Assembly (NCBI RefSeq): GCF_023660105.1
Contig: NZ_JAMHGA010000043.1
Location: 1 to 64,000 of the forward strand
Direction: 5' to 3'
Origin: Desulfovibrio aminophilus
GTDB taxonomy: Bacteria; Desulfobacterota; Desulfovibrionia; Desulfovibrionales; Desulfovibrionaceae
DNA length: 64,000 nt
The position numbers and the translations under genes are program-made. Below are positions 1 to 64,000 of the stretch, one piece after another (position 1 is the stretch's first letter; every line of letters starts with the position of its first letter). The notes beneath the pieces are model-generated. The model was not told where the DNA came from and made no database searches. It saw only the letters and a list, made by a program, of their open reading frames with translations.

Positions 1-324
1 CCACGTGCCGAGCAGGAGTTCGCCGTCCTGGACCAGGACGAGCAGCGAGGGCCCCAGGAGGCTCGTCTTCACGTGGGCGTCGCTGTTGCCCTCGGCGTGG
101 CGGTAGTCGCCCTCGCGCGGGGCCAGGGTCCGCAGCCGGGCGAGCACGTCGCGCTCCACGTCCGGGTCCGCGCCCTCGTTGACCGTCAGCGCGCCCGTGG
201 TGTGCGGGCAGAACAGGGCCAGGGCCCCAGTGGTCCAGCCGCGTTTCCGCACGAGTTCGCGCAACTCCCCGGTGATGTCCAGGAAATCTTCCCGCGCCGC
301 GCTTTTCAGGGACAGCCGTTCCAT
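1..324 (-). CDS. yjbQ: YjbQ/UPF0047 family protein (partial, C-terminus missing)
   Basis: The first 108 codons are present and the gene runs off the left edge. The translation begins MERLSLKSA and carries the family signature HTTGALTVNE followed by a DPDVERD stretch, then a conserved histidine in DYRHAEGN. Members of this family form small trimeric beta-proteins and have been linked to thiamin phosphate synthase activity, but the physiological role is poorly settled. The ATG lies 2 nt beyond the cobM stop on the same strand, so it is probably the last gene of the bioA-bioD-cobM transcription unit. Family assignment is firm; function is not. Confidence 0.85.
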   Translation of the reverse strand, partial: MERLSLKSAAREDFLDITGELRELVRKRGWTTGALALFCPHTTGALTVNEGADPDVERDVLARLRTLAPREGDYRHAEGNSDAHVKTSLLGPSLLVLVQDGELLLGTW

Positions 325-326
325 GC

Positions 327-1079
327 TCACCCCCGGTACATGTGGCGGAAGCCGCCGTCGTAGAGTTTCGAGCGCGCGCCGCGCGCGCCGTTGCCCGGCA
401 GGACCAGGAACACGGCCTGACGCGTGAATCCGGCCTCGTTGGCGGCCTCGGCCAGCTGGTCCAGGCTGGTCTCCAGCACCGAGCCGTCCGGCCAGCCCAC
501 GCGGTGGCCGATGACCACCGGCGTGTCCGGGGGCAGGCCCCCGGCCAGCAGCTCCCGCCGCACGCCCTCGGCGTCTCCGGCCGAGAGGTAGACCGCCAGG
601 GCCGAGCCGTGGCGGGCCAGTTCCCGCAGGGCCTCGGCCTCGGGCACGGGCGTGCGTCCGGCCAGGCGCGTGACCATCAGGGTCTGCGTGCCGTCCGGCA
701 CGGTGAAGGCCACGCGCGCGGCGGCCGCCGTGGCGAAGGCCGCCGTGACTCCGGGCACCACCTCCCAATCCACGCCCTCGCGGTCCAGGAGTTCCGTCTG
801 TTCGCGCACCGCGCCGTAGAGCGAGGGGTCGCCGGTGTGCACCCGGGCCACCAGCCCTCCGGCGCGCACGCAGTCCATGACCAGGGCGTGCTGCTCCTCC
901 AGGGTCAGGGGGGCGGAGTCCATGACCCGGGCCCCGTCCTTGGCCTCGGCCACCGTCGCCGGGGGCACCAGGGAACCGGCGTAGAGCACCAGGTCGGCCA
1001 TGCCGATGAGCCGCGCGGCCTTGAGCGTGAGCAGTTCCGGGTCGCCGGGACCCGCGCCGATGAAGAAGACCTGCGTCAT
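327..1079 (-). CDS. cobM: Precorrin-4 / cobalt-precorrin-4 C11-methyltransferase
   Basis: A 250-residue SAM-dependent tetrapyrrole methylase that methylates C-11 of (cobalt-)precorrin-4 in the cobalamin pathway; in anaerobes the enzyme is also called CbiF. The N-terminal GAGPGDPELLT loop and the YAGSLVPP and VHTGDPSLYGA motifs are the classic signature, and the length is normal. A GGAGG ribosome-binding site sits 6 nt before the ATG. It lies 52 bp downstream of bioD on the same strand, and other corrin genes are scattered at 5.7, 8.0, 15.3, 16.2 and 59 kb. Confidence 0.95.
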   Translation of the reverse strand: MTQVFFIGAGPGDPELLTLKAARLIGMADLVLYAGSLVPPATVAEAKDGARVMDSAPLTLEEQHALVMDCVRAGGLVARVHTGDPSLYGAVREQTELLDREGVDWEVVPGVTAAFATAAAARVAFTVPDGTQTLMVTRLAGRTPVPEAEALRELARHGSALAVYLSAGDAEGVRRELLAGGLPPDTPVVIGHRVGWPDGSVLETSLDQLAEAANEAGFTRQAVFLVLPGNGARGARSKLYDGGFRHMYRG

Positions 1080-1131
1080 GTCGCGCCTCCGGCGGGTTTC
1101 TCCAGGAAATACGACCGGGAGCGCCGGGGTG

Positions 1132-1746
1132 TCAACAAAACGGCGGTTCGCTGGTGAGCCCGGAGGCGTCGTAGGTGAACAGGGGCAGCCCGGGCAGGGT
1201 GCGGCGCAGGAAGTCGCGGTTCAGGGCGGCCTTGCGGGCGTCGGCGCTGAAGTGCTCGTTCAGGCCCACGGCGGCCAGGGGCAGGCCCGTGCTCTTCAGG
1301 AAGTGCAGGGAGAGCAGAAGATGGTTCAGCCCGCCCACGCGGTTGGGCGCGGCCAGGACCACCGGCATGTCCAGGGCCCGGGCCAGGTCGTGCATGGCCC
1401 GGGCGTCGTCCAGGGGGGCCAGCAGGCCGCCCGCGCCCTCCACCAGGAGCACGTCGGAGGCGGGCTCGGCCGCCACGGCGGCCAGGATCTCCTCGAAGGG
1501 GAAGGGGTCGAAGCAGAAGTTCGGGGACACGGGCTCCGGCGCGGAGAAGAGCAGGCGCGCGGCCTCAGGCGGCAGGCCGGAGATGCGGCGCACCGTGGCC
1601 GCGTCGTCGTCCGGCGGGTGTCCGGTCTGCACGGGCTTGAGGTAGCGCACGCTCTTGCCGAGGCCCAGGAAGTGCTTGGCGAGCAGCCCGGCGAGCACGG
1701 TCTTGCCCGCGTCGGTGTCCGTGCCGGAGACGAACAGGCGGATCAT
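1132..1746 (-). CDS. bioD: Dethiobiotin synthetase
   Basis: A 204-residue ATP-dependent enzyme that closes the ureido ring of 7,8-diaminopelargonic acid using CO2. The P-loop GTDTDAGKT near residue 8, the lysine of YLKPVQTG and the VEGAGGLLAPL motif are all present, and the length is typical. The start codon overlaps the bioA stop in an ATGA arrangement, so translation is coupled to the preceding aminotransferase. The ATG gives an N-terminus MIRLFVSGTD exactly matching family length. Confidence 0.96.
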   Translation of the reverse strand: MIRLFVSGTDTDAGKTVLAGLLAKHFLGLGKSVRYLKPVQTGHPPDDDAATVRRISGLPPEAARLLFSAPEPVSPNFCFDPFPFEEILAAVAAEPASDVLLVEGAGGLLAPLDDARAMHDLARALDMPVVLAAPNRVGGLNHLLLSLHFLKSTGLPLAAVGLNEHFSADARKAALNRDFLRRTLPGLPLFTYDASGLTSEPPFC

Positions 1747-3092
1747 CTCGCCTCTCCTTCGGGCAGCACCTCCCCCAGGGCGGCCCGGGCGTCGCGGGTC
1801 AGCCGGTCGATCTCCTCCTCGGTGATGACGTAGGGCGGCATGAAGTAGAGGATGTCGCCCAGGTTGCGCCAGAGCAGGCCGCGCTTGAGCCCGGCGCGGG
1901 AGATCTTGAGGCCCGTGCGGTCCGCGGCGGGCAGGGGGGCCTTCGTGGCCTGGTCGGCCGTCAGTTCCACGGCCGTGACGAAGCCCAGGGAGCGCACCTC
2001 GCCCACGTTGGGGTGCCCGCCGAAGCGTTCGCGGACCATCTCGGCCAGGAGCGCGGCCTTGGGCCGGTTGCGGGCGATGACGTCCTCGTCGCGGAAGATG
2101 GCCAGCGTCTCCAGGGCGGCGGCGCAGGCCAGGGGGTTGCCGGTGTAGCTGTGGCTGTGCAGGAAGGCCTTGCGTTCGGCCCAGTCGGCGTAGAAGGCCG
2201 CGTAGATCTCGTCCGTGGCCAGCACGGCGGACAGGGGCAGGAAGCCGCCGGTGACGCCCTTGGACACGCACATGAGGTCCGGGCTGATCCCGGCCTGCTC
2301 GCAGGCGAAGAGGGTGCCCGTGCGGCCGAAGCCCGTGGCGATCTCGTCCAGGATGAGCAGGACCCCGGCCTCGCGCGTGGCCTGGCGCAGGCGGCGCAGA
2401 TAGGCCGGGGGATACATGCGGAACCCGCCCGCGCACTGGAGCAGGGGCTCCACGATGACCGCCGCGATCTCGTCCGCGTGGCGTTTCAGGGTCTCGGCCA
2501 TGGCCTGGAAGCAGGGCGCGTCGCAGTCCTCGCGCAAGAGCCCCAGGGGGCAGCGGAAGCAGTCCGGCCCGGCCACGCGCAGGTTGCCCTGGGGCATGAT
2601 GGCCCCGAACTGCTCGGAGTAGAGGTCCTCGCCGCAGACCGCCAGCGCGCCCAGGGTCTCGCCGTGGTAGCCGTTGTCCAGGTAGGCGAAGCGGAACTTC
2701 CCGGCGCGGCCCTGGTTGCGGAAGAAGCCGTGGGCCATCTTCAGCGCCACTTCCACGGCCGAGGAGCCGTTGTCGGCGTAGAAGACGTGTCCGAGGCCCG
2801 CCGGGGCCAGGGCGGTCAGTTGTTCGGCCAGTTCCTCGGCCGGGGCGTGGCTGAACCCGGCCAGGATGACCTGCTCCAGGACCTGGGCCTGGCGGGCGAT
2901 GGCCGAGGCGATGCGCGGATTGGCGTGGCCGAAGAGGTTCACCCACCAGGACGAGACCGCGTCCAGGTAGCGCTTGCCGCCCTCGTCGAAGAGATATATG
3001 CCTTGGCCCCTGGCCACCCGGATCACGGGGAAGTCCTCGTGGTCCTTCATCTGGGTGCAGGGATGCCAGAGCGTGCCGGGTTTCGCGGACAT
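1743..3092 (-). CDS. bioA: Adenosylmethionine-8-amino-7-oxononanoate aminotransferase
   Basis: A 449-residue fold-type I PLP aminotransferase converting KAPA to DAPA with SAM as amino donor in biotin synthesis. WHPCTQMKDH at the N-terminus is diagnostic of BioA. The cofactor aspartate lies in LILDEIATGFGRTG and the Schiff-base lysine is K278 in VSKGVTGG. An AAGGAG site precedes the ATG. The gene is divergent from bioF across about 70 bp, so a shared biotin-responsive control region is expected, although I could not identify a BirA operator by eye. Confidence 0.97.
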   Translation of the reverse strand: MSAKPGTLWHPCTQMKDHEDFPVIRVARGQGIYLFDEGGKRYLDAVSSWWVNLFGHANPRIASAIARQAQVLEQVILAGFSHAPAEELAEQLTALAPAGLGHVFYADNGSSAVEVALKMAHGFFRNQGRAGKFRFAYLDNGYHGETLGALAVCGEDLYSEQFGAIMPQGNLRVAGPDCFRCPLGLLREDCDAPCFQAMAETLKRHADEIAAVIVEPLLQCAGGFRMYPPAYLRRLRQATREAGVLLILDEIATGFGRTGTLFACEQAGISPDLMCVSKGVTGGFLPLSAVLATDEIYAAFYADWAERKAFLHSHSYTGNPLACAAALETLAIFRDEDVIARNRPKAALLAEMVRERFGGHPNVGEVRSLGFVTAVELTADQATKAPLPAADRTGLKISRAGLKRGLLWRNLGDILYFMPPYVITEEEIDRLTRDARAALGEVLPEGEAR

Positions 3093-3126
3093 GTTCTGCT
3101 CCTTTCCCCCGTCGACCGGGGCCCGA

Positions 3127-3155
3127 ACGGTAGATCAATCGCAACAGGCTTTCAA
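3127..3155 (-). promoter_or_regulatory. Candidate bioA promoter
   Basis: Reading leftward, TTGAAA (3150-3155) and TACCGT (3127-3132) are separated by 17 nt, a reasonable sigma70-type pair upstream of bioA. The elements sit in the 70-bp gap shared with bioF. No clear inverted repeat for BirA was seen. The -10 is weak, so this is only a candidate. Confidence 0.35.
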
Positions 3156-3162
3156 GGCGGAC

Positions 3163-4347
3163 ATGGGCGCATCGTTCTGGCCGGAGTTTTTCCGGCGCGA
3201 ACTGGACAGGCTGGAGGGCCTGGGGCTGCGGCGCCGCATCCCGGAACTGGACCGGGGCGCGGACCGCTGGGTGGATTCCCCGCGCGGGCGGCTGCTCAAC
3301 CTGGCCTCCAACAACTACCTCGGCCTGGCCGGAACGCCGGAGCTGAAGGACGCCGCCGTGCGCGCGGTGCGCGAGTACGGGACCTCCTCCGGGGCCTCGC
3401 GCCTCGTCTCGGGCCAGTACGCCCTGCTGGACCGCCTGGAGGCCGAGGCCGCCGCGCTCAAGGAGACCCAGGACGCCCTGGCGGTGGGCTCGGGCTACGC
3501 GGCCAACGTGCTCCTGCTCCAGGCCCTGGGCGGCCGCCACGCGGTGATCTTCTCCGACCGCCTGAACCACGCCAGCATCGTGGACGGCATCCGCCTCTCC
3601 GGTTCGGACATGGAGCGCTACCGCCATGCCGACGCCGCGCACCTGGCCGAACTCCTGGAGCGCCATCGCGGCCGCGAACGCAAGATCGTGGTCACGGACA
3701 CGGTCTTCAGCATGGACGGCGACTTGGCCCCCCTGAAGGAGATCGCCGCGCTCTGCCGTGAGGACGACGCCCTGCTCGTGCTGGACGAGGCCCACGCCAC
3801 GGGCGTCTTCGGCCAGGGCCGGGGCCTGGGCTACGAACTCGGGGTGGCGGGCGACAACGTGCTTTTCATGGGCACCCTGGGCAAGGCCCTGGGCGCGCAC
3901 GGGGCCTTCATCGCCGGGAGCCGGGAGGCCGTGGACTTTCTGCGCAACACCGGCCGAGGCTTCATCTTCTCCACGGCCCTGCCTCCGGCGGCCGTGGGCG
4001 CGGCCCTGGCGGGCGTCCGGGCCGTGGCTCGCGATCCCTCCCTGGGTTCGCGGCTCCTGGACATGGCGGCGGACCTGCGCGCCTTCCTGGTCGGACTGGA
4101 CTTCGACACCGGGGCCTCGGCCTGCCAGATCGTGCCCGTGATCCTCGGCCCCAACGAGACCGCCCTGCGCGCCCGCGACTTCCTGGCCGGACGCGGCGTC
4201 CTGGCCCCGGCCGTGCGGCCGCCCACGGTGCCCGCGGGCACGGCCCGGCTGCGGCTCTCCCTGCGCGCGGACCTCACGGACGCGGACCTGGACCTGACCC
4301 GCGCGGCCCTGGCCGATCTGCGCGAGGCCATGAGCGCATGGACCTGA
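3163..4347 (+). CDS. bioF: 8-amino-7-oxononanoate synthase
   Basis: A 394-residue PLP enzyme of the alpha-oxoamine synthase family that condenses pimeloyl-ACP/CoA with L-alanine. Family landmarks are ASNNYLGLA, GTSSGASRLVSG, DEAHATGVFG, and the PLP lysine K241 in GTLGKALGAHG. The ATG at 3163 was chosen over upstream in-frame codons because an AAGGCGG site precedes it and the length fits. It overlaps the next gene by 10 bp and heads the operon bioF - esterase - bioC, divergent from bioA-bioD. Confidence 0.95.
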   Translation: MGASFWPEFFRRELDRLEGLGLRRRIPELDRGADRWVDSPRGRLLNLASNNYLGLAGTPELKDAAVRAVREYGTSSGASRLVSGQYALLDRLEAEAAALKETQDALAVGSGYAANVLLLQALGGRHAVIFSDRLNHASIVDGIRLSGSDMERYRHADAAHLAELLERHRGRERKIVVTDTVFSMDGDLAPLKEIAALCREDDALLVLDEAHATGVFGQGRGLGYELGVAGDNVLFMGTLGKALGAHGAFIAGSREAVDFLRNTGRGFIFSTALPPAAVGAALAGVRAVARDPSLGSRLLDMAADLRAFLVGLDFDTGASACQIVPVILGPNETALRARDFLAGRGVLAPAVRPPTVPAGTARLRLSLRADLTDADLDLTRAALADLREAMSAWT

Positions 4348-4937
4348 CCTTCGTTTCCGGCTGGGCCGGGTTTCCGGCGCTCTTTCCCGACGTCCCCGGG
4401 GACGCGCGCTTTCTCGCGCCCTTCGCCGGGCTGGACGAGGCCGGGGTTCTGGCGGGTCTGGAACGCGGGGGCGACCTCCTGTTGGCCTGGTCCACGGGCG
4501 CGCACATCGCGCTCAAGCACCGCGAGCGGATTCTGCCGCGTTACGGCCGCGTGGTCCTGGCCGCGCCGTTTCTGCATTTCAGCAGCTTCACCCCGGCCCG
4601 CGTGCTGCGGCTCATGCGCCGGGCCCTGGCCGCCGACCCGGTCGGGACCGTGGCGGCCTTTCATGCCAAATGCGGAGCTGCTCCCACGCCCCTTCCCGGG
4701 GATGTCGCCCCGGCGGAGCTGGACGCGGGCCTGGCCTTTCTGGCCGAGTCCTCGGCCGACCCGGCTCCGGGCGTTCCGGCCGCCCACGTCCTCGTGCTCC
4801 ACGGCGCGGACGACGCCATCGTCCCGGCCGAGGCCGCGCGGAGCTGCCTGGAGGCGTTGCCGGGGGCGCGCTTCCTGGCCCTGGAGGGCGGGCACTTCCT
4901 GCTCTTTTCCGTGTTGTTGGAGGCCGCCCGTGCGTGA
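4338..4937 (+). CDS. Putative pimeloyl-ACP methyl ester esterase, BioG/BioH-like
   Basis: A 199-residue small alpha/beta-hydrolase-like protein. The likely nucleophile is S52 in AWSTG, with candidate catalytic aspartate in HGADDAIV and histidine in GGHFLLF. The alanine before the nucleophile is the form seen in BioG-type esterases rather than the usual GxSxG. Its position between bioF and bioC, overlapping both, strongly suggests it removes the methyl ester placed by BioC and so ends pimeloyl-ACP synthesis. Whether it belongs with BioG or BioH needs a profile search. Confidence 0.75.
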   Translation: MDLTFVSGWAGFPALFPDVPGDARFLAPFAGLDEAGVLAGLERGGDLLLAWSTGAHIALKHRERILPRYGRVVLAAPFLHFSSFTPARVLRLMRRALAADPVGTVAAFHAKCGAAPTPLPGDVAPAELDAGLAFLAESSADPAPGVPAAHVLVLHGADDAIVPAEAARSCLEALPGARFLALEGGHFLLFSVLLEAARA

Positions 4938-5679
4938 CGGCGTGCGCCGGGCCTTCGAGCGGGCCCGGGACACCTACCGCGAGGCCGCCCGGGTCCAGGC
5001 CGAGGTGGCGGTGGAGTGCGCCCGGCTGGCCGGGGACGGCCCCCTGGGCGGCGTGCTGGAGATCGGCGCGGGCTGCGGCCTGCTCAGCGAGCTTCTGGCC
5101 CCCCGCGCCGCTGGGCCCTACGTGGCCCTGGACCTTTCCCCGGCCATGCTCGGCGCGCTGCCGGTCCCGGGCGTGCTGCGCCTGGCCGCCGACGGCGAGG
5201 CCCCGCCCCTGCGGCCGGGCTCCTTCGACTTCCTGGCCAGCGCCTCGGCCATGCAGTGGTTCGTCCGGCCCGAGATATCGCTGCCCGCCTGCCTGGGCCT
5301 GCTGCGGCCCGGCGGCGGCTTCGTCCTGGCCCTGTTCACCGAGGGCACCCTGGCCGAACCGGCCTGGGCCGCCCGGGTCTCCGGTTTCGGCTCGTTCTGG
5401 CCCCTGCGCCCGGCCGGGGCCTACGAATCAATGCTGGCGGCCATTCCCGGCCTGCGCTTCCAGGCCGAGGTGCGGGAGTACGTCCTGCATTTCCCCACGG
5501 CGCGCGAGGCCCTGCGTTCCCTGCGCCGCAGCGGCGCGGGTTTCGGCGGCGGCCGCCCCCGGCCGGACAAGGCGCGCTACCGGGCCTTCCTGGGGGCCTA
5601 CGAGGAGCGCTTCGGGGAGGAGCGCGGCCTGCCGCTGACCTACCGGGCGGTCTTCTTCCGGGGCACGGTGGGGCGCTGA
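4930..5679 (+). CDS. bioC: Malonyl-ACP O-methyltransferase BioC
   Basis: A 249-residue SAM methyltransferase thought to mask the malonyl carboxyl so that fatty-acid synthesis can elongate the pimelate precursor. The N-terminal FERARDTYREAARVQ is the characteristic BioC lead-in, followed by motif I LEIGAGCGLLSELL and SAMQWF. The start is a GTG at 4930 that overlaps the preceding esterase stop by 8 nt; in-frame codons further upstream would lie inside the esterase gene and lack family similarity. It ends the bioF operon, convergent with cbiET. Confidence 0.9.
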   Translation: MRDGVRRAFERARDTYREAARVQAEVAVECARLAGDGPLGGVLEIGAGCGLLSELLAPRAAGPYVALDLSPAMLGALPVPGVLRLAADGEAPPLRPGSFDFLASASAMQWFVRPEISLPACLGLLRPGGGFVLALFTEGTLAEPAWAARVSGFGSFWPLRPAGAYESMLAAIPGLRFQAEVREYVLHFPTAREALRSLRRSGAGFGGGRPRPDKARYRAFLGAYEERFGEERGLPLTYRAVFFRGTVGR

Positions 5680-5686
5680 GGCGGCC

Positions 5687-6919
5687 TCAGGGCTTCTCGG
5701 CCCAGAGGATGAACACCGGGTTCTGGGCCTTGAAGCGCAGGTCCCCGGCCAGCCGGTCCGAGGTGCTGGCCTGGAGCTGCGTGACCCCGAAGTGCCAGTT
5801 GAGTCGCTCCAGGCATCCCTTGGCCCGGTGCAGGGTGTCCAGGAGGATGCAGTGGATGACCACGCGACCGCCGGACTTGAGCCTGCGGCAGGCCTCCTCC
5901 AGCACGGCGTTGTCCTGGCCCAGCCCGCCGCCGATGAACACGCGGTCCGGGTCGGGCAGGCCCTTCAGGCAGCCGGGCATCTCCCCGTGCACGGTCTCCA
6001 CGGCCCAGGCGCCCATGCGGCGCACGTTCTCGCGGATCATGGCCGCGCGGTTGCGGTTCTTCTCCACGGCGAAGACCCGGCCGCGCGGGGCCAGGTGCGA
6101 GGCCTCGATGGACACCGAGCCGCAGCCCGCGCCCAGGTCCCAGACCAGGGCCTGGGGCGGCACGGCCAGCAGGGCCAGCCCGGCGGCGCGCACGGCCAGC
6201 TTGGTGATGAGCTCCTTCTCGTGAAAGAAGTAGTGGTCCGGGGTGCCCAGGCAGGGCGGAATCTCCGGCGGGTACTGGCGCTCGAAGACCACCACGTTGA
6301 GCGGGGCGAAGGTCTGGTCCCAGGCCTCCTCCAGGGTCACCTCCCGCACGCGTTCCTCGGACGTGCCGATGTTCTCCAGCACGGACATGCTGAAGCCGTC
6401 GGTGCCGCGCTCCAGCAGGGCCCGGGCGATGGCCTGGGGCGTGTTCTCCTCGTCGGTGAAGACGAGCACGTGGTCCGCGCGCACCAGGGCCGAGAAGAGC
6501 GGGGTGTAGTCCTGGCGTCCGTGCAGGGACACGGCGGCCGCGTCCTGCCAGGGGAATTTCAGCCGCGCGGCGGCCAGCTGGAGGGTGCTCACGTTGGGGT
6601 GGAAGACCACCCGCTCCGGGCCCAGGGCCTCCAGGAGCCGCTTGCCGAGGCCGTAGAACAGGGGGTCGCCGTCGGCCAGGACCACCACGCCGCCGTTGGC
6701 GGTCTCGGTCTCGATGTCGCGCAGCACGGCGTCCAGGGGGCCGGTGACGGGCAGGCGGCGCTCGGCCTTGGGGGCCAGGTCGCGGCCGCAGGCCTCCAGG
6801 AGCCGCCTGCCGCCCACGAGCACGCGGGCCTGGGCCAGGATTTCGGCGCAATCCGGCGGGGGAATGAGCGATCCGGGCGCGAGGCCCAGCACGTGCACGG
6901 GTTCAGGGGTCGTGTTCAT
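5687..6919 (-). CDS. cobL: Precorrin-6Y C5,15-methyltransferase (decarboxylating), CbiE-CbiT fusion
   Basis: A 410-residue two-domain enzyme. Residues about 8-205 form the CbiE tetrapyrrole methylase (VLGLAPGSL, LADGDPLFYG), and residues about 225-400 the CbiT Rossmann methyltransferase/decarboxylase with motif I WDLGAGCGSVSIE and FIGGGLG. The fusion is equivalent to CobL/CbiET and methylates C-5 and C-15 while decarboxylating the C-12 acetate. There is no strong ribosome-binding site before the ATG, but a TATAAC lies only 8 nt upstream, which would give a nearly leaderless message. Confidence 0.95.
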   Translation of the reverse strand: MNTTPEPVHVLGLAPGSLIPPPDCAEILAQARVLVGGRRLLEACGRDLAPKAERRLPVTGPLDAVLRDIETETANGGVVVLADGDPLFYGLGKRLLEALGPERVVFHPNVSTLQLAAARLKFPWQDAAAVSLHGRQDYTPLFSALVRADHVLVFTDEENTPQAIARALLERGTDGFSMSVLENIGTSEERVREVTLEEAWDQTFAPLNVVVFERQYPPEIPPCLGTPDHYFFHEKELITKLAVRAAGLALLAVPPQALVWDLGAGCGSVSIEASHLAPRGRVFAVEKNRNRAAMIRENVRRMGAWAVETVHGEMPGCLKGLPDPDRVFIGGGLGQDNAVLEEACRRLKSGGRVVIHCILLDTLHRAKGCLERLNWHFGVTQLQASTSDRLAGDLRFKAQNPVFILWAEKP

Positions 6920-7030
6920 GGGCGCGTTATAACGGGAAGCCCGCCCGGGGGGAAGGCCCCGGTTCCCTCTTGCAAGGGGGAGGGCTTTCCTCTAGTTCTG
7001 GCTCGAAACGACCCGAACAAGGGGTTCACG

Positions 7031-8038
7031 ATGCGAAAGACGATCCTGACGGCCGCCCTCCTGCTGGCGGCCTTTCTCTGCCTGACGGCGGGCCCGGCCC
7101 GGGCCCAGGGCATGGTCACGCTGGTCTTCGACGACGGCCTGGCCTCGGTCTATACGAAGGCCCTGCCCATCCTGGAGAAGCGCGGCCTGCCGGCGGTCAC
7201 GGCGCTCATCGCCGAGAACGTGCGCTGGCCCCACGAGGGCTTCATGACCAAGGAGCAGGCCCTGGATCTTCAGAAGCGGGGCTGGGAGATCGCCTCCCAC
7301 AGCATCCACCACATCGGGCCCAAGATGATCCCCCTGCGTCTGGAGGACGAGCCGCTGACGCTCAAGCCGGTGAAGGTCCAGGGCGTCACGGTCTATCGCG
7401 CGCCCTACGCCTATTCCGACTGCGTGGCCGTGTTCCTGGACGACCTGCCTCTGGCCCCCATGGGTTCGCTCCAGGAAATGCTGACCACCGGCGGGGCCTT
7501 CTATCTCGACCCCAAGGCCAAGACCCTCGCCGTGCTGCCGCGCTTCGACCCCGGGGCCAAGAGCCTGACCGTGAAGGTCGGCTCGTATGAGCGCGAGCTG
7601 CGCGACTCCCGCGAGGAACTGCGCGGCCACGGCCTGGACGTGAGCGCCTACGTGGCCCCGTTCAGCCAGTGGACGCCCGAGAGCCGGGATATCTCCGCCC
7701 GTTATTACACCCTGGCCGCCTCCCTGGGCGACGGGGTCAACGAGCCCGCGCCCGCCGGGTCCGGCGTGGTCCGCCGCAACGAGGCCTACGACCCCCACAA
7801 CCTGGAGCGCTATTCCGTGCGCGCGGCCACCAGCCTGGAAGAGCTCCAGACGTTGATCCGCGAGAACGCCATCGAGGAGGACGACTGGGTGGTGCTCTGT
7901 CTGCACGGGGTCGGGGCCGACGCCTACGAGCCCATCAGCGAGGAGAAGCTGGCGGCCCTGGCCGACTGGCTGCGCCGGAACCGCGTCAGCGTGGTGACCC
8001 TGAGCCAGGGCGCGCTGCTCCAGAGTCTGGGCCGCTAG
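7031..8038 (+). CDS. Secreted polysaccharide deacetylase family protein
   Basis: A 335-residue exported protein. An N-terminal signal peptide (MRKTILTAALLLAAF, cleavage likely after ARAQ) precedes a NodB-type domain with VFDDGLASVYTKALPIL carrying the metal aspartates and SHSIHHIG carrying the H-x3-H ligands. The middle part (about residues 105-190) is an insertion that resembles no motif I know. The enzyme probably removes acyl groups from an envelope or extracellular polysaccharide. Its stop codon overlaps the convergent cbiD stop in a CTAG. Confidence 0.8.
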   Translation: MRKTILTAALLLAAFLCLTAGPARAQGMVTLVFDDGLASVYTKALPILEKRGLPAVTALIAENVRWPHEGFMTKEQALDLQKRGWEIASHSIHHIGPKMIPLRLEDEPLTLKPVKVQGVTVYRAPYAYSDCVAVFLDDLPLAPMGSLQEMLTTGGAFYLDPKAKTLAVLPRFDPGAKSLTVKVGSYERELRDSREELRGHGLDVSAYVAPFSQWTPESRDISARYYTLAASLGDGVNEPAPAGSGVVRRNEAYDPHNLERYSVRAATSLEELQTLIRENAIEEDDWVVLCLHGVGADAYEPISEEKLAALADWLRRNRVSVVTLSQGALLQSLGR

Positions 8039-9123
8039 AGCAGGCGGCCGCCCTCCAGGTCGAAGACCGCGTAGGCGATGTCCGGGGCCCTGTCCCCGGC
8101 GAAGCCGCGCGCGGCCTCGGCCGCGCGTCCGGCCAGGAGCCGGAGCAGGGCGGGCAGGGCCGGGTCCGCGCGCAACAGGTCGAGCAGTTCGCGGGCCGTG
8201 TTCACCCCGGCGGCGCGCGCCGCGCCCTCGGGCGCGATTCCCGCATCCGCGCACCAGTCCGCCACCCGGTCGAAGTTCAGGCCCGCCTCGCGGGCGTGGG
8301 TGTTGGCCAGGCCCAGGGCCTGCTTGACGAGCTTGCCGAAGAACACCGCCCAGGTGATCCGGGCGAAGCCCTTTTCCGCCGCCAGCCGGGTGGCCTCGGC
8401 GAAGAAGTCGGCGGCCTGGACCACGCCCAGTTCCGGGGTTCCGGGCTCGGCCTCGCGCCAGCCGCGTTCGCTGCGCCGCCCGGTGGTCAGCACGATTTCC
8501 GCCAGCCCGGCGGCCCGGGCCACGTCCAGGGCCTCGGCGATGGAGGCCAGCCAGGAGTCGTGGCTGTAGGGCCGGACGATCCCGGCCGTGCCCAGGATGG
8601 AGATGCCGCCCAGGATGCCCAGGCGGGCGTTCATGGTCTTCCTCGCCAGTTCCTCGCCCGCCGGGGCCTCGATGACCACCCGCGCGCCCGCGCCCAGGCC
8701 GGAGTCCTCCAGGGCCTCGGCCACGGCCCGGGCGATCTGCTCCCTGGGGGCCGGGTTGATGGCGGGCTCTCCCGGCGGCACGGGCAGACCGGGCAAGGTC
8801 ACTCTTCCGATCCCTCTCCCGCCTTCGAGGATGATTTCTCCATCCCTCAAGCCGGATTTTTGTTCCACAAAGGCATGAATCTCCGCCCCATCAGTCACGT
8901 CGGGGTCATCGCCGGCGTCCTTGATGACCACGGCCCGGGCCCCGCTCCCTTCGGCCCCGCAACGGGCCACGGGCACCGTGAGCCGCCCGCCGCCGGGCAG
9001 GGGCACGTCCACGTTGCCCGGCGCGGTCCAGGTGGCCAGGAACAGGGCCGCTGCCTTGGCCGCCGCGGCGGCCGCCGTGCCGGTGGTGAAGCCCTCGCGC
9101 AGCGGGCGGGACGCGGCGCTCAC
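8035..9123 (-). CDS. cbiD: Cobalt-precorrin-5B C1-methyltransferase
   Basis: A 362-residue CbiD, the anaerobic-pathway methylase for C-1 of cobalt-precorrin-5B. Near the N-terminus LREGFTTGTAAAAAAKAA is the family signature; GLDV-type glycine patches, GTAGIVRPYSHDSW and VLTTGRRSE follow. The start is a GTG overlapping the upstream SDR gene stop (GTGTGA), so it is translationally coupled to an unrelated gene. Presence of CbiD and CbiG together shows that this organism inserts cobalt early. Confidence 0.95.
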   Translation of the reverse strand: MSAASRPLREGFTTGTAAAAAAKAAALFLATWTAPGNVDVPLPGGGRLTVPVARCGAEGSGARAVVIKDAGDDPDVTDGAEIHAFVEQKSGLRDGEIILEGGRGIGRVTLPGLPVPPGEPAINPAPREQIARAVAEALEDSGLGAGARVVIEAPAGEELARKTMNARLGILGGISILGTAGIVRPYSHDSWLASIAEALDVARAAGLAEIVLTTGRRSERGWREAEPGTPELGVVQAADFFAEATRLAAEKGFARITWAVFFGKLVKQALGLANTHAREAGLNFDRVADWCADAGIAPEGAARAAGVNTARELLDLLRADPALPALLRLLAGRAAEAARGFAGDRAPDIAYAVFDLEGGRLL

Positions 9124-10616
9124 ACGGCCTCCGGTCCGGAGAGCACGCGCAGCCCGGCCGCCCGGGCCATATGCCGGAGCATGTTCTTGAACAGAAAGGC
9201 GTGGGACGGGTAGAAGGCCCACCAGTAGGCCAGGCCCCAAAGCCCCCTGGGCAGGAAGCTCGGAGTCATGGACAGCCGCGTGGGACCGCTCTCCTGGCGC
9301 TCGATGCGGAATTCCAGCAGGGCCTCGCCCGGCAGGCGCATTTCGGCCAGGAGCAGGAGGCGGCGCGGCGGGTCCACGGCCAGCACCCGCCAGAAGTCCA
9401 GATGGTCGCCCACGGCCGGAGTCTCGGCCGAGCGGCGGCCGCGCGTGAAGCCCGGTCCCCCGGCCAGCTTGTCCATGAGGGCCCGCAGCCGCCAGAGCAG
9501 GTCGCCGAAATACCAGCCCGTGTCCCCGCCGATGCGGGCCACCACTTCCCAGGCCTGTTCCGGAGTTCCGGCCAGGGTCACGGAGTAGGTGGTGCGGAAG
9601 ACCGCGCCCCCGGCGTAGGGCGCGTCGCCGCAGGCCGCCCATTCCGGCAGGCAGGCCGACCCGGCGTCGAAGCAGCAGGAGGGCACGGCGTTCTGGCGGG
9701 TGCGGTCCAGGGCCGTGGCGATGGCCTCGCGGCAGGAGAGCAGCTCCTGCGGGAGGAGTTCGCGGATGCGCTCGTCGCGGCAGACCACCTCGTTGGCCAG
9801 GCCCTCCACCAGGGGCCGCACCAGGGCCGCGGGCACCGGCGTGACGAGGTTCACCCACCAGGCCGAGAGCCGGGGCGTGAGCACGGGCAGGGCCAGGATG
9901 AGCGGCGGCCTGATCCCGGCCACCTCGGCATAGAGCCGGAACAGCTCCCGGTAGGAGAGCACGTCCGGCCCGCCGATCTCGTAGGTCCGGCCGGCCGTCT
10001 CCTCGTGCTCCAGGCATCCGGCGAGATATTCCAGCACGTTGCTGATGGCCGCGGGTTGGCACTTCGTATCCACCCAGCGCGGGGTGAGCATGAACGGCAG
10101 GCGTTCGCAGAGGTGGCGCAGGATTTCGAAGGAGGCGCTGCCCGAGCCGAGGATCATGGCCGCGCGCAGCTGGGTCACGGCCGCCGGGCCCAGGGCCAGG
10201 AGTTCGCCCACCTCGTGGCGCGAGCGCAGGTGCTCGGAGAGCCGGGCCGAGTCGTCGCCCAGGCCCGAGAGGTAGATGATCCTGGCCAATCCGCTGGCCT
10301 TGGCCGCCCGGACCATGTTGCAGGCCGCCTTGCGGTCCAGGGCCGCGAAGTCGCGGGCCCCGGGGCGCATGGAGTGGACCAGGTAGTAGGCCGCGCGGCA
10401 GCCGCGCATGGCCTCGGTCAGGGACGCCTCGTCCAGGGCGTCGGCCACGACCGGCTCCAGGTTCGGATGCCGCCCCCAGGGCCGGGAGCGGATCTTTTCC
10501 AGCGAACGCCCGGCCGCGCGCACCCGGAAGCCGCGCTCCAGGAGCAGGGGGACCAGCCGCCCGCCCACGTAGCCCGTGGAGCCCAGGACCAGGACCGGGC
10601 TGCCGCTCCGTTCCAT
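9120..10616 (-). CDS. SDR family NAD(P)-binding protein with DUF2867-type C-terminus (copy 1)
   Basis: A 498-residue protein of two parts: an N-terminal atypical short-chain dehydrogenase Rossmann domain (GSTGYVGGRLVPLL, then YLVHSM, and YEIGGPDVLSY near residue 210) and a C-terminal 150-residue region beginning around FRTTYSVTL that resembles DUF2867/SRPBCC-like domains. The ATG at 10616 is preferred over the TTG 6 nt upstream because GAGGAGG lies at ideal spacing. It is a close tandem paralogue of the next gene. The substrate is unknown; relatives are annotated as NAD-dependent epimerase or nucleoside-sugar reductase-like proteins. Confidence 0.75.
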   Translation of the reverse strand: MERSGSPVLVLGSTGYVGGRLVPLLLERGFRVRAAGRSLEKIRSRPWGRHPNLEPVVADALDEASLTEAMRGCRAAYYLVHSMRPGARDFAALDRKAACNMVRAAKASGLARIIYLSGLGDDSARLSEHLRSRHEVGELLALGPAAVTQLRAAMILGSGSASFEILRHLCERLPFMLTPRWVDTKCQPAAISNVLEYLAGCLEHEETAGRTYEIGGPDVLSYRELFRLYAEVAGIRPPLILALPVLTPRLSAWWVNLVTPVPAALVRPLVEGLANEVVCRDERIRELLPQELLSCREAIATALDRTRQNAVPSCCFDAGSACLPEWAACGDAPYAGGAVFRTTYSVTLAGTPEQAWEVVARIGGDTGWYFGDLLWRLRALMDKLAGGPGFTRGRRSAETPAVGDHLDFWRVLAVDPPRRLLLLAEMRLPGEALLEFRIERQESGPTRLSMTPSFLPRGLWGLAYWWAFYPSHAFLFKNMLRHMARAAGLRVLSGPEAV

Positions 10617-10638
10617 GCGCAACCTCCTCGGTTCGGGA

Positions 10639-12132
10639 TCAGCCCGGCGCGCTCACCGGGCCGCGCAGGATGCGCGCCCCGGCGGCCCGGGCCATATGCT
10701 TGAGCATGGGCCGGAACACGAGATGGTGGGAGGGCGCGATGCACCACCAGTAGAGCATGCCGCCGAATCCCCGGGGCTCGAAGCTCGGGGTCATGCGCAG
10801 CTCGGTGCCGCCGTCGGGCAGGGGCGTCACGCCGAACTCCAGCAGGGCCTCGCCCGGAGCCCGCATCTCGGCCCGGAGCAGCAGCCGCCTCGGCTCGTCC
10901 ACCTCCACCACCCGCCAGAAGTCCAGGAAGTCGCCCATGGCCACGGTGTCCGGGCTGCGGCGTCCCCGGCACAGCCCGGGCCCGCCGAAGAGTTCGTCCA
11001 CGAAGCCGCGCATCCGCCAGAGGAAGTCCCCGAAGTACCAGCCCGTGTCCCCGCCGATGCGCTTGACCACGTTCCAGGCCGTTTCCGGCGACCCGGCCAG
11101 GACCACGGAGAAGGTGTCGCGGAAGACCCTGGCTCCGGGCGCGGCCGGGCCCTTGGCCCACTGGGGCAGGCGCGTGGAGCCCGCGTCGAAGCAGGAGGAG
11201 GGCACGTCGTGGCGGCGCACGCTCTCCAGGGCCTCGGCGATGGCCTCCCGGCAGGAGCGCAGGGGGATGGGCAGGATCTCGCGGATGCTCTCGTCGCGGC
11301 AGATGACCTGGGTGCGCATGCGTTCCACCAGGGGCTTGATGAGCGACACGGACATGGGCGTCACGAGGTTGATCCACCAGATGGAGAGCTTCGTGCTGCG
11401 CATGGGCAGGGTCAGGATGAGCCGCCGGGGCAGCCCGGCCACCTCGGCGTAGAGCCGGAACAGTTCGTTGTAGGTGAGCACGTCCGGCCCGCCGATCTCG
11501 TAGGTCTTGCCGGTGGTCTCCGGCGTCTCCAGGCAGCCCGCGAGGTATTCCAGCACGTCCGCGACGGCGATGGGCTGGCAGAGGGTGTTGGCCCAGCGCG
11601 GGGCCACGAGCACGCGCAGGTGTTCGCAGAGCGCGCGGATCATCTCGAAGGAGGCCCCGCCGGAGCCGAGCACCAGGGGCGTGCGCAACTGGGTCAGGGG
11701 CGCGGCCAGGGAGAGGATTTCGCCCACCTCGTAGCGCGAGCGCAGCTGTTCGGTGAGGTGCTCCGGGTCGCCGCCCAGGCCGGTGAAGTAGATGATCCGG
11801 GGCAGCTTGGCGGCCAGGGCCGCGCGCACCACGGAATAGGCCAGGCGGCGGTCCAGGGAGGCGAAGTGCGAGGCCCCGGGCTTGATGGAGTGCACGAGGT
11901 AGTAGAGGGCCTTGCAGCCGCGCATGGCCTCGGCCAGGGCCTCGGAGTCCAGGGCGTCGGCGCGCACGATCTCCAGGTTCGGGTGGCGTCCCCAGGGCCG
12001 GGACTGGAGCTTGCGGATGGATCGCACGGCGGCGCGCACGCGATGGCCGCGCTCCAGGAGCAGGGGGACCAGCCGCCCGCCCACGTAGCCCGTGGCGCCC
12101 ATCACCAGAACGGGCGAGGTGTTCCGGTCCAC
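10639..12132 (-). CDS. SDR family NAD(P)-binding protein with DUF2867-type C-terminus (copy 2)
   Basis: A 497-residue paralogue of the adjacent gene, colinear from GATGYVGGRLVPLL through YEIGGPDVLTYNELFRLY and GDTGWYFGDFLWRMRGF to the C-terminal HMARAAG. The pair is a clear tandem duplication with substantial divergence. The start is GTG, preceded by AGAAGGA and lying 1 nt from the upstream lipoprotein stop. Its place after gpsA and a lipoprotein hints at an envelope or lipid role, but nothing in the sequence fixes the substrate. Confidence 0.75.
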   Translation of the reverse strand: MDRNTSPVLVMGATGYVGGRLVPLLLERGHRVRAAVRSIRKLQSRPWGRHPNLEIVRADALDSEALAEAMRGCKALYYLVHSIKPGASHFASLDRRLAYSVVRAALAAKLPRIIYFTGLGGDPEHLTEQLRSRYEVGEILSLAAPLTQLRTPLVLGSGGASFEMIRALCEHLRVLVAPRWANTLCQPIAVADVLEYLAGCLETPETTGKTYEIGGPDVLTYNELFRLYAEVAGLPRRLILTLPMRSTKLSIWWINLVTPMSVSLIKPLVERMRTQVICRDESIREILPIPLRSCREAIAEALESVRRHDVPSSCFDAGSTRLPQWAKGPAAPGARVFRDTFSVVLAGSPETAWNVVKRIGGDTGWYFGDFLWRMRGFVDELFGGPGLCRGRRSPDTVAMGDFLDFWRVVEVDEPRRLLLRAEMRAPGEALLEFGVTPLPDGGTELRMTPSFEPRGFGGMLYWWCIAPSHHLVFRPMLKHMARAAGARILRGPVSAPG

Positions 12133-12133
12133 G

Positions 12134-12358
12134 TCAGTCCTTCTTTTCCCAGCCCAGCAGGGTCATGCAGTCCTCGAAGACCCGCGCGCGGTCGGATTCC
12201 TTGGCGCGGTCGGCCTCGGCCCGGCAGGTGGCCGAGTCCGCGTCGAAGCGCTTGTCCTCCTCGCGGGGGCCGGCGATGTACGGGTGGGTCCACTGCCGGC
12301 CGCAGCCGGACAGGGCCAAGGCCGCCAGCAGCAGGGCGGCGACGGCGGCGCGTCTCAT
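12134..12358 (-). CDS. Small putative lipoprotein
   Basis: A 74-residue protein with a lipoprotein signal peptide: MRRAAVAALLLAALALSGCG, where LSGC is the lipobox and C19 the expected lipidation site. The mature part is short, polar and alpha-helical, with two further cysteines (in ATCRAEAD and EDCMTLLGW) that could pair in the periplasm. It overlaps the gpsA stop by 4 nt (ATGA), so it is co-translated. No function is recognisable. Confidence 0.7.
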   Translation of the reverse strand: MRRAAVAALLLAALALSGCGRQWTHPYIAGPREEDKRFDADSATCRAEADRAKESDRARVFEDCMTLLGWEKKD

Positions 12359-13365
12359 TCTTCCTCCTCCTCGTGCTCGTCCTTCAGGCTGCGGGCCATG
12401 AGGTCCTTCACGGCCTGTGCCGGGGGCAGGTCGGCGTGCAGGATGCGGTGGACCTGCTCGGTGATGGGCAGCTCCACGCCGATCTTTTTCGCCAGGGCGT
12501 GCATGGCCTCGGTGGTCTTCACGCCCTCGGCCACGGTGCGGGTCCCGGCCATGATCTCGGAGAGCTTCATGCCCTGGCCCAGCTTGAGGCCCACCTGGCG
12601 GTTGCGCGAGAGGTCGCCGGTGCAGGTGAGCACGAGGTCGCCCATGCCCGAGAGGCCCATGAAGGTCTTGGCCCGCGCGCCCATGGCCACGCCCAGGCGG
12701 CTCATCTCGGCCAGGCCCCGGGTGATGAGCGCGGCGCGGGCGTCGTGGCCGAAACCCAGGCCGTCGGCGATGCCCGCCGCGATGGCCATGACGTTCTTCA
12801 CCGCGCCGCCCAGCTCCACGCCCCGGTAGTCCGTGCTCGTGTAGACCCGGAAGGCCGGGGTGGAGAAGGCCTCGCGCAGGGAGCGGCCCAGCTCGCGGTC
12901 CGCGCAGCCGAGCGTCACGCTGGTGGGCATGCCCCGGGCCACCTCGAAGGCGAAGGACGGGCCCGAGAGCACGGCGTAGCGCGGCGAGAGCCCGGCCAGG
13001 GCCTCCTCCACCACCACGGACATGGGCTCCAGGGTGTCCATCTCGATGCCCTTGCTGGCGCAGACGATCACCGGCCGCTCGGGCAGGTGGCCGCGCAGGC
13101 TCTCCAGGGAGCGGCGCAGGAACTGGCTGGGGATGACCACCAGGACCGCCTCGGCCCCCTGGAGCGCCGCGGCCGGGTCGGAGTGGGCGGTGAGTTCCGG
13201 GCAGAGCTTCACGCCCGGCAGGAAGGACGGATTTTCGTGGTCCTCGTTGACGGAGCGGACCACGTCTTCCTCGCGGGCCCAGAGCCGCACGGGAAGGCCC
13301 TTGCGGCAGAGCATGTCGGCCAGGGTCGTGCCCCAGGCCCCCGCGCCCAGCACGGCGATGCGCAT
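12355..13365 (-). CDS. gpsA: Glycerol-3-phosphate dehydrogenase [NAD(P)+]
   Basis: A 336-residue cytoplasmic dehydrogenase that makes sn-glycerol-3-phosphate for phospholipids. The N-terminus has the dinucleotide fold LGAGAWGTTLADML, the catalytic lysine lies in GGAVKNVMAIAAG, and GMGDLVLTCTG plus SRNRQVG are conserved. An AAGGAG site precedes the ATG. The C-terminal tail is a run of glutamates. It heads a five-gene leftward run ending with cbiD, and is divergent from ahbB. Confidence 0.96.
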   Translation of the reverse strand: MRIAVLGAGAWGTTLADMLCRKGLPVRLWAREEDVVRSVNEDHENPSFLPGVKLCPELTAHSDPAAALQGAEAVLVVIPSQFLRRSLESLRGHLPERPVIVCASKGIEMDTLEPMSVVVEEALAGLSPRYAVLSGPSFAFEVARGMPTSVTLGCADRELGRSLREAFSTPAFRVYTSTDYRGVELGGAVKNVMAIAAGIADGLGFGHDARAALITRGLAEMSRLGVAMGARAKTFMGLSGMGDLVLTCTGDLSRNRQVGLKLGQGMKLSEIMAGTRTVAEGVKTTEAMHALAKKIGVELPITEQVHRILHADLPPAQAVKDLMARSLKDEHEEEEE

Positions 13366-13514
13366 GAACGTCTCCTTTTCGGGCCGGCCTCGGCCCGCCC
13401 GTTTGTCGTCCTTTTCGGTCCGGGACCGGGTGGAACCCGCCGGACATGTCTTTTGAGAGTACCCGTCAGGGCTTCCGGTTGCAAGGCCGGGCCGTTGCGG
13501 GTAAGTGGGCCGGT

Positions 13515-14012
13515 ATGGAAAAGATCGCGTTCACCCCCCTGGAAGAGAGGATCCTGGCCCTGGCCGGCGGCGACCTGCCGGATTCCGCGACGCCCTTCGC
13601 GGACATCGCCGAGGCCGTGGGCACGGACGAGAAGACGGTGCTCGACCTGCTGCGCGGGCTCAAGGAGCGCGGCGTGATCCGGCGCTTCGGGGCCACCCTG
13701 CGGCACCAGAAGGCGGGCTACGGGCACAACGCCATGGTGGCCTGGCGCGTGGACGACCCGGACGAGGCCGCCCGCGTGGGCGAACTGCTGGCCTCCCGGC
13801 CGGAGATCAGCCACGCCTACGAGCGCCGCACCTATCCCGAGTGGCCCTACAATCTGTACACCATGATTCACGGCCGCAACCCGGGCGACAGCCTGAAGGT
13901 GGCCGAGGAGCTGTCCCGGGTCACGGGCGTCACGGACTACGCCGTGCTCAACAGCCTGCAGGAATTGAAAAAGACATCCATGCGCTATTTTCGCGAGGAG
14001 GACGAGGAATGA
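13515..14012 (+). CDS. ahbB: Siroheme decarboxylase subunit, AhbB-like (Lrp/AsnC fold)
   Basis: A 165-residue protein with an N-terminal AsnC/Lrp-like winged helix and a C-terminal ACT-like domain. The stretch [19 protein letters not shown] is typical of the AhbB half of siroheme decarboxylase, which with AhbA converts siroheme to 12,18-didecarboxysiroheme in the alternative haem route of sulfate reducers. [15 protein letters not shown] is the other conserved block. No AhbA-like partner is in this window. The stop overlaps the hemL ATG, tying it to tetrapyrrole supply rather than amino-acid regulation. Confidence 0.85.
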
Positions 14013-15277
14013 CCAGTTCCGCCGAATGGTTCCGTCGGGCCCAGGACGTCCTGCCCGGCGGCGTGAACAGCCCGGTCCGGGCCTGCCGCAGCGTGGGCTG
14101 CGATCCCCTGTTCATCGAGAGCGCCCGGGGCGGCCGCATGCGCACCGTGGACGGCCGGGAGCTCATCGACTACGTGCTCAGCTGGGGCCCGATGATCCTC
14201 GGCCACTGCGACATCGAGGTGGTGGCGGCCGCGCGCGAGGCCGTTGACCGGGGTTCGAGCTACGGCGCGCCCTGCCCCGGCGAGGTGGAGCTGGCCGAGG
14301 CCGTGCGGCGGCTCATGCCCGGCATGGAGATGATGCGCATGGTCTCCTCGGGCACCGAGGCCACCATGAGCGCCCTGCGCCTGGCCCGGGGCTTCACCGG
14401 CCGGGACAGGCTCATCAAGTTCGACGGCTGCTACCACGGCCACAGCGACGCCTTCCTGGCCAGCGCGGGCTCGGGGCTGGCCACCCTGTCCATTCCCGGC
14501 ACGCCCGGCGTGCCCGCCGACGTCGTGGCCCACACCCTCATCGCGCCCTACAACGACCTGGAGGCCGTGGAAGACCTCTTCAACCGCCACGGCCGGGAGA
14601 TCGCCTGCGTCATCGTCGAGCCCGCGGCCGGAAACATGGGCCTCGTGCTCCCGGAGCCGGGCTTCCTGCAAGGACTGCGGGCCCTCTGCGACCGCTTCGG
14701 CGCGCTGCTCATCTTCGACGAGGTCATCACCGGCTTCCGGCTGGCCCTGGGTGGGGCCCAGGAGCGCTACGGCGTGCGGCCGGACCTGACCACCCTGGGC
14801 AAGATCATCGGCGGCGGCTTCCCGGTGGGCTGCTTCGGCGGCCGCCGCGAGGTCATGGAGCACGTGGCCCCGCTGGGCCGGGTCTACCAGGCCGGAACCC
14901 TCTCCGGGAATCCGGCGGCCATGGCCGCCGGACTGGCCACCCTGCGCCGCCTGGAGGGCTGCGACTACGCCGCCCTGGAGCGCCGCACCCTGGCCTTCGC
15001 CCGGGAGCTCAAGGCCGTGCTGGAGGAAAAGGGCCTGCCCGTGCAGCTGAACCACGTGGCCTCGATCTTCACGCTCTTCTTCACCAAAAACCCGGTGACG
15101 GACTTCGACACGGCCAAGACCACGGACACGGAGGCCTATTCCGTGTTCTTCCGCCAGATGCGGGAGGCCGGGGTGAACCTCGCGCCCTCGGGCTACGAGT
15201 GCACCTTCACCTGCTTCGCCCACACCGAGGAGGACTTCGCGGCCACCGTGGACGCCGCGCGGCGGGTGAAGTTCTAG
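14009..15277 (+). CDS. hemL: Glutamate-1-semialdehyde 2,1-aminomutase
   Basis: A 422-residue PLP enzyme that makes 5-aminolevulinate from glutamate-1-semialdehyde (C5 pathway). [10 protein letters not shown] at the N-terminus, [16 protein letters not shown], and FDEVITGFR are signatures, and the PLP lysine is K265 in [14 protein letters not shown]. It overlaps ahbB by 4 nt (ATGA) and is followed by cbiG after 21 bp, forming a tetrapyrrole operon that continues to cobJ. Confidence 0.97.
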
Positions 15278-15298
15278 CGGGCCGGAGGCCCGGGACGC

Positions 15299-16294
15299 AT
15301 GCCGGACGCCATCGCGGTCTACGCCCTGACCCCCGGCGGCCTGGAGCTGGCGCGGCGGCTGGCCCCCGGACTGGACGCCGGGGTCTTCGCCCCGGCCCGG
15401 CTGGCCGGGGAGGGCGAGCGGGGCTTCGAGAGCCTGGCTGCCTGCCTGGCCGAGACCTTCGGCCGCTATTCCGGGCACGTCTTCGTGGCTGCGGCCGGGC
15501 TCGTGGTCCGGCTGATCGCCCCGCGCCTGCGCGGCAAGGACCGCGATCCGGCCGTGCTCGTCCTGGACCAGGAGGGCCGCTTCTGCGTCAGCCTGCTCTC
15601 CGGCCACCTGGGCGGGGCCAACGCCCTGGCTCGGCGCGTGGCCGGACTCAGCGGCGGGCAGGCCGTGGTCACCACGGCCACGGACTCGGCCGGGCTGCCC
15701 TCCCTGGACCTTCTGGCCGTGGAGCGCGGACTGGCCATCGGCGACCTCTCGGCCGTGAAGCGGGCCAACGCCCTGCTCCTGGAGGGCGTCGTCCTGGACG
15801 TGGAGGATCCGGACCAACGGCTGGGCGACCTGGACCCCGCGCATTTCCGCCGGGTCTCCTCCGGCGGCCGGGTGCGCGTGGACTGGCGCGCGGCCGGGGA
15901 GGGCGGCGTCCTGGTCCTGCACCCGCGCGTGCTCTGGGCCGGGATGGGCTGCCGCAAGGGCGCCCCGGCGGCCGAGATCAGGGAATTGCTGGAGTCGGTC
16001 TTCGCCGGGGAGGGCCTGGCCCTGGCGAGTCTGGCCGGGATCGCCAGCGTGGCGGACAAGGCCGGGGAGCCCGGCCTGCTGGAGGCCGCGCGGGAACTCG
16101 GTGTCGAATTGCGGTTCTTTTCGCGGGAGGATCTCTCCCGCGTGGCGGTGCCCACGCCGTCGGCGCTGGTGCGCAAACACATGGGCCTGGAGGGAGTATG
16201 CGAGGCTGCGGCGATGTTGGCCGCCGACGGACCGCTGGTCGTGCCCAAGCGCAAGACCCGGCGGGCGACCCTGGCCGTGGCCCTGGGCTGCTGA
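15299..16294 (+). CDS. cbiG: Cobalt-precorrin-5A hydrolase
   Basis: A 331-residue CbiG that opens the delta-lactone ring and releases C-20 as acetaldehyde. The central half has VAAAGLVVRLIAP, DPAVLVLDQEGRFCVSLLSGHLGG-type sequence and TTATDSAGLPSLD; the C-terminal domain starts near LWAGMGCRKGAP and contains GIASVADKAGE and TPSALV. Length is normal for the stand-alone protein. The 3' end overlaps the proposed cobJ start by 97 bp. Confidence 0.94.
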   Translation: MPDAIAVYALTPGGLELARRLAPGLDAGVFAPARLAGEGERGFESLAACLAETFGRYSGHVFVAAAGLVVRLIAPRLRGKDRDPAVLVLDQEGRFCVSLLSGHLGGANALARRVAGLSGGQAVVTTATDSAGLPSLDLLAVERGLAIGDLSAVKRANALLLEGVVLDVEDPDQRLGDLDPAHFRRVSSGGRVRVDWRAAGEGGVLVLHPRVLWAGMGCRKGAPAAEIRELLESVFAGEGLALASLAGIASVADKAGEPGLLEAARELGVELRFFSREDLSRVAVPTPSALVRKHMGLEGVCEAAAMLAADGPLVVPKRKTRRATLAVALGC

Positions 16295-17088
16295 GCGTCG
16301 TCGGGCTGGGCCCGGGCGACCCGGGGCTGCTCTGCCCCCTGGCCCGGGCGGCCTTGGGTGCGGCGGACGCCGTGGTCGGCTATTCCGGCTACCTGGACCT
16401 GCTGGAGCCGGACCTGCTGGAAGGCCGCGAGGTGGTCTCCACGGGCATGACCGGCGAGGTGGAGCGCGCGGGCCGGGCCGTGGATTTGGCCCTGGCCGGG
16501 CAAAACGTGGCCGTGGTCTCCAGCGGCGACGCCGGAATCTACGCCATGGCGGGCCTGGTGCTGGAGGTCCTGGAGGAGCGCGGCCTGCTGGACCGCGTGC
16601 CCTGCGAGGTCGTGCCCGGCGTCCCGGCCCTGGCCGCGGCCGCGGCCCTGCTCGGCGCGCCCCTGACCCACGACTTCGCCTGCGTGAGCCTTTCGGACCT
16701 GCTGACCCCCTGGGAGGTCATCGAGAAGCGGCTGGACGCGGCGGCCGGGGCGGATTTCGTCCTCGTGCTCTACAACCCGCGCTCCAAGCGCCGGGCCGGC
16801 CACCTGGAGCGGGCCCTGGCCGTGATCGCCCGGCACCGGGGGCCGGACACCCCGGTGGGCGTGGTCTGCCGGGCCTATCGGCCGGGACAGCGCGCGGAGG
16901 TCTCCCGGCTGGCGGACGTGGACTGCGGGGGCGTGGACATGCAGACCATCGTGGTGGTGGGCGCTTCCTCCAGCCGCGCGGCCGGAACGCGGATGCTCAC
17001 TCCCCGCGGCTACGCGGGGAAGTATGATCTCGGCGGAGGAGCGCGCAAGGTCCGGCAAAGACTTGCCAACACCCGGTCAAAAGCGTAA
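16198..17088 (+). CDS. cobJ: Precorrin-3B C17-methyltransferase (CobJ/CbiH)
   Basis: A SAM-dependent ring-contraction methylase. The catalytic domain begins at SVVGLGPGDPGLLCPLA and carries SSGDAGIYAMAG, VPGVPALAAAAALLGAP, VLYNPRSKRR and the C-terminal TPRGY. The only conventional start before this domain is the ATG at 16198, preceded by GGAGGG. It gives a 296-residue protein with a roughly 30-residue arginine- and glycine-rich extension inside cbiG. A CTG at 16288 or 16291 would give a family-length start. The enzyme call is secure; the start is not. Confidence 0.88.
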   Translation: MRGCGDVGRRRTAGRAQAQDPAGDPGRGPGLLSVVGLGPGDPGLLCPLARAALGAADAVVGYSGYLDLLEPDLLEGREVVSTGMTGEVERAGRAVDLALAGQNVAVVSSGDAGIYAMAGLVLEVLEERGLLDRVPCEVVPGVPALAAAAALLGAPLTHDFACVSLSDLLTPWEVIEKRLDAAAGADFVLVLYNPRSKRRAGHLERALAVIARHRGPDTPVGVVCRAYRPGQRAEVSRLADVDCGGVDMQTIVVVGASSSRAAGTRMLTPRGYAGKYDLGGGARKVRQRLANTRSKA

Positions 17089-17203
17089 AAGACAAAATGC
17101 GCAAAGGGAGTTCCGGGCCAAGACCGGCTTTCGCGCAGTGGATGGAGAAGTGGTTTCGAGTTGTCTGGCAATTGGAAAGTGGAGACAAGGAGGAACGAGG
17201 AGA

Positions 17204-17581
17204 ATGAAGCGCATCGTCATCATCAGCGTGGTCTGCGCGGCTCTGGTCGGCTTCGTGGCCCTGCCGGTCCTGTTCGCCGCCGACGCCCCCAAGCAGGACA
17301 TCGTCATGAAGTCCCCCGGCGCGGCCACCCAGGGCACCGTCACTCTCAGCCATGCCAAGCACGGCAAGCAGAAGTGCGAGGAGTGCCACCACAAGATCAA
17401 GGAAAATCCCAAGGACTACAAGTGCGGCACCTGCCACAATGACCTGAAGGCGAAGAAGGGCGACAATTCCTACTACGCCGCCTTCCACGCCCCCACCAGC
17501 AACCACAGCTGCATGGGCTGCCACAAGAGCATGAAGCAGGGCCCCACCGCCTGCAACAAGTGCCACGCGAAGAAGTCGTAA
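17204..17581 (+). CDS. Tetrahaem cytochrome c3 (class III)
   Basis: A 125-residue exported protein: a signal peptide (residues 1-25, ending LFAADA) then about 100 residues with four haem-c motifs, CEECH 58-62, CGTCH 74-78, CMGCH 103-107 and CNKCH 117-121. Distal histidines are available in SHAKH, ECHHK and AFHAPTSNH. Cytochrome c3 is the periplasmic electron partner of hydrogenases and formate dehydrogenases in these bacteria. All four motifs are CX2CH, whereas the well-studied type I protein has two CX4CH sites. GGAGGAACGAGGAG precedes the ATG. Confidence 0.95.
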   Translation: MKRIVIISVVCAALVGFVALPVLFAADAPKQDIVMKSPGAATQGTVTLSHAKHGKQKCEECHHKIKENPKDYKCGTCHNDLKAKKGDNSYYAAFHAPTSNHSCMGCHKSMKQGPTACNKCHAKKS

Positions 17582-17593
17582 TGACCGGTTGAC

Positions 17594-17619
17594 CTGGGGG
17601 CCGCCTCGGCGGCCCCCAG
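17594..17619 (+). terminator. Hairpin after cytochrome c3
   Basis: A perfect 12-bp GC-rich inverted repeat (17594-17605 and 17608-17619, opening with ctggggg) starts 13 bp after the cytochrome c3 stop. There is no good T run after it, so it may stabilise or partly terminate the transcript. Confidence 0.55.
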
Positions 17620-17646
17620 CGTCTTCAAAATCCCCGAGGTGAGCGT

Positions 17647-19272
17647 ATGTGTCCGGCCAAACCGGAAGCCCCCCGCGATGAAGACCTGCTCGATCTGAGC
17701 GACATCGCGGACGAAGGGTCCGCTGCCTCCTCCGAACCCATGGACGCCGACGATCTGGACGCCAGCTTCGAGCAGGAGCTGGAGGAGCTTTTCGCCGAGG
17801 ACCTGGGGGAGGACCCCAAGCCCGCCAAGGCGCAGGCCCCAACCGAGAAGGCGGGGGCTTTCGACGACGCCCTTCTGCTGGAGGACGAGGACGCGGGCGC
17901 TGCCCTGCCGGACATCGACCTGACCCCGCCCGACGAAGCCGCCTCCGGGGCCATGGACGCCGCCGGTCTCGACGAGCTCATCGACGACATGGGCCCTGGC
18001 CGCGCGAAGCCCGCCGCCCCGGCGGAACCCGAGATTTCCCTGGACGACGCCCTGATCCTGGACGAGGGCTCCATCGCGGCCGACGCGGAGCCGGAGGCCG
18101 GGGAGGAGGCCATTCTCAGCCTGGACGACCTGGTGGCCGAGGAGGCCGGAGAGGAGCCCCTGACCCTGGACGACGCCCTGGTCACGGACGCCACCGAGCC
18201 CCTGGACCTGCCCGAGGCCGAGATCGTGCTCGACGAGGCCGCCGCCGAGGAGCCGGAGATCGCCCTGGGCGAGGCCCTGGAGGAACCGGCCGCCGAGGTC
18301 GAGATTTCCCTGGACGACGTGCTGGCCGAACCGGCCGCCGAACCCGAGATTTCCCTGGACGACATGCCGGCCGAGCCGGAGATTTCCCTGGACGACGTTT
18401 TGGCTGAGCCCGCCGCCGAGCCCGAGATTTCCTTGGATGACGCGCTGGCCGAACCCGCCGTTGCCGAGGAGCCGGAGATCGCCCTGGACGAGGCCCTGGC
18501 CGAACCCGTCGCGGAACCCGCGGCCGAAGCCGAGATTTCCCTGGACGGCATGCCGGCCGAGCCGGAGCCCGAGCTGCTCGAAGGCATGACCGACGCCGAG
18601 ATCGCGGCCGACGACGCCTCGGGACGCGGGCTGGACGAGATCGACGTGTCTCCGGACGACATCCCGGTGCACGTCCCCGCCGTCGAGCCCGTGGCCGAGC
18701 CGATGAGCGCCGAACCCGAGGGCATGACCGACGCCGAGATCGCGGCCGACGACGCCTCGGGGCATGGGCTGGACGAGATCGACGTGTCCCCGGACGACAT
18801 GCCGGTGCATGTCCCCGCCGCCGTGGAGGCGGCCGAGGCCCTGCACGAGCCCGGCGAGTCCGTGCTGAGCGAAGTGCTGCTGGGCGAGGACGCGCCCGAG
18901 GCCATGCCCGGCCTGGACGGCGCGCTGGCCGAGACCTCGGCCGACGCCGCGCTGCTCGGCCTGGACCTCGAGGAGGCCGGGGACGACTCCGTGGACGTGG
19001 ACGCCCTGCTGGACCAGATCGGCGACGAGGACATCCAGGCCGCCCTGGTGGGCCCGGACGCCGAGCAGGGCGCGGACGCGCCGGAGCACATCCTGACCCT
19101 GGTGGAGGAGCGCGTGGGCGTGCTCACCGCCGAATTGCGCGAGACCCTGCGCGCCGAGCTGGCCGCCGAGATCAAGGCCCTGGTGGAGCAGGCCGTGCCC
19201 CGCGAGGCCGCCCGGATCATCCGCGAGGAGATCGCGGCCCTGACCCGCGAGCTGGCCGCCGGGGACGACTGA
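17647..19272 (+). CDS. Long acidic repeat protein with PopZ-like C-terminal helices
   Basis: A 541-residue cytoplasmic protein without a signal peptide or membrane segment. Residues about 1-100 are acidic with a possible helix (DASFEQELEELFAEDL). Residues about 130-310 repeat units of the type EPEISLDDALAEPAA, and two near-identical 34-residue blocks start at residues 312 and 358. The last 60 residues form amphipathic helices ending in VPREAARIIREEIAALTREL, which resembles the C-terminal oligomerisation helix of the pole-organising protein PopZ (DUF2497). A disordered acidic linker plus terminal helices is PopZ-like architecture; the functional link is inference. Confidence 0.75.
   Translation: MCPAKPEAPRDEDLLDLSDIADEGSAASSEPMDADDLDASFEQELEELFAEDLGEDPKPAKAQAPTEKAGAFDDALLLEDEDAGAALPDIDLTPPDEAASGAMDAAGLDELIDDMGPGRAKPAAPAEPEISLDDALILDEGSIAADAEPEAGEEAILSLDDLVAEEAGEEPLTLDDALVTDATEPLDLPEAEIVLDEAAAEEPEIALGEALEEPAAEVEISLDDVLAEPAAEPEISLDDMPAEPEISLDDVLAEPAAEPEISLDDALAEPAVAEEPEIALDEALAEPVAEPAAEAEISLDGMPAEPEPELLEGMTDAEIAADDASGRGLDEIDVSPDDIPVHVPAVEPVAEPMSAEPEGMTDAEIAADDASGHGLDEIDVSPDDMPVHVPAAVEAAEALHEPGESVLSEVLLGEDAPEAMPGLDGALAETSADAALLGLDLEEAGDDSVDVDALLDQIGDEDIQAALVGPDAEQGADAPEHILTLVEERVGVLTAELRETLRAELAAEIKALVEQAVPREAARIIREEIAALTRELAAGDD
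18580..18819 (+). repeat. 138-bp-spaced intragenic duplication
   Basis: Two copies of a 102-bp block (18580-18681 and 18718-18819) encode EGMTDAEIAADDASG-GLDEIDVSPDD-PVHVPA with only a few substitutions (R/H, I/M). Offset is 138 bp, so one unit is 46 residues. The upstream region 18290-18570 contains shorter degenerate repeats built on EISLDD. Confidence 0.85.
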
Positions 19273-19313
19273 TTCTTTCGCGGTTCCGGTCCGCCGGAGA
19301 CCGCTGAGGCGAG

Positions 19314-19355
19314 CGGCGGGGAGCCGCCGGGAGCGATCCCGGCGACTCCCCGCCG
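19314..19355. repeat. Long inverted repeat, 19-bp arms
   Basis: Arms 19314-19332 and 19337-19355 are complementary with a single mismatch and a 4-nt loop (gcga). No T tract follows, so it is not a standard terminator. It could be a processing or stability hairpin for the acidic-protein message, or a dispersed palindromic element. Confidence 0.75.
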
Positions 19356-19412
19356 TCCGCGTTTCCCGGCCCCCGTCGAACTCGACGGCCGGGGGGCTTC
19401 ATGATAATGGAC

Positions 19413-19456
19413 CGGGAAAAAAAGAGGGGGGCTTTCCGGTTTCTCTCTTTTTCCCG
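19413..19456 (+). terminator. Candidate terminator hairpin
   Basis: cgggaaaaa...gag (from 19413) pairs with ctctttttcccg (19445-19456), leaving two extra A residues bulged on the 5' arm. The arm composition gives T runs on either strand. It may terminate transcription from the acidic-protein gene. Confidence 0.4.
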
Positions 19457-19491
19457 CCCGGCGTCCACGACCATGGGGGTCGAGGCCATTT

Positions 19492-19523
19492 CCCCCCGGG
19501 CGGGTTTTTTCCTGCCCGGGGGG
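19492..19523 (+). promoter_or_regulatory. Hairpin just upstream of the small gene
   Basis: Perfect 10-bp arms ccccccgggc (19492-19501) and gcccgggggg (19514-19523) flank a 12-nt loop containing six T. It ends 19 nt before the next start codon, so it could affect translation or act as an attenuator of the small gene and ubiE. Confidence 0.4.
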
Positions 19524-19542
19524 CCGAAACACGGGGGTGCGC

Positions 19543-19719
19543 ATGGATAAGCTGGAAAAGCAGGCCCTGCAGGTGGCCAAGGAAGTGGTCATCAAGTTCA
19601 TCGAGGTGGGCCGCGTCTCGCCCAACGGCTTCGGCGAGGTCTTTCAGGCCATCTACCAGGACGTGCTGCGGGCCGTGCAGGGCGGCGGCGGGCTGCCGGA
19701 GTCCGGGGACGACGCGTGA
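19543..19719 (+). CDS. Small conserved protein of unknown function
   Basis: A 58-residue protein, MDKLEKQALQVAKEVV..., predicted mostly helical, with conserved-looking AKEVVIKFIEVGRVSP and a FQAIYQDVLRAV helix. I do not recognise the family. The ATG at 19543 is taken; a GTG 6 nt upstream is possible. Its stop overlaps the ubiE GTG start (GTGA), so the two are translationally coupled. Confidence 0.65.
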   Translation: MDKLEKQALQVAKEVVIKFIEVGRVSPNGFGEVFQAIYQDVLRAVQGGGGLPESGDDA

Positions 19720-20438
19720 GCGAGGTTCCCCCCGAGGCGCACGGCCGCAAGGTGGCGGCCATGTTCGGCCGCATCGCCCGCTGGTACGACTTCCTCAACC
19801 GGCTCCTGTCCCTGGGCCAGGACGTCTGGTGGCGCTACCGCCTGGCGCGGGCCGTGAACGCGCCGGAGAACGGGCTGGTCCTGGACCTGGCCGCCGGGAC
19901 CCTGGACGTGTCCGTGGAGCTTCTGCGCCAGCGGCCGGATTTGCGCGTGGCGGCCCTGGACTTCTCCCTGCCCATGCTGGCCGTGGGCCGCGAGCGCAAG
20001 CTCCGGGGGCGGCGGGCCGAACGCATCTTTCCGGCCCAGGCCGACGGCCGCGCCCTGCCCCTGGCCGACGCCTCGGTGGACGCCGCGACCATCGCCTTCG
20101 GCATCCGCAACATCAAGCCGCGCTCCGAGGCCTACGCCGAAATCCTGCGCGTGCTCAAGCCGGGCGGGCGGTTCTGCGTCCTGGAGTTCGGCACGGGCAG
20201 CCGGAGGGTCTGGAAGGGGCTGTACAATTTCTATCTCGACAAGCTGCTCCCGGCCATCGGGCGGATCGTCTCCCGCGACGACGGGGCCTACCGCTACCTG
20301 GCCGACACCATCCGGGCCTTCCCGGACGAGCGGACCCTGGCCCGGGAACTGCTGGATGCGGGGTTCGACAAGGTCTACCACCTGCCCATGCTCTCGGGCA
20401 TCGTGTTCCTGCACGTGGCGGCCAAGAAGGCGGACTAG
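19716..20438 (+). CDS. ubiE: Demethylmenaquinone methyltransferase
   Basis: A 240-residue SAM methyltransferase of the UbiE/MenG family, expected here to perform the last methylation in menaquinone synthesis. The N-terminal VAAMFGRIARWYDFLNRLLS, motif I VLDLAAGTLDVS and the AFGIRNIKPR and VLKPGG motifs identify it. Motif I has AAGTLD in place of the more usual GGTGD. The start is GTG, overlapping the preceding gene. A futalosine hydrolase and a polyprenyl synthase follow within 2.5 kb, consistent with menaquinone production. Confidence 0.92.
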   Translation: MSEVPPEAHGRKVAAMFGRIARWYDFLNRLLSLGQDVWWRYRLARAVNAPENGLVLDLAAGTLDVSVELLRQRPDLRVAALDFSLPMLAVGRERKLRGRRAERIFPAQADGRALPLADASVDAATIAFGIRNIKPRSEAYAEILRVLKPGGRFCVLEFGTGSRRVWKGLYNFYLDKLLPAIGRIVSRDDGAYRYLADTIRAFPDERTLARELLDAGFDKVYHLPMLSGIVFLHVAAKKAD

Positions 20439-20635
20439 AGCGAGCGGCCGAAGGAGACCAGGAGCACGCCCAGGATGATGGCCGTGAGGCCCATGATGCG
20501 CAGGTGGCGCGGCGGCCGTTCGGCCAGCGCCACCAAGATCCGGGGCATGTGTTCGGCGAAGAGGAAGTAGGGCAGGCCCTCGATGACGAAGGCCAGGCCC
20601 AGGGCGATGAAGAAGATCGTCCAGTCGAAGTGCAT
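20435..20635 (-). CDS. Small membrane protein, DUF2065 family
   Basis: A 66-residue protein with two predicted transmembrane helices (residues about 5-27 and 46-62) separated by a short basic segment AERPPRHLRIMG. The FVIEGLPYFLFAE and LGVLLV patterns match the DUF2065 family of tiny inner-membrane proteins. Function is unknown. Its stop shares a CTAG with the convergent ubiE stop. Confidence 0.8.
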   Translation of the reverse strand: MHFDWTIFFIALGLAFVIEGLPYFLFAEHMPRILVALAERPPRHLRIMGLTAIILGVLLVSFGRSL

Positions 20636-20704
20636 GAATCATGGTAGCCCGGCGTGGCCGGGTTGTCCACAGACGCCGCGCGTCGCGGCCGAGGGAATGA
20701 GCAG

Positions 20705-22018
<1,314 letters not shown>

Positions 22019-22034
22019 GCCCGGGAGAGCCGCC

Positions 22035-22736
22035 ATGCCCATCGCCCTCGTCGCGGCCACGGCCAAGGAGATGCGCGGGGCTCTGGGCTTTCTCCAGGAT
22101 CCTCCCGAGGTCGCGCCCGGCCGCGAGGAGCTGCTCGTCCTGGCGGGCCGCGAGATCGTGCCCTGCGTCACGGGCCTGGGCGTGGTCAACGCGGCCCTGG
22201 CCCTGGGCCGGATTCTCTCGCTTCCCGGCATCGAGGGCGTGGTCAACCTGGGCCTGGCCGGGGCCTTCGATCTCCGCGCCCTGCCCCTGGGCTCGATCTG
22301 CGTGGTTCGCCAGGAAATCTGGCCGGAATACGGGCTGCTGGGGCCGCGCGGCGCGGACCCCCGGGCCCTGGGCTTCGCCCTGGGCGAGGCCGACGGGGCC
22401 GCGGTCTGGGACCGCCTGGACCTGCATCCACGCCAAGCCGCCGCGCGGCTGGACCTGGGGCTTTCCGGGCTCTGGCCCGAGGCCGTCTCGCTCACGGTGA
22501 GCGGCGTCACCGGGACCCCGGAGCGCGCGGCCGAGCTGGAGCGGTCCTTCCGGGCCGACGTGGAGAACATGGAGGGCTTCGCCTTGGCCTACGGCTGCGC
22601 CCGGGCCGGGACGCCGTTCGTGGAGCTGCGCTCGATCTCCAACCGGGTGGGGTCGCGCCCGCCCGTGGACTGGGACCTCGACCTGGCGCTTTCGAGGTTG
22701 GGCGTGGCCTGCGCCGCGCTGTTCATGAACCGTTGA
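22035..22736 (+). CDS. mqnB: Futalosine hydrolase
   Basis: A 233-residue nucleoside phosphorylase-like protein. VAATAKEMRG at the N-terminus, GLGVVNAALALGRIL, VNLGLAGAF and the late VENMEGFALAYGCARAGTPFVELRSISNRVG pattern match MqnB, which removes hypoxanthine from futalosine to give dehypoxanthinyl futalosine. It lies 16 bp after the sugar dehydrogenase and just before the polyprenyl synthase. A 5'-methylthioadenosine nucleosidase is the alternative, but the neighbours favour menaquinone synthesis. Confidence 0.88.
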   Translation: MPIALVAATAKEMRGALGFLQDPPEVAPGREELLVLAGREIVPCVTGLGVVNAALALGRILSLPGIEGVVNLGLAGAFDLRALPLGSICVVRQEIWPEYGLLGPRGADPRALGFALGEADGAAVWDRLDLHPRQAAARLDLGLSGLWPEAVSLTVSGVTGTPERAAELERSFRADVENMEGFALAYGCARAGTPFVELRSISNRVGSRPPVDWDLDLALSRLGVACAALFMNR

Positions 22737-22792
22737 CGGACCGCGAAAGTGCTTGCGCGGCGGCGGAAAATCAGGGAAAGTACGTGGAGCCC

Positions 22793-23755
22793 ATGAACGA
22801 CCTGCAGGCCTATTTCGAACAGGAGCTTCCGGTCATCAACGCCTTCCTGGAGGCCGAGACCGGCAAGCTGGACGGCTTGGTGCGCGACGTGGCCCGTTAC
22901 GTCCTTCTGGGCGGGGGCAAGCGCATCCGGCCGGTCCTGACCATTCTCTCGGCCCGGGCCCTGGGCTATGCCGGGGACGACGCGGCCCCCCTGGCCTGCG
23001 CCCTGGAGATGCTCCACTCCGCCACGCTCATCCACGACGACATCCTCGACGGCGCGGAGACCCGCCGCCGCAAGGCCGCCGCCCATCTGGCCTTCGGCAA
23101 CACCGAGACCATCCTGGCGGGCGACGTGCTCCTGGCCCTGGCCAACCGCCTGGGCGCGGGCTACGACATCCCGCGCATCAACTATCTCCTGGCCGAGGGC
23201 ATCATGGCCACGGCCGCCGGCGAGATCCGCGAGATCGCCCACATCGCCGAGGCCCGCGCCGACCGGGGCGTCTACCTGGAGATCATCATCGGCAAGACCG
23301 CCCGGCTCATCGAGACGGCCTGCCGCTGCGGGGCGGCCCTGGCCACCCGCGACCGCGAGCCGGAAGACGCCCTCGGCGCTTACGGCCTGAACGTGGGCGT
23401 GGCCTTCCAGCTGGTGGACGACGCCCTGGACTACATTTCCCCGGAGTCCGTGACCGGCAAGCCCGAGGGCGGCGACCTGCGCGAGGGCAAGCTCACCTGG
23501 CCGCTGCTCCTCTTCCTGGAGGAGGAGGCCGACGGCCCCGAGATTCTGGCCCGCATCCGGGACAGGTCCCTGGACGAGCCCGCGCGGCGGGAGATCGTCG
23601 CCCGCGTGCGCGACAAGGGCTACGCCGACCGCACCCGCGCCGAGGCCGCCCGCTACGTGGGCGAGGCCAAGCGCGCCCTGGCCGCCCTGCCGGGCAGCCG
23701 TGAGCGCGAAATCCTGGTCCAGGCCGCCGATTTCGTCCTGGCACGCCGCAAGTGA
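22793..23755 (+). CDS. Polyprenyl diphosphate synthase
   Basis: A 320-residue trans-isoprenyl diphosphate synthase. GGGKRIRPVL near residue 40, the first aspartate-rich motif DDILD at 82-86 followed by RRR, and the second motif VDDALDY with GKPEGGDLREGK downstream define the family. The long-chain type is likely (octaprenyl or heptaprenyl), because no bulky residues crowd the site before the first motif and the neighbours make menaquinone. The ATG at 22793 was chosen; a TTG at 22733 overlapping mqnB would add 20 residues with no family similarity. Confidence 0.9.
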   Translation: MNDLQAYFEQELPVINAFLEAETGKLDGLVRDVARYVLLGGGKRIRPVLTILSARALGYAGDDAAPLACALEMLHSATLIHDDILDGAETRRRKAAAHLAFGNTETILAGDVLLALANRLGAGYDIPRINYLLAEGIMATAAGEIREIAHIAEARADRGVYLEIIIGKTARLIETACRCGAALATRDREPEDALGAYGLNVGVAFQLVDDALDYISPESVTGKPEGGDLREGKLTWPLLLFLEEEADGPEILARIRDRSLDEPARREIVARVRDKGYADRTRAEAARYVGEAKRALAALPGSREREILVQAADFVLARRK

Positions 23756-23774
23756 GGCCGGGGAGGGGCCGCCC

Positions 23775-26267
23775 ATGACCCTGGACCAGGTGGTCGATTC
23801 CCCCCAGACGCTGCGCCGTTTCAGCCCGTCCCCCGTGGTCTTGCGCCTGATGGTCGAGGCCGCCCGCCCGGAGCCCGACTTCCAGATCCTGGCCGAGATC
23901 ATCCGCGCCGACCCGGCCCTGGCGGCCACGATCCTGGCCCTGGTCAACTCGCCGTTCTTCGGCCTGCCCAAGAAGGTTTCCGACATTCAGCGCGCGGCCG
24001 TGGTCCTGGGATCGCGGGAGCTGCTCAAGACCGCGCTGCTCGTCTCCCTGCGCAAGGACCGGGAGCAGGCCCTGCTCGAATCCGGCTACGACGCCGCCGA
24101 GGACTGGCGCATGGCGCTCTGGTCGGCCGTGGCCGCCGAGGCCCTGGCCAGACGGATCTGCCCGGAGCAGGCCGACCTGGCCTACATCTGCGCCCTGCTC
24201 AAGGACGTCTCCCTGCTCTTCCTGCGCTCGGCCTCGCCGGAACTGCTCATCCGGCGCGACCCGGGCCCGCTCACGGTCCTGGCCCAGGGCCAGCTGGCCG
24301 CCGAGCGCGAGGCCTGGGGCCTGGACCATCCCGGCCTGTCCCGGCTGCTCCTGGGCAAGTGGGGCCTGCCGCCGGAGATCGGCGAAGGCCTCAGCAAGCA
24401 CCACGACCTGGAGGAGATGGAGGAGCGCGAGCCGCTGCAACGGGCCGTGATCCTGGCCACCCACTGGGCCGAGGTGGAGCTGTCCACCGGGCGCGGCCCC
24501 TTTCCGGCGGTGCGCTTCAGCCACCGGCTGCGCACCGCGCTCGGCCTGCGCGAGACCGAGCTGGAGGAGCTGCGCCAGGGCTGCCTGGTGCGCTTCGAGG
24601 CCCTGCTCAAGGGCCTGGGCCTGGGCGACGGCGCGGACGAGGGCTTCTTCCGGCACTCCATCAAGGCCATGCAGGAGGCCTACTTCCTGAGCATGGACCT
24701 GCCCTCGGCCGAGGGCGGGGTGGAGGCCGTGGCCCGGCTGGTGGCCCGGCAGCTGGCCCTGTCCTTCGACCTGCGGACCTTCGATCTGGCCCTGCGTTCG
24801 CCCCACAACGGCGGCTACCATCTCTTCCACAGCACCCCCGAGGGCGGGCTGAGCGCCGAACCCGGCCCCGCGCCCTCGGCCGAACTGGCCTGGTCCCTGC
24901 GGCTCAAGGGCGCGGCCCTGCGCTCCGGGGACCGCAAGTGGGGCGAGTTCCGGCACCACGCCCAGGACGTGCGCCCCGGGGACGCCGGGGCCCTGGACCT
25001 CTACCTGCGCTTCGTGGGCCAGGCCTACGAGACCTACTGCGCCCGGCAGGCGGTCATGGAGGAACGGGCCTCGGCCTTCGATTCGCTGCCCCTGGCCGTG
25101 GCCCGGCTCGGCGGGCGCGGCGAGGTCGTGGACACCAACCGCCGCTTCCGCGAGCTGGCGGACCTGGCGCCGGGCCAGTCGCGCGGCCGCAAGCTGGAAC
25201 GCATCCTGGAGGATCGCCTGGGCCTGTACATGGGCCGGGAATGGCAGGAATTTCTGGAAGACGAGGCCAGGCCCGCGTTCAACCGCATCGTCTGCTTCAC
25301 GGACCGCAGCGGCCCGGGCAAGGGCCGGGAGGCCTGCGCCTACCTCTCGGCCCAGCGCGAGACCTCGGGCGGCCAGGCGCGCATCCTCTTCCTGGTGGAG
25401 GGCCTGCGCGACCTCTCGAACATGGAGGTCCAGGCGCTGCGCCGCCGCGACTTCCTGGAGCGGCTCATCGGCTCCATGCGCGACAAGGTCTTCACCGTGG
25501 ACGAGCGGGGGACCATCGGCTTCTCCTCCCTGGAGGGCGAGGAGGGCCGGGGCGAGAGCCTGTTCGAGCTGTTCACCCCGGAGGCCACCTTCACCGGGGC
25601 CTGGGGGCCGGAGTTCCTGGAACTGCCCGCCCCGCCCGCCGTGGAGGCCACCCTGGCGCGGGGCGAGGGCGGCGGCTCCTACGAACTGATCTTTTCCCGG
25701 CTGGAGCGTTCGCGCGGCCGGGAGCGGGCGGCCCTCGTCGTGGCCCGCGACCTCTCGGCGGTGCGCCGCCTGGAGAAGGAACTCAAGATGCGGGCCATCT
25801 ACGACGGGCTCACCGGGCTCTTCAACCACGCCCAGTTCCACTCCATCCTGGAGCGCGAGGTGCGGCGGGCCCAGCGCACCGGGCGGCCCATGGGCCTCAT
25901 CTTCTTCGACCTGGACGGCTTCAAGGCCATCAACGACACCAAGGGCCACCAGGCGGGGGACGCCATCCTGCGCCTGATCGGCGAGATCTTGACCCGCGAG
26001 GTCCGGCAGGGCATGGACTTCCCCTGCCGCTACGGCGGCGACGAGTTCGCCGTCGTGGTCACCGAGGTGGGGGACCGCGAACTGGAGCTGGTGGGCGAAC
26101 GCCTGCGCCAGGCCGTGAGCGCCCAGTTCGCGGGCAAGGTGACCATCAGCGCGGGGCTCACCGGCCTGGGCACCCAGGACACCCCCGACAGCCTGCTCAA
26201 TCGGGCCGACCGCGCCGCCTACTCGGCCAAGGGCGCCGGCGGCGACACCGTGGTCTGGGCAAAATAG
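23775..26267 (+). CDS. HDOD - PAS - GGDEF signalling protein (diguanylate cyclase)
   Basis: An 830-residue cytoplasmic protein. Residues about 10-215 form an HDOD domain (FQILAEIIRADPALAATIL, NSPFFGLP); a middle region of about 430 residues includes PAS-like segments near 440 and 560; residues about 665-828 are a GGDEF domain with YDGLTGLFNHAQF and GGDEF at 754-758, so an active cyclase is expected. The product-inhibition I-site usually reads RxxD; here it reads QGMD, so feedback inhibition is probably lost. It starts 19 bp after the polyprenyl synthase. No membrane segments are visible. Confidence 0.88.
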   Translation: MTLDQVVDSPQTLRRFSPSPVVLRLMVEAARPEPDFQILAEIIRADPALAATILALVNSPFFGLPKKVSDIQRAAVVLGSRELLKTALLVSLRKDREQALLESGYDAAEDWRMALWSAVAAEALARRICPEQADLAYICALLKDVSLLFLRSASPELLIRRDPGPLTVLAQGQLAAEREAWGLDHPGLSRLLLGKWGLPPEIGEGLSKHHDLEEMEEREPLQRAVILATHWAEVELSTGRGPFPAVRFSHRLRTALGLRETELEELRQGCLVRFEALLKGLGLGDGADEGFFRHSIKAMQEAYFLSMDLPSAEGGVEAVARLVARQLALSFDLRTFDLALRSPHNGGYHLFHSTPEGGLSAEPGPAPSAELAWSLRLKGAALRSGDRKWGEFRHHAQDVRPGDAGALDLYLRFVGQAYETYCARQAVMEERASAFDSLPLAVARLGGRGEVVDTNRRFRELADLAPGQSRGRKLERILEDRLGLYMGREWQEFLEDEARPAFNRIVCFTDRSGPGKGREACAYLSAQRETSGGQARILFLVEGLRDLSNMEVQALRRRDFLERLIGSMRDKVFTVDERGTIGFSSLEGEEGRGESLFELFTPEATFTGAWGPEFLELPAPPAVEATLARGEGGGSYELIFSRLERSRGRERAALVVARDLSAVRRLEKELKMRAIYDGLTGLFNHAQFHSILEREVRRAQRTGRPMGLIFFDLDGFKAINDTKGHQAGDAILRLIGEILTREVRQGMDFPCRYGGDEFAVVVTEVGDRELELVGERLRQAVSAQFAGKVTISAGLTGLGTQDTPDSLLNRADRAAYSAKGAGGDTVVWAK

Positions 26268-26295
26268 GCGGCCGATCCGGCCGGAAAAAGGAGAC

Positions 26296-29280
26296 ATGCA
26301 CATGCTGCGCCGCTTCGAGGTGGGGCTGCTGCCCCACGTGCGGGACGTGGTGGGCGAACGGGTCGCCCGCAAGATCAGGAACGAACTGGGCATCGCCGTG
26401 GAGCGGGTGCGGCTGGTCCGCGTCTACACCGTGGAGGGGCTGCCCGCGAGCCTGGACCGCATCCCGGACAGCCAGGCCCTGCACGATCCCGTGCTGCACG
26501 TGATCTCCGAAAAGCCCCTGGCCGACGGCTTCGACTGGATCATCGAGGTGGGCTTCCGGCCCGGGGTCACGGACAACGAGGGCCGCACGGCCCGCGAGAC
26601 CCTGGCCCTGGCCCTCGGCCTGTCGCCCGAGGAGGCCCGCGATCTCAAGGTCTACACCTCGGTGCAGTATCTCCTGTCCGGCGCGCTCGCCGAGGCCGAG
26701 GCGGTCCGCATCGGCCGCGACCTGCTGGCCAACGACCTGATTCAGCGCCACGAGTGCCGCTCGGCGGCCCAGTGGACAGAACGGCCGGGCTTCGAGGCCC
26801 GGGCCGCCCGGGTCACGGGCAGGGCCGACGAGGGCGTGGCCGAGGTGCCGCTCTCGTCCATGAGCGACGAGGAGCTCATGGCCTTCAGCCGGGCCAACAC
26901 CCTGGCCCTGTCACTGGAGGAGCTGCACGCCATCCGGGCCTGGTACGCCGATCCCGGGGTGCGCGCGGCCCGCGCCGCCCGAGGCCTGCCCGCCGAGCCC
27001 ACGGACGCCGAGGTGGAGGTGCTGGCCCAGACCTGGAGCGAGCACTGCAAGCACAAGATCTTCACCGCGCGCATCGACTACGACAACCGCGAGACCGGCC
27101 GCCGCGAGACCCTGGACAGCCTGTTCAAGACCTTCATCCAGGGCAGCACCTCGGACATCCGCCGGGCCCAGGGCGCGGACGACCTCTGCCTCTCGGTGTT
27201 CAAGGACAACGCGGGCGTGATCAAGTTCTCCGACGAGATATCGATCTGCATCAAGGTCGAGACGCACAACAGCCCCTCGGCCCTGGACCCCTACGGCGGG
27301 GCGCTCACCGGCATCGTGGGCGTGAACCGCGACCCCATGGGCACGGGCATGGGCGCGAACCTGCTCTGCAACACGGACGTGTTCTGCTTCGCCTCGCCGT
27401 TCTGGAAGGGCGAGCTGCCGCCCCGTCTGCTCCACCCGCGCCGCGTCCTGGAGGGCGTGCGCGAGGGCGTGGAGCACGGCGGCAACAAGTCCGGCATCCC
27501 CACGGTCAACGGCTCCATCGTCTTCGACGAGCGCTACCTGGGCAAGCCCCTGGTCTTCTGCGGCACCGTGGGGACCATCCCGACGACCGTGGCGGGCCGC
27601 CCGGGCCACGAGAAGGCCGCCCTGCCCGGCGACGCCATCGTCATGTGCGGCGGCCGCATCGGCAAGGACGGCATCCACGGGGCCACCTTCTCCTCCGAGG
27701 AGCTGCACGAGGGCTCCCCGGCCACGGCCGTGCAGATCGGCGACCCCATCACCCAGCGCAAGATGTACGACTTCCTCATGCGCGCCCGCGACCTGGGGCT
27801 GTACAACGCCATCACCGACAACGGCGCGGGCGGCCTGTCCTCCTCCGTGGGCGAGATGGCCCAGGATCCGGGCGGCTGCGACCTGGACCTGAAGAAGGCC
27901 CCGCTCAAGTACGACGGGCTCAAGCCCTGGGAAATCCTCGTCTCCGAGGCCCAGGAGCGGATGACCGTGGCCGTGCCGCCGGAGAGCCTGGGCCGCTTCC
28001 TGGCCCTGTCCCGGGAGATGGACGTGGAGTCCACGGCGCTCGGAACGTTCAACGACTCGGGCCTGTTCCTCGTGCGCTACGGCGACAAGCCCGTGGCCTG
28101 CCTGGACATGGAGTTCCTGCACGAGGGCGTGCCCCAGATGCGCCTGGAGGCGGTCTGGGAGGCCCCGGAGCGCGCGGCCGCGCCCCTGCCCGAAACGGCG
28201 GACCAGACCGGCCTGCTCAAGCGCATGCTCGGCCGCCTGAACATCTGCAGCAAGGAATACGTCATCCGGCAGTACGACCACGAGGTCCAGGGCCGGGGCG
28301 TGGTCAAGCCCCTGGTGGGCGTGCTTCGCGACGGTCCGGCCGACGCGGCCGTGATCCGGCCCCAGCACGCCTCGGATCGCGGCCTGGCCATATCCCACGG
28401 CATCTGCCCCAAGTTCTCGGACCTGGACACCTACTGGATGATGGCCTGCGCCATCGACGAGGCCGTGCGCAACGCCGTGGCCGTGGGCGGCGATCCGAAG
28501 CGCATGGCCGGGGTGGACAACTTCTGCTGGTGCGACCCGGTGCAGTCCGAGTCCACGCCCGACGGCCGCCGCAAGCTGGCCCAGCTCGTGCGCGCCAATC
28601 AGGCCCTGGCCCACTTCTGCCGGGGCTACGGCGTGCCCTGCGTCTCGGGCAAGGACTCGATGAAGAACGACTACAAGGGCGGCGGGGTGAAGATCTCCAT
28701 CCCGCCCACGGTGCTCTTCTCGGTCCTGGCCATCGTGCCGGACGTGAACCGCTGCGTGACCTCGGACTTCAAGCGCGTGGGCGACCTGGTCTACGTCCTG
28801 GGCCGCACCCGCGAGGAACTGGGCGGCTCGGAGCTGGCCTCCGAACTGGGCGCGGCTTGCCCGGACGCGCCCCAGGTGGACCTGCCCTCGGCCCGGAAGC
28901 GCTACGAATCCTTCTTCTCCGCCACCCAGGCGGGCCTCGTCACCGCGGCCCACGACTGCTCCGACGGCGGCCTGGCCGTGGCCCTGGCCGAAATGGCCCT
29001 GGGCGGCAGGCTCGGCGCGGAGCTGGACCTCGCGGCCGCGCCCGCCGCCGGGCTCTCGGACACGGCGCTGCTCTATTCCGAGTCCCAGAGCCGCCTGGTG
29101 GTCACGGTGCGGCCCGAGTCGGCGAAGGCCTTCGAGGCCCTTTTCGCGGGCCAGGACCTCGGCCTGCTGGGCCGGGTGGGCGCGGGCCCGGAGTTGTCCC
29201 TGAAGCGGGGGGCGGCGGCCGTGCTGCGCGCGACGGTGGAAGAGCTGGCCGCGGCCTTCAAATCCACGCTCGACTGGTAG
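26296..29280 (+). CDS. purL: Phosphoribosylformylglycinamidine synthase with fused PurS-like N-terminus
   Basis: A 994-residue enzyme that amidates FGAR in purine synthesis. Residues about 1-170 look like a tandem PurS-type domain (VYTVEG, VGFRPGVTDNEGRTA). The synthetase part carries AQTWSEHCKHKIF, KVETHNSPSALDPYGGA, NRDPMGTG and SGKDSMKNDY. The C-terminal glutaminase domain of the 1,300-residue enterobacterial enzyme is absent, so a separate PurQ must exist elsewhere. The ATG at 26296 is used; a second ATG lies 6 nt later with better spacing to AAAGGAG. Confidence 0.95.
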   Translation: MHMLRRFEVGLLPHVRDVVGERVARKIRNELGIAVERVRLVRVYTVEGLPASLDRIPDSQALHDPVLHVISEKPLADGFDWIIEVGFRPGVTDNEGRTARETLALALGLSPEEARDLKVYTSVQYLLSGALAEAEAVRIGRDLLANDLIQRHECRSAAQWTERPGFEARAARVTGRADEGVAEVPLSSMSDEELMAFSRANTLALSLEELHAIRAWYADPGVRAARAARGLPAEPTDAEVEVLAQTWSEHCKHKIFTARIDYDNRETGRRETLDSLFKTFIQGSTSDIRRAQGADDLCLSVFKDNAGVIKFSDEISICIKVETHNSPSALDPYGGALTGIVGVNRDPMGTGMGANLLCNTDVFCFASPFWKGELPPRLLHPRRVLEGVREGVEHGGNKSGIPTVNGSIVFDERYLGKPLVFCGTVGTIPTTVAGRPGHEKAALPGDAIVMCGGRIGKDGIHGATFSSEELHEGSPATAVQIGDPITQRKMYDFLMRARDLGLYNAITDNGAGGLSSSVGEMAQDPGGCDLDLKKAPLKYDGLKPWEILVSEAQERMTVAVPPESLGRFLALSREMDVESTALGTFNDSGLFLVRYGDKPVACLDMEFLHEGVPQMRLEAVWEAPERAAAPLPETADQTGLLKRMLGRLNICSKEYVIRQYDHEVQGRGVVKPLVGVLRDGPADAAVIRPQHASDRGLAISHGICPKFSDLDTYWMMACAIDEAVRNAVAVGGDPKRMAGVDNFCWCDPVQSESTPDGRRKLAQLVRANQALAHFCRGYGVPCVSGKDSMKNDYKGGGVKISIPPTVLFSVLAIVPDVNRCVTSDFKRVGDLVYVLGRTREELGGSELASELGAACPDAPQVDLPSARKRYESFFSATQAGLVTAAHDCSDGGLAVALAEMALGGRLGAELDLAAAPAAGLSDTALLYSESQSRLVVTVRPESAKAFEALFAGQDLGLLGRVGAGPELSLKRGAAAVLRATVEELAAAFKSTLDW

Positions 29281-29301
29281 GGATCGAGCCCGATTCGCAC
29301 G

Positions 29302-29347
29302 AACGCCGCCGCGACGTCCCCGTCGCGGCGGCGTTTTTCGTTTTTTT
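29302..29347 (+). terminator. Rho-independent terminator after purL
   Basis: A perfect 14-bp stem (29302-29315 with 29322-29335) and a 6-nt loop, followed by tttcgttttttt. It starts 22 bp after the purL stop and isolates the following cytochrome-chemoreceptor operon. Confidence 0.93.
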
Positions 29348-29474
29348 CCCATCCCCACCCGGCGGAAGCCTTTACCTATCCCCGGAAACACCCTATAGCT
29401 GTTCGCAAAAAGGACGAAAAGGCGGGAAGGTCGCGATTTTCCATTTTTTTCCATTTCGCCCAGGGGGGAGAGTC

Positions 29475-29957
29475 ATGCGCATGCGCTTTGTTTATCCCTT
29501 GGCCACTATCGTTTTGGCTGTGGGATTGGTGATGACCTGTCCTTTGTCCGGCTCCGGCGCGGGGAATTCCGGCCGCTACGCGGGCACCGAGGCGTGCGCC
29601 GGGTGCCACGAAAAAGAATACAACAACTACAAGAAATATTCGAAGAAGGCGCACTCGGCAAAAAGCGTGCGCATCATGCTCCCCAAGCTGACGCCCGCCG
29701 AGCAGCAGGAGTGCTACCACTGCCACGCCACCGGCTACGGCAAGCCCGGCGGTTTCGAGAGCTTCGAAAAGACTCCTCAGATGGCCGACGCGGGCTGCGA
29801 GGTCTGCCACGGTCCGGGAGCGGACCATGCCGAGTCCGGCGGCGACACCGCGCTCATCAAGGCCAAGCTGGAGGTCAAGGACTGCGAGGTCTGCCACAAC
29901 CCCGAGCGGGTGTCCGCCTTCGACTACAAGCCGCTGATCTTCGGCGGCGCGCACTAG
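29475..29957 (+). CDS. Periplasmic tetrahaem cytochrome c (c554-like)
   Basis: A 160-residue exported protein with an N-terminal signal peptide or anchor (residues about 5-25) and four CX2CH haem motifs: CAGCH 41-45, then CYHCH, CEVCHGPGADH and CEVCHNPERV. The GPGADH context after the third motif resembles cytochrome c554-type multihaem proteins. It ends 10 bp before a chemoreceptor that itself binds c-haem, so it may carry electrons to or from that sensor's periplasmic domain. The first of two ATGs is used. Confidence 0.88.
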   Translation: MRMRFVYPLATIVLAVGLVMTCPLSGSGAGNSGRYAGTEACAGCHEKEYNNYKKYSKKAHSAKSVRIMLPKLTPAEQQECYHCHATGYGKPGGFESFEKTPQMADAGCEVCHGPGADHAESGGDTALIKAKLEVKDCEVCHNPERVSAFDYKPLIFGGAH

Positions 29958-29967
29958 GAGGGACGGC

Positions 29968-31983
29968 ATGAACATCCTGAGCAAGATGTCCCTCGGCATG
30001 AAGGTCCTGGTGTTGACCTCGTTTCTGACCATCGGCGCGTTCACCACCCTCTTTCTGGCCAACGCCTACTGGCAGCGGGAGTCCATGCTCGAGGAAACCC
30101 ACGACATGGCCAAGCTGCACGCCGACATGGTCCAGATGAGCATCGAGAAACCCATGGCCAGGGGCGACAACGAGGGCACGGCCGAGCAGTTCGACGCCAT
30201 CTCCAGGCGCTACAAGGGCATGGCGGCCTTCCTCACGGACTTCAACGGCAACGTCACCTATTCCACGGACGCCACCCTGATCCGCAAGAGCGTTCTGGCT
30301 TGGTGTTCGGCCGAGGCCTGCAAGGAGATCGTCACCCGCAGTCTGAAGGAGCCTGTGGAGGCGGGCGGCCTGTTCAATCTGGGCGGCACGGACTTCTTCG
30401 TCGAGGTCAAGAGCATCAAGAACGAACCCGCCTGCCACCACTGCCACGGCAAGACCAAGACCATCCTCGGCTCCATGGTCATGGCCCAGGACCTGACCAA
30501 GCAGTTCGCCGGGCTGCGCATGACCCTCTACAAGAACGCGGCCATCTCGCTCTTCGGCATGGCCGGCCTGCTGGCCGCCCTGCTCCTGTTCATGAAGTTC
30601 TCCGTGGTCAACCGTGTGCGCGGCATCGCGGCCTCGGCCAACGACGTGGCCGGGGGCAACCTGGACGCCTCCTTCGAGGTCAAGGGCGAGGACGAGGTGG
30701 GCGGCCTGGCCCGCAGCCTGACCGCCATGGTCAACCAGATCAAGGACCAGCTCCAGTACAACAAGAGCGTGCTGGACGGCATCATCGTGCCGATCTTCGT
30801 CACCGACAAGCAGCGCCGTTTCCAGTTCGTGAACCTGCCCCTGCGCAACATCCTGGGCAAGAAGGACTCCGAGCTCCTGGGCCGGACCACCTCCGAGATC
30901 ATCCGCCTGGGCACCGAGGGCAAGAGCATCACCGGCCAGGCCATCGGCGAGGGCCGCTCGCTCAACGGCACGGTGCGCTATACCCGCGCCGACGGCGTGG
31001 AGTTCCCGCTGCACTACGAGGTCTCCCCGCTGAAGGACGCCCAGGGCGTGCCGGTGGGTGCCATCTGCGTGCTCATCGACCTCTCCCAGGAGGAGCGCGA
31101 CCGCAAGAACATCGAGGCCCAGCGCCAGAACCTGCTCACCGTGGCGAACCAGGTCACGGAGGTCTCCGAGCGCCTGCACAAGGTCTCCCTGGCCCTCTCC
31201 TCCCAGATGGACGGCCTGGCCCGGAACGTGGACACCACGGCGGCCCAGACCGGCGAGCTGGCCACGGCCATGGACGAGATGAACGCCACGGTGCTGGAGG
31301 TGGCCAAGAACGCCTCGGACACCGCCGACGCCTCGGGCCGCTCCAACCAGGTGGCCCGCGACGGCGGCTCCGTGGTCCAGCAGACCGTGGGCGAGATCAA
31401 CGAGGTGGCCGAGACCACCCAGTCCCTGGCCCAGTCCCTGGGCGAACTCTCCTCGCGGGCCGAGAACATCGGGCAGGTCATGGGCGTGATCAACGACATC
31501 GCGGACCAGACCAACCTCCTGGCGCTCAACGCGGCCATCGAGGCGGCCCGGGCCGGCGAGGCCGGACGGGGCTTCGCCGTGGTGGCCGACGAGGTGCGCA
31601 AGCTGGCCGAGAAGACCATGACCGCCACCAAGGAGGTGGAGGGGGCCATCTCGCTCATCCAGCAGAGCACAGCCGAGGTGGTCAAGGAGATGGCCGACAC
31701 CCAGGGCCGGGTGGTCAAGACCGCGGACATGGCCCGCAACGCCGGCGGCGTGCTGGACGAGATCGTGGGCCAGTCCGACCACATCGTGGACATGGTCCGC
31801 AGCATCGCCACCGCGGCCGAACAGCAGTCGGCCACGAGCAACGCCATCAACGAGAACGTCATGCACATCAGCCAGCTCTCCAAGGATGTGGCCGACGGCA
31901 TTCAGGCCGCCAACGCGGACATCCAGGGCATGGCCCAGATGTCCGAACAGCTGGCCCAACTGGTGGCCAAGTTCCGCCAGTAG
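29968..31983 (+). CDS. Haem-c-containing methyl-accepting chemotaxis protein (DcrA-like)
   Basis: A 671-residue chemoreceptor: TM1 about 10-32, periplasmic sensor about 33-188 with a c-haem motif CHHCH at 156-160 (PACHHCHGK), TM2 about 190-212, HAMP, a PAS domain about 262-375, then a signalling domain whose tip contains [21 protein letters not shown]. DcrA of Desulfovibrio vulgaris, which senses oxygen or redox state, has the same c-haem-in-sensor design. The C-terminus (LAQLVAKFRQ) lacks a CheR/CheB docking pentapeptide. It shares an operon with the tetrahaem cytochrome. Confidence 0.93.
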   Translation: MNILSKMSLGMKVLVLTSFLTIGAFTTLFLANAYWQRESMLEETHDMAKLHADMVQMSIEKPMARGDNEGTAEQFDAISRRYKGMAAFLTDFNGNVTYSTDATLIRKSVLAWCSAEACKEIVTRSLKEPVEAGGLFNLGGTDFFVEVKSIKNEPACHHCHGKTKTILGSMVMAQDLTKQFAGLRMTLYKNAAISLFGMAGLLAALLLFMKFSVVNRVRGIAASANDVAGGNLDASFEVKGEDEVGGLARSLTAMVNQIKDQLQYNKSVLDGIIVPIFVTDKQRRFQFVNLPLRNILGKKDSELLGRTTSEIIRLGTEGKSITGQAIGEGRSLNGTVRYTRADGVEFPLHYEVSPLKDAQGVPVGAICVLIDLSQEERDRKNIEAQRQNLLTVANQVTEVSERLHKVSLALSSQMDGLARNVDTTAAQTGELATAMDEMNATVLEVAKNASDTADASGRSNQVARDGGSVVQQTVGEINEVAETTQSLAQSLGELSSRAENIGQVMGVINDIADQTNLLALNAAIEAARAGEAGRGFAVVADEVRKLAEKTMTATKEVEGAISLIQQSTAEVVKEMADTQGRVVKTADMARNAGGVLDEIVGQSDHIVDMVRSIATAAEQQSATSNAINENVMHISQLSKDVADGIQAANADIQGMAQMSEQLAQLVAKFRQ

Positions 31984-32038
31984 GTTTTGAGAATGGGCGT
32001 TCTCCGCGTGACGTCGGGGATGCAATGATGCTATGAGG

Positions 32039-32070
32039 AAAGGGCGGCCATGAAGCGGGCCGCCCTTTTT
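32039..32070 (+). terminator. Rho-independent terminator after the haem chemoreceptor
   Basis: Arms aaagggcggcc (32039-32049) and ggccgcccttt (32058-32068) form an 11-bp stem ending in TTTTT, 55 bp after the chemoreceptor stop. Confidence 0.9.
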
Positions 32071-32090
32071 CACACTTCTGGAGGGGGGCC

Positions 32091-32435
32091 ATGAACCAGG
32101 ACTTCACCGAGAGGCGTCAGCACCACCGCATCTATCTGCGGGCCTACGCCTTCAACCGGCAGGCCATGCTCCGCAAGGACGGCGAAATCTTCCGTCTGGG
32201 CCTGGTGGACATCAGCATGGGCGGGGCCCGGTTCACCATCTCCGCCGGTCACGCCACCAGCCTGTTCTCCATCGGCGATCTGGTCATGTGCAGCATCCCA
32301 GGGCTCGATGACCGGGGCGCCCTGCAGGATCTCCGCTGCGAGGTCCGCTGGGTGGACGCCGGGCAGCTCGGCGTGCGCTTTGTGCCGGAGCTCAGCGTCT
32401 CCACCGCCGACCTGCAGCAGATTCTCACGGTCTGA
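32091..32435 (+). CDS. PilZ domain protein
   Basis: A 114-residue single-domain protein with both c-di-GMP-binding motifs: RxxxR (R9-QHH-R13) and DxSxxG (D40-I-S42-MG-G45). It should bind c-di-GMP and pass the signal to a partner such as flagella or chemotaxis proteins. The nearest candidate partner is the chemoreceptor upstream, but a terminator lies between them, so an independent promoter is likely. GGAGGGGGG precedes the ATG. Confidence 0.9.
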   Translation: MNQDFTERRQHHRIYLRAYAFNRQAMLRKDGEIFRLGLVDISMGGARFTISAGHATSLFSIGDLVMCSIPGLDDRGALQDLRCEVRWVDAGQLGVRFVPELSVSTADLQQILTV

Positions 32436-32464
32436 GAAACGGGGGAGGCGATCCGCATCCCCGC

Positions 32465-32501
32465 TTGACTTTCGTTCGGAGAGTTAATAGTAATGGTTAT
32501 C
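32465..32501 (+). promoter_or_regulatory. perR promoter with overlapping Fur/PerR-type operator
   Basis: TTGACT (32465-32470) and TAGTAA (32488-32493) are 17 nt apart. Overlapping the -10 is a Fur-family-like AT-rich palindrome, 32483-32501 (GTTAATAGTAATGGTTATC); its reverse strand matches 13 of 19 positions of the classical Fur consensus. The site is ideally placed for autoregulation of the downstream PerR-like gene and possibly the whole oxygen-defence cluster. Confidence 0.65.
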
Positions 32502-32515
32502 ACTTTGGGGGAACC

Positions 32516-32917
32516 ATGGAAACTCACGAACGAAAGCAACGGCTGTCACGGCAGCGCAAGGTCATTCTGCAGGAACTCTGCAAGGTCACCTCGCACCCCA
32601 CCGCGGACGAGGTCTACGACATGGTCCGGCGGGTCATGCCCCGAATCAGCCTGGGGACCGTGTACCGCAACCTGGAGCTGCTGTGCTCCCAGGGCCTGGC
32701 CCAGAAGATCGGCCCGGCCGGGGCCCAGAAGCGGTTCGACGGCAACGCCATGCCGCACCCGCACTTGCGTTGCGTGGTCTGCTCGCGGGTGGTGGACGTG
32801 GACTACCCGCCCGATCTGCCCGAACTGCCGGAAGAGCACTCCCACGGCTTCGAGGTCAGCGGCTGCTGCCTGGAGTTCGTGGGCGTCTGCCCCGACTGTC
32901 GCGCCGCGCGGCAGTGA
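32516..32917 (+). CDS. perR: Fur-family peroxide-responsive regulator, PerR-like
   Basis: A 133-residue Fur-family repressor. A winged helix (SRQRKVILQELCK, then SLGTVYRNLELLCSQG) is followed by the dimerisation domain with MPHPHLRC and two CXXC zinc pairs, CVVC and CPDC. The His/Asp set (SHPTADE, HPH, VVDVD) is compatible with the iron site of PerR. Placement directly upstream of rubrerythrin matches the perR-rbr arrangement known in Desulfovibrio vulgaris. The ATG at 32516 is used because upstream in-frame codons overlap the promoter. Confidence 0.88.
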   Translation: METHERKQRLSRQRKVILQELCKVTSHPTADEVYDMVRRVMPRISLGTVYRNLELLCSQGLAQKIGPAGAQKRFDGNAMPHPHLRCVVCSRVVDVDYPPDLPELPEEHSHGFEVSGCCLEFVGVCPDCRAARQ

Positions 32918-33024
32918 GCCCGGTTTTTTCGCGGCGCGGAGCCTGACGCCTTCCGGCGGGCCCCGCGCCTGTCCCAACCACAACCCGAACGCGCCCGGCA
33001 CGAACCGGGCCATTGGAGGAACCC

Positions 33025-33597
33025 ATGCGTCTCAAGGGAACCCGCACGGAAAAGAACCTGCTCACCGCCTTCGCGGGCGAGGCCCAGGCCCGCAACCGCT
33101 ACACCTACTTCGCCGGCAAGGCCAAGAACGAGGGCTACGTCCAGATCCAGGCCATCTTCGAGGAGACCGCCAACCACGAAAAGGAGCACGCCAAGCGGCT
33201 CTACAAGTTCCTGGAGGGCGGCGAGGTCGAGATCACGGCCGCCTTCCCGGCCGGGATCATCGGCTCCACCCTGGAGAACCTCAAGCAGGCCGCCGAGGGC
33301 GAGCACCACGAGAATTCGGAGATGTACCCCGAGTTCGCCAAGATCGCCATGGAGGAGGGCTTCAAGGACATCGCCCTGGCCTTCACGTCCATCGGCAAGG
33401 CCGAGGTCTACCATGAGCGCCGCTTCAAGGCCCTGGCCAAGCACATCGAGGACGGGACCGTGTTCAGGCGCGGCGAGAGCGTGATCTGGCGCTGCCGCAA
33501 CTGCGGTTACCTGCACGAGGGGGCCGAGGCCCCCGAGCGCTGCCCGGCCTGCGACCATCCCCGGGCCCACTATGAAGAGTACACGGAAAAGTGGTAG
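33025..33597 (+). CDS. rbr: Rubrerythrin
   Basis: A 190-residue cytoplasmic peroxidase that reduces H2O2 with electrons from rubredoxin. The four-helix diiron domain has [15 protein letters not shown] and [14 protein letters not shown] with their carboxylate and histidine ligands, a second half with AKIAMEEGF and YHERRF, and a C-terminal rubredoxin-type iron site CRNCGY...CPACDH. GGAGGA is optimally placed before the ATG at 33025; a TTG 12 nt upstream is unlikely. It follows perR and precedes superoxide reductase by 29 bp. Confidence 0.97.
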
Positions 33598-33626
33598 AAG
33601 AAAGCCAAGACCAAAAGGAGGCGCTC

Positions 33627-34016
33627 ATGGCCAGCATCGGTGAAGTCTACAAGTGCGATACCTGCGGCAACATCGTCCTCGTGGTCCACGGCGGAGCGGG
33701 CGAGCTCGTCTGCTGCGGCAAGCCCATGCGTCTGATGACCGAGAACACGGTGGACGCCGCCCGCGAGAAGCACGTCCCGGTGATCGAGGTGTCCGGCGAC
33801 ACCGTGACCGTGAAGGTCGGCGGCGTGCCGCACCCCATGGAAGAGAAACACTGGATCGAGTGGATCGAGCTGGTGGCGGACAACGAGGTCTACACCAAGC
33901 TGCTCAAGCCCGGCGACAAGCCCGAGGCCTCGTTCTGCCTCTGCGGCAAGAAACCCGCCACGCTCAGGGCTCGCGAATACTGCAATCTGCACGGCTTGTG
34001 GGCGGCGGGCAAATAA
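33627..34016 (+). CDS. dfx: Desulfoferrodoxin (2Fe superoxide reductase)
   Basis: A 129-residue two-iron superoxide reductase. The desulforedoxin site is C10, C13, C29, C30 (YKCDTCG, LVCCGKP). The catalytic square-pyramidal centre uses H49 (EKHVPV, with E47 and K48 as known second-sphere residues), H69, H75 (PHPMEEKHW), C119 and H122 (EYCNLHG). All ligands are present. It reduces superoxide to peroxide, which the upstream rubrerythrin can remove, with rubredoxin as donor. AAAAGGAGG precedes the ATG at 33627. Confidence 0.97.
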
Positions 34017-34072
34017 GGCACTATCAACAATGGGGCGGGACCCCGGTCCCGCCCCGCTTCACGAGGTGAGCC

Positions 34073-34468
34073 ATGGCCAGGCCCGAGGAGATGTACCAGT
34101 GCCAGACGGTGAACTGCGGCTACATCTACAACCCGGACAAGGGCGACCGGAAGGGCAAGATCCCGGCTGGAACGCGCTTCGAGGACCTGCCGGACGACTG
34201 GCGCTGCCCCATCTGCGGCGGCACCAGGAAGTGCTTCCGTCCCCTGGCCGGGCCCGGCTCCACCAAGGAAGCCAACTGTGAACTGCCGACCACAAGCGAG
34301 GAGACGATGAAGAAGTACGTCTGCACCATCTGCGGCTACGTCTACGACCCCGCCGCCGGAGACCCGGACAACGGAGTCAAGCCCGGCACCCCCTTCGAGA
34401 AGGTGCCGGATGATTGGTCCTGCCCCATCTGCGGCGCGCCCAAGGACAGCTTCGAACCCGAGGATTGA
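34073..34468 (+). CDS. Double rubredoxin: CX4C-type fused in frame to a canonical rubredoxin
   Basis: A 131-residue reading frame encoding two rubredoxin domains without an intervening stop. Domain 1 (residues 7-58) has the unusual CX4C spacing C10/C15 with C45/C48, as reported for rubredoxin-like Rdl or type-2 rubredoxins. Domain 2 (79-131) is canonical, C84/C87 and C117/C120. A 20-residue linker separates them. An internal ATG at 34307 (M79), preceded by GCGAGGAG, could also yield the second rubredoxin alone. The product should donate electrons to Roo, Dfx and rubrerythrin encoded next to it. Confidence 0.92.
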
Positions 34469-34556
34469 GCCCGGCGCGGGAACCGTTTCCAGGCCGCTTC
34501 CGCTTCGGCGGGGCGGCCCCTTTCCGTTTGAACCAACAGCAGGAGCGAAGTGACGC

Positions 34557-35768
34557 ATGCGCCCGGTCGAGATCAAGAAAGACATCTGGTGGGTCGGCGT
34601 GGTGGATTGGAACAAGCGCAATTTCCACGGCTATTCCCAGTCGCCCCTGGGCACCACCTACAACAACTACCTCATCCTGGACGAGAAGGTCGTGCTCGTG
34701 GACACGGTGGACAAGGAGTTCGCCTCCCGCACCTTCTGCGGCATCGCCCAGGCGCTCCAGGGCCGGAAGATCGACTATTTCGTCATCAACCACCTGGAGC
34801 CGGACCACGCGGGCTCCCTGGCCCTGGCCGTGGAGCGCTACAAGCCGGAGAAGATCTACACCTCGCCCATGGGCGAGAAGGCCCTGCGGGCCCATTTCCA
34901 CGCCTCCGCCGACTGGCCGGTGGAGGTGGTCCCCAGCGGCTCCACCCTGCCCATCGGCAAGCGAACCCTGCATTTCCTGGAGACCCGCATGCTCCACTGG
35001 CCGGACAGCATGCTCACCTACGTCTCCCCGGACAATCTGGCCTTCACCAACGACGCCTTCGGCCAGAACATGGCCACGGGCGAGCGCTTCGCCGACCAGG
35101 TGGACCGCGCGACCCTGCGCCGGGCCATGGCCGAGTACTACGCCAACATCGTCCTGCCGTACTCCCCGGTGGTGCTGAAGACCCTGGCCACCGTGGCCGA
35201 CATGGGCCTGGAGCTGGACATGCTCTGCCCGGACCACGGCCTGATCTGGCGCGGGGCCGAGGACGTGCGCTACGTGCTGGAGGCCTACCGCGAGTTCGCC
35301 CTGCAGAAGCCGACCATGAAGGCCGTCATCGCCTACGACACCATGTGGCACAGCACCGAGGACATGGCCGAGGCCATCGCCGACGGCCTGATGGAGGAGG
35401 GCGTGTCCGTGCGGGTCATGAACCTCAAGGCCAACCACCACAGCGCGGTGATGACCGAGTTGTCCGACGCCGGGGCCCTGGTGCTCGGCTCGCCGACCCA
35501 CAACAACGGCATCCTGCCCCTGGTGGGCAACCTCATCACCTACGTCAAGGGCCTGCGGCCGCAGAACAAGATCGGCGCGGCCTTCGGCTCCTTCGGCTGG
35601 AGCGGGGAGTGCGTGAAGGTCCTGACCCAGGCCCTGACCGAGATGAACATGGAGGTGGTGGAGCCCGGGGTCAAGGCCAAGCACGTGCCGACCCACGAGG
35701 CCCTGGGCCAGTGCGTGGAGCTGGGCCGCAAGGTCGGCCAGGCCGTCAAGGTCAAGGTCGGTGCATAG
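34557..35768 (+). CDS. roo: Rubredoxin:oxygen oxidoreductase (flavodiiron protein)
   Basis: A 403-residue flavodiiron protein reducing O2 to water (or NO) with rubredoxin electrons. The metallo-beta-lactamase-like half carries the diiron ligands H79, E81, D83 (NHLEPDH), H147, D166 and H227 (CPDHGLIW); the C-terminal flavodoxin half begins near residue 255 with IAYDTMWHSTE and has GSPTHNNG and GSFGWSGE. It is the last gene of the cluster and closes with its own terminator. GGAGCGAAGTGACGC precedes the ATG, so the ribosome-binding site is only moderate. Confidence 0.97.
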   Translation: MRPVEIKKDIWWVGVVDWNKRNFHGYSQSPLGTTYNNYLILDEKVVLVDTVDKEFASRTFCGIAQALQGRKIDYFVINHLEPDHAGSLALAVERYKPEKIYTSPMGEKALRAHFHASADWPVEVVPSGSTLPIGKRTLHFLETRMLHWPDSMLTYVSPDNLAFTNDAFGQNMATGERFADQVDRATLRRAMAEYYANIVLPYSPVVLKTLATVADMGLELDMLCPDHGLIWRGAEDVRYVLEAYREFALQKPTMKAVIAYDTMWHSTEDMAEAIADGLMEEGVSVRVMNLKANHHSAVMTELSDAGALVLGSPTHNNGILPLVGNLITYVKGLRPQNKIGAAFGSFGWSGECVKVLTQALTEMNMEVVEPGVKAKHVPTHEALGQCVELGRKVGQAVKVKVGA

Positions 35769-35802
35769 GCGCGCGCGGCCGTCCCATACGCTGAAACGAC
35801 CG

Positions 35803-35844
35803 CGGCCGGTCGGCGGGGAGCACCCGTCGACCGGCCGTTTTTTT
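35803..35844 (+). terminator. Rho-independent terminator after roo
   Basis: Arms 35803-35815 and 35825-35837 (cggccggtcg core) form a 13-bp stem with one mismatch, followed by seven T. It lies 35 bp after roo. Confidence 0.9.
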
Positions 35845-35847
35845 GCG

Positions 35848-35879
35848 GGCAAAAAAAGGCGGCGGGAAATCCCGCCGCC
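35848..35879 (-). terminator. Rho-independent terminator for the leftward secreted-protein gene
   Basis: A perfect 10-bp stem ggcggcggga/tcccgccgcc (35858-35867, 35870-35879) followed, reading leftward, by seven T. It lies 26 bp beyond the stop of the convergent gene and back-to-back with the roo terminator. Confidence 0.9.
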
Positions 35880-35905
35880 AGGAAAAACTTCGTCTCTCCG
35901 CGGGC

Positions 35906-36409
35906 CTATCTCGGCGCGGACCAGGCCGCGTCCTTGTTGGCGATGCTGAAGATCTCGTTCAGCGTGGTCCGGGAGGCGGCCTGGAAGGGCCCGGCCTTGG
36001 CCGCCTGGGGCGTGTCGCCGTAGCTCTCGAAGACCTCCACCTTGTACAGGATGGAGCCGATGTAGGCTCCGGGCTTGTAGGTCGAGGCCCGGACCTGGCA
36101 GATGGGCGCGTCGTCATCGCGGATCGCGTTGTAGCGGGCCACGTAGCGACCGTCGGCGGCGCGCTGGACCTCGCAGTTGCCCGGGCCGGAGAGCTGGTTG
36201 CGCTTGAGCGTGGCGATCCACTGCGCCGCGAAGCGGGCCAGCCGCTCGTGCAGGTCGTCGAGGATCATCTGCTGGGGGTCGGTGATGACCAGGGCCTGGG
36301 GTTGTCCGGCGGCGAGGACGCCGTCCTGGGCGCGGGCCGCCGGGGCGGCGGTCAGGACGAGCAGAAAGAGGACCGGGAGGAGCGCCTGGAAAAAGGCTTT
36401 CGTGTTCAT
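35906..36409 (-). CDS. Secreted protein of unknown function
   Basis: A 167-residue exported protein with a clear signal peptide (MNTKAFFQALLPVLFLLVLTA, cleavage after ARAQ). The mature domain has two cysteines (GNCEVQR, PICQVRAS) that may form a disulfide, and a YNAIRDDDAP-ICQVRASTYKPGAYIG stretch of apparent beta structure, suggesting a small ligand-binding or lipocalin-like fold. I do not recognise a family. It follows the VWA-OmpA gene on the same strand after 78 bp. Confidence 0.7.
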   Translation of the reverse strand: MNTKAFFQALLPVLFLLVLTAAPAARAQDGVLAAGQPQALVITDPQQMILDDLHERLARFAAQWIATLKRNQLSGPGNCEVQRAADGRYVARYNAIRDDDAPICQVRASTYKPGAYIGSILYKVEVFESYGDTPQAAKAGPFQAASRTTLNEIFSIANKDAAWSAPR

Positions 36410-36435
36410 GGCTTCGGCAAGGGGTGAGAGTGTTG

Positions 36436-36474
36436 TCCGGCGGGGGCGGCCCTGAGGGACCGCCCCTCGCCGGA
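36436..36474 (-). terminator. Strong hairpin between the VWA-OmpA gene and the secreted-protein gene
   Basis: A long GC-rich near-palindrome (tccggcg outer arms, 36436-36452 pairing with 36456-36474 with small bulges) sits about 14 bp after the VWA-OmpA stop. There is no T tract, so it may be a partial terminator or an mRNA-stabilising structure that lowers expression of the distal gene. Confidence 0.5.
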
Positions 36475-36487
36475 TGTCGGCTTACAC

Positions 36488-37510
36488 CTACTTGCTGCGG
36501 ATTTCAACCCGGCGGTTGAGGGCCCGGCCCTCGGCCGTGGAGTTGTCGTACTTGGGCTTCATCTTGCCGTAGCCCACGGACTCGATGCGCTGGGAGTCGA
36601 TGCCGTTCTTCACCAGCCAGTCGGCGACGGACTTGGCGCGGCGCTCGGACAGGCCCTGGTTGTAAACCTCGGTGCCGATGGAGTCGGTGTGGCCTTCGAC
36701 CACGATCTCCAGCTCGGGGCGCTGCTTGAGCAGCATGAGGGCCTGCTCCAGGGAGGGGATCATCTCGTCGGTGATGGCGTACTTGTCGAAGCCGAAGTTC
36801 AGGCTGCGGAAGACGATGATTTCCTTGTCGGAGGCGGCGGGGGCCGCGCCCATGTCGTAGAAGACGTCCTTCACGAACTGGTCCATGACCGCGCCGTCCT
36901 TGAGGGCCGCGCCCTCGACGAACACGGCGCACTTGGAGATGGCGCGCAGCTCGTCGACGATGCGCTTGCCGTGGGCGGTGTCGGCATAGCTGACCACGTG
37001 GATGCAGAGGCGATTGCCGTACTTGGCGTAGAGGGCCTTGGCCTCGGCCACGGGATCGGTGCCCAGGTTGTTCTCGCCGTCGGTGAGCAGGATCACGGCG
37101 ATGCGGCCGGAGCTGGCGCCGATGACCGGGTCGAGGGCCATCATGCCGTCACCCATGGGGGTCTGGCGGCCGTAGATTTCGTAGTCGGTCTTGAGCTTGC
37201 CGATGGCGGCGTCCAGACCGGCCTTGTCGTAGGGCTTGAGTTCCTGGAGCTTGCCGTAGGGGCCGAAGGTGTACAGGGAGCCCTTGTAGGGCAGGGCCGG
37301 AATCTTGGCGTTCATGGCCAGCAGGGTTTCCTTGGCCAGGGCGATCTTGCTCTTGGCGCCGCCCTTGTAGTCCATGGCCATGGAGCCGGAGTAGTCCTGG
37401 AAGAGGATGAAGTTGTCGACCTTCGGGGTCATCTTGGGCGCGGCGAAGGCCGAAGAGGCCAACAGCATGAGCGCGGCCAGGGCGACCAGCGAACATTGCA
37501 GTTTTTTCAT
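36488..37510 (-). CDS. Secreted VWA - OmpA-like peptidoglycan-binding protein
   Basis: A 340-residue protein with a signal peptide (residues 1-22, ending SSAFA), a von Willebrand A domain about 32-215 with the metal-site motif DYSGS and LLTDGENN, and a C-terminal OmpA domain about 230-338 with VEGHTDSIGTEVYN, LSERRAKSV and NRRVEI that should bind peptidoglycan. No beta-barrel or membrane anchor is seen, so it is probably periplasmic and wall-bound. AAGGAG is correctly spaced for the second of two ATGs (37510). A near-ideal promoter lies upstream. Confidence 0.88.
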   Translation of the reverse strand: MKKLQCSLVALAALMLLASSAFAAPKMTPKVDNFILFQDYSGSMAMDYKGGAKSKIALAKETLLAMNAKIPALPYKGSLYTFGPYGKLQELKPYDKAGLDAAIGKLKTDYEIYGRQTPMGDGMMALDPVIGASSGRIAVILLTDGENNLGTDPVAEAKALYAKYGNRLCIHVVSYADTAHGKRIVDELRAISKCAVFVEGAALKDGAVMDQFVKDVFYDMGAAPAASDKEIIVFRSLNFGFDKYAITDEMIPSLEQALMLLKQRPELEIVVEGHTDSIGTEVYNQGLSERRAKSVADWLVKNGIDSQRIESVGYGKMKPKYDNSTAEGRALNRRVEIRSK

Positions 37511-37577
37511 GATCATCTCCTTGACATCGTTGGGGGTTCTCTCTCCTGAACGGGGGAAATGGAATCTCATGGTGAAC

Positions 37578-37606
37578 AGTATAGGAGAACCAACCCCTTG
37601 TTGCAA
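37578..37606 (-). promoter_or_regulatory. Promoter of the VWA-OmpA gene
   Basis: Reading leftward, TTGCAA (37601-37606) and TATACT (37578-37583) are separated by exactly 17 nt. The match to sigma70 consensus is one of the best in the window, suggesting strong expression; the untranslated leader would be about 60 nt. Confidence 0.75.
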
Positions 37607-37638
37607 GGAGAGAATCCCCCGAACAGGTGAGGAACCGC

Positions 37639-40071
37639 TCACTCCGAGGCCCGCGCGGAGCGGATGACCTCCTTGAGACGGCCCGCCGTGCGCGCCAGAC
37701 CGGCCACGGCCTCGGCGGCCTGGCCCATCTCGTCGCGGGTCTCGCCGGAGATGTTCCTGATCTGGCCCACGCTGCGGGTGATCTCGGCATGGGCCCGGGA
37801 CTGCTGGCTGGAGACCTCGGCGATGTGCCGGATCTGGGCGGCCGTGTTCACGGACAGGTCGGCGATGTCCGCCAGGGCCTTGCCGCTCTCGGCCACCAGC
37901 CCGCCCGCCTCCTCCACGGCCCGGGCCACTTCCTCCGAGCGCTTCACGTTGCCGCCGGCGGCCTGCTGGATGGCGGTGACGTTCTCCGCCACCTGGCGGG
38001 TGGCGTTCATGGTCTTCTCGGCCAGCTTGCGCACCTCGTCGGCCACCACGGCGAAGCCCCGCCCGGCCTCGCCCGCCCGGGCCGCCTCGATGGCCGCGTT
38101 GAGCGCCAGGAGGTTGGTCTGGTCCGCGATGTCCTCGATCACGTCGATGATCCCGCCGATGGACTGGGCCGTGCCGCCCAGGGCGTGCATCTCGTCCGCC
38201 AGGCCGGAGGAGAGTTCGCGGGCGCGGACAAAGGCCCGGTTGGACTGGTCCATGACCGCCAGGCCGCCCTGGGCCCGGTTCATGGACTCGGTGGTGCTCT
38301 CGGAGGCGGCCTGGGCGTTCGCGGCCGCCTCGGCCAGGGTCATGCTCATCTCGTCGATGGCCGAGGAGGCCTCGATGATCCGTTCGGCCTGGGTCATGGC
38401 CCCGGCGGCCACCAGCTCCACCCGGCGCGAGAGGCTCTGCGCGCTCTCGGCCACCTCGTGGGAGATGGCGTCGGCCTGTTCCGTGACCTCGCTCAGCAGT
38501 CCGTGTTGGGTGCTGATGCGGGCCTCCTGCTCGCGGATGCCGGTGAGGTCCACGACCACGGCGAAGGCCCCGATGAGCGCGCCGTCCAGGTCATAGAGCG
38601 GGGCCGCGTCCACCCGGGCCTTGACCTTCCGCCCGAGGCGGCCGGTGAGGTCGCGCTCCTCGCCGGTGATGGCCCGATCGGCCTCGAAGCAGCGGCGGGT
38701 GATGGTCTTCTCGCTCTCGGGCCGCTGGAGGAATTCCGAGACCCTGTGGCCGACGTAGCTCTCCGGCGCGCCGTCGCACTCCAGCAGGTCGAGCAGGGGA
38801 CGGTTCACGAAGGAGACCTTCGAGTCCGTGTCCGAGACGAGGCAGGGCACGGTGAGGCCCATGAGGATGCCCTGGGAGAATCCGAGCTTGTTCTTCAGCT
38901 CCGCCACCATGCGGCCCACGCCCCGGGCCAGGGCGCCGATCTCGGCCTTGAAGCGCGCCGGAGGGGCGGCCGCGAAATCGCCGTTGGTCACGGCCGAGAC
39001 GTAGCGCCCCAGGGCGTCCAGCGGCCCCAGGAGTTCGCGGCGCAGGAAGAGCAGGCCGCCCAGGGCCACGAGCAGGGCCGTGACGCAGCCCAGGACCAGG
39101 GCGGCCAGGCGCAGGTCGCTCACCGCGGCGAAGGCCTCGTCAGCGGCCATTTCCGAAACCAGGGCCCAGGCGGTTCCGCCCATGTCCACCGGAGCGAAGG
39201 CGGCCAGGCGCTTCTCGCCGTCGAAGCTCGCGCCCACGGCCGCGTCGGTTTTTCCGTCCAGGGCCGCGCGCGCCGCCGCCGTGTCCACCCGGCCCCTGGC
39301 CGGATCGGCGAAGGAGCCCGCCACGGAATGGATCTCCGGTCGGCGGCGGGAATCCGAGCGCATGAGCCCGTCCGGGCCCACGAGATAGGACTCGCCCGTG
39401 TCGCCCATGCCTGACCGCAGGGTCATGAGCGCGTTGATGGCGGCCAGGGGGATGCGCAGCGCGGCCATGCCCTCCAGGGCCCCGGTGTGGCTGAACACCG
39501 GAGCGGCCACGAAGGCGGCGGGCTTGTCTCCGTCCGGGCCATAGGGCTCGAAGTCCACGAAGACCACGTTCCTGGCGGCCCGCACCCGGCTCCAGGCCTT
39601 GGCCAGGGGCGAGTCCTTGAACGGGCCGTCCTTCAGATCCTCGCCCAGGTCGCGGCCCCGGCGGTGGGAATAGAGCACCCGGCCGTAGTCGTCCACGAGC
39701 AGGGCGTCCTCGTAGCCCAGGACCTCGACGAAGGGCTTGAAGGCCCCGGCCACGTAAGACAGGGAGTCCAGGTAGGCCGGGTCCGCCACGTCCATCCGCG
39801 CGCCCTTGGGCAGGCCCATGCCCTGGTCGCGCAAGAGCCCCACCGCGCTGTAGACCTCCTTCACGGCCCCGAAGATGCGGGCCTCGCGCCGCCAGGTGTC
39901 CAGCAGGTCCTCCAGGGCCTTTTTCTTGATGTCGCGCACGGATTCCAGGCGCCCGAAGGACTGGGCCGAGAGGCTGCCGGAGGCCCGCTCCACGCTGTAG
40001 ACGCCCATGACGAGCAGCGGCAGCAGGCCGATGAACAGGCAGAAGAGGATGAGCTTGGCTTTCAAGGACAT
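37639..40071 (-). CDS. Methyl-accepting chemotaxis protein with Cache sensor and PAS domain
   Basis: An 810-residue chemoreceptor: TM1 about 7-28, a large periplasmic double-Cache-like domain about 35-318 ([38 protein letters not shown]), TM2 about 320-345, HAMP, PAS about 400-515, and a signalling domain with [21 protein letters not shown]. The last residues (VIRSARASE) are not a docking pentapeptide. The ATG at 40071 is chosen because upstream in-frame sequence is not membrane-like. The ligand is unknown; the DSxxRPE region near 255 is typical of small-molecule Cache sensors. Confidence 0.92.
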
Positions 40072-40349
40072 GGAGGGAACGCTCCTTGCAAAGGATCGGG
40101 AGGGACGCCGCATCCCGCGGAAATTCCCGCGCGGCGCGGCCTGGAGCGGACCTATCCCGTCCGGTTCGCGCGGTGGTGGCGGGATCGTGACGCGGCCGTG
40201 GCGATTCGGTGAACATCCGCCGGACGTGCGGACGGGCGGCCGTTTCGGGGGAAAAGTCCCGGCCCGCGCCGGTTGCGTCCGCCACGGAAAGCCAGTATGA
40301 GAATTGTTTAGATTTTTTCGAAACTGTGCCGGACCCTCAAGGAGCACGC
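40072..40349. other. Divergent intergenic region between chemoreceptor and hldD
   Basis: 278 bp without a supported gene. The hldD-proximal end is AT-rich (gaattgtttagattttttcg) and carries a candidate promoter; a leftward promoter for the chemoreceptor was not evident. No repeats or RNA structure stood out. Confidence 0.6.
40273..40301 (+). promoter_or_regulatory. Candidate hldD promoter
   Basis: TTGCGT (40273-40278) and TATGAG (40296-40301) are separated by 17 nt, about 50 bp before the hldD start. Both hexamers deviate from consensus, so the call is tentative. Confidence 0.4.
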
Positions 40350-41327
40350 ATGTACATAGTCACCGGCGGCGCCGGATTCATCGGCAGCGCAATGGTTTGG
40401 AAGCTCAACCAGATGGGCGTCACGGACATTCTGGTGGTGGATGAGCTCGGCCGGGACGAGAAGTGGAAGAACCTGGTGAACCTCAAGTACGAGGACTACC
40501 TGCACAAGGACCAGTTCTTCAAAATGCTGCTCAAGGGCGAGAACCCCTTCGAGGCCGACGCGGTGATCCACATGGGCGCGAACTCCTCCACCACGGAGGC
40601 CGACGCCGACGAGCTCATGGAGAACAACTACCGCTACACCCAGATGCTCTGCCGCTTCGCCCTGAACCACGGGGTGCGGATGATCAACGCCTCCAGCGCG
40701 GCCACCTACGGCGACGGCTCCCGGGGCTTCTCCGACGACCACGCCGGGCTGGAGCGGCTCAAGCCCCTGAACATGTACGGCTACTCCAAGCAGCTCTTCG
40801 ACCTGTGGGCCCTGCGCTCCGGGGCCCTGGAGCGCCTGGCCTCGCTCAAGTTCTTCAACGTATTCGGGCCCAACGAGCACCACAAGGGCGACATGATGAG
40901 CGTGATCTGCAAGGCCCGCAAGCAGATCCGCGAGACCGGCCGGATGCGTCTGTTCAAGTCCTACCGCCCGGACTATCCGGACGGCGGGCAGATGCGCGAC
41001 TTCGTCTGGGTCAAGGACTGCGTGGACGTCATGTGGTGGCTCCTGGAACATCCGGAGGCCAACGGGGTGTTCAACGTGGGCACGGGCAAGGCCCGCACCT
41101 GGAACGACCTGGCCCGGGCGGTGTTCGCGGCCCTCTCCCTGGAGCCGGTCATCGAGTACATGGAGATGCCCGAAACCCTGCGGGGCAAGTACCAGTATTT
41201 CACCCAGGCGGAGATGGGCAAGCTCCGGGCGGCGGGCTACGAGGCCCCCTTCACCTCGCTGGAGGACGCGGCCCGGGAGTACGTCCAGGACTACCTGGAG
41301 CGGGAAGACCCGCACCTCGGGAACTAG
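40350..41327 (+). CDS. hldD: ADP-L-glycero-D-manno-heptose-6-epimerase
   Basis: A 325-residue extended SDR enzyme supplying heptose for the LPS inner core. [17 protein letters not shown] at the N-terminus, [10 protein letters not shown], the YxxxK pair in [10 protein letters not shown], and [17 protein letters not shown] are characteristic of HldD. AAGGAG precedes the ATG. The next gene downstream is lptD, so this is a small LPS assembly module. Confidence 0.95.
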
Positions 41328-41339
41328 GCGGGAGGCGAT

Positions 41340-43763
41340 TTGCGGCGCGACGTGGCGCGACGGTTGTTCTCGGTGGCCCTGGTGGCCGTGCTTCTGGCGG
41401 GCATGCCCCTGGCCCTGCCGGGCAAGGTCAGCACGCCCACCGAGTTGCGGGAGTTCCTGCCGCCCGAGGCGCCGTCCCTTTCGACCCCGGAGGGGGCCGG
41501 AACCCCGGCTTCCGCTCCAGCGGGCCCCGAGGCCCCCTGGCACTTCTCGGCCCAGAAGGTCGTCACCGAACACGACGCCCAGTACGTGGAGGCCCAGGGC
41601 GAGGTGATCCTCTCCCAGGGCCGCAACATCCTGCGCGCCGATTTCGCCCGCTATTACGAATCCACCCGCTGGGTCTTCCTCAAGGGCAACGTCCGGGTCA
41701 ACTGGGAGGGCGACATCCTGGAGGCCGAGGAGGCCGAGTTCGACCTGGCCTCGGGCGTGGGCTGGCTCAAGCGCGGCAAGGTCTTCGTCTCCAAGCCGCA
41801 CGTCTTCCTCGAATCCGAGTACGTGCAGAAGCACAAGGGCGCGATCTACACCTTCAAGAACGCCACGGTCACGCGCTGCGACGGGCCGAACCCGGCCTGG
41901 TCCCTGACGGCCGGGGAGGGCGAGATCAACATGGACGGCCGCACCCAGGTCTGGCACTCGGCCCTGCGGGTCAAGGGCATGCCCGCGGCCTACCTGCCCT
42001 ATGCGGCGATTCCGGGATTCAAGAAACGCCAGAGCGGCGTGCTCATGCCCGAGGTCTTCCGCAGCGAGCGCCTGGGCTTCGGCCTGAACATCCCCTACTA
42101 CTGGGCCATCAACGACGAGATGGACGCCACCTTCTACCAGTCCTGGATGAGCAAGCGCGGCTACATGCAGGGCCTGGAGTTCCGCCACGCCGACGACACC
42201 CGTTCCAAGGGCGTGTGGCGCTTCGACATCATGTCCGACGCCAAGGTCGCCAAGACCGAGGCCGACGAGGAACGCATCTTCCGGGGGGACGGCCTGGCCC
42301 GGCCCAACAGCAGCCGCTGGTGGTGGCGCAGCAAGTACGACGGCCATTTGCCCGAGTCCACCAAGTGGAAGACCCTTCTGGACGTGGACGTGGTCTCGGA
42401 CCAGAACTACCTGCGTGAGTTCCGCTCCGGGAGCACGGGCTACAACCGCAGCCGCCAGGAGTTCCTGGACCGCTTCGGCCGCGACCTTGATCCCATGGAC
42501 GCCCAGAACCGCACGAGCACGGCCCAGGTTTCGCGTTCCTGGGACAGCTTCGGCGTGGCCGGCACCGTGCAGTACACCCAGAACCTGGCCTACTGGAACG
42601 GCAACGGCAAGAGCGGCGACGACCCCACGCTCCAGCGCATGCCCGAGATGGACGCCTTCGCCTACAAGGACCGCATCGGCTCCAGTCCCCTGGAGTTCCA
42701 GGGCGACGCCCAGTACGGCTACTATTCTCGCCAGGCGGGCACCACCGGACACCGTCTGGACGCCAGCCCCACGGTGAGCCTGCCCCTGACCTCGCGCTAC
42801 GGCTCGGTCATCCCCCGAGCGGGCGTCCGCCAGACCATGTACGGGGTGGACCGCTGGGGCAATGAAGCCCCCTACGTGAACTCCGCCGGAGTCTCCGAAG
42901 GCGCGCACACCTCGGACAACTCCTTCCTCTCGCGCACCAACTATGAGATGGGCTTCGACGCCTTCACCGAGTTCTACCGGGCCTTCGACCTGCGCCGCGA
43001 CCACCTGGCCCCGACCCTGGCCAACGCCGGGCAGAGCCGCTGGATGGCCCTCAAGCACTCCATCGTGCCGCGCCTGGAATATTCCTACATGCCCCGGATC
43101 ACGGGCCAGTCGCGGCTGCCCTATTTCGACGAGCGCGACCGGCTCCTGGGCCGCAACATCAGCACCCTCTCCCTGACCAACGTGCTGGACCGCCGCCGCG
43201 ACCGGGTGTCCCTGGTCTCCGACGGCACGGACGCCCGGCCCGCCCTGGCCACGGACTACCTCGACTTCCTGCGCCTGCGCCTGGAGCAGGGCTACGACTA
43301 TGAGGAGGCCCAGCGCCAGGATCTGGTGAACAGTTATCCGCGTCGCCCGTTCACGGACACCACCCTGGAGCTGACCTACAAGCCCGAGCGCTACATGAGC
43401 CTCACCTCGCGCACGCGCTACTCGGCCTACCTGGGCTCCGTGACCGAGCACGAGCACTTCGTGCGCATGGAGAAGGAGAACCTGGGCGACCTGTTCTTCG
43501 GTCTGGATTTCCTGGAGAAGGTCCACGAGTACAAGCGCTACCGCGACCGGGACTACAACATGCTGCGCGTGGGCGCGGACTACTACCTGACCAGGGACAT
43601 CATCCTGGGCGCGGACATCCGCTACGACCTGCTCATGGGCAGCTCGGTGGACCGCTACTGGAGCGTGACCTGGCGGCACCAGTGCTTCGACCTCGTGTTC
43701 TCCTTCGAGCAGGGCTACGACGACAACCGCTTCGCCATCACGGTGAACCTCTTCGAGTTCTAG
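41340..43763 (+). CDS. lptD: LPS-assembly protein LptD
   Basis: An 807-residue outer-membrane protein that inserts LPS into the outer leaflet. A signal peptide (MRRDVARRLFSVALVAVLLAG) precedes an OstA/LptA-like jellyroll (about 60-200: GEVILSQGRNILRADFARYY, KGNVRVNW), then a beta-barrel domain from about 230 with many aromatic-polar strands ending DNRFAITVNLFEF, a typical terminal phenylalanine. The start is TTG, preceded by GGAGG at good spacing, 12 bp after hldD. Few cysteines are present, so the interdomain disulfides of the E. coli protein are probably missing. Confidence 0.92.
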   Translation: MRRDVARRLFSVALVAVLLAGMPLALPGKVSTPTELREFLPPEAPSLSTPEGAGTPASAPAGPEAPWHFSAQKVVTEHDAQYVEAQGEVILSQGRNILRADFARYYESTRWVFLKGNVRVNWEGDILEAEEAEFDLASGVGWLKRGKVFVSKPHVFLESEYVQKHKGAIYTFKNATVTRCDGPNPAWSLTAGEGEINMDGRTQVWHSALRVKGMPAAYLPYAAIPGFKKRQSGVLMPEVFRSERLGFGLNIPYYWAINDEMDATFYQSWMSKRGYMQGLEFRHADDTRSKGVWRFDIMSDAKVAKTEADEERIFRGDGLARPNSSRWWWRSKYDGHLPESTKWKTLLDVDVVSDQNYLREFRSGSTGYNRSRQEFLDRFGRDLDPMDAQNRTSTAQVSRSWDSFGVAGTVQYTQNLAYWNGNGKSGDDPTLQRMPEMDAFAYKDRIGSSPLEFQGDAQYGYYSRQAGTTGHRLDASPTVSLPLTSRYGSVIPRAGVRQTMYGVDRWGNEAPYVNSAGVSEGAHTSDNSFLSRTNYEMGFDAFTEFYRAFDLRRDHLAPTLANAGQSRWMALKHSIVPRLEYSYMPRITGQSRLPYFDERDRLLGRNISTLSLTNVLDRRRDRVSLVSDGTDARPALATDYLDFLRLRLEQGYDYEEAQRQDLVNSYPRRPFTDTTLELTYKPERYMSLTSRTRYSAYLGSVTEHEHFVRMEKENLGDLFFGLDFLEKVHEYKRYRDRDYNMLRVGADYYLTRDIILGADIRYDLLMGSSVDRYWSVTWRHQCFDLVFSFEQGYDDNRFAITVNLFEF

Positions 43764-43765
43764 GC

Positions 43766-45538
43766 ATGTCCCGGCGCCCCATCGTCCTCCTGCCCGAGGC
43801 CCTGCGCAACCAGATCGCCGCCGGCGAGGTGGTCGAGCGCCCCTCCAGCGTGGTCAAGGAGCTGGCCGAGAACAGCCTGGACGCCGGGGCCCGGCGCGTG
43901 GACGTGGAGCTGGCGCGCGGCGGGCTGGCGCTCATCGCGGTGCAGGACGACGGCGGCGGGGTGCCGCCGGGCGAACTGGCCCTGGCCGTGACCCGCCACG
44001 CCACGAGCAAGATCGCCTCGGCCGCCGACCTCTGGCGCATCGCCACCTTCGGCTTCCGGGGCGAGGCCCTGCCGAGCATCGCCTCGGTGTCCCTGCTGCG
44101 CATGACCTCCCGCTTCCCGGGCGAGGCCGAGGCCCGTTTCGTGGAGGTGGAGAACGGGCGGCTGCGCGACGAGGGCCCGGCGGCGCTGGCGGCGGGCACC
44201 CGGGTGGAGGTGCGCGGGCTGTTCCAGAGCGTGCCCGCGCGGCTCAAGTTCCTGCGCTCCGAGGCCACCGAGGCCCGGCGCTGCCAGGACATCCTCATGC
44301 GCATGAGCCTGGCCCGGCCGGACGTGGCCTTTTCCCTGACCCTGGACGGCCGCGAGTCCTTCCGCCTGCCGCCGGGACAGGAGCTGGCCGACCGGCTGGC
44401 CCGCTTCTGGCCTCCGGCGGTCTGCCAGGGGCTGCGGCCCTTCGATCTGGATCTCGGCGGCGCGCGGGCCCACGGCCTGGCGGGCGACCCGGCCACGGCC
44501 CAGGGACGGGGCGAGCGCATCCTCTGCTTCGTCAACGGTCGGGCCGTGCAGGACCGCCTGCTCACCCGGGCCGCGCGCAACGCCTACCAGGGTCGCCTGC
44601 TCACCTCGGAATTTCCCCAACTGGCGCTGTTCCTGGATCTGCCCCCGGACGAGGTGGACGTGAACGTGCACCCGGCCAAGCTGGAGGTGCGCTTCCGCGA
44701 CGAGGGCGCGATCTTCTCCCTGGTGCGCCGGGCCCTGCTCCAGGCCTTGGAGGCCATGGCCCCAACCGCGCTCTTCGCGGCTCCGCCGCCCGAGCCCCGG
44801 GAGGCCGCGCCCGCCCCGGCCCAGCGCGCCCTGCCCGTGGAGCCGCCCAAGTTCGCCTCCTACCGCGAGTTCCGCTCCTCCTACGGAGCGGCCCCGGCCC
44901 CCGTGGAGCGGGAGGACGCCTTCCCGCCGTCCGCCTCTCCCCCGCCGTGTTTCCAGGTCTCTTCGGCCGCGTCCGCGCCCGTGTCCCTGGGCGATTCCGG
45001 CCTGGTCTACCTGGGCCAGGCGGCGGACACCTATCTCGTGCTGCGCACGCCCGACGGCCTGGCCCTGCTGGACCAGCACGCGGCCCACGAACGGGTGCTT
45101 TTCGAGAACATGCGCGCCGGCCGCACCCGGGGCGAATCCCAGCCCTTGGCCGTGGCCCTGGAGCTGGACCTGCACCCCGCCGAGGCCGAGCTTTTGGAGG
45201 AGATCGGGCCGGACCTGCGCCGCCTGGGCTTCGGCTTCCGCGACGCCGGGGCGGGCCGCCTGGCCCTGACCGCCGTGCCCCCGGGGCTTGATGCCGGCAA
45301 GGCATTGGAGTATTTCCGGGCCGCGGTGAGCGGGCAATCCAGGAATCTCGCCGGTCTTTGGACCATGCTGTCCTGCCGCTCGGCCATCAAGGCGGGCGAC
45401 GTGCTGGCCCGTGACGAGGCCCTGGCCCTGCTCGACGCCTGGCTGGAATGCCCGGAGCGGGATTACTGCCCGCACGGACGGCCCGCGCTGGTGGCCTTCA
45501 CCTCCGCCGACCTGGAAAAACTCTTCAAGAGGAAATGA
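43766..45538 (+). CDS. mutL: DNA mismatch repair protein MutL
   Basis: A 590-residue MutL. The GHKL ATPase has IAAGEVVERPSSVVKELAENSLDAGA, DDGGGV, TRHATSKI and FGFRGEALPSI; a proline/alanine-rich linker spans about 345-410. The C-terminal dimerisation domain carries the endonuclease motif DQHAAHERVLFE, SCRSAIKAGD and CPHGRP, so it belongs to the nicking type found in bacteria without MutH. It starts 2 bp after lptD and overlaps the next gene by 4 nt. Confidence 0.96.
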   Translation: MSRRPIVLLPEALRNQIAAGEVVERPSSVVKELAENSLDAGARRVDVELARGGLALIAVQDDGGGVPPGELALAVTRHATSKIASAADLWRIATFGFRGEALPSIASVSLLRMTSRFPGEAEARFVEVENGRLRDEGPAALAAGTRVEVRGLFQSVPARLKFLRSEATEARRCQDILMRMSLARPDVAFSLTLDGRESFRLPPGQELADRLARFWPPAVCQGLRPFDLDLGGARAHGLAGDPATAQGRGERILCFVNGRAVQDRLLTRAARNAYQGRLLTSEFPQLALFLDLPPDEVDVNVHPAKLEVRFRDEGAIFSLVRRALLQALEAMAPTALFAAPPPEPREAAPAPAQRALPVEPPKFASYREFRSSYGAAPAPVEREDAFPPSASPPPCFQVSSAASAPVSLGDSGLVYLGQAADTYLVLRTPDGLALLDQHAAHERVLFENMRAGRTRGESQPLAVALELDLHPAEAELLEEIGPDLRRLGFGFRDAGAGRLALTAVPPGLDAGKALEYFRAAVSGQSRNLAGLWTMLSCRSAIKAGDVLARDEALALLDAWLECPERDYCPHGRPALVAFTSADLEKLFKRK

Positions 45539-46293
45539 CCCGGATCATGATTTCCGATCTCCTGTTGGAGGCCCATCGCGACCTGCCCCGCCAGGGGCCG
45601 GGCGAGGAGGCCTCGACCCTGCGGGCCCTGGTCCTGGCCGGGGGCCTGCCGGAAGACCTGCGGGTGCTGGACCTGGGCTGCGGCTCGGGCATGCAGACCC
45701 TGGTCCTGGCGCGGGCCCTGCCCGGAGCCCGGATCACGGCCGTGGACCAGCACGAACTCTTTCTCGACGAACTGCGCGCCCGCGCCCGCGAGGCGGGCCT
45801 GAACGGCCGTCTGAAGACCCTGGCCGCCGACATGGCCGACCTGCCGTTCGAGGACGGCTCCTTCGACCTGCTCTGGGCCGAGGGCTCCATCTCCTGCCTG
45901 GGCTTCGACCGGGGGCTGCGGCTCTGGAAGCGCCTGCTCCGGCCGGGCGGGGTCCTGGCCTGCACCGAGTTGGCCTGGCTCGTCTCCGAACCGCCCCAGG
46001 AGGCCGCCCGCCACTGGGAGTCCGGCTATCCGGGCATGCGCTGGGCTCCGGCCAACATGGACGCGGCCCGCGCCGCCGGCTACGACATCCTGGGCTCGTT
46101 TCCGCTGCCGCAGTCGGCCTGGCGCAGGGACTACTACGAACCCCTGAAGCGCAACCTGGAAGCCCTGCGCGTCCGCCGCGCGGGCGACGCCGGGGTGCTG
46201 GAGGCCATCGCCGCCGAGGAGGCGGAAATGGACCTCCTCCGGCGTCACGGCACGAGCTACGGCTACGTCTTCTACATCCTCCGCAAGCCCTGA
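45535..46293 (+). CDS. Class I SAM-dependent methyltransferase
   Basis: A 252-residue methyltransferase with motif I VLDLGCGSGMQTLVLA, AVDQHELFLDEL, DLPFEDGSFDLLWAEGS and a LLRPGGVLACTE strand. The lid contains RHWESGYPGMRW. Relatives methylate small molecules, but the substrate is not indicated. The ATG overlaps the mutL stop (ATGA); a second ATG 12 nt later (MISDLL) is also plausible. It is followed by alr after 15 bp. Confidence 0.82.
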   Translation: MTRIMISDLLLEAHRDLPRQGPGEEASTLRALVLAGGLPEDLRVLDLGCGSGMQTLVLARALPGARITAVDQHELFLDELRARAREAGLNGRLKTLAADMADLPFEDGSFDLLWAEGSISCLGFDRGLRLWKRLLRPGGVLACTELAWLVSEPPQEAARHWESGYPGMRWAPANMDAARAAGYDILGSFPLPQSAWRRDYYEPLKRNLEALRVRRAGDAGVLEAIAAEEAEMDLLRRHGTSYGYVFYILRKP

Positions 46294-46308
46294 CCGGCGG
46301 GAGTCCCC

Positions 46309-47427
46309 ATGACCATCACCTACAACAAGCTCCGCACCCGCATCCATCTGGACCGCATCACCGCCAACTACCGCCTGCTGCGCAAGAGCGGCGGAGCGGT
46401 CATCCCGGTCATCAAGGCCGACGCCTACGGCCACGGCCTCGTGCAGGTGGCCCGCGTCCTGGCCCAGGCCGGGGCCGAGACCTTCGCCGTGGGCACGGTG
46501 GAGGAGGGGGTCAAGCTGCGCCTCTCGGGCTGCGCGGGCCGGATCATCTCCCTGCTGGGCCCCCTGGACGGCGAGGAATACGACGCGCTCTTCGACCAGA
46601 ACATCGTGCCCTTCGTCGGCGGGTTCGCCCAGTTGGAGGAGATCCAGCGCCGCTCCGAGCAGTGGGGCCGCCCGCTGCCCGTGAGCCTGAAGTTCGACAC
46701 CGGCATGGCCCGCCTGGGCTTCGTGCGCTCCGACCTGAGGGCGCTGCTGGAGCGGCTCAAGGCCCTGCCCGGGGTCAGGCCGGTGATGGCCAGCTCCCAC
46801 CTGGCCACGGCCGACGAGCCCGAGGGCGCGGACTTCGTCCGGGAACAGGGCGGCATTTTTTCCGAGGCCCTGGCGGCCCTGGCCGAGGCCGGGTTCAAGG
46901 TCGAGGCCAACCTGGCCAACTCGGCGGGCATCCTGGCCCACAAGAACCTGCACCACCAGTCCCAGCGGGCGGGCATCGCGCTCTACGGCTGCAATCCCTT
47001 CGCGGGCACGGACATGGCCGGGCTGGGCGAGGGGCTCAAACCGGCCATGGAGGTGCGCGCGCCCGTGGTGGCCGTGCATCCCCTGAAGAAGGGAACGAGC
47101 ATCAGCTACGGCCGGACTTTCAAGGCCCGCACGGACATGTGCGTGGCCATCGTGGCCGTGGGCTACGCCGACGCCTACAGCCGGGGCCTGTCCAACAAGG
47201 GGGCCATGCTCGTGCACGGCAGGCGCGCGCCCATCCTGGGCCGGGTCTGCATGCAGCTCACGGCCGTGGACGTCACGGGCCTGCCCGAGGTCAAGCCCGG
47301 CGACCTGGTCCACCTGCTGGGCGGCGAAGGCGAGACCATCACGCCCGAGGATCTGGCGGGCTGGTGGGGCACCATCACCTATGAAGTCTTCTGCCTGCTG
47401 GGCCTGAACCGGCGGGAATACGTCTGA
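46309..47427 (+). CDS. alr: Alanine racemase
   Basis: A 372-residue PLP enzyme making D-alanine for peptidoglycan. The PLP lysine is K36 in PVIKADAYGHG, and the second catalytic region is SYGRTF and GYADAYSRGLSN with the downstream GRVCMQLTAVDVT. Length and order are normal. GGGAG lies before the ATG. It sits in a rightward run of housekeeping genes from hldD onward. Confidence 0.96.
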   Translation: MTITYNKLRTRIHLDRITANYRLLRKSGGAVIPVIKADAYGHGLVQVARVLAQAGAETFAVGTVEEGVKLRLSGCAGRIISLLGPLDGEEYDALFDQNIVPFVGGFAQLEEIQRRSEQWGRPLPVSLKFDTGMARLGFVRSDLRALLERLKALPGVRPVMASSHLATADEPEGADFVREQGGIFSEALAALAEAGFKVEANLANSAGILAHKNLHHQSQRAGIALYGCNPFAGTDMAGLGEGLKPAMEVRAPVVAVHPLKKGTSISYGRTFKARTDMCVAIVAVGYADAYSRGLSNKGAMLVHGRRAPILGRVCMQLTAVDVTGLPEVKPGDLVHLLGGEGETITPEDLAGWWGTITYEVFCLLGLNRREYV

Positions 47428-47438
47428 AGGGGGAGAGC

Positions 47439-47636
47439 ATGAGCGATTCCGAATGGGTTTTGGCCGAGAACGTGGCTTCCGAGCCGGGCGAGTCCGAGGC
47501 CCTGCTGGCCAAGTGGCACGAGGTGGCCGAGGACATGGCCCTGGTGCCGGAGCTGAACGTGCGCGTGATCGAGGAGGGCGGCCGCGTGCGCGTGGAAGTG
47601 AGCCGCGAGCTGTACGACTGCATGAGCGGATTCTAG
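47439..47636 (+). CDS. Small conserved acidic protein of unknown function
   Basis: A 65-residue acidic protein (MSDSEWVLAENV...) ending YDCMSGF. A good GGGGGAG site lies before the ATG and the gene follows alr by 11 bp, which supports it being translated. It contains no recognisable domain; the pattern suggests a helix followed by two or three strands (LNVRVIEEGGRVRVEVS). Confidence 0.6.
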   Translation: MSDSEWVLAENVASEPGESEALLAKWHEVAEDMALVPELNVRVIEEGGRVRVEVSRELYDCMSGF

Positions 47637-47693
47637 GGAGGGTGACGGCGCGGCCCCGGCCGTGCTAGGAGCGGACAGCTTCGGAGGTGGACC

Positions 47694-49481
47694 ATGCTGG
47701 AATCCTTTCGGGCCCGTCTTCTCGTCTGGGGTTGGGGCGTGCTCCTCGTGCTCCTGGGCCTGCTCGCCTTTTCCCTGTCCTGGACCGAGCGTGAGCTGCT
47801 GACCGAAACCGAGCACCGCGCCGCCCGGCACCTGGAGGCCGTGCGCTGGCTCCTGGCCGACCACGCGCCCATCGACGATCCCATGCGCCTGGAAGCCTGG
47901 GTGGAGACCCTGGGCGCCCGCTCCGGCGTGCGCATCAGCCTCATCGACCACGGCCGCGTGCTGGCCGATTCCGAGGTCAGCTACGAGGGCCTGGGCGGCC
48001 TGGAGGACCACTCCCGGCGACCGGAGGTGGTCCAGGCCCTGGAGACCGGCCAAGGCATGGACGTGCGCTACAGCGCCACGCTCAGGAAGGACATGCTCTA
48101 CGCGGCCCAGCGCGTGGAGGCCGCCGGGGCCCTGCCCGCGGGCGTGCTGCGCGTGGCCATTCCCGTGTCCCAGGTCCGTTCGCGGCTGGCCGAGGTGCGC
48201 GGCGGACTGCTCTGGGGCTTCGCCTCGGCCCTGGCTCTCGTGCTCCTGTTTTCCTGGCTTCTTTCGCGCAGCCTGACCAAGAGCGTGCGTTCCGTGGCCG
48301 AGCGGGCCAAGGCCATCGGCGAGGGCCGCTACCGGGACCGCCTCTGGGCCCCGCCGCGCGGCGAGTTTCGGCCCCTGGCCGAGGCCGTCAACGCCATGGC
48401 CGCCAGCATCGAGCGCCACGTCTCGACCATCGAGACCCAGAAGGAGCAGCTCAAGGCCATGTTCGAGGGCCTGGCCGAGGGCGTCATGGTCCTGGACAGC
48501 CAGGGCCGCCTGCTGACCTTCAACAGGGCCATGCACGAGATCATTCCCCTGCCGCTCACGGCCCCGGGCAAGACCGTGCTCGAACTGACCCGGCGGGTGG
48601 ATCTGCAGGACGCCGTCTTGCGGGTCCTGGCCGCGCCCGAGGACCGGCGCGAGGAATTGGACCTGGACCTGCCCGGGGACCGGCAGCTGCGCGTGGGCGT
48701 GGTGCCCTTCGTGGAGCCCGCCGGCCGGCGGGTGGTGCTCGTGTTCCACGACGTGAGCGCCCTGCGCCGGGGCGAGCGGGCCCTGCGCGACTTCGTGACC
48801 AACGTCTCGCACCAGTTGCGCACCCCGCTGACGAGCATCCGGGGCTACGCCGAGACCCTGCGCGACGCCCCCCCGCCGGACCCCAAGGGCCGCAACGCCT
48901 TTCTCTCGACCATCATCCGCAATTCGCGGCACATGGAGGGCGTGCTCACGGCCATGCTGGCCCTGGCGCGCTCCGAGGAATCCGGGCGGCGGCAGGAGCC
49001 CGTGGAGGTGGACGCCGGGCTCATCGCCGACGAGGCCCTGGCCGACCTAGCTCCGGCGGCGGCCGAGAAGCGCGTGCGCCTCGTCTCCGAGCTGCCCGGA
49101 ACGCCGATCCCGGTGCTGGCCGAGGCCCAGGGCCTGCTGGAGATCTTCCACAACCTCATGGGCAACGCCCTGCGCCACGGCCCGGAGGGCGGGACCGTGA
49201 CCCTCTCGGCCCAGGCCGGGCCGGAATGGGTGGAATTCTCGGTGCGGGACCAGGGGCCGGGCGTGCCCGCCGACTTCCGGGAAAAGGTCTTCGAGCGCTT
49301 CTTCCGGGTGGACCCCAACGCCGTGGAAAAGGACGGCAGCGCGGGCCTGGGGCTGGCCATCTGCCGCCAGATCGCGCGCAACTTCGGCGGCGACGTCTGG
49401 CTGGCCGAGTCCGCCCCCGGAAGCGAGGGCGCGGACTTCCGCTTCCGGCTCAAGGCAGCGCCGGGCGCTCCCAAGACATGA
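47694..49481 (+). CDS. PhoR-like sensor histidine kinase
   Basis: A 595-residue membrane kinase: TM1 about 9-31, periplasmic sensor about 32-170, TM2 about 174-196, HAMP, a PAS domain about 255-355, then HisKA with the phospho-acceptor H373 (NVSHQLRTPLTS) and HATPase with NALRHG, RDQGPGVP and GLGLAIC. The order matches PhoR-type kinases. No response regulator is adjacent, although Pit and its DUF47 partner are encoded 1-2.6 kb away on the other strand. The cue is therefore unproved. Confidence 0.88.
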   Translation: MLESFRARLLVWGWGVLLVLLGLLAFSLSWTERELLTETEHRAARHLEAVRWLLADHAPIDDPMRLEAWVETLGARSGVRISLIDHGRVLADSEVSYEGLGGLEDHSRRPEVVQALETGQGMDVRYSATLRKDMLYAAQRVEAAGALPAGVLRVAIPVSQVRSRLAEVRGGLLWGFASALALVLLFSWLLSRSLTKSVRSVAERAKAIGEGRYRDRLWAPPRGEFRPLAEAVNAMAASIERHVSTIETQKEQLKAMFEGLAEGVMVLDSQGRLLTFNRAMHEIIPLPLTAPGKTVLELTRRVDLQDAVLRVLAAPEDRREELDLDLPGDRQLRVGVVPFVEPAGRRVVLVFHDVSALRRGERALRDFVTNVSHQLRTPLTSIRGYAETLRDAPPPDPKGRNAFLSTIIRNSRHMEGVLTAMLALARSEESGRRQEPVEVDAGLIADEALADLAPAAAEKRVRLVSELPGTPIPVLAEAQGLLEIFHNLMGNALRHGPEGGTVTLSAQAGPEWVEFSVRDQGPGVPADFREKVFERFFRVDPNAVEKDGSAGLGLAICRQIARNFGGDVWLAESAPGSEGADFRFRLKAAPGAPKT

Positions 49482-49482
49482 A

Positions 49483-49508
49483 AAAAGGCGGGCCGAGGCC
49501 CGCCTTTT
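49483..49508. terminator. Bidirectional terminator between the kinase and mrp
   Basis: Arms aaaaggcgggcc (49483-49494) and ggcccgcctttt (49497-49508) give a symmetrical hairpin flanked by A and T runs, between the kinase stop and the convergent mrp stop. Confidence 0.88.
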
Positions 49509-49530
49509 CCGTTTCAGGATTCCGTGTTCG

Positions 49531-50388
49531 TCAGCCCAGGTTCAGCATGGGCTCGATGATGGTCCGCATGGCCTTGCCCGTGGGCGTGTCGCCGTGGACC
49601 TTCATGAAGGGATAGCCCTCGTCGCCGGAGCGCACGACCTCGGCGTCCAGCGGGATGCGGCCCAGGAAGCGCACGCCCATCTCGCCGGCCAGGGCCTCGC
49701 CGCCGCCCTTGGTGAAGATGTCGTGGGTCTGGCCGCAGCCGGGGCAGACGAAGCCGCTCATGTTCTCCACGATGCCGAAGACCTCGTTGCCCACCTGGCG
49801 CACGAAGGACACCGAGCGCCGCACGTCGTCCACGGCCACGCCCTGCGGCGTGGTCACGACCACGGCCTTGGCGTCCTGGCCCAGGAGCTGGAGGGTGGAC
49901 AGGGGCTCGTCGCCGGTGCCGGGAGGGCAGTCCACCACGAGGTAGTCCAGGTCGCCCCAGGCCACGTCCTGGATGAACTGGCGGATGAGGCCCATCTTCA
50001 CCGGACCGCGCCAGATCACGGCCTGCTCCTTGTCCGGGAGCATGAAGCCCAGGGACATGACCGAGAGGGTCTTGCTCCAGGGCAGGGGCTCGATGACCTC
50101 CTCGCCGAAGTGCGGCTTCTGGCCGCCCATGGCCAGCAGGCGCGGGACGCTGGGGCCGTGCACGTCCACGTCCAGCAGGCCGACCTTCTTCCCGGCCAGG
50201 GAGAGGGCCACGGCGATGTTGGCCGCCACGGTGCTCTTGCCCACGCCGCCCTTGCCGGACATGACCACGAACTTGTGCTTGATGCGGGACAGGACCTTCT
50301 TGAGCTTCACGTCCTCGGGCTTCTGGCCGCAGGAATCGGGCGAACAGCCCGAGCCGGCCGAGGGACAGCTCTTGCAGGAATCGCTCAT
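49531..50388 (-). CDS. Mrp/NBP35-family Fe-S carrier ATPase
   Basis: A 285-residue P-loop ATPase for Fe-S cluster delivery. Deviant Walker A GKGGVGKSTVAANIA, DVDVHGPSVPRLL, CPPGTGDEP and the C-terminal cluster cysteines CPGC (FVCPGCGQ) are present. Unlike short ApbC proteins, it begins with a cysteine-rich segment (C5, C8, C14, C19 in the first 20 residues), reminiscent of the N-terminal [4Fe-4S] site of Nbp35. The ATG at 50388 follows AAGGAG; further upstream in-frame sequence is not conserved-looking. Confidence 0.92.
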   Translation of the reverse strand: MSDSCKSCPSAGSGCSPDSCGQKPEDVKLKKVLSRIKHKFVVMSGKGGVGKSTVAANIAVALSLAGKKVGLLDVDVHGPSVPRLLAMGGQKPHFGEEVIEPLPWSKTLSVMSLGFMLPDKEQAVIWRGPVKMGLIRQFIQDVAWGDLDYLVVDCPPGTGDEPLSTLQLLGQDAKAVVVTTPQGVAVDDVRRSVSFVRQVGNEVFGIVENMSGFVCPGCGQTHDIFTKGGGEALAGEMGVRFLGRIPLDAEVVRSGDEGYPFMKVHGDTPTGKAMRTIIEPMLNLG

Positions 50389-50404
50389 GTGGTGCTCCTT
50401 GAAA

Positions 50405-50434
50405 AGAAATGGGCCGGTGTGACCGGCCCTTTCT
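50405..50434 (-). terminator. Terminator of the DUF47-pit operon
   Basis: Reading leftward, agaaa-gggccgg and ccggccc-a-tttct (50405-50434) pair with a 5-nt loop and one bulge, followed by TTTT. It lies between pit and mrp. Confidence 0.75.
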
Positions 50435-50456
50435 GATAACGCCTTGTGGCGAAATG

Positions 50457-51485
50457 TCAAATTCCCGGGGCCGCCACGGCGGTGAGGCCGAGCAGGCCGA
50501 GCACTTCGAAGATGAGCCAGGCCATGATGGCCGAGCAGGGCAGGGTCAGGATCCAGGCCACGACCATGTTTCCGGCGATGCCCCAGCGCACGGCCGAGAG
50601 GCGCTTGGACGAGCCCACGCCGAGCACGGCGGTGGAGATGGTGTGGGTCGTGCTGATGGGCGCGCCGATGAGCGAGGCACCGGTGATGACCATGGCCGCC
50701 GAGGTTTCGGCAGCGAAGCCGTGCACGGCCTCCAGCTTGAATATCTTGTGGCCCATGGTCTTGACGATCTTCCAGCCGCCCATTGCCGTGCCCATGGCCA
50801 TGGCCATGGCGCAGGCCAGCTTGACCCAGAACGGCACGGTCAGGTCGGGAATCTCGTGGCCCACGAACAGGGCCAGGGTGATGATGCCCATGGTCTTCTG
50901 GGCGTCGTTCATGCCGTGGCTGGTGGCCATCAGGGCAGAGGAGGCGATCTGGAGCCTTCGGAAGGAGTGGTTCACCCCTCGCGGGGTGGCGTTGTGGAAG
51001 GCCCAGGAGAGCCCGAGCATGAGCGCGTACCCGGCCAGGAAGCCCGCCAGGGGCGAGAGCACGAGGGGCAGGAGGATTTTTTCGATGATGGACAGGTAGT
51101 GCAGGGTGCCGAAGCCCCGGTAGGCCACGGCCGCGCCCATGAGCCCGCCGATGAGGGCGTGGGAGGACGAGGAGGGCAGGCCCAGGTACCAGGTGAGCAG
51201 GTTCCAGAGGATGGCCCCGCCCAGGGCTGCCAAGGTCAGGGCCTGGCAGCCCCGGACCATGTCCGGGTGCACGATGCCCGAGCCGATGGTGTGGGCCACC
51301 TTGGTGCCGATGAAGGCTCCGGCCAGGTTGAGCGCGGCGGCCATGAACACCGCGGTCCTCGGCGAGAGAACCTTGGTGGAGACGATGGTGGCGATGGCGT
51401 TGGCCGAGTCGTGCGCGCCGTTGGTGAAGTCGAAGACCAGGGCCACGATCACGACGCCGATGAGCAGAACGAGAGGATCAGGCAT
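50457..51485 (-). CDS. pit: PiT-family inorganic phosphate transporter
   Basis: A 342-residue inner-membrane permease with about ten hydrophobic helices. Both PiT signatures are present: FDFTNGAHDSANAIATIVST near the N-terminus and the second copy SHGMNDAQKTMGI plus GASLIGAPISTTHT. It moves phosphate (as metal-phosphate) with protons or sodium. The start overlaps the DUF47 gene by 8 bp; that pairing is standard for PiT transporters. Confidence 0.95.
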   Translation of the reverse strand: MPDPLVLLIGVVIVALVFDFTNGAHDSANAIATIVSTKVLSPRTAVFMAAALNLAGAFIGTKVAHTIGSGIVHPDMVRGCQALTLAALGGAILWNLLTWYLGLPSSSSHALIGGLMGAAVAYRGFGTLHYLSIIEKILLPLVLSPLAGFLAGYALMLGLSWAFHNATPRGVNHSFRRLQIASSALMATSHGMNDAQKTMGIITLALFVGHEIPDLTVPFWVKLACAMAMAMGTAMGGWKIVKTMGHKIFKLEAVHGFAAETSAAMVITGASLIGAPISTTHTISTAVLGVGSSKRLSAVRWGIAGNMVVAWILTLPCSAIMAWLIFEVLGLLGLTAVAAPGI

Positions 51486-52107
51486 TCTTGAGCACGATTC
51501 CTTCGATGGTTTTGGCCAGGCCCCAGCTGCGGCCCACGGCCTTGTCGATGCGGTCGTAGACCTGGTTCCACTTCATGGTGTCCAGGATGTTCGCGCAGTT
51601 TTCGGCCGAGACGTCGTAGAGCTCGGCCAGGCCGCTCAGGAGGAGCATCTCGCACTCGCCCTTGAGCTCCTTCACCCGGCGGACGTTCTGCTCGACCTCC
51701 TCCTTGCCGCCCAGTTTGGCCAGCATGGCGCCCACCTCGGTGACCATCATCCGCAGGTTGGAGACCATGCGCCGGGCCGGAAAGCGCACCCGGGTGAAGC
51801 CGTACACGCCGATGCGCGCGGAAACGGCCTGGATGTGGTTCAGGATGGCTTCCTGGGAGACGTTGATCTCGTGGATGTCTTCGCGGTCGATGGGGGTGAT
51901 GAAGGTGGTGGAGAGCTGGTGGGTGATGTTGCGGGTGATGATGTCGCCTTCGGCTTCGATCATGTTCACGGTCTGGCAACGTTCCTCGCAATCACCCGCT
52001 TCCTGCACGATTTTTTCGAGGACCGTCGCCGCCTGGACAATGGTGCGGTTCTGCTCCCTGAAGAGATCGAAGAACTTTGGGGACTTGGGAAATAGGCTGA
52101 AGGACAT
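51478..52107 (-). CDS. DUF47/PhoU-like Pit accessory protein
   Basis: A 209-residue all-helical cytoplasmic protein with FDLFREQNRTIV, EAEGDIITRNITHQLSTTFITPIDREDI and a C-terminal RSWGLAKTIEGIVLKNA. These are hallmarks of the DUF47 (YkaA) proteins, which pair with and are thought to gate PiT permeases. It leads the two-gene operon, with a near-consensus promoter upstream. Confidence 0.93.
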   Translation of the reverse strand: MSFSLFPKSPKFFDLFREQNRTIVQAATVLEKIVQEAGDCEERCQTVNMIEAEGDIITRNITHQLSTTFITPIDREDIHEINVSQEAILNHIQAVSARIGVYGFTRVRFPARRMVSNLRMMVTEVGAMLAKLGGKEEVEQNVRRVKELKGECEMLLLSGLAELYDVSAENCANILDTMKWNQVYDRIDKAVGRSWGLAKTIEGIVLKNA

Positions 52108-52173
52108 GGACCCTCCGTCCGGGACTGGCGCGGTGAAAAAACCGCTGTGTCACAAAACGAATACCCCGAAATT

Positions 52174-52201
52174 ATTATATAAAATGAATATACAAGCTCA
52201 A
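52174..52201 (-). promoter_or_regulatory. Promoter of the DUF47-pit operon
   Basis: Reading leftward, TTGAGC (52196-52201) and a perfect TATAAT (52174-52179) are 16 nt apart in an unusually AT-rich patch (52165-52200). The rest of the 267-bp gap 52108-52374 shows no gene. The leader would be about 60 nt. Confidence 0.78.
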
Positions 52202-52324
52202 CGCGCGCGCACGGTAACACAACCGTCGCAAAAGTCCATGCCTCGCGCGGAGCGAAGAGGGACAAGGGCCACGGGGCGGCCCGCCGCGAGAGGGTTTCCG
52301 GACGGGGCCGGGGTGCGCCGGAGC

Positions 52325-52356
52325 GAAAAAAAGGACCGCCCCGGAGGGCGGTCCTT
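52325..52356 (-). terminator. Terminator of the hypA-hypB operon
   Basis: An 11-bp perfect stem (52331-52341 with 52346-52356) followed leftward by a T run, 19 bp beyond the hypB stop. Confidence 0.92.
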
Positions 52357-52374
52357 GAGGTCGCGGAACCGGAC

Positions 52375-53031
52375 TCAGGCGCGCTTGGCGGCCCGGGCCT
52401 CGCGCAGCCAGCCGTACCACTGCTCCAGGCCCTCGCCGTTCTTGCAGGACACGGGCAGGACGAGGATCTCGGAGTTCAGCTTGCGGGCGTGGGCCGAGGC
52501 CCGTTCCAGATCGAAGTCCACGTAGGGCAGCAGGTCGGTCTTGTTCAGGAGCATGACCGAGGAGATGTGGAACATGAGCGGGTATTTCTCGGGCTTGTCG
52601 TCGCCCTCGGTGACGGAGAGGAGCGAAATCTTGTGGTCCTCGCCCAGATTGAACTCGGCCGGGCAGACCAGGTTGCCCACGTTCTCGACGAAGAGGATGT
52701 CCAGGCCCTCGGTGTCGATGCTTTTCAGGGCGTCCAGGACCATGCCGGAATCGAGGTGGCAGCCGCCTTCGGTGTTGACCTGCACGGCCTGGGCCCCGGT
52801 GGCGGCCACGCGGCGGGCGTCGTTGTCGGTCTGGAGGTCGCCCTCGATGACGGCCATGCGGAACTCGCCCTTGAGGTCGGAGAGCGTCCGCTCCAGGAGC
52901 GTGGTCTTGCCCGCGCCCGGGGAGCTCATGAGGTTCAGGCAGAGGATGCCCTTGGCCTTGAAGATTCCGGCCAGGGTCTCGGCCAGGCGGTCGTTGGCCT
53001 CCAGCACGTTGCGCACGACGGGGATTTCCAT
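52375..53031 (-). CDS. hypB: Hydrogenase nickel incorporation GTPase HypB
   Basis: A 218-residue SIMIBI GTPase that loads nickel into [NiFe] hydrogenases. Walker A SSPGAGKTT, EGDLQTDNDARRV, the metal-binding NTEGGCHLD, and ENVGNLVCPAEFNLGE are characteristic. There is no N-terminal histidine-rich store, so nickel storage is not built in. It lies 15 bp after hypA and presumably acts with HypA and hydrogenases encoded elsewhere. Confidence 0.96.
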   Translation of the reverse strand: MEIPVVRNVLEANDRLAETLAGIFKAKGILCLNLMSSPGAGKTTLLERTLSDLKGEFRMAVIEGDLQTDNDARRVAATGAQAVQVNTEGGCHLDSGMVLDALKSIDTEGLDILFVENVGNLVCPAEFNLGEDHKISLLSVTEGDDKPEKYPLMFHISSVMLLNKTDLLPYVDFDLERASAHARKLNSEILVLPVSCKNGEGLEQWYGWLREARAAKRA

Positions 53032-53046
53032 GTCTTCTCCCAGGGC

Positions 53047-53394
53047 CTAGTCGGCCTCGATGGATTCGATGAGCAGCTCTTTTCCGGCCAGGACCTCGTG
53101 GCCCAGGAATTCGCCGCATTGGGGGCAGGGCATGTAGTGCCGGTCCTCGGGCTCGAATTCGGCCTTGCAGGAGCCGCAGCGCACGCGCAGCGGCACCTCC
53201 TCGACGAGCAGCTCCGCGCCCTCCAGCTCCGATCCCGGGGTCAGGGCCTCCCAGGCGAAGGTCAGGGCCTCGGTGACGGCCCCGGCCAGGGCGCCGTTGC
53301 GCAGCCGCACCCGGCTGACCTTGCCCAGGCCGTGCCGGTCGCGTTCCTCGAGGATGATGGTCATCATGCTCTGCACCAGGGATAGTTCATGCAT
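53047..53394 (-). CDS. hypA: Hydrogenase maturation nickel metallochaperone HypA
   Basis: A 115-residue nickel chaperone. The N-terminal MHEL provides the nickel site at H2, and the zinc ribbon uses CGSC and CPQC. Length and spacing are normal. GAGGG... precedes the ATG weakly. First gene of the hypAB operon, which ends in a strong terminator. Confidence 0.95.
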   Translation of the reverse strand: MHELSLVQSMMTIILEERDRHGLGKVSRVRLRNGALAGAVTEALTFAWEALTPGSELEGAELLVEEVPLRVRCGSCKAEFEPEDRHYMPCPQCGEFLGHEVLAGKELLIESIEAD

Positions 53395-53448
53395 GGGAGG
53401 GTGGCTTACCCCAATTCAGGGCCAGCGGCAAGGCGCGGGCAAAAGGAA

Positions 53449-53476
53449 AGGGCGGCCTCCCGGGGGAGGCCGCCCT
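53449..53476 (-). terminator. Terminator after the cysteine HesB-like gene
   Basis: A 12-bp perfect stem (53449-53460 with 53465-53476) followed leftward by TCCTTTTGC, 20 bp beyond the stop codon. Confidence 0.85.
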
Positions 53477-53496
53477 CTTCATCAGGGGCGCGGGAA

Positions 53497-53838
53497 TCAG
53501 CCGCCGCAGGAACTGCCGCTGCTGCCGCAGCCGCCGCAGGTTCCCGAGGAGGAGCAGGACCCGCCGCCTTCCAGCGGATTGTCCGACTCCACGGAGAAGC
53601 CGTAGGGGGTCATGTCCACGCGGATGGCGCCGGTCTGGGCCAGGAGGGCCTTGTCCACCAGGAAGGTGAACCCTCCGGCGGCGAAGCTCTCGTCGTTCTC
53701 GCGCGGGTCGTCCAGGGCCAGGGCTAGGCGCGGGCCGGAGCAGCAGCCGCCTCCGGCGTAGACCCGGACAGGGCTCGCGGTCTTGTCGGAGAAGTAGTCT
53801 TCCAACTGCTTCTTCGCGGCATCGGAAAGTTCGACCAT
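53497..53838 (-). CDS. HesB/IscA-like protein, cysteine form
   Basis: A 113-residue member of the HesB/IscA-type fold. Residues 1-95 contain VRVYAGGGCCSGPRLALALDDP (adjacent C32-C33) and FTFLVDKALLAQTG. The usual IscA C-terminal CGC is absent; instead the protein ends in a Gly/Ser/Cys-rich tail with five cysteines. It is a paralogue of the next gene, where C33 is replaced by an in-frame UGA. GAGGATATCC lies before the ATG at 53838. The role is likely metal, sulfur or redox related; no partner is adjacent. Confidence 0.85.
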   Translation of the reverse strand: MVELSDAAKKQLEDYFSDKTASPVRVYAGGGCCSGPRLALALDDPRENDESFAAGGFTFLVDKALLAQTGAIRVDMTPYGFSVESDNPLEGGGSCSSSGTCGGCGSSGSSCGG

Positions 53839-53892
53839 GGGGATATCCTCCTTGGGGTTCACGCCGGGGGGCGCGGTGCCGGATGCCGCCGG

Positions 53893-53930
53893 AAAAATCC
53901 GGGGCGGCACCCTTTCGGACGCCGCCCCGG
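53893..53930 (-). terminator. Terminator after the UGA-containing HesB-like gene
   Basis: Perfect 10-bp arms ccggggcggc (53899-53908) and gccgccccgg (53921-53930), followed leftward by ATTTTT. It shows that the upstream reading frame is its own transcription unit. Confidence 0.88.
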
Positions 53931-53947
53931 CCTTTGGTCCGAACAGG

Positions 53948-54295
53948 TCAGCAGGAGCAGGATCCGCCCGTGCCGCAGGACCCGCCCGTGCTGCAGGAGC
54001 CGGAGGAGCAACCGCCGCCTCCGCCTCCGACGGGTTTCTCGGAGCTGACCGAGAACCCGTAATAGGTCATGTCGATGCGGATGGTTCCGGTCTGGGTCAG
54101 GAGATCCTTTTCGACCAGGAAGGTGAATCCGCCCTCATTGAACGTCTCGTCGTCGTGATGCGGCTCGTCCAGAGCCAGCGAGAGCCTCGGCCCCGCTCAA
54201 CCACCCGTGGACAGGTAGACCCTGACCGGGGTGACTTCCTTGTCCGCGAAGTAGCCCTGGAGCTGCTTCTGGGCGGACGGGGTCAGTTCGATCAT
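53948..54295 (-). CDS. HesB-like selenoprotein (in-frame UGA read as selenocysteine)
   Basis: A 115-residue product if UGA at 54197-54199 is decoded as Sec33. It begins MIELTPSAQKQL and aligns throughout with the downstream cysteine paralogue: VRVYLSTGG-U-AGPRLSLALDEP against VRVYAGGGC-C-SGPRLALALDDP. Sequence after the UGA is fully conserved (GGFTFLVEKDLL, TYYGFSV) and ends in a Gly/Ser/Cys tail, so this is not decay. HesB-like proteins are a known bacterial selenoprotein family. AAGGAGG precedes the ATG at good spacing, and a terminator follows. Sec machinery is not in this window. Confidence 0.82.
54162..54176 (-). promoter_or_regulatory. Candidate bacterial SECIS hairpin
   Basis: In the mRNA, GGCUC-UGGAC-GAGCC forms a 5-bp stem (a G-U pair can extend it) with a loop that has G at its second position, starting 26 nt after the UGA. 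That spacing and loop are within what is described for bacterial SECIS elements. The corresponding region of the cysteine paralogue cannot form the hairpin. Confidence 0.55.
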
Positions 54296-54384
54296 GCGTT
54301 CCTCCTTGCGCTCGGCGCGGCAAACACAGGTAAGACTGGAGTGCATTTTTGTCAAACAGGAAGTTGCCCGCCGAGCCCGGTCTG

Positions 54385-54413
54385 TTGACCGGAATGCGGG
54401 CTTGGGCTAACGT
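54385..54413 (+). promoter_or_regulatory. Candidate tetR promoter
   Basis: TTGACC (54385-54390) and TAACGT (54408-54413) are 17 nt apart, roughly 90 bp before the TetR gene. The -35 is good and the -10 weak. TGAGCGATCA at about 54432 has TGA/TCA dyad ends and might be an operator half-site pair. Confidence 0.4.
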
Positions 54414-54501
54414 CACCCAAGCTCCTGATTGAGCGATCACTTTAGCCGGCCGGGCCGCGTCCGGGCCGGAGTCGGCACGCCAACGAAACCGAGGACCCGC
54501 C

Positions 54502-55059
54502 ATGACGACCAAGGAACTCATCCTCAACACTGCCAAGGAAATGATCGCCGAGGTGGGCTTCCACAGGACCACGACCGCCAGCCTGGCCAAGCAGGCGAAC
54601 ATCTCCGAAGGCACCATCTACCGCCACTTCGAGAGCAAGGAGGAGATCCTGCTCCAGATCCTGCGCGATCTGGAGGAGTCCTACTCCCGCTTCATCGTCC
54701 AGTGCCGGGACACCACGGACGGGGCCTACGGGACCATCGAGAAGGTCCTGGAGAGCCACCTCTCCTTCGTGCGCGAGAACGAGGCCGACATCAAGATCGT
54801 GCTCTCCACCTACGGCATCCTGGACGCGGCCAAGAAATCCATGGCCTCGCTGATCTACCGCATGGAGTCCTTCTTCGAGGACTGCCTGCGCAAGGCCAAG
54901 GCCAAGGACTCCATCCAGGAGGGCGTGCCCGAGCGCCAGACCGCGCTCATCCTGGTCACGCTGCTTTTCGGACTCATGCGCCTCAAGCTCTACTGGCCCG
55001 AGGTCGAGGACCTCGCCGCCCCGGCCGTGGACTTCTGCCGCCGCAGCCTCATCAAGTAG
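54502..55059 (+). CDS. TetR/AcrR-family transcriptional regulator
   Basis: A 185-residue regulator with the N-terminal TetR helix-turn-helix (ILNTAKEMIAEVGFHRTTTASLAKQANISEGTIYRHF) and a helical ligand domain with ESHLSFVRENEADIKIVL. The effector is unknown. It precedes pyrR by 9 bp in the same direction, which may only reflect operon packing. GACCCGCC gives a poor ribosome-binding site. Confidence 0.88.
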   Translation: MTTKELILNTAKEMIAEVGFHRTTTASLAKQANISEGTIYRHFESKEEILLQILRDLEESYSRFIVQCRDTTDGAYGTIEKVLESHLSFVRENEADIKIVLSTYGILDAAKKSMASLIYRMESFFEDCLRKAKAKDSIQEGVPERQTALILVTLLFGLMRLKLYWPEVEDLAAPAVDFCRRSLIK

Positions 55060-55068
55060 GACGCCGCC

Positions 55069-55602
55069 ATGGAACAGTGCCGCACCGTGCTGGGCAGCCG
55101 GGAAATGGCCCGGACCCTGGACCGCCTGGCCTCGGAGGTCATCGAGCGCCGGGGCGAGTCCGAGAAGCTCGCGCTCATCGGCATCCAGCGCCGGGGCGCG
55201 GATCTGGCCGAGCGCCTGAAGAAGCGCCTGGACGAGCGCCTGGGACGGCGCATCCCCCTGGGCAAGCTGGACATCAACCTCTACCGGGACGACTGGTCCA
55301 GCCTGGAGATCCAGCCGCGCATCAACTGCACGGAGATTCCCTTCGACCTGGAGGGGGCCAGCGTGGTCCTGGTGGACGACGTGCTCTTCTCCGGCCGGAC
55401 CATCCGCGCCGCCCTGGAGGCCATCCTGGACTACGGGCGGCCCAAGCGCGTGGAACTCCTCGTGCTCATCGACCGGGGCCACCGCGAACTGCCCATCCAG
55501 GCCGACTACGTGGGCAAGAAGGTGAGCACCCAGGACCATGAGCACGTGAACGTGCTCGTGGCCGAGCGCGACGCCGAGGACAAGGTCTGCATCGTCCGTT
55601 GA
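55069..55602 (+). CDS. pyrR: PyrR bifunctional regulator / uracil phosphoribosyltransferase
   Basis: A 177-residue PRTase-fold protein. The PRPP loop VVLVDDVLFSGRTIRAALEA, LIGIQRRGADLA, and INLYRDD are PyrR signatures. In Gram-positives it attenuates pyrimidine operons; in proteobacteria it may act only as UPRTase. No pyr gene or attenuator is adjacent. It is followed by a shikimate-kinase-like gene after 7 bp. Confidence 0.92.
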   Translation: MEQCRTVLGSREMARTLDRLASEVIERRGESEKLALIGIQRRGADLAERLKKRLDERLGRRIPLGKLDINLYRDDWSSLEIQPRINCTEIPFDLEGASVVLVDDVLFSGRTIRAALEAILDYGRPKRVELLVLIDRGHRELPIQADYVGKKVSTQDHEHVNVLVAERDAEDKVCIVR

Positions 55603-55609
55603 TCCCGCC

Positions 55610-56158
55610 ATGATCGCCACGTCCGCCGTCCTCCTGCCCCGCGACGAGACCCCGCGCCGCTGCCTGAGCCTCATCGGCATGGCCGGGGCGGGCAAGTCCA
55701 CCCTGGCGCCGCTCCTGGCCCGCCGCCTGGACTGGGCCCACATGGACACCGATCGGCTCCTGGAGGCCTACTACGGTCTGCCCTTGCAGCAACTCCTGGA
55801 CAGCGTGGGCCTGGAGACCTTCCTCCAGCTGGAGGAGCATCAGGTGGGCGGCGTGGGCGCGCAGCGGGTCGTGATCTCCACCGGCGGCAGCGTGGTCTAT
55901 TCGCGCCGCGCCGTGGACCGGCTCAAGATGCTCGGCGCGGTGGTCTTCCTGGAGATCGACCTGCCGACCTTCCTGGAGCGCGTGGGCCGTGGCGACGACC
56001 GGGGCCTGGTCGTGGGCCCGGGCAAGAGCTTCGAGGACCTGTACGCCGAGCGGCAGCCGCTCTACCGCGCGGCCGCCGACTTCATCGTGGACACCGGGGC
56101 CGAGGGCCCGGAGGCCTGCGCCGAGCGCATCCTGCGCTGGTTCGGAGAACAATCGTGA
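55610..56158 (+). CDS. Shikimate kinase family protein, substrate uncertain
   Basis: A 182-residue P-loop kinase: Walker A GMAGAGKST, HMDTDRLLEAYYG and the lid/arginine motif ERQPLYRAAADF fit the shikimate kinase fold. But the shikimate-binding FRxxE reads FLQLEE and the GGG motif reads STGGS, so a key arginine is missing. It may phosphorylate another substrate. The stop overlaps the next gene's GTG, coupling it to a YkgJ-type protein rather than to aro genes. Confidence 0.78.
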   Translation: MIATSAVLLPRDETPRRCLSLIGMAGAGKSTLAPLLARRLDWAHMDTDRLLEAYYGLPLQQLLDSVGLETFLQLEEHQVGGVGAQRVVISTGGSVVYSRRAVDRLKMLGAVVFLEIDLPTFLERVGRGDDRGLVVGPGKSFEDLYAERQPLYRAAADFIVDTGAEGPEACAERILRWFGEQS

Positions 56159-56739
56159 AAAGCACGCCCCAGGCGGTCTTCCGCAAGCTGGCCGCCCTCT
56201 ATGAGCGCATGGGCATCGCCTACGACGCCGCGGCCCAAGGGCTGGGCCTGACCTGTTCCGGCTGCGCGGACAACTGCTGCCGGAGCTTCTTCCAGCATCA
56301 TACCTACGTGGAGTGGACCTATCTCTGGCAGGGCCTGGAGGCCATGCCGCAGGACCGCCGCCAGGAGTACGAGCGCCGGGCCGCGGCCTACCTGCGCGAG
56401 GCCCGCGAGGCCCTGGACAGGGGCGAACGCCCGGCCGCCATGTGCCCGCTCAACGACGACGGGCTCTGCGGGGTCTATGCCCACCGCCTGATGATCTGCC
56501 GCCTGCACGGCGTGCCCACCGTGACCGTGCGCCCGGACGGCGGCCGCCAGACTTTTCCGGGCTGCTTCCGGGCCCAGGAACTGTGCGAGGGCCGGGAGGA
56601 CTTCCCCGTGCTCGACCGCAGCGCGCTCTACCGCGACCTGGCCCGGCTGGAGATGGAATTCCTGGGCTCCCGGCTGCGCCAACTGCCCCGGGTGGACCTG
56701 ACCCTGGCCGAGATGATCGTCTCCGGCAAGCCGCTGTAG
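56155..56739 (+). CDS. YkgJ-family cysteine-cluster protein (UPF0153)
   Basis: A 194-residue protein with the family's cysteine pattern: CSGCADNCCRSFF at about 34-46, CPLND-GLCGVYAHRLMICRLHGVP in the middle and GCFRAQELC. These are presumed metal (zinc or Fe-S) ligands; the biochemical role is unknown. The GTG start overlaps the preceding kinase-like stop (GTGA). It is convergent with the glycosyltransferase gene. Confidence 0.86.
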   Translation: MKSTPQAVFRKLAALYERMGIAYDAAAQGLGLTCSGCADNCCRSFFQHHTYVEWTYLWQGLEAMPQDRRQEYERRAAAYLREAREALDRGERPAAMCPLNDDGLCGVYAHRLMICRLHGVPTVTVRPDGGRQTFPGCFRAQELCEGREDFPVLDRSALYRDLARLEMEFLGSRLRQLPRVDLTLAEMIVSGKPL

Positions 56740-56767
56740 CGGGCCGCCGGACACCCCTCCCGTTCCG

Positions 56768-57766
56768 TCAGCGTTTCGCCGCCGTGAGGTAGGCCGCCCG
56801 CGCCGCCGGGTTCCCGGCCGCCTCGGCCCAGTGCAGGTACACGAGCTTCAGGTAGCGCTCCCGGATGTCCCGCGCGTGCGCCAGGCGTTCGGCCACCACG
56901 GCGGCCGCGTCCAGCCCGCGCACGGTCTGGGCCACGGTCCGCGCCCGGTGGATGGGCCGGTGCGCGGCCTCCACGGCCAGCCGTCCGGCCTCGGCCACCC
57001 GCGCGGCGCGTTCCGGCTCGGCCAGCAGTTCCTCCACCAGCCGCACCAGTCCGTCCATGTCCTTGGGATCATAGATGAAGAGGTGCTCGCCGTCGCGGAA
57101 CAGCTCGTCCTGGCCGTGGCCCACGCGGGGAGTGAGCAGGCAGGCCCCGCAGGCCAGGGCCTCCATGACCCGGAAGTTGAGGTCCCCGCGCTCGGCGATG
57201 TTCAGGCCCAGCCGCGCCCGGGGGTAGAGCCCGCTGAACACGCCCCGCCGCGCCGCGAGGCCCGGCAGGCGGCGGCCCAGTTCGGCCAGGAACGCGGCCC
57301 GGCCGGGCGTGGTCTCCGGGTCCACGGTGCCCGCGAAGAGCAGGTCCCATTCCGGTTCCACGGGCGAGTCCGGCGGCCGGTGGCAATGGTCCGCGAAGGG
57401 CGGCAGCCAGATCACCCGCTCCGGGGACAGCCGCCCGCGGAAGAGGGGCAGGTGGTCCCGGAGGCTGACGAAGCAGAGGTCGAAGCCCTGGGCCCAGGTC
57501 GGGTACCAGGAGTGGATGTGCGAGTCGATGCACCAGAAGGCCGTGAGGCAGGGCAGGGACTCCAGGCCCACCAGGGGGGGGGCCGTGCTGCGGTCGAGGT
57601 AGAGGAGCAGGTCCGGTTCCAGCCCGGCGCGGCGGCACACGGCGTCCCAGTCCAGGATTTCGCCCCGGGCCAGGGGCAGGTGCCGCACCTCGAAGCCCAG
57701 TTCCGCGAGGGCCGGGGAAAAGAAGATGCCGCCCAGGCAGACGACGGTTTCGACGCGGCCCTTCAT
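56768..57766 (-). CDS. Glycosyltransferase, CgeB/GT-B-like
   Basis: A 332-residue cytoplasmic protein. The C-terminal half has the GT-B donor-site layout: LLFAGTVDPETTPGRA, LGLNIAERGDLNFRVMEALACGACLLTPRVG and a FIYDPKDMDGLVRLVEELLAEPERA segment, as in CgeB-like or GT1-family transferases. The N-terminal half has DHLPLFRG and FWCIDSHIHSWYP. The ATG overlaps the stop of the WcbI-like gene upstream. Acceptor and sugar are unknown. Confidence 0.82.
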   Translation of the reverse strand: MKGRVETVVCLGGIFFSPALAELGFEVRHLPLARGEILDWDAVCRRAGLEPDLLLYLDRSTAPPLVGLESLPCLTAFWCIDSHIHSWYPTWAQGFDLCFVSLRDHLPLFRGRLSPERVIWLPPFADHCHRPPDSPVEPEWDLLFAGTVDPETTPGRAAFLAELGRRLPGLAARRGVFSGLYPRARLGLNIAERGDLNFRVMEALACGACLLTPRVGHGQDELFRDGEHLFIYDPKDMDGLVRLVEELLAEPERAARVAEAGRLAVEAAHRPIHRARTVAQTVRGLDAAAVVAERLAHARDIRERYLKLVYLHWAEAAGNPAARAAYLTAAKR

Positions 57767-58584
57767 CGCAGGTGGAGGTAGGCGGTGAAGTCGTCGATGC
57801 CCAGCAGGCGGCAGTCCACGTAAGCCTCGACGTACTGGGCGAAGGTCTTTTTCTTGCCGAAGACGCGGTACTCCGTGTCCGGCCCGGCGAAGGACAGGCC
57901 CAGGAATTCGGCCACCTGGGGGTGGATGGGCATCTGGAACTCGGGGAAGAGCCGGGCCGAGGAGAGCAGGTCGGCCTCGGCCGGGGCCGTCAGGCCCAGC
58001 TCGGCCAGCACGCCCCGGGCGGCCAGGGCCATGAGCTCCGGGCCGGGGTGGTTCACGGTGTTGAAGAGCATCCTCTCGCGGAAATCGGCCAGCACCGTGT
58101 CCAGATATTGCACCGGGGTGCGGGCCTGCCGTCGCTGTTCGCGCTCCAGGGACTCGTCCAGCAGGGCCTGGAGGTCGTACTTCCGGGCCAGGTCCGTGCG
58201 CAGATGGAGGTGCAGGATTTCGGCCTTGGACAGGCCCATGTCCAGGAGGTGGTCCAGGAAGCGGTCTCGGAAGTCGAAGCCCGGGGCGTTGTGCCACAGC
58301 GGCCAGTAGCCCATGAAGAACATGTTCGGCACGCAGAGCGCGGCCGCGTCGCCAGGGATCTTCTTCAGCAGGGCCTCGGAGGAGAGTTCGCCCCACTGCG
58401 GGCCCAGGTATTGGTAGAGGAACAGGCCGCAGGAGGCCAGGACGCCGTCCGGCACCGGCTCGCGGGTGTAGTTGGTGAACAGGCGGATGTCGTGGCGCGC
58501 GGCGAACTCCGGGCAGAGCCGCAGCAACGCGGCCAGGGGCTCGCCCTGGCAGTTGGCGTGCAGGACGCAGGGACGGCGTTCCAT
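57763..58584 (-). CDS. WcbI-like polysaccharide biosynthesis protein
   Basis: A 273-residue protein beginning MERRPCVLHANCQGEPLAALL, where HANCQG matches the WcbI family's characteristic NCQ loop. Members are tied to capsule synthesis and may be acetyltransferases or sulfotransferase-like. FLYQYLGPQWGELSSEALL and VNHPGPELMALA are further conserved-looking blocks. The ATG at 58584 is used, though a GTG 18 nt upstream is also open. Overlap by 4 nt with the downstream glycosyltransferase suggests that the two act on the same glycan. Confidence 0.78.
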   Translation of the reverse strand: MERRPCVLHANCQGEPLAALLRLCPEFAARHDIRLFTNYTREPVPDGVLASCGLFLYQYLGPQWGELSSEALLKKIPGDAAALCVPNMFFMGYWPLWHNAPGFDFRDRFLDHLLDMGLSKAEILHLHLRTDLARKYDLQALLDESLEREQRRQARTPVQYLDTVLADFRERMLFNTVNHPGPELMALAARGVLAELGLTAPAEADLLSSARLFPEFQMPIHPQVAEFLGLSFAGPDTEYRVFGKKKTFAQYVEAYVDCRLLGIDDFTAYLHLR

Positions 58585-58647
58585 GTCCGCCAGCCGTAGC
58601 ACAAGGCCCCGCCGGGCGGCAATGTTCCGGGGCGGTTCTTGTATGTA

Positions 58648-58660
58648 CTACGAAATGTAG
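58648..58660. promoter_or_regulatory. Small inverted repeat upstream of the BrnA-like gene
   Basis: CTAC-gaaat-GTAG (58648-58660) lies in an AT-rich patch 28 bp before the BrnA-like start. BrnA proteins commonly autoregulate at short palindromes, so this may be its operator. Four-base arms are weak evidence. Confidence 0.35.
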
Positions 58661-58688
58661 CTATGGATTTGGGAACGGGAGGCGCCGC

Positions 58689-58928
58689 ATGGCCGGGAAA
58701 TCGCGCGACTCGAAGACCGTGGTGCTCGACCTGGACCGCCTGGGGCGGGCCGAACCCGAGGGGGGCGACTGGGCCGCCGAGGAGGTCCGACCCAGGCCGC
58801 CCAAGCGGCTCCTGAGCCTGCGGGTGGACGCCGACGTGCTGGAGTTCTTCCGTTCCCAGGGCCCGGGTTGGCAGAGCCGCATGAACGCGGTGCTGCGGGC
58901 CTACATGGAGCACCGCGTCCGCCGCTGA
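58689..58928 (+). CDS. BrnA-like antitoxin family protein, orphan
   Basis: A 79-residue protein with a disordered basic/acidic N-terminus and a C-terminal ribbon-helix-helix-like domain: KRLLSLRVDADVLEFFRSQGPGWQSRMNAVLRAYM. This is the BrnA DNA-binding signature. BrnA normally follows a BrnT RNase toxin gene; none is upstream (a divergent WcbI gene is there) or downstream (cobT). It may be a solitary regulator. GGGAGG precedes the ATG at 58689. Confidence 0.8.
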   Translation: MAGKSRDSKTVVLDLDRLGRAEPEGGDWAAEEVRPRPPKRLLSLRVDADVLEFFRSQGPGWQSRMNAVLRAYMEHRVRR

Positions 58929-58997
58929 CGGGGGTTTACAGACGCCGCTCCGGGGGCGTATCAGCGGGTGTTCCGCAACTCATCCCGGAGATATTTC

Positions 58998-60065
58998 ATG
59001 CGCAAGGAACTGGAAGCCGTCGTCGCCGCCATCCGCCCGGTGGATTTCGCGGGCCTGGAGCCCGCCGCCCGGGCCCATCTGGACAACCTGACCAAGCCGC
59101 GCGGCAGCCTGGGCCGTCTGGAAGACCTGGCGGTGCAGCTCTGCTGCGCGCAGGGCGGCGGCCGCCCGACGGCCGACCCGGCGCGGATCTACACCGTGGC
59201 CGGGGACCACGGCGTGGTGGAGGAGGGCGTGAGCCTCTTCCCCCAGGAAGTGACCCGTCAGATGGTGCTCAATTTCCTCAACGGCGGCGCGGGCATCAAC
59301 GTGCTTTGCCGGACCTCCGGCGTGCAGCTCTTCGTGGTCGACGCGGGCTGCCTGGGCGAGGACTTCGCCGAGCATCCGGCCCTGATCCGGGGCAAGGTGG
59401 CCCAGGGCACGGCCAATCTGGCCAAGGGCCCGGCCATGACCGGGGACCGGTGCCTGGCCGCGCTGCTCCTGGGCGTGTCCCTGGCCGACCGCGCGGCGGC
59501 CGAGGGCGTGCGCGTGCTCGGCACCGGCGACATGGGCATCGGCAACACCACGCCCTCCACGGCCCTCTACTGCGCCTATCTCGGGCTCGCCCCGCGCGAG
59601 ATGACCGGCCCGGGCACCGGGCTCGCCCCCGAGGCCGTGGCCCGCAAAGCCGGAGTGGTGGAGCGCGGCCTGGCCGCCAACGCCGGGGCCGTGGCCTCGG
59701 GCGATGCCTTTGAAATCCTGGCCGCCCTTGGCGGGCTGGAGATCGCCTGCCTGGCCGGGCTCGTCCTGGGCGGGGCCAAGAACCGCCAGGTGGTCTGCGT
59801 GGACGGCTTCATCTCCACGGCGGCCTACACCGCCGCCGCCCACATCTGCCCGGCCGTGCGGGACTACTGCGTGCTTTCCCACGCCTCGGCCGAGCCGGGC
59901 CACGCCCGGGCCGTGGCCGCCCTGGGGCTCAAGCCGGTGCTCGACCTGGGCCTGCGCCTGGGCGAGGGCACGGGCGCGGCCATGACCGTCTTTCTGCTGC
60001 GCTGCGCCGCAGACATCTACAACGACATGGCCTCGTTCGCCGACGCCGGCGTGAGCGAAGGCTGA
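58998..60065 (+). CDS. cobT: Nicotinate-nucleotide-dimethylbenzimidazole phosphoribosyltransferase
   Basis: A 355-residue enzyme that activates the lower ligand of cobalamin as alpha-ribazole phosphate. NLTKPRGSLGRLEDLA, VAGDHGVVEEGVSLFPQEVT, GTGDMGIGNTTPS, and the catalytic glutamate in RLGEGTGAAM are all present. The ATG at 58998 has GGAG upstream. It is well separated from the other corrin genes, and no cobalamin riboswitch was visible in the short leader. Confidence 0.96.
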   Translation: MRKELEAVVAAIRPVDFAGLEPAARAHLDNLTKPRGSLGRLEDLAVQLCCAQGGGRPTADPARIYTVAGDHGVVEEGVSLFPQEVTRQMVLNFLNGGAGINVLCRTSGVQLFVVDAGCLGEDFAEHPALIRGKVAQGTANLAKGPAMTGDRCLAALLLGVSLADRAAAEGVRVLGTGDMGIGNTTPSTALYCAYLGLAPREMTGPGTGLAPEAVARKAGVVERGLAANAGAVASGDAFEILAALGGLEIACLAGLVLGGAKNRQVVCVDGFISTAAYTAAAHICPAVRDYCVLSHASAEPGHARAVAALGLKPVLDLGLRLGEGTGAAMTVFLLRCAADIYNDMASFADAGVSEG

Positions 60066-60079
60066 GAAGGGAAATCGTC

Positions 60080-60880
60080 ATGCGCCGTCTGTCCATCGCC
60101 CTGTCCGTCCTGGTCCTGCTCGTGACCGCCCTGTCCTGCTCCAAGGAGCCCCGCCTGGAGGGCCGGCAGAACTTCGGCCGTTTCTTCGCCCAGTACGGAG
60201 TGACCGGCTCGTTCGTGCTCTTCGACCCCCGCCGCGAGAGCCTGGTGGTCTACAACGATGAGATGGCCGAGCGGAACTTTCCGCCCTGCTCGACCTTCAA
60301 GATCGTGAATTCGCTCTTGGCCCTGGATTCCGGGGCCGTGTCCGGGCCGGACCAGGTCTTCCGCTGGGACGGCAAGGACCGGGGCGACCCGGCCTGGAAC
60401 CGCGACCTGACCATGAAGGACGCCTTCCGCTCCTCGGCCGTCTGGGTCTTCCAGCAGATCGCCGACGGCATGGGCCGGGAGTCCATCCGCACCCGCCTGT
60501 CCCAGATGAACTACGGCAACGCCGAGACGAGCGGGCCGGACCCGTTCTGGATCAACGGCGACCTGCGCATCTCGGCCCTGGGCCAGGTGGACTTCCTGCG
60601 CCGCCTGAGCGCCGGGGAGCTCGTCTTCTCGGACAAGGCCCAGAAGGCGGTCAAGGACATGATGGTCCTGGAGAACGACGTGAACGGCCGCATCCTGCGC
60701 GGCAAGACGGGCATGACCGAGAAGAACGGCCTGCGCCTGGGCTGGTTCGTGGGCTGGGTGGAGAAGGACGGGAAGAACTATCCCTTCGCGCTGAACATCC
60801 TCTCCGACCATCCGCGCGCGGACTTCATGGAGGCCCGCCAGGCCATCGTGCGGGAAATCCTCAAGACCCTCTGGATCTAG
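60080..60880 (+). CDS. Class D (OXA-type) beta-lactamase, predicted lipoprotein
   Basis: A 266-residue serine beta-lactamase homologue. A lipoprotein signal (VTALSC) predicts attachment at C20. The active-site set is complete: STFK at 71-74 (S71 nucleophile, K74 to be carbamylated), SxV at 119-121, YGN at 145-147 and KTG at 209-211. The FPPCSTFKIVNSLLALD context is typical. It lies 14 bp after cobT with no mobile element nearby, so it looks chromosomal and intrinsic. Penicillin-binding activity or a regulatory role cannot be excluded. Confidence 0.9.
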   Translation: MRRLSIALSVLVLLVTALSCSKEPRLEGRQNFGRFFAQYGVTGSFVLFDPRRESLVVYNDEMAERNFPPCSTFKIVNSLLALDSGAVSGPDQVFRWDGKDRGDPAWNRDLTMKDAFRSSAVWVFQQIADGMGRESIRTRLSQMNYGNAETSGPDPFWINGDLRISALGQVDFLRRLSAGELVFSDKAQKAVKDMMVLENDVNGRILRGKTGMTEKNGLRLGWFVGWVEKDGKNYPFALNILSDHPRADFMEARQAIVREILKTLWI

Positions 60881-61173
60881 GCCCGGGAGCGGTCCTTCCA
60901 GTTCCACCACAGGCGCAGCGCGGGGTCCGGGCCGCCGGTCTCGGCCACGTGCACCGCGCAGCGGAAGACGTAGAGCACGCAGCGGTCCACGTGGCGGCCC
61001 TCCAGGGCCTCCAGCCCGCGGTACATCTCCTCGGGGTCGGCTCCGCGCAACGCATCCGGTGCGCGGTAGCCCAGGCGCAGCAGGTCGCGGGCCATGCTCG
61101 GGCCGATGCCCGGCAGGGCTTGCAGAGCCGTCAGCGCGGCCTTGTCGGAATCAGTGTTTGATGCCCGCGGCAT
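60877..61173 (-). CDS. Helix-hairpin-helix protein, Cdd1 (pathogenicity locus) family
   Basis: A 98-residue protein with an HhH fold [20 protein letters not shown] near the N-terminus and [15 protein letters not shown] in the C-terminal half, matching the small Cdd1-type family. HhH motifs bind DNA non-specifically, but the role is unknown. Its start overlaps the hemC 3' end by 23 bp, and its stop shares a CTAG with the beta-lactamase stop. Confidence 0.8.
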
Positions 61174-62086
61174 AGACCTCGGCCAGAACCTCGGCGGCTC
61201 CGGCGGCCAGCACCCTGCGGGCCAGCTCGGTTCCCAGTTCCCAGGCCTGGTCCACCGGCCCGGCGAGCTCCAGGCGCACGGCCCGGCCGCCCTCGGTGTC
61301 GGCCACGAAGCCGGTGAGATGCACGATCCCGCCCAGCACCTGGGAATGGGCCGCGATGGGCACCTGGCAGCCGCCGTCCAGGGCGGTGAGGAAGCCGCGC
61401 TCGGCCCGGACCCGGATCTTCGTTTCCGCGTGATCCAGGAAGGCCAGCAGTTCGGCCACTTCCGGCCGGTCCTTGCGGTACTCGATGCCCAGGGCCCCCT
61501 GGGCCACGGCGGGCAGGAAATCCGGCGGTCCGAGGACCTCGCTCTTCGGCGCGGAGAGGCCCAGGCGCTTGAGCCCGGCCGTGGCCACCACGATGGCGTC
61601 GTACCGGCCTTCCAGGAGCTTGCGCACCCGGGTGTCCAGGTTGCCGCGCAGGGACTCCACCACGAGGTCCGGACGCAGGGTCTTGAGCTGGGCCTGGCGG
61701 CGCAGGCTGCTCGTGCCGACCCTGGCCGCCTGGGGCAGGGCCGCGAGCCCGTCGAAATTCACGGACAGGAGCGTGTCGGTGCAGTCCTCGCGTTCGGGGT
61801 TCACGCCCACCACCAGCTCGGGCGGCAGCTCCGTGGGCACGTCCTTCATGCTGTGCACGGCGATGTCGGCCCGGCCGTCCAGCAGGGCCTCCTCGATCTC
61901 CTTGACGAACAGGCCCTTGCCGCCCACCTGGGCCAGGGGCACGTCGAGAATCTTGTCGCCCGTGGTCTTGATCTTGAGCAGCTCCACGGAAAGGCCGGGG
62001 TGACGGGCGCGGAGCAGGGCCGAGATGTGCTCGGCCTGCCACAAGGCCAGGGCGCTGCCCCGGGTGGCGATGGTCAGTGTCTTCAT
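61151..62086 (-). CDS. hemC: Hydroxymethylbilane synthase (porphobilinogen deaminase)
   Basis: A 311-residue enzyme that polymerises four porphobilinogen units. [40 protein letters not shown], and the dipyrromethane cofactor cysteine C240 in [12 protein letters not shown] are diagnostic. The second of two ATGs (62086) is used because AAAGG is better spaced. It feeds both siroheme/haem and cobalamin, of which later steps are encoded elsewhere in this window. Confidence 0.96.
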
Positions 62087-62143
62087 GGACATCCTTTGGG
62101 GCTCATGAGAAGGGGCCGCCCCTGGCGGACGGTCCCGCCGGTG

Positions 62144-62386
62144 CTAGTGGCCGCAGGTGGAGCAGCTGCCGCCGGAACAGCTGGAGCAGCCGCCGCCTCC
62201 GCCTCCTTCGCCCGAGGGGGACATGTCGAAGTCGCCGCCCTCGCCGCCGCTCTTGGCCCGGCAGCGGGACATGAGCTTGGACGTCTTGGCCGAGCCGCAC
62301 TTGGGGCAGGCCGGAGTCTCCTCGCCGAAGACGAGTTCCTCGAACTCCTGGCCGCACTTGCCGCACTTGTATTCGAAAATGGGCAT
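62144..62386 (-). CDS. FmdB-family zinc ribbon protein
   Basis: An 80-residue protein: the N-terminal FmdB zinc ribbon MPIFEYKCGKCGQEFEEL with C8/C11 and CPKC, a short linker, then a Gly/Ser/Cys tail ending SCSTCGH. Family members are small regulators or chaperones of poorly known function. The ATG at 62386 has GGAGG upstream. The tail resembles those of the two HesB-like proteins at 53.5-54.3 kb. Confidence 0.9.
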   Translation of the reverse strand: MPIFEYKCGKCGQEFEELVFGEETPACPKCGSAKTSKLMSRCRAKSGGEGGDFDMSPSGEGGGGGGCSSCSGGSCSTCGH

Positions 62387-62506
62387 GGATCGAACCTCCG
62401 AACGGGATGAAAGCCCCCGGGTCATAGCCCGAAAAGCGGGCGTCTGGCAACGCCGGGGGCGGACCGGGTTAGAATAGGCGCTGATGGGGAAAAGGCAATG
62501 CCCGGA

Positions 62507-63802
62507 TCAGAGGGTCCGGCGGTCGAGCACCCGTTTGGCCTTGCTTTCCGCGCGCTCCAGGGTTTTGGGCTCCACCAGCCGGACGTCGAAGGACACGCCC
62601 AGCTCGTCCAGCTTGCGGCGCAGGGTCTCGATGACGTCCTGGGACTCGGAGATGCGGTCGGTGCAGAAGGACTCCGGGGCCTCCACCAGGACCGTGGCCT
62701 TGTCCATGCGGTCCTCGCGGTCCAGGACGATCTGGTAGTGCGGGCCCGCCAGTCCGCTCTCCAGGAGGATGGCCTCCACCTGGGAGGGGAAGACGTTCAC
62801 GCCCCGGATGATGAGCATGTCGTCGGCCCGGCCCGGGATGCGGGCCATGCGCCGGAAGGTGCGGCCGCAGGCGCAGGGTTCGTCGATGAGCCGGGTCAGG
62901 TCGCCGGTGCGGTAGCGCACCACCGGGAAGGCCTCCTTGGTCAAGGTGGTCAGGACCAGCTCGCCGGTTTCGCCCGGGGCCACGGGCTCGCCGCTCTCCG
63001 GGTCCACGATCTCGGCCAGGAAGTGGTCCTCGTTGATGTGCAGTCCCCGGCGCTCCAGGCATTCGCCCGCGATGCCCGGGCCCATGACCTCGCTGATGCC
63101 GTAGTTGTCCGTGGCCTGGACGCCGAGGCGCTCCTCGATCTCGCGGCGCATGGGCTCGGACCAGGGCTCGGCCCCGAAGAGGCCGACGCGCAGGGTCAGG
63201 TCGTTGCGGCCGACGCCCATCTCGGCCAGGGCGTCGGCCAGGTGCAGGGCGTAGCTCGGGGTGCAGATGAGGGCCGTGGCGCGGTAGTCCTGCATGATCA
63301 TGATCTGGCGGCGGGTGTTGCCGCTGGAGCTGGGAATGACCGAGGCCCCGATGCGCTCGGCCCCGTAGTGGAAGCCGAAGCCGCCGGTGAACAGGCCGTA
63401 GTTCAGGGCGATCTGGACCACGTCGTCCTTGGTCACGCCCCCGGCGGTGAGCACCCGGGCCACCAGCTCGGACCAGCGGCGCACGTCGCCCTTGGTGTAG
63501 CCGACCACCGTGGGCTTGCCCGTGGTGCCCGAGGAGGCCTGGAGCCGGACCACCTCGCGCAGGGGCACGGCGAACAGGCCGTAGGGGTAGTTGTCGCGCA
63601 CGTCGGCCTTGGTGGTGAAGGGCAGCCGCCGCACGTCGTCCAGGGAGCGGATCTGGTCCGGGTCCAGGCCCAGCTCGGCGAAGCGCCTGCTGTAGAGCGG
63701 CACGTTGCGGGCCACCCGGGTCAGGGTGGATTGCAGGCGCTCCAGCTGGACCATCTCCAGGTCCGAGCGGTTCATGCATTCGCAGTCGGCTTGCCAGTAC
63801 AT
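62507..63802 (-). CDS. Phenylacetate-CoA ligase family protein (PaaK-like)
   Basis: A 431-residue ANL-type adenylating enzyme. LPFTTKADVRDNYPYGLFAVP, the nucleotide motif SSGTTGKPTVVGYT, YGISEVMGPG, RYRTGDLT and GRADDMLIIRGVNVFPSQVE match PaaK-type aryl-CoA ligases. In anaerobes these often activate phenylacetate or indoleacetate released from aromatic amino acids by 2-oxoacid:ferredoxin oxidoreductases. A branched-chain amino-acid ABC ATPase lies immediately upstream, fitting that use. Confidence 0.9.
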   Translation of the reverse strand: MYWQADCECMNRSDLEMVQLERLQSTLTRVARNVPLYSRRFAELGLDPDQIRSLDDVRRLPFTTKADVRDNYPYGLFAVPLREVVRLQASSGTTGKPTVVGYTKGDVRRWSELVARVLTAGGVTKDDVVQIALNYGLFTGGFGFHYGAERIGASVIPSSSGNTRRQIMIMQDYRATALICTPSYALHLADALAEMGVGRNDLTLRVGLFGAEPWSEPMRREIEERLGVQATDNYGISEVMGPGIAGECLERRGLHINEDHFLAEIVDPESGEPVAPGETGELVLTTLTKEAFPVVRYRTGDLTRLIDEPCACGRTFRRMARIPGRADDMLIIRGVNVFPSQVEAILLESGLAGPHYQIVLDREDRMDKATVLVEAPESFCTDRISESQDVIETLRRKLDELGVSFDVRLVEPKTLERAESKAKRVLDRRTL

Positions 63803-63818
63803 CGCCGCCTCCCTTTGG

Positions 63819-64000
63819 CTAGCGGGCGTCGAGGTCGCGGCCCAGATAGGCCCGCTGCACGTCCTTGTTGGCCAGCAGTTCGTCCGCCGGTCCCTGGAGG
63901 ATGATCCGGCCGGTTTCCAGCACGTAGCCCCGGTCCGCGATGCGCAGCGCGCTCCGGGCGTTCTGCTCCACCAGGAGCACGGTCAGGCCCAGCTCGTCGC
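63819..64000 (-). CDS. livF: Branched-chain amino-acid ABC transporter ATPase LivF (partial, N-terminus missing)
   Basis: Only the last 60 codons are inside the window. They contain [38 protein letters not shown] and an AYLGRD ending, the typical C-terminal region of LivF-type ATPases, including the H-loop position occupied by Q-N as usual in this subfamily. The stop lies 16 bp before the PaaK-like start codon. Confidence 0.9.

Follow-up and report, generated by a model that had tools for sequence, protein, structure and literature searches.

The window analysed here, a stretch of 64,000 nucleotides from Desulfovibrio aminophilus, contains a gene of the IscA/HesB family whose frame runs through an in-frame UGA (Table 1). 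Its coding strand, which the initial annotation had left unstated, is the minus strand (54295 to 53948). The frame extends from an ATG at 54295-54293 to a final TGA at 53950-53948 and is interrupted solely by the TGA at 54199-54197, which is codon 33. The frame of 116 codons broken by a single TGA thus had correct coordinates, and corresponds to 115 residues plus the stop. The good ribosome-binding site reported along with it is likewise present, as AAGGAGG upstream of the ATG, and in agreement with the reported terminator the stop is followed by a GC-rich, terminator-like hairpin of 14 pairs (53930-53899) and then five T (fold z -2.98), a type of site of which the pattern scan by itself would be expected to find 0.7 by chance. 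Further downstream lies a tandem Cys paralogue, directly followed on its 3' side by a hypA-like gene and hypB. The UGA falls, as had been claimed, at the second cysteine of this paralogue, which reads C32-C33-S-G-P where the interrupted gene reads G-U33-A-G-P. Divergently upstream are genes for a TetR-type regulator and for PyrR (232.8 bits against 138). Elsewhere in the window (49531-50460), a gene for an MrpORP/ApbC-like Fe-S carrier scores 383.8 bits, compared with a MrpORP cut-off of 450.

Table 1. Coordinates of the features of the locus, listed in the direction of the minus strand.
Feature	Position	Strand	Evidence
Ribosome-binding site AAGGAGGAACGC ahead of the ATG	54296..54307	-	Sequence
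Selenoprotein gene of the IscA/HesB family, 115 residues, predicted Sec33, stop TGA	53948..54295	-	NF038090 114 bits, PF01521 33 bits, relatives
In-frame UGA (codon 33), taken by comparison to encode selenocysteine	54197..54199	-	Same column in 79/79 Sec copies extracted
Bacterial SECIS-type hairpin	54161..54177	-	Stem 54177-54172 with 54166-54161, loop UGGAC 54171-54167
Intrinsic-terminator-like hairpin 3' of the selenoprotein gene	53899..53930	-	14 pairs, fold score
Tandem Cys paralogue (Cys33 for Sec33), Cys-rich tail	53497..53838	-	NF038090 109.3 bits
hypA-like nickel chaperone, downstream neighbour	53047..53394	-	PF01155 105.8 bits; TIGR00100 86.1 against a cut-off of 88.1
hypB, downstream neighbour	52375..53031	-	TIGR00073 274 bits against a cut-off of 121.2

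When translated through the UGA, the protein matches the full length of the curated model NF038090 (IscA_HesB_Se; profile positions 1-101 of 101) well above its cut-off of 85 bits, and exceeds that of PF01521 (Fe-S_biosyn, 26.3 bits), just below which the Cys paralogue remains with 25.7 bits. Both copies of the window are above the NF038090 cut-off, and we found no difference from this family, which takes in Sec and Cys forms alike; all 35 members of A3 match it at E values up to 0.001. The protein also carries, as U33-A-G-P, the UxGP motif that Table 1 of PMC13188914 assigns to HesB-like selenoproteins. In contrast, it matches only weakly TIGR01911 (HesB_rel_seleno), the model to which PMC13188914 and PMC9312934 refer for HesB-like selenoproteins, with 28.9 bits against a cut-off of 66.35. 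The label of HesB-like selenoprotein proposed in the initial annotation is therefore right in a broad sense only: it is borne out by NF038090 and by the motif, and fails on the TIGR01911 model.

The predicted structure of the selenoprotein (mean pLDDT 80, with residues 92-115 of the tail under 50) matches crystal structures of the A-type Fe-S carriers IscA and SufA (1x0g, 2d2a, 1r94, 1s98) at E values from 3.7e-6 to 2.9e-5, and IscA-type chains were likewise recovered when PDB sequences were searched with a profile. Sec33 is aligned, in the comparison with 1nwb, to the loop that holds the first conserved cysteine of IscA-type proteins. The fold and the placement of this residue are thus shared with IscA and SufA, whereas the window protein differs from them by a selenocysteine in place of the cysteine, by a Gly/Ser/Cys-rich tail (with three to five tail cysteines in 78/78 Sec copies above 100 bits), and by scores far under the equivalog cut-offs of IscA (25.1 against 150.6), SufA (20.5 against 136.2) and ErpA (20.1 against 117).

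At the 70% G+C of the window, a stop should occur about every 52 codons, and simple arithmetic from this composition indicates that 82 codons would stay open past a TGA by chance in about 1 case in 5. The open frame is consequently weak evidence by itself, and the case rests on comparison. Indeed, such a chance continuation would agree with a TGA that is a real stop, the gene being then a recent pseudogene or encoding a peptide of 32 residues, with the intact Cys paralogue next door doing the work.

Comparison with relatives argues against a real stop. NF038090 has matches in 138 of 149 related genomes (the window's own included), and 121 of the 149 have one in-frame TGA within a family match of at least 70 bits, a tally that combines the search of the 149 genomes with a repeat on 62 of them and in which the Sec column is confirmed for the extracted copies. 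Matches with a single in-frame TGA are spread across the order. From 80 fetched loci and the window we extracted 128 copies, 79 of which carry U, all at one and the same column; since the loci were mostly picked for a TGA copy, 79/128 is not to be read as a frequency. Cysteine occupies this column in 41 of the 49 Sec-free copies, and the motif is absent from the other eight. A scan of named genomes gave 47 loci, from which 72 copies were extracted, 24 of them with U; 43 of the titles refer to Desulfovibrio and its kin (for instance Desulfovibrio piger or Pseudodesulfovibrio pelocollis), and the remaining four name only Deltaproteobacteria or Proteobacteria.

Substitutions are as constrained after the UGA as before it. 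Relative to the nearest congener (L050), pN/pS values are 0.042/0.375 upstream of the UGA and 0.028/0.242 downstream of it, and relative to a second one (L051) they are 0.166/0.596 and 0.150/0.414. Purifying selection therefore acts on both sides of the UGA, in agreement with the equal conservation noted by the initial annotation, which had also named truncation in sister strains beforehand as a sign against a selenoprotein: both congeners keep the UGA and the frame downstream of it.

All four components of the selenocysteine machinery, whose absence had been set in advance as another such sign, are present in the same genome. These are selA (599 bits against an NCBIfam cut-off of 267.9), selB (365.3 bits together with neighbours in the frame, against 242.25), selD (312.2 bits, which passes the NCBIfam cut-off) and a tRNA-Sec gene, selC (79.5 bits against an Rfam gathering score of 47), with the anticodon loop CUUCAAA. 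The selD gene (C7:71583-72500, minus strand, locus L048) has its own in-frame UGA within G-U-AAK, and the SelD of D. aminophilus is on this sequence probably itself a selenoprotein.

A TGA-bearing match of at least 70 bits occurs in 112 of the 124 genomes with a selA match (among which one match is a fragment, in G139, and one is broken, in G129) and in nine of the 25 without. The other 12 selA genomes have no family match (six), only stop-free matches (four), or a TGA only in sub-cut-off matches (two, G003 and G028). Five of the 25 genomes without selA have no family match, and a weaker TGA-bearing match in one more (G029, 44.6 bits) was left out of the count. Family matches that are diverged and fall short of the cut-off, several of them with an in-frame TGA, were observed in G003 (nine), G014, G028, G029 and G054, and may represent a further branch of the family.

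The nine genomes that bear the TGA and have no selA match (G014, G024, G054, G099, G103, G107, G126, G135 and G141) could suggest that the UGA is read through by other means, such as a near-cognate tRNA, reassignment to tryptophan or insertion of cysteine. However, these genomes are 67-94% complete, so that a loss of selA and an assembly gap are indistinguishable in them. Among eight selA-less genomes with a completeness of 90% or more and a contamination of 5% or less, one has a TGA-bearing match (G099, 94%). Of five selA-less genomes with a completeness of 95% or more, none does. Moreover, TGA also serves members of this family as a normal final stop codon (28/79 Sec copies and 19/49 Sec-free copies), which makes reassignment unlikely, and both the predominance of cysteine at the position in Sec-free copies and the presence of selA, selB, selC and selD speak against such a decoding, which we regard as scarcely probable. 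Reading of the terminal TGA of the window gene as a second selenocysteine ('CSCU') was also considered and rejected, as the 79 Sec copies end with TAA (29), TGA (28) or TAG (22); it is further opposed by the terminator-like hairpin just past the stop.

Bacterial SECIS elements consist of a hairpin just 3' of the UGA, the loop of which has a G within its first two positions. The window gene conforms to this rule with a UGGAY loop that starts 25 nt past the UGA, on a stem of six pairs whose outermost is U-G. The UGGAY loop is common to the Sec copies, with the exception of a UGGAA in one of the 79. The five inner pairs, from the loop outwards, form in 79, 79, 79, 78 and 79 of the 79 Sec copies, as compared with 36, 5, 17, 17 and 26 of the 41 Cys copies, and the outermost of the six is found in only 61 of the 79 Sec copies. 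An alanine codon of the stem is GCT in 78/79 Sec copies and in 6/41 Cys copies, the amino acid being unchanged. Both the aligned stem and the GCT comparison were picked after inspection of the sequences, and the Fisher p of these comparisons is no true probability because the positions are post hoc and the copies related.

The stem also displays compensatory changes. At pair 24-38, 59 Sec copies have G-C and 19 have U-A, and pair 27-35, which forms in only 5/41 Cys copies, is U-A in 78 Sec copies and C-G in one (L102), where the change is accompanied by a replacement of Glu by Gly. The covariation of the six-pair structure over 78 distinct rows is 0.203, against 0.095 in shuffled alignments (0/500 as high), and drops when the pairing partners are slid. 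Two pairs change on both sides, a number reached in 8/500 shuffles, and the number of further pair types is not raised over the shuffles (362/500 as high). This covarying hairpin is a modest new point for the HesB-like group. The kept stem and its compensatory changes stand, together with the single UGA column and the constraint downstream of it, against a real stop at codon 33, which we consider very improbable in spite of the intact neighbouring paralogue.

Our SECIS model (R1) gives 60.2 bits at the window gene and 35 bits at the Cys paralogue. A third match of R1 in the same genome (C7:80199-80241, 25.8 bits) was rejected, since no TGA stands where it begins and the reading frames at that place resemble those of other genes; seven lower matches, of which two were examined, reach at most 15.3 bits. 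Two results speak against the hairpin: a free search for bSECIS-like hairpins did not discriminate between Sec copies (55/79) and Cys copies (27/41), and the window hairpin alone is not unusually stable (24/200 shuffles as stable). Rfam at gathering score has no match in the window. A match to RAGATH-25 (18.8 bits against 49), found between 54050 and 54300 when E values up to 5 were allowed, was taken as chance.

Taken together, these comparisons of sequences indicate that the UGA at codon 33 is very probably decoded as selenocysteine. SelB and Sec-tRNA-Sec would perform this decoding, directed by the hairpin, whose stem begins about 20 nt downstream.

The tandem arrangement seen in the window recurs among relatives. 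A Cys copy lies within 700 nt and on the same strand at 38 of 78 Sec loci, with the Sec copy first at 29 and the Cys copy first at nine, a count that requires the Cys motif and becomes 42/78 if degenerate copies are included. The other 40 loci lack a Cys copy within this distance, four of them having a degenerate copy only. Degenerate copies without Cys or Sec (for example PRGSRGP or FMSESGP) adjoin intact Sec copies in L072, L073 and L076, and in L062, L066 and L069. The presence of a neighbouring Cys copy at 38 of the 78 Sec loci is also a modest new point. We found no mention of paired Sec and Cys copies of this family in the consulted parts of the literature on HesB-like selenoproteins.

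A tree of 120 core sequences requires 21 changes between Sec and Sec-free states, at least four of which are forced by supported branches, and a single origin of the Cys copies was accordingly rejected. This tree is based on 84 columns and has no inferred root, hence the direction of change is not given. The Cys copies and the changes of state point to repeated duplication with replacement.

One possible, though rather doubtful, account of these pairs is that they are selenium-dependent alternates, the Cys copy being made when selenium is short, which would be compatible with decoding of the UGA as selenocysteine. The proximity and shared orientation of the two copies at 38 of the 78 loci would agree with such a role, as would the switch between Sec and Cys isoforms with selenium supply, via the regulator HrsM, reported for Methanococcus maripaludis in PMC11097638. 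On the other hand, a simple sigma-70 scan found no regulatory element or promoter-like site, and the 40 Sec loci that have no Cys copy that near, four of them with only a degenerate one, do not follow the pattern.

Within the fetched flanks, which span about 2-3 kb and are in some cases cut by contig ends, hypA and hypB are both found, apart from the window, at only six of 80 loci (L050, L063, L078, L081, L082 and L087). A conserved link with hypA/hypB was therefore rejected, and a connection with hydrogenase is only a weak lead. A pyrR homologue is present at 45 of the 80 fetched loci.

In A-type carriers, iron or an Fe-S cluster is bound by three cysteines, among them the first conserved one. 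A selenolate would replace this first cysteine in the window protein, and Sec33 and the tail cysteines would probably bind a cargo to be delivered, whether iron, another soft metal or an Fe-S cluster; alternatively, the site might act as a redox switch. From the fold and the placement of the cysteines, we give roughly even chances to a role of the Sec protein as a metal or Fe-S carrier. The adjoining Cys copy would probably do the same job without selenium, or serve as a partner of the Sec copy.

The selenoprotein family was known before. In 2006, Desulfovibrio vulgaris and D. desulfuricans were already listed with HesB-like selenoproteins (PMC1794560, Table 3), and a HesB family with TGA, including D. 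vulgaris DVU_1382, appears in PMC1914089 (2007). Going by these descriptions, the Desulfovibrio proteins have in common with the window gene their HesB family and an in-frame TGA. According to PMC11097638, a HesB-like selenoprotein was recognised in M. maripaludis through mutagenesis together with 75Se labelling, and its function was called not clear; an unpublished observation is quoted there that a Methanococcus mutant disrupted in the hesB-like gene is unimpaired in nitrogen fixation.

These results confirm a gene that is likely to be cut short or overlooked by a standard gene caller, and they provide the HesB-like selenoprotein group with a clear SECIS signature that includes compensatory changes. 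As a speculative and rather improbable extension, Desulfovibrio-type bacteria might keep neighbouring Sec and Cys copies, with repeatedly changed identity, as a metal carrier that responds to selenium or is of mixed Sec/Cys composition, and that perhaps supplies the assembly of nickel- or Fe-S-dependent hydrogenases. The adjoining Sec and Cys copies represent a natural test of the contribution of selenium to an A-type carrier.
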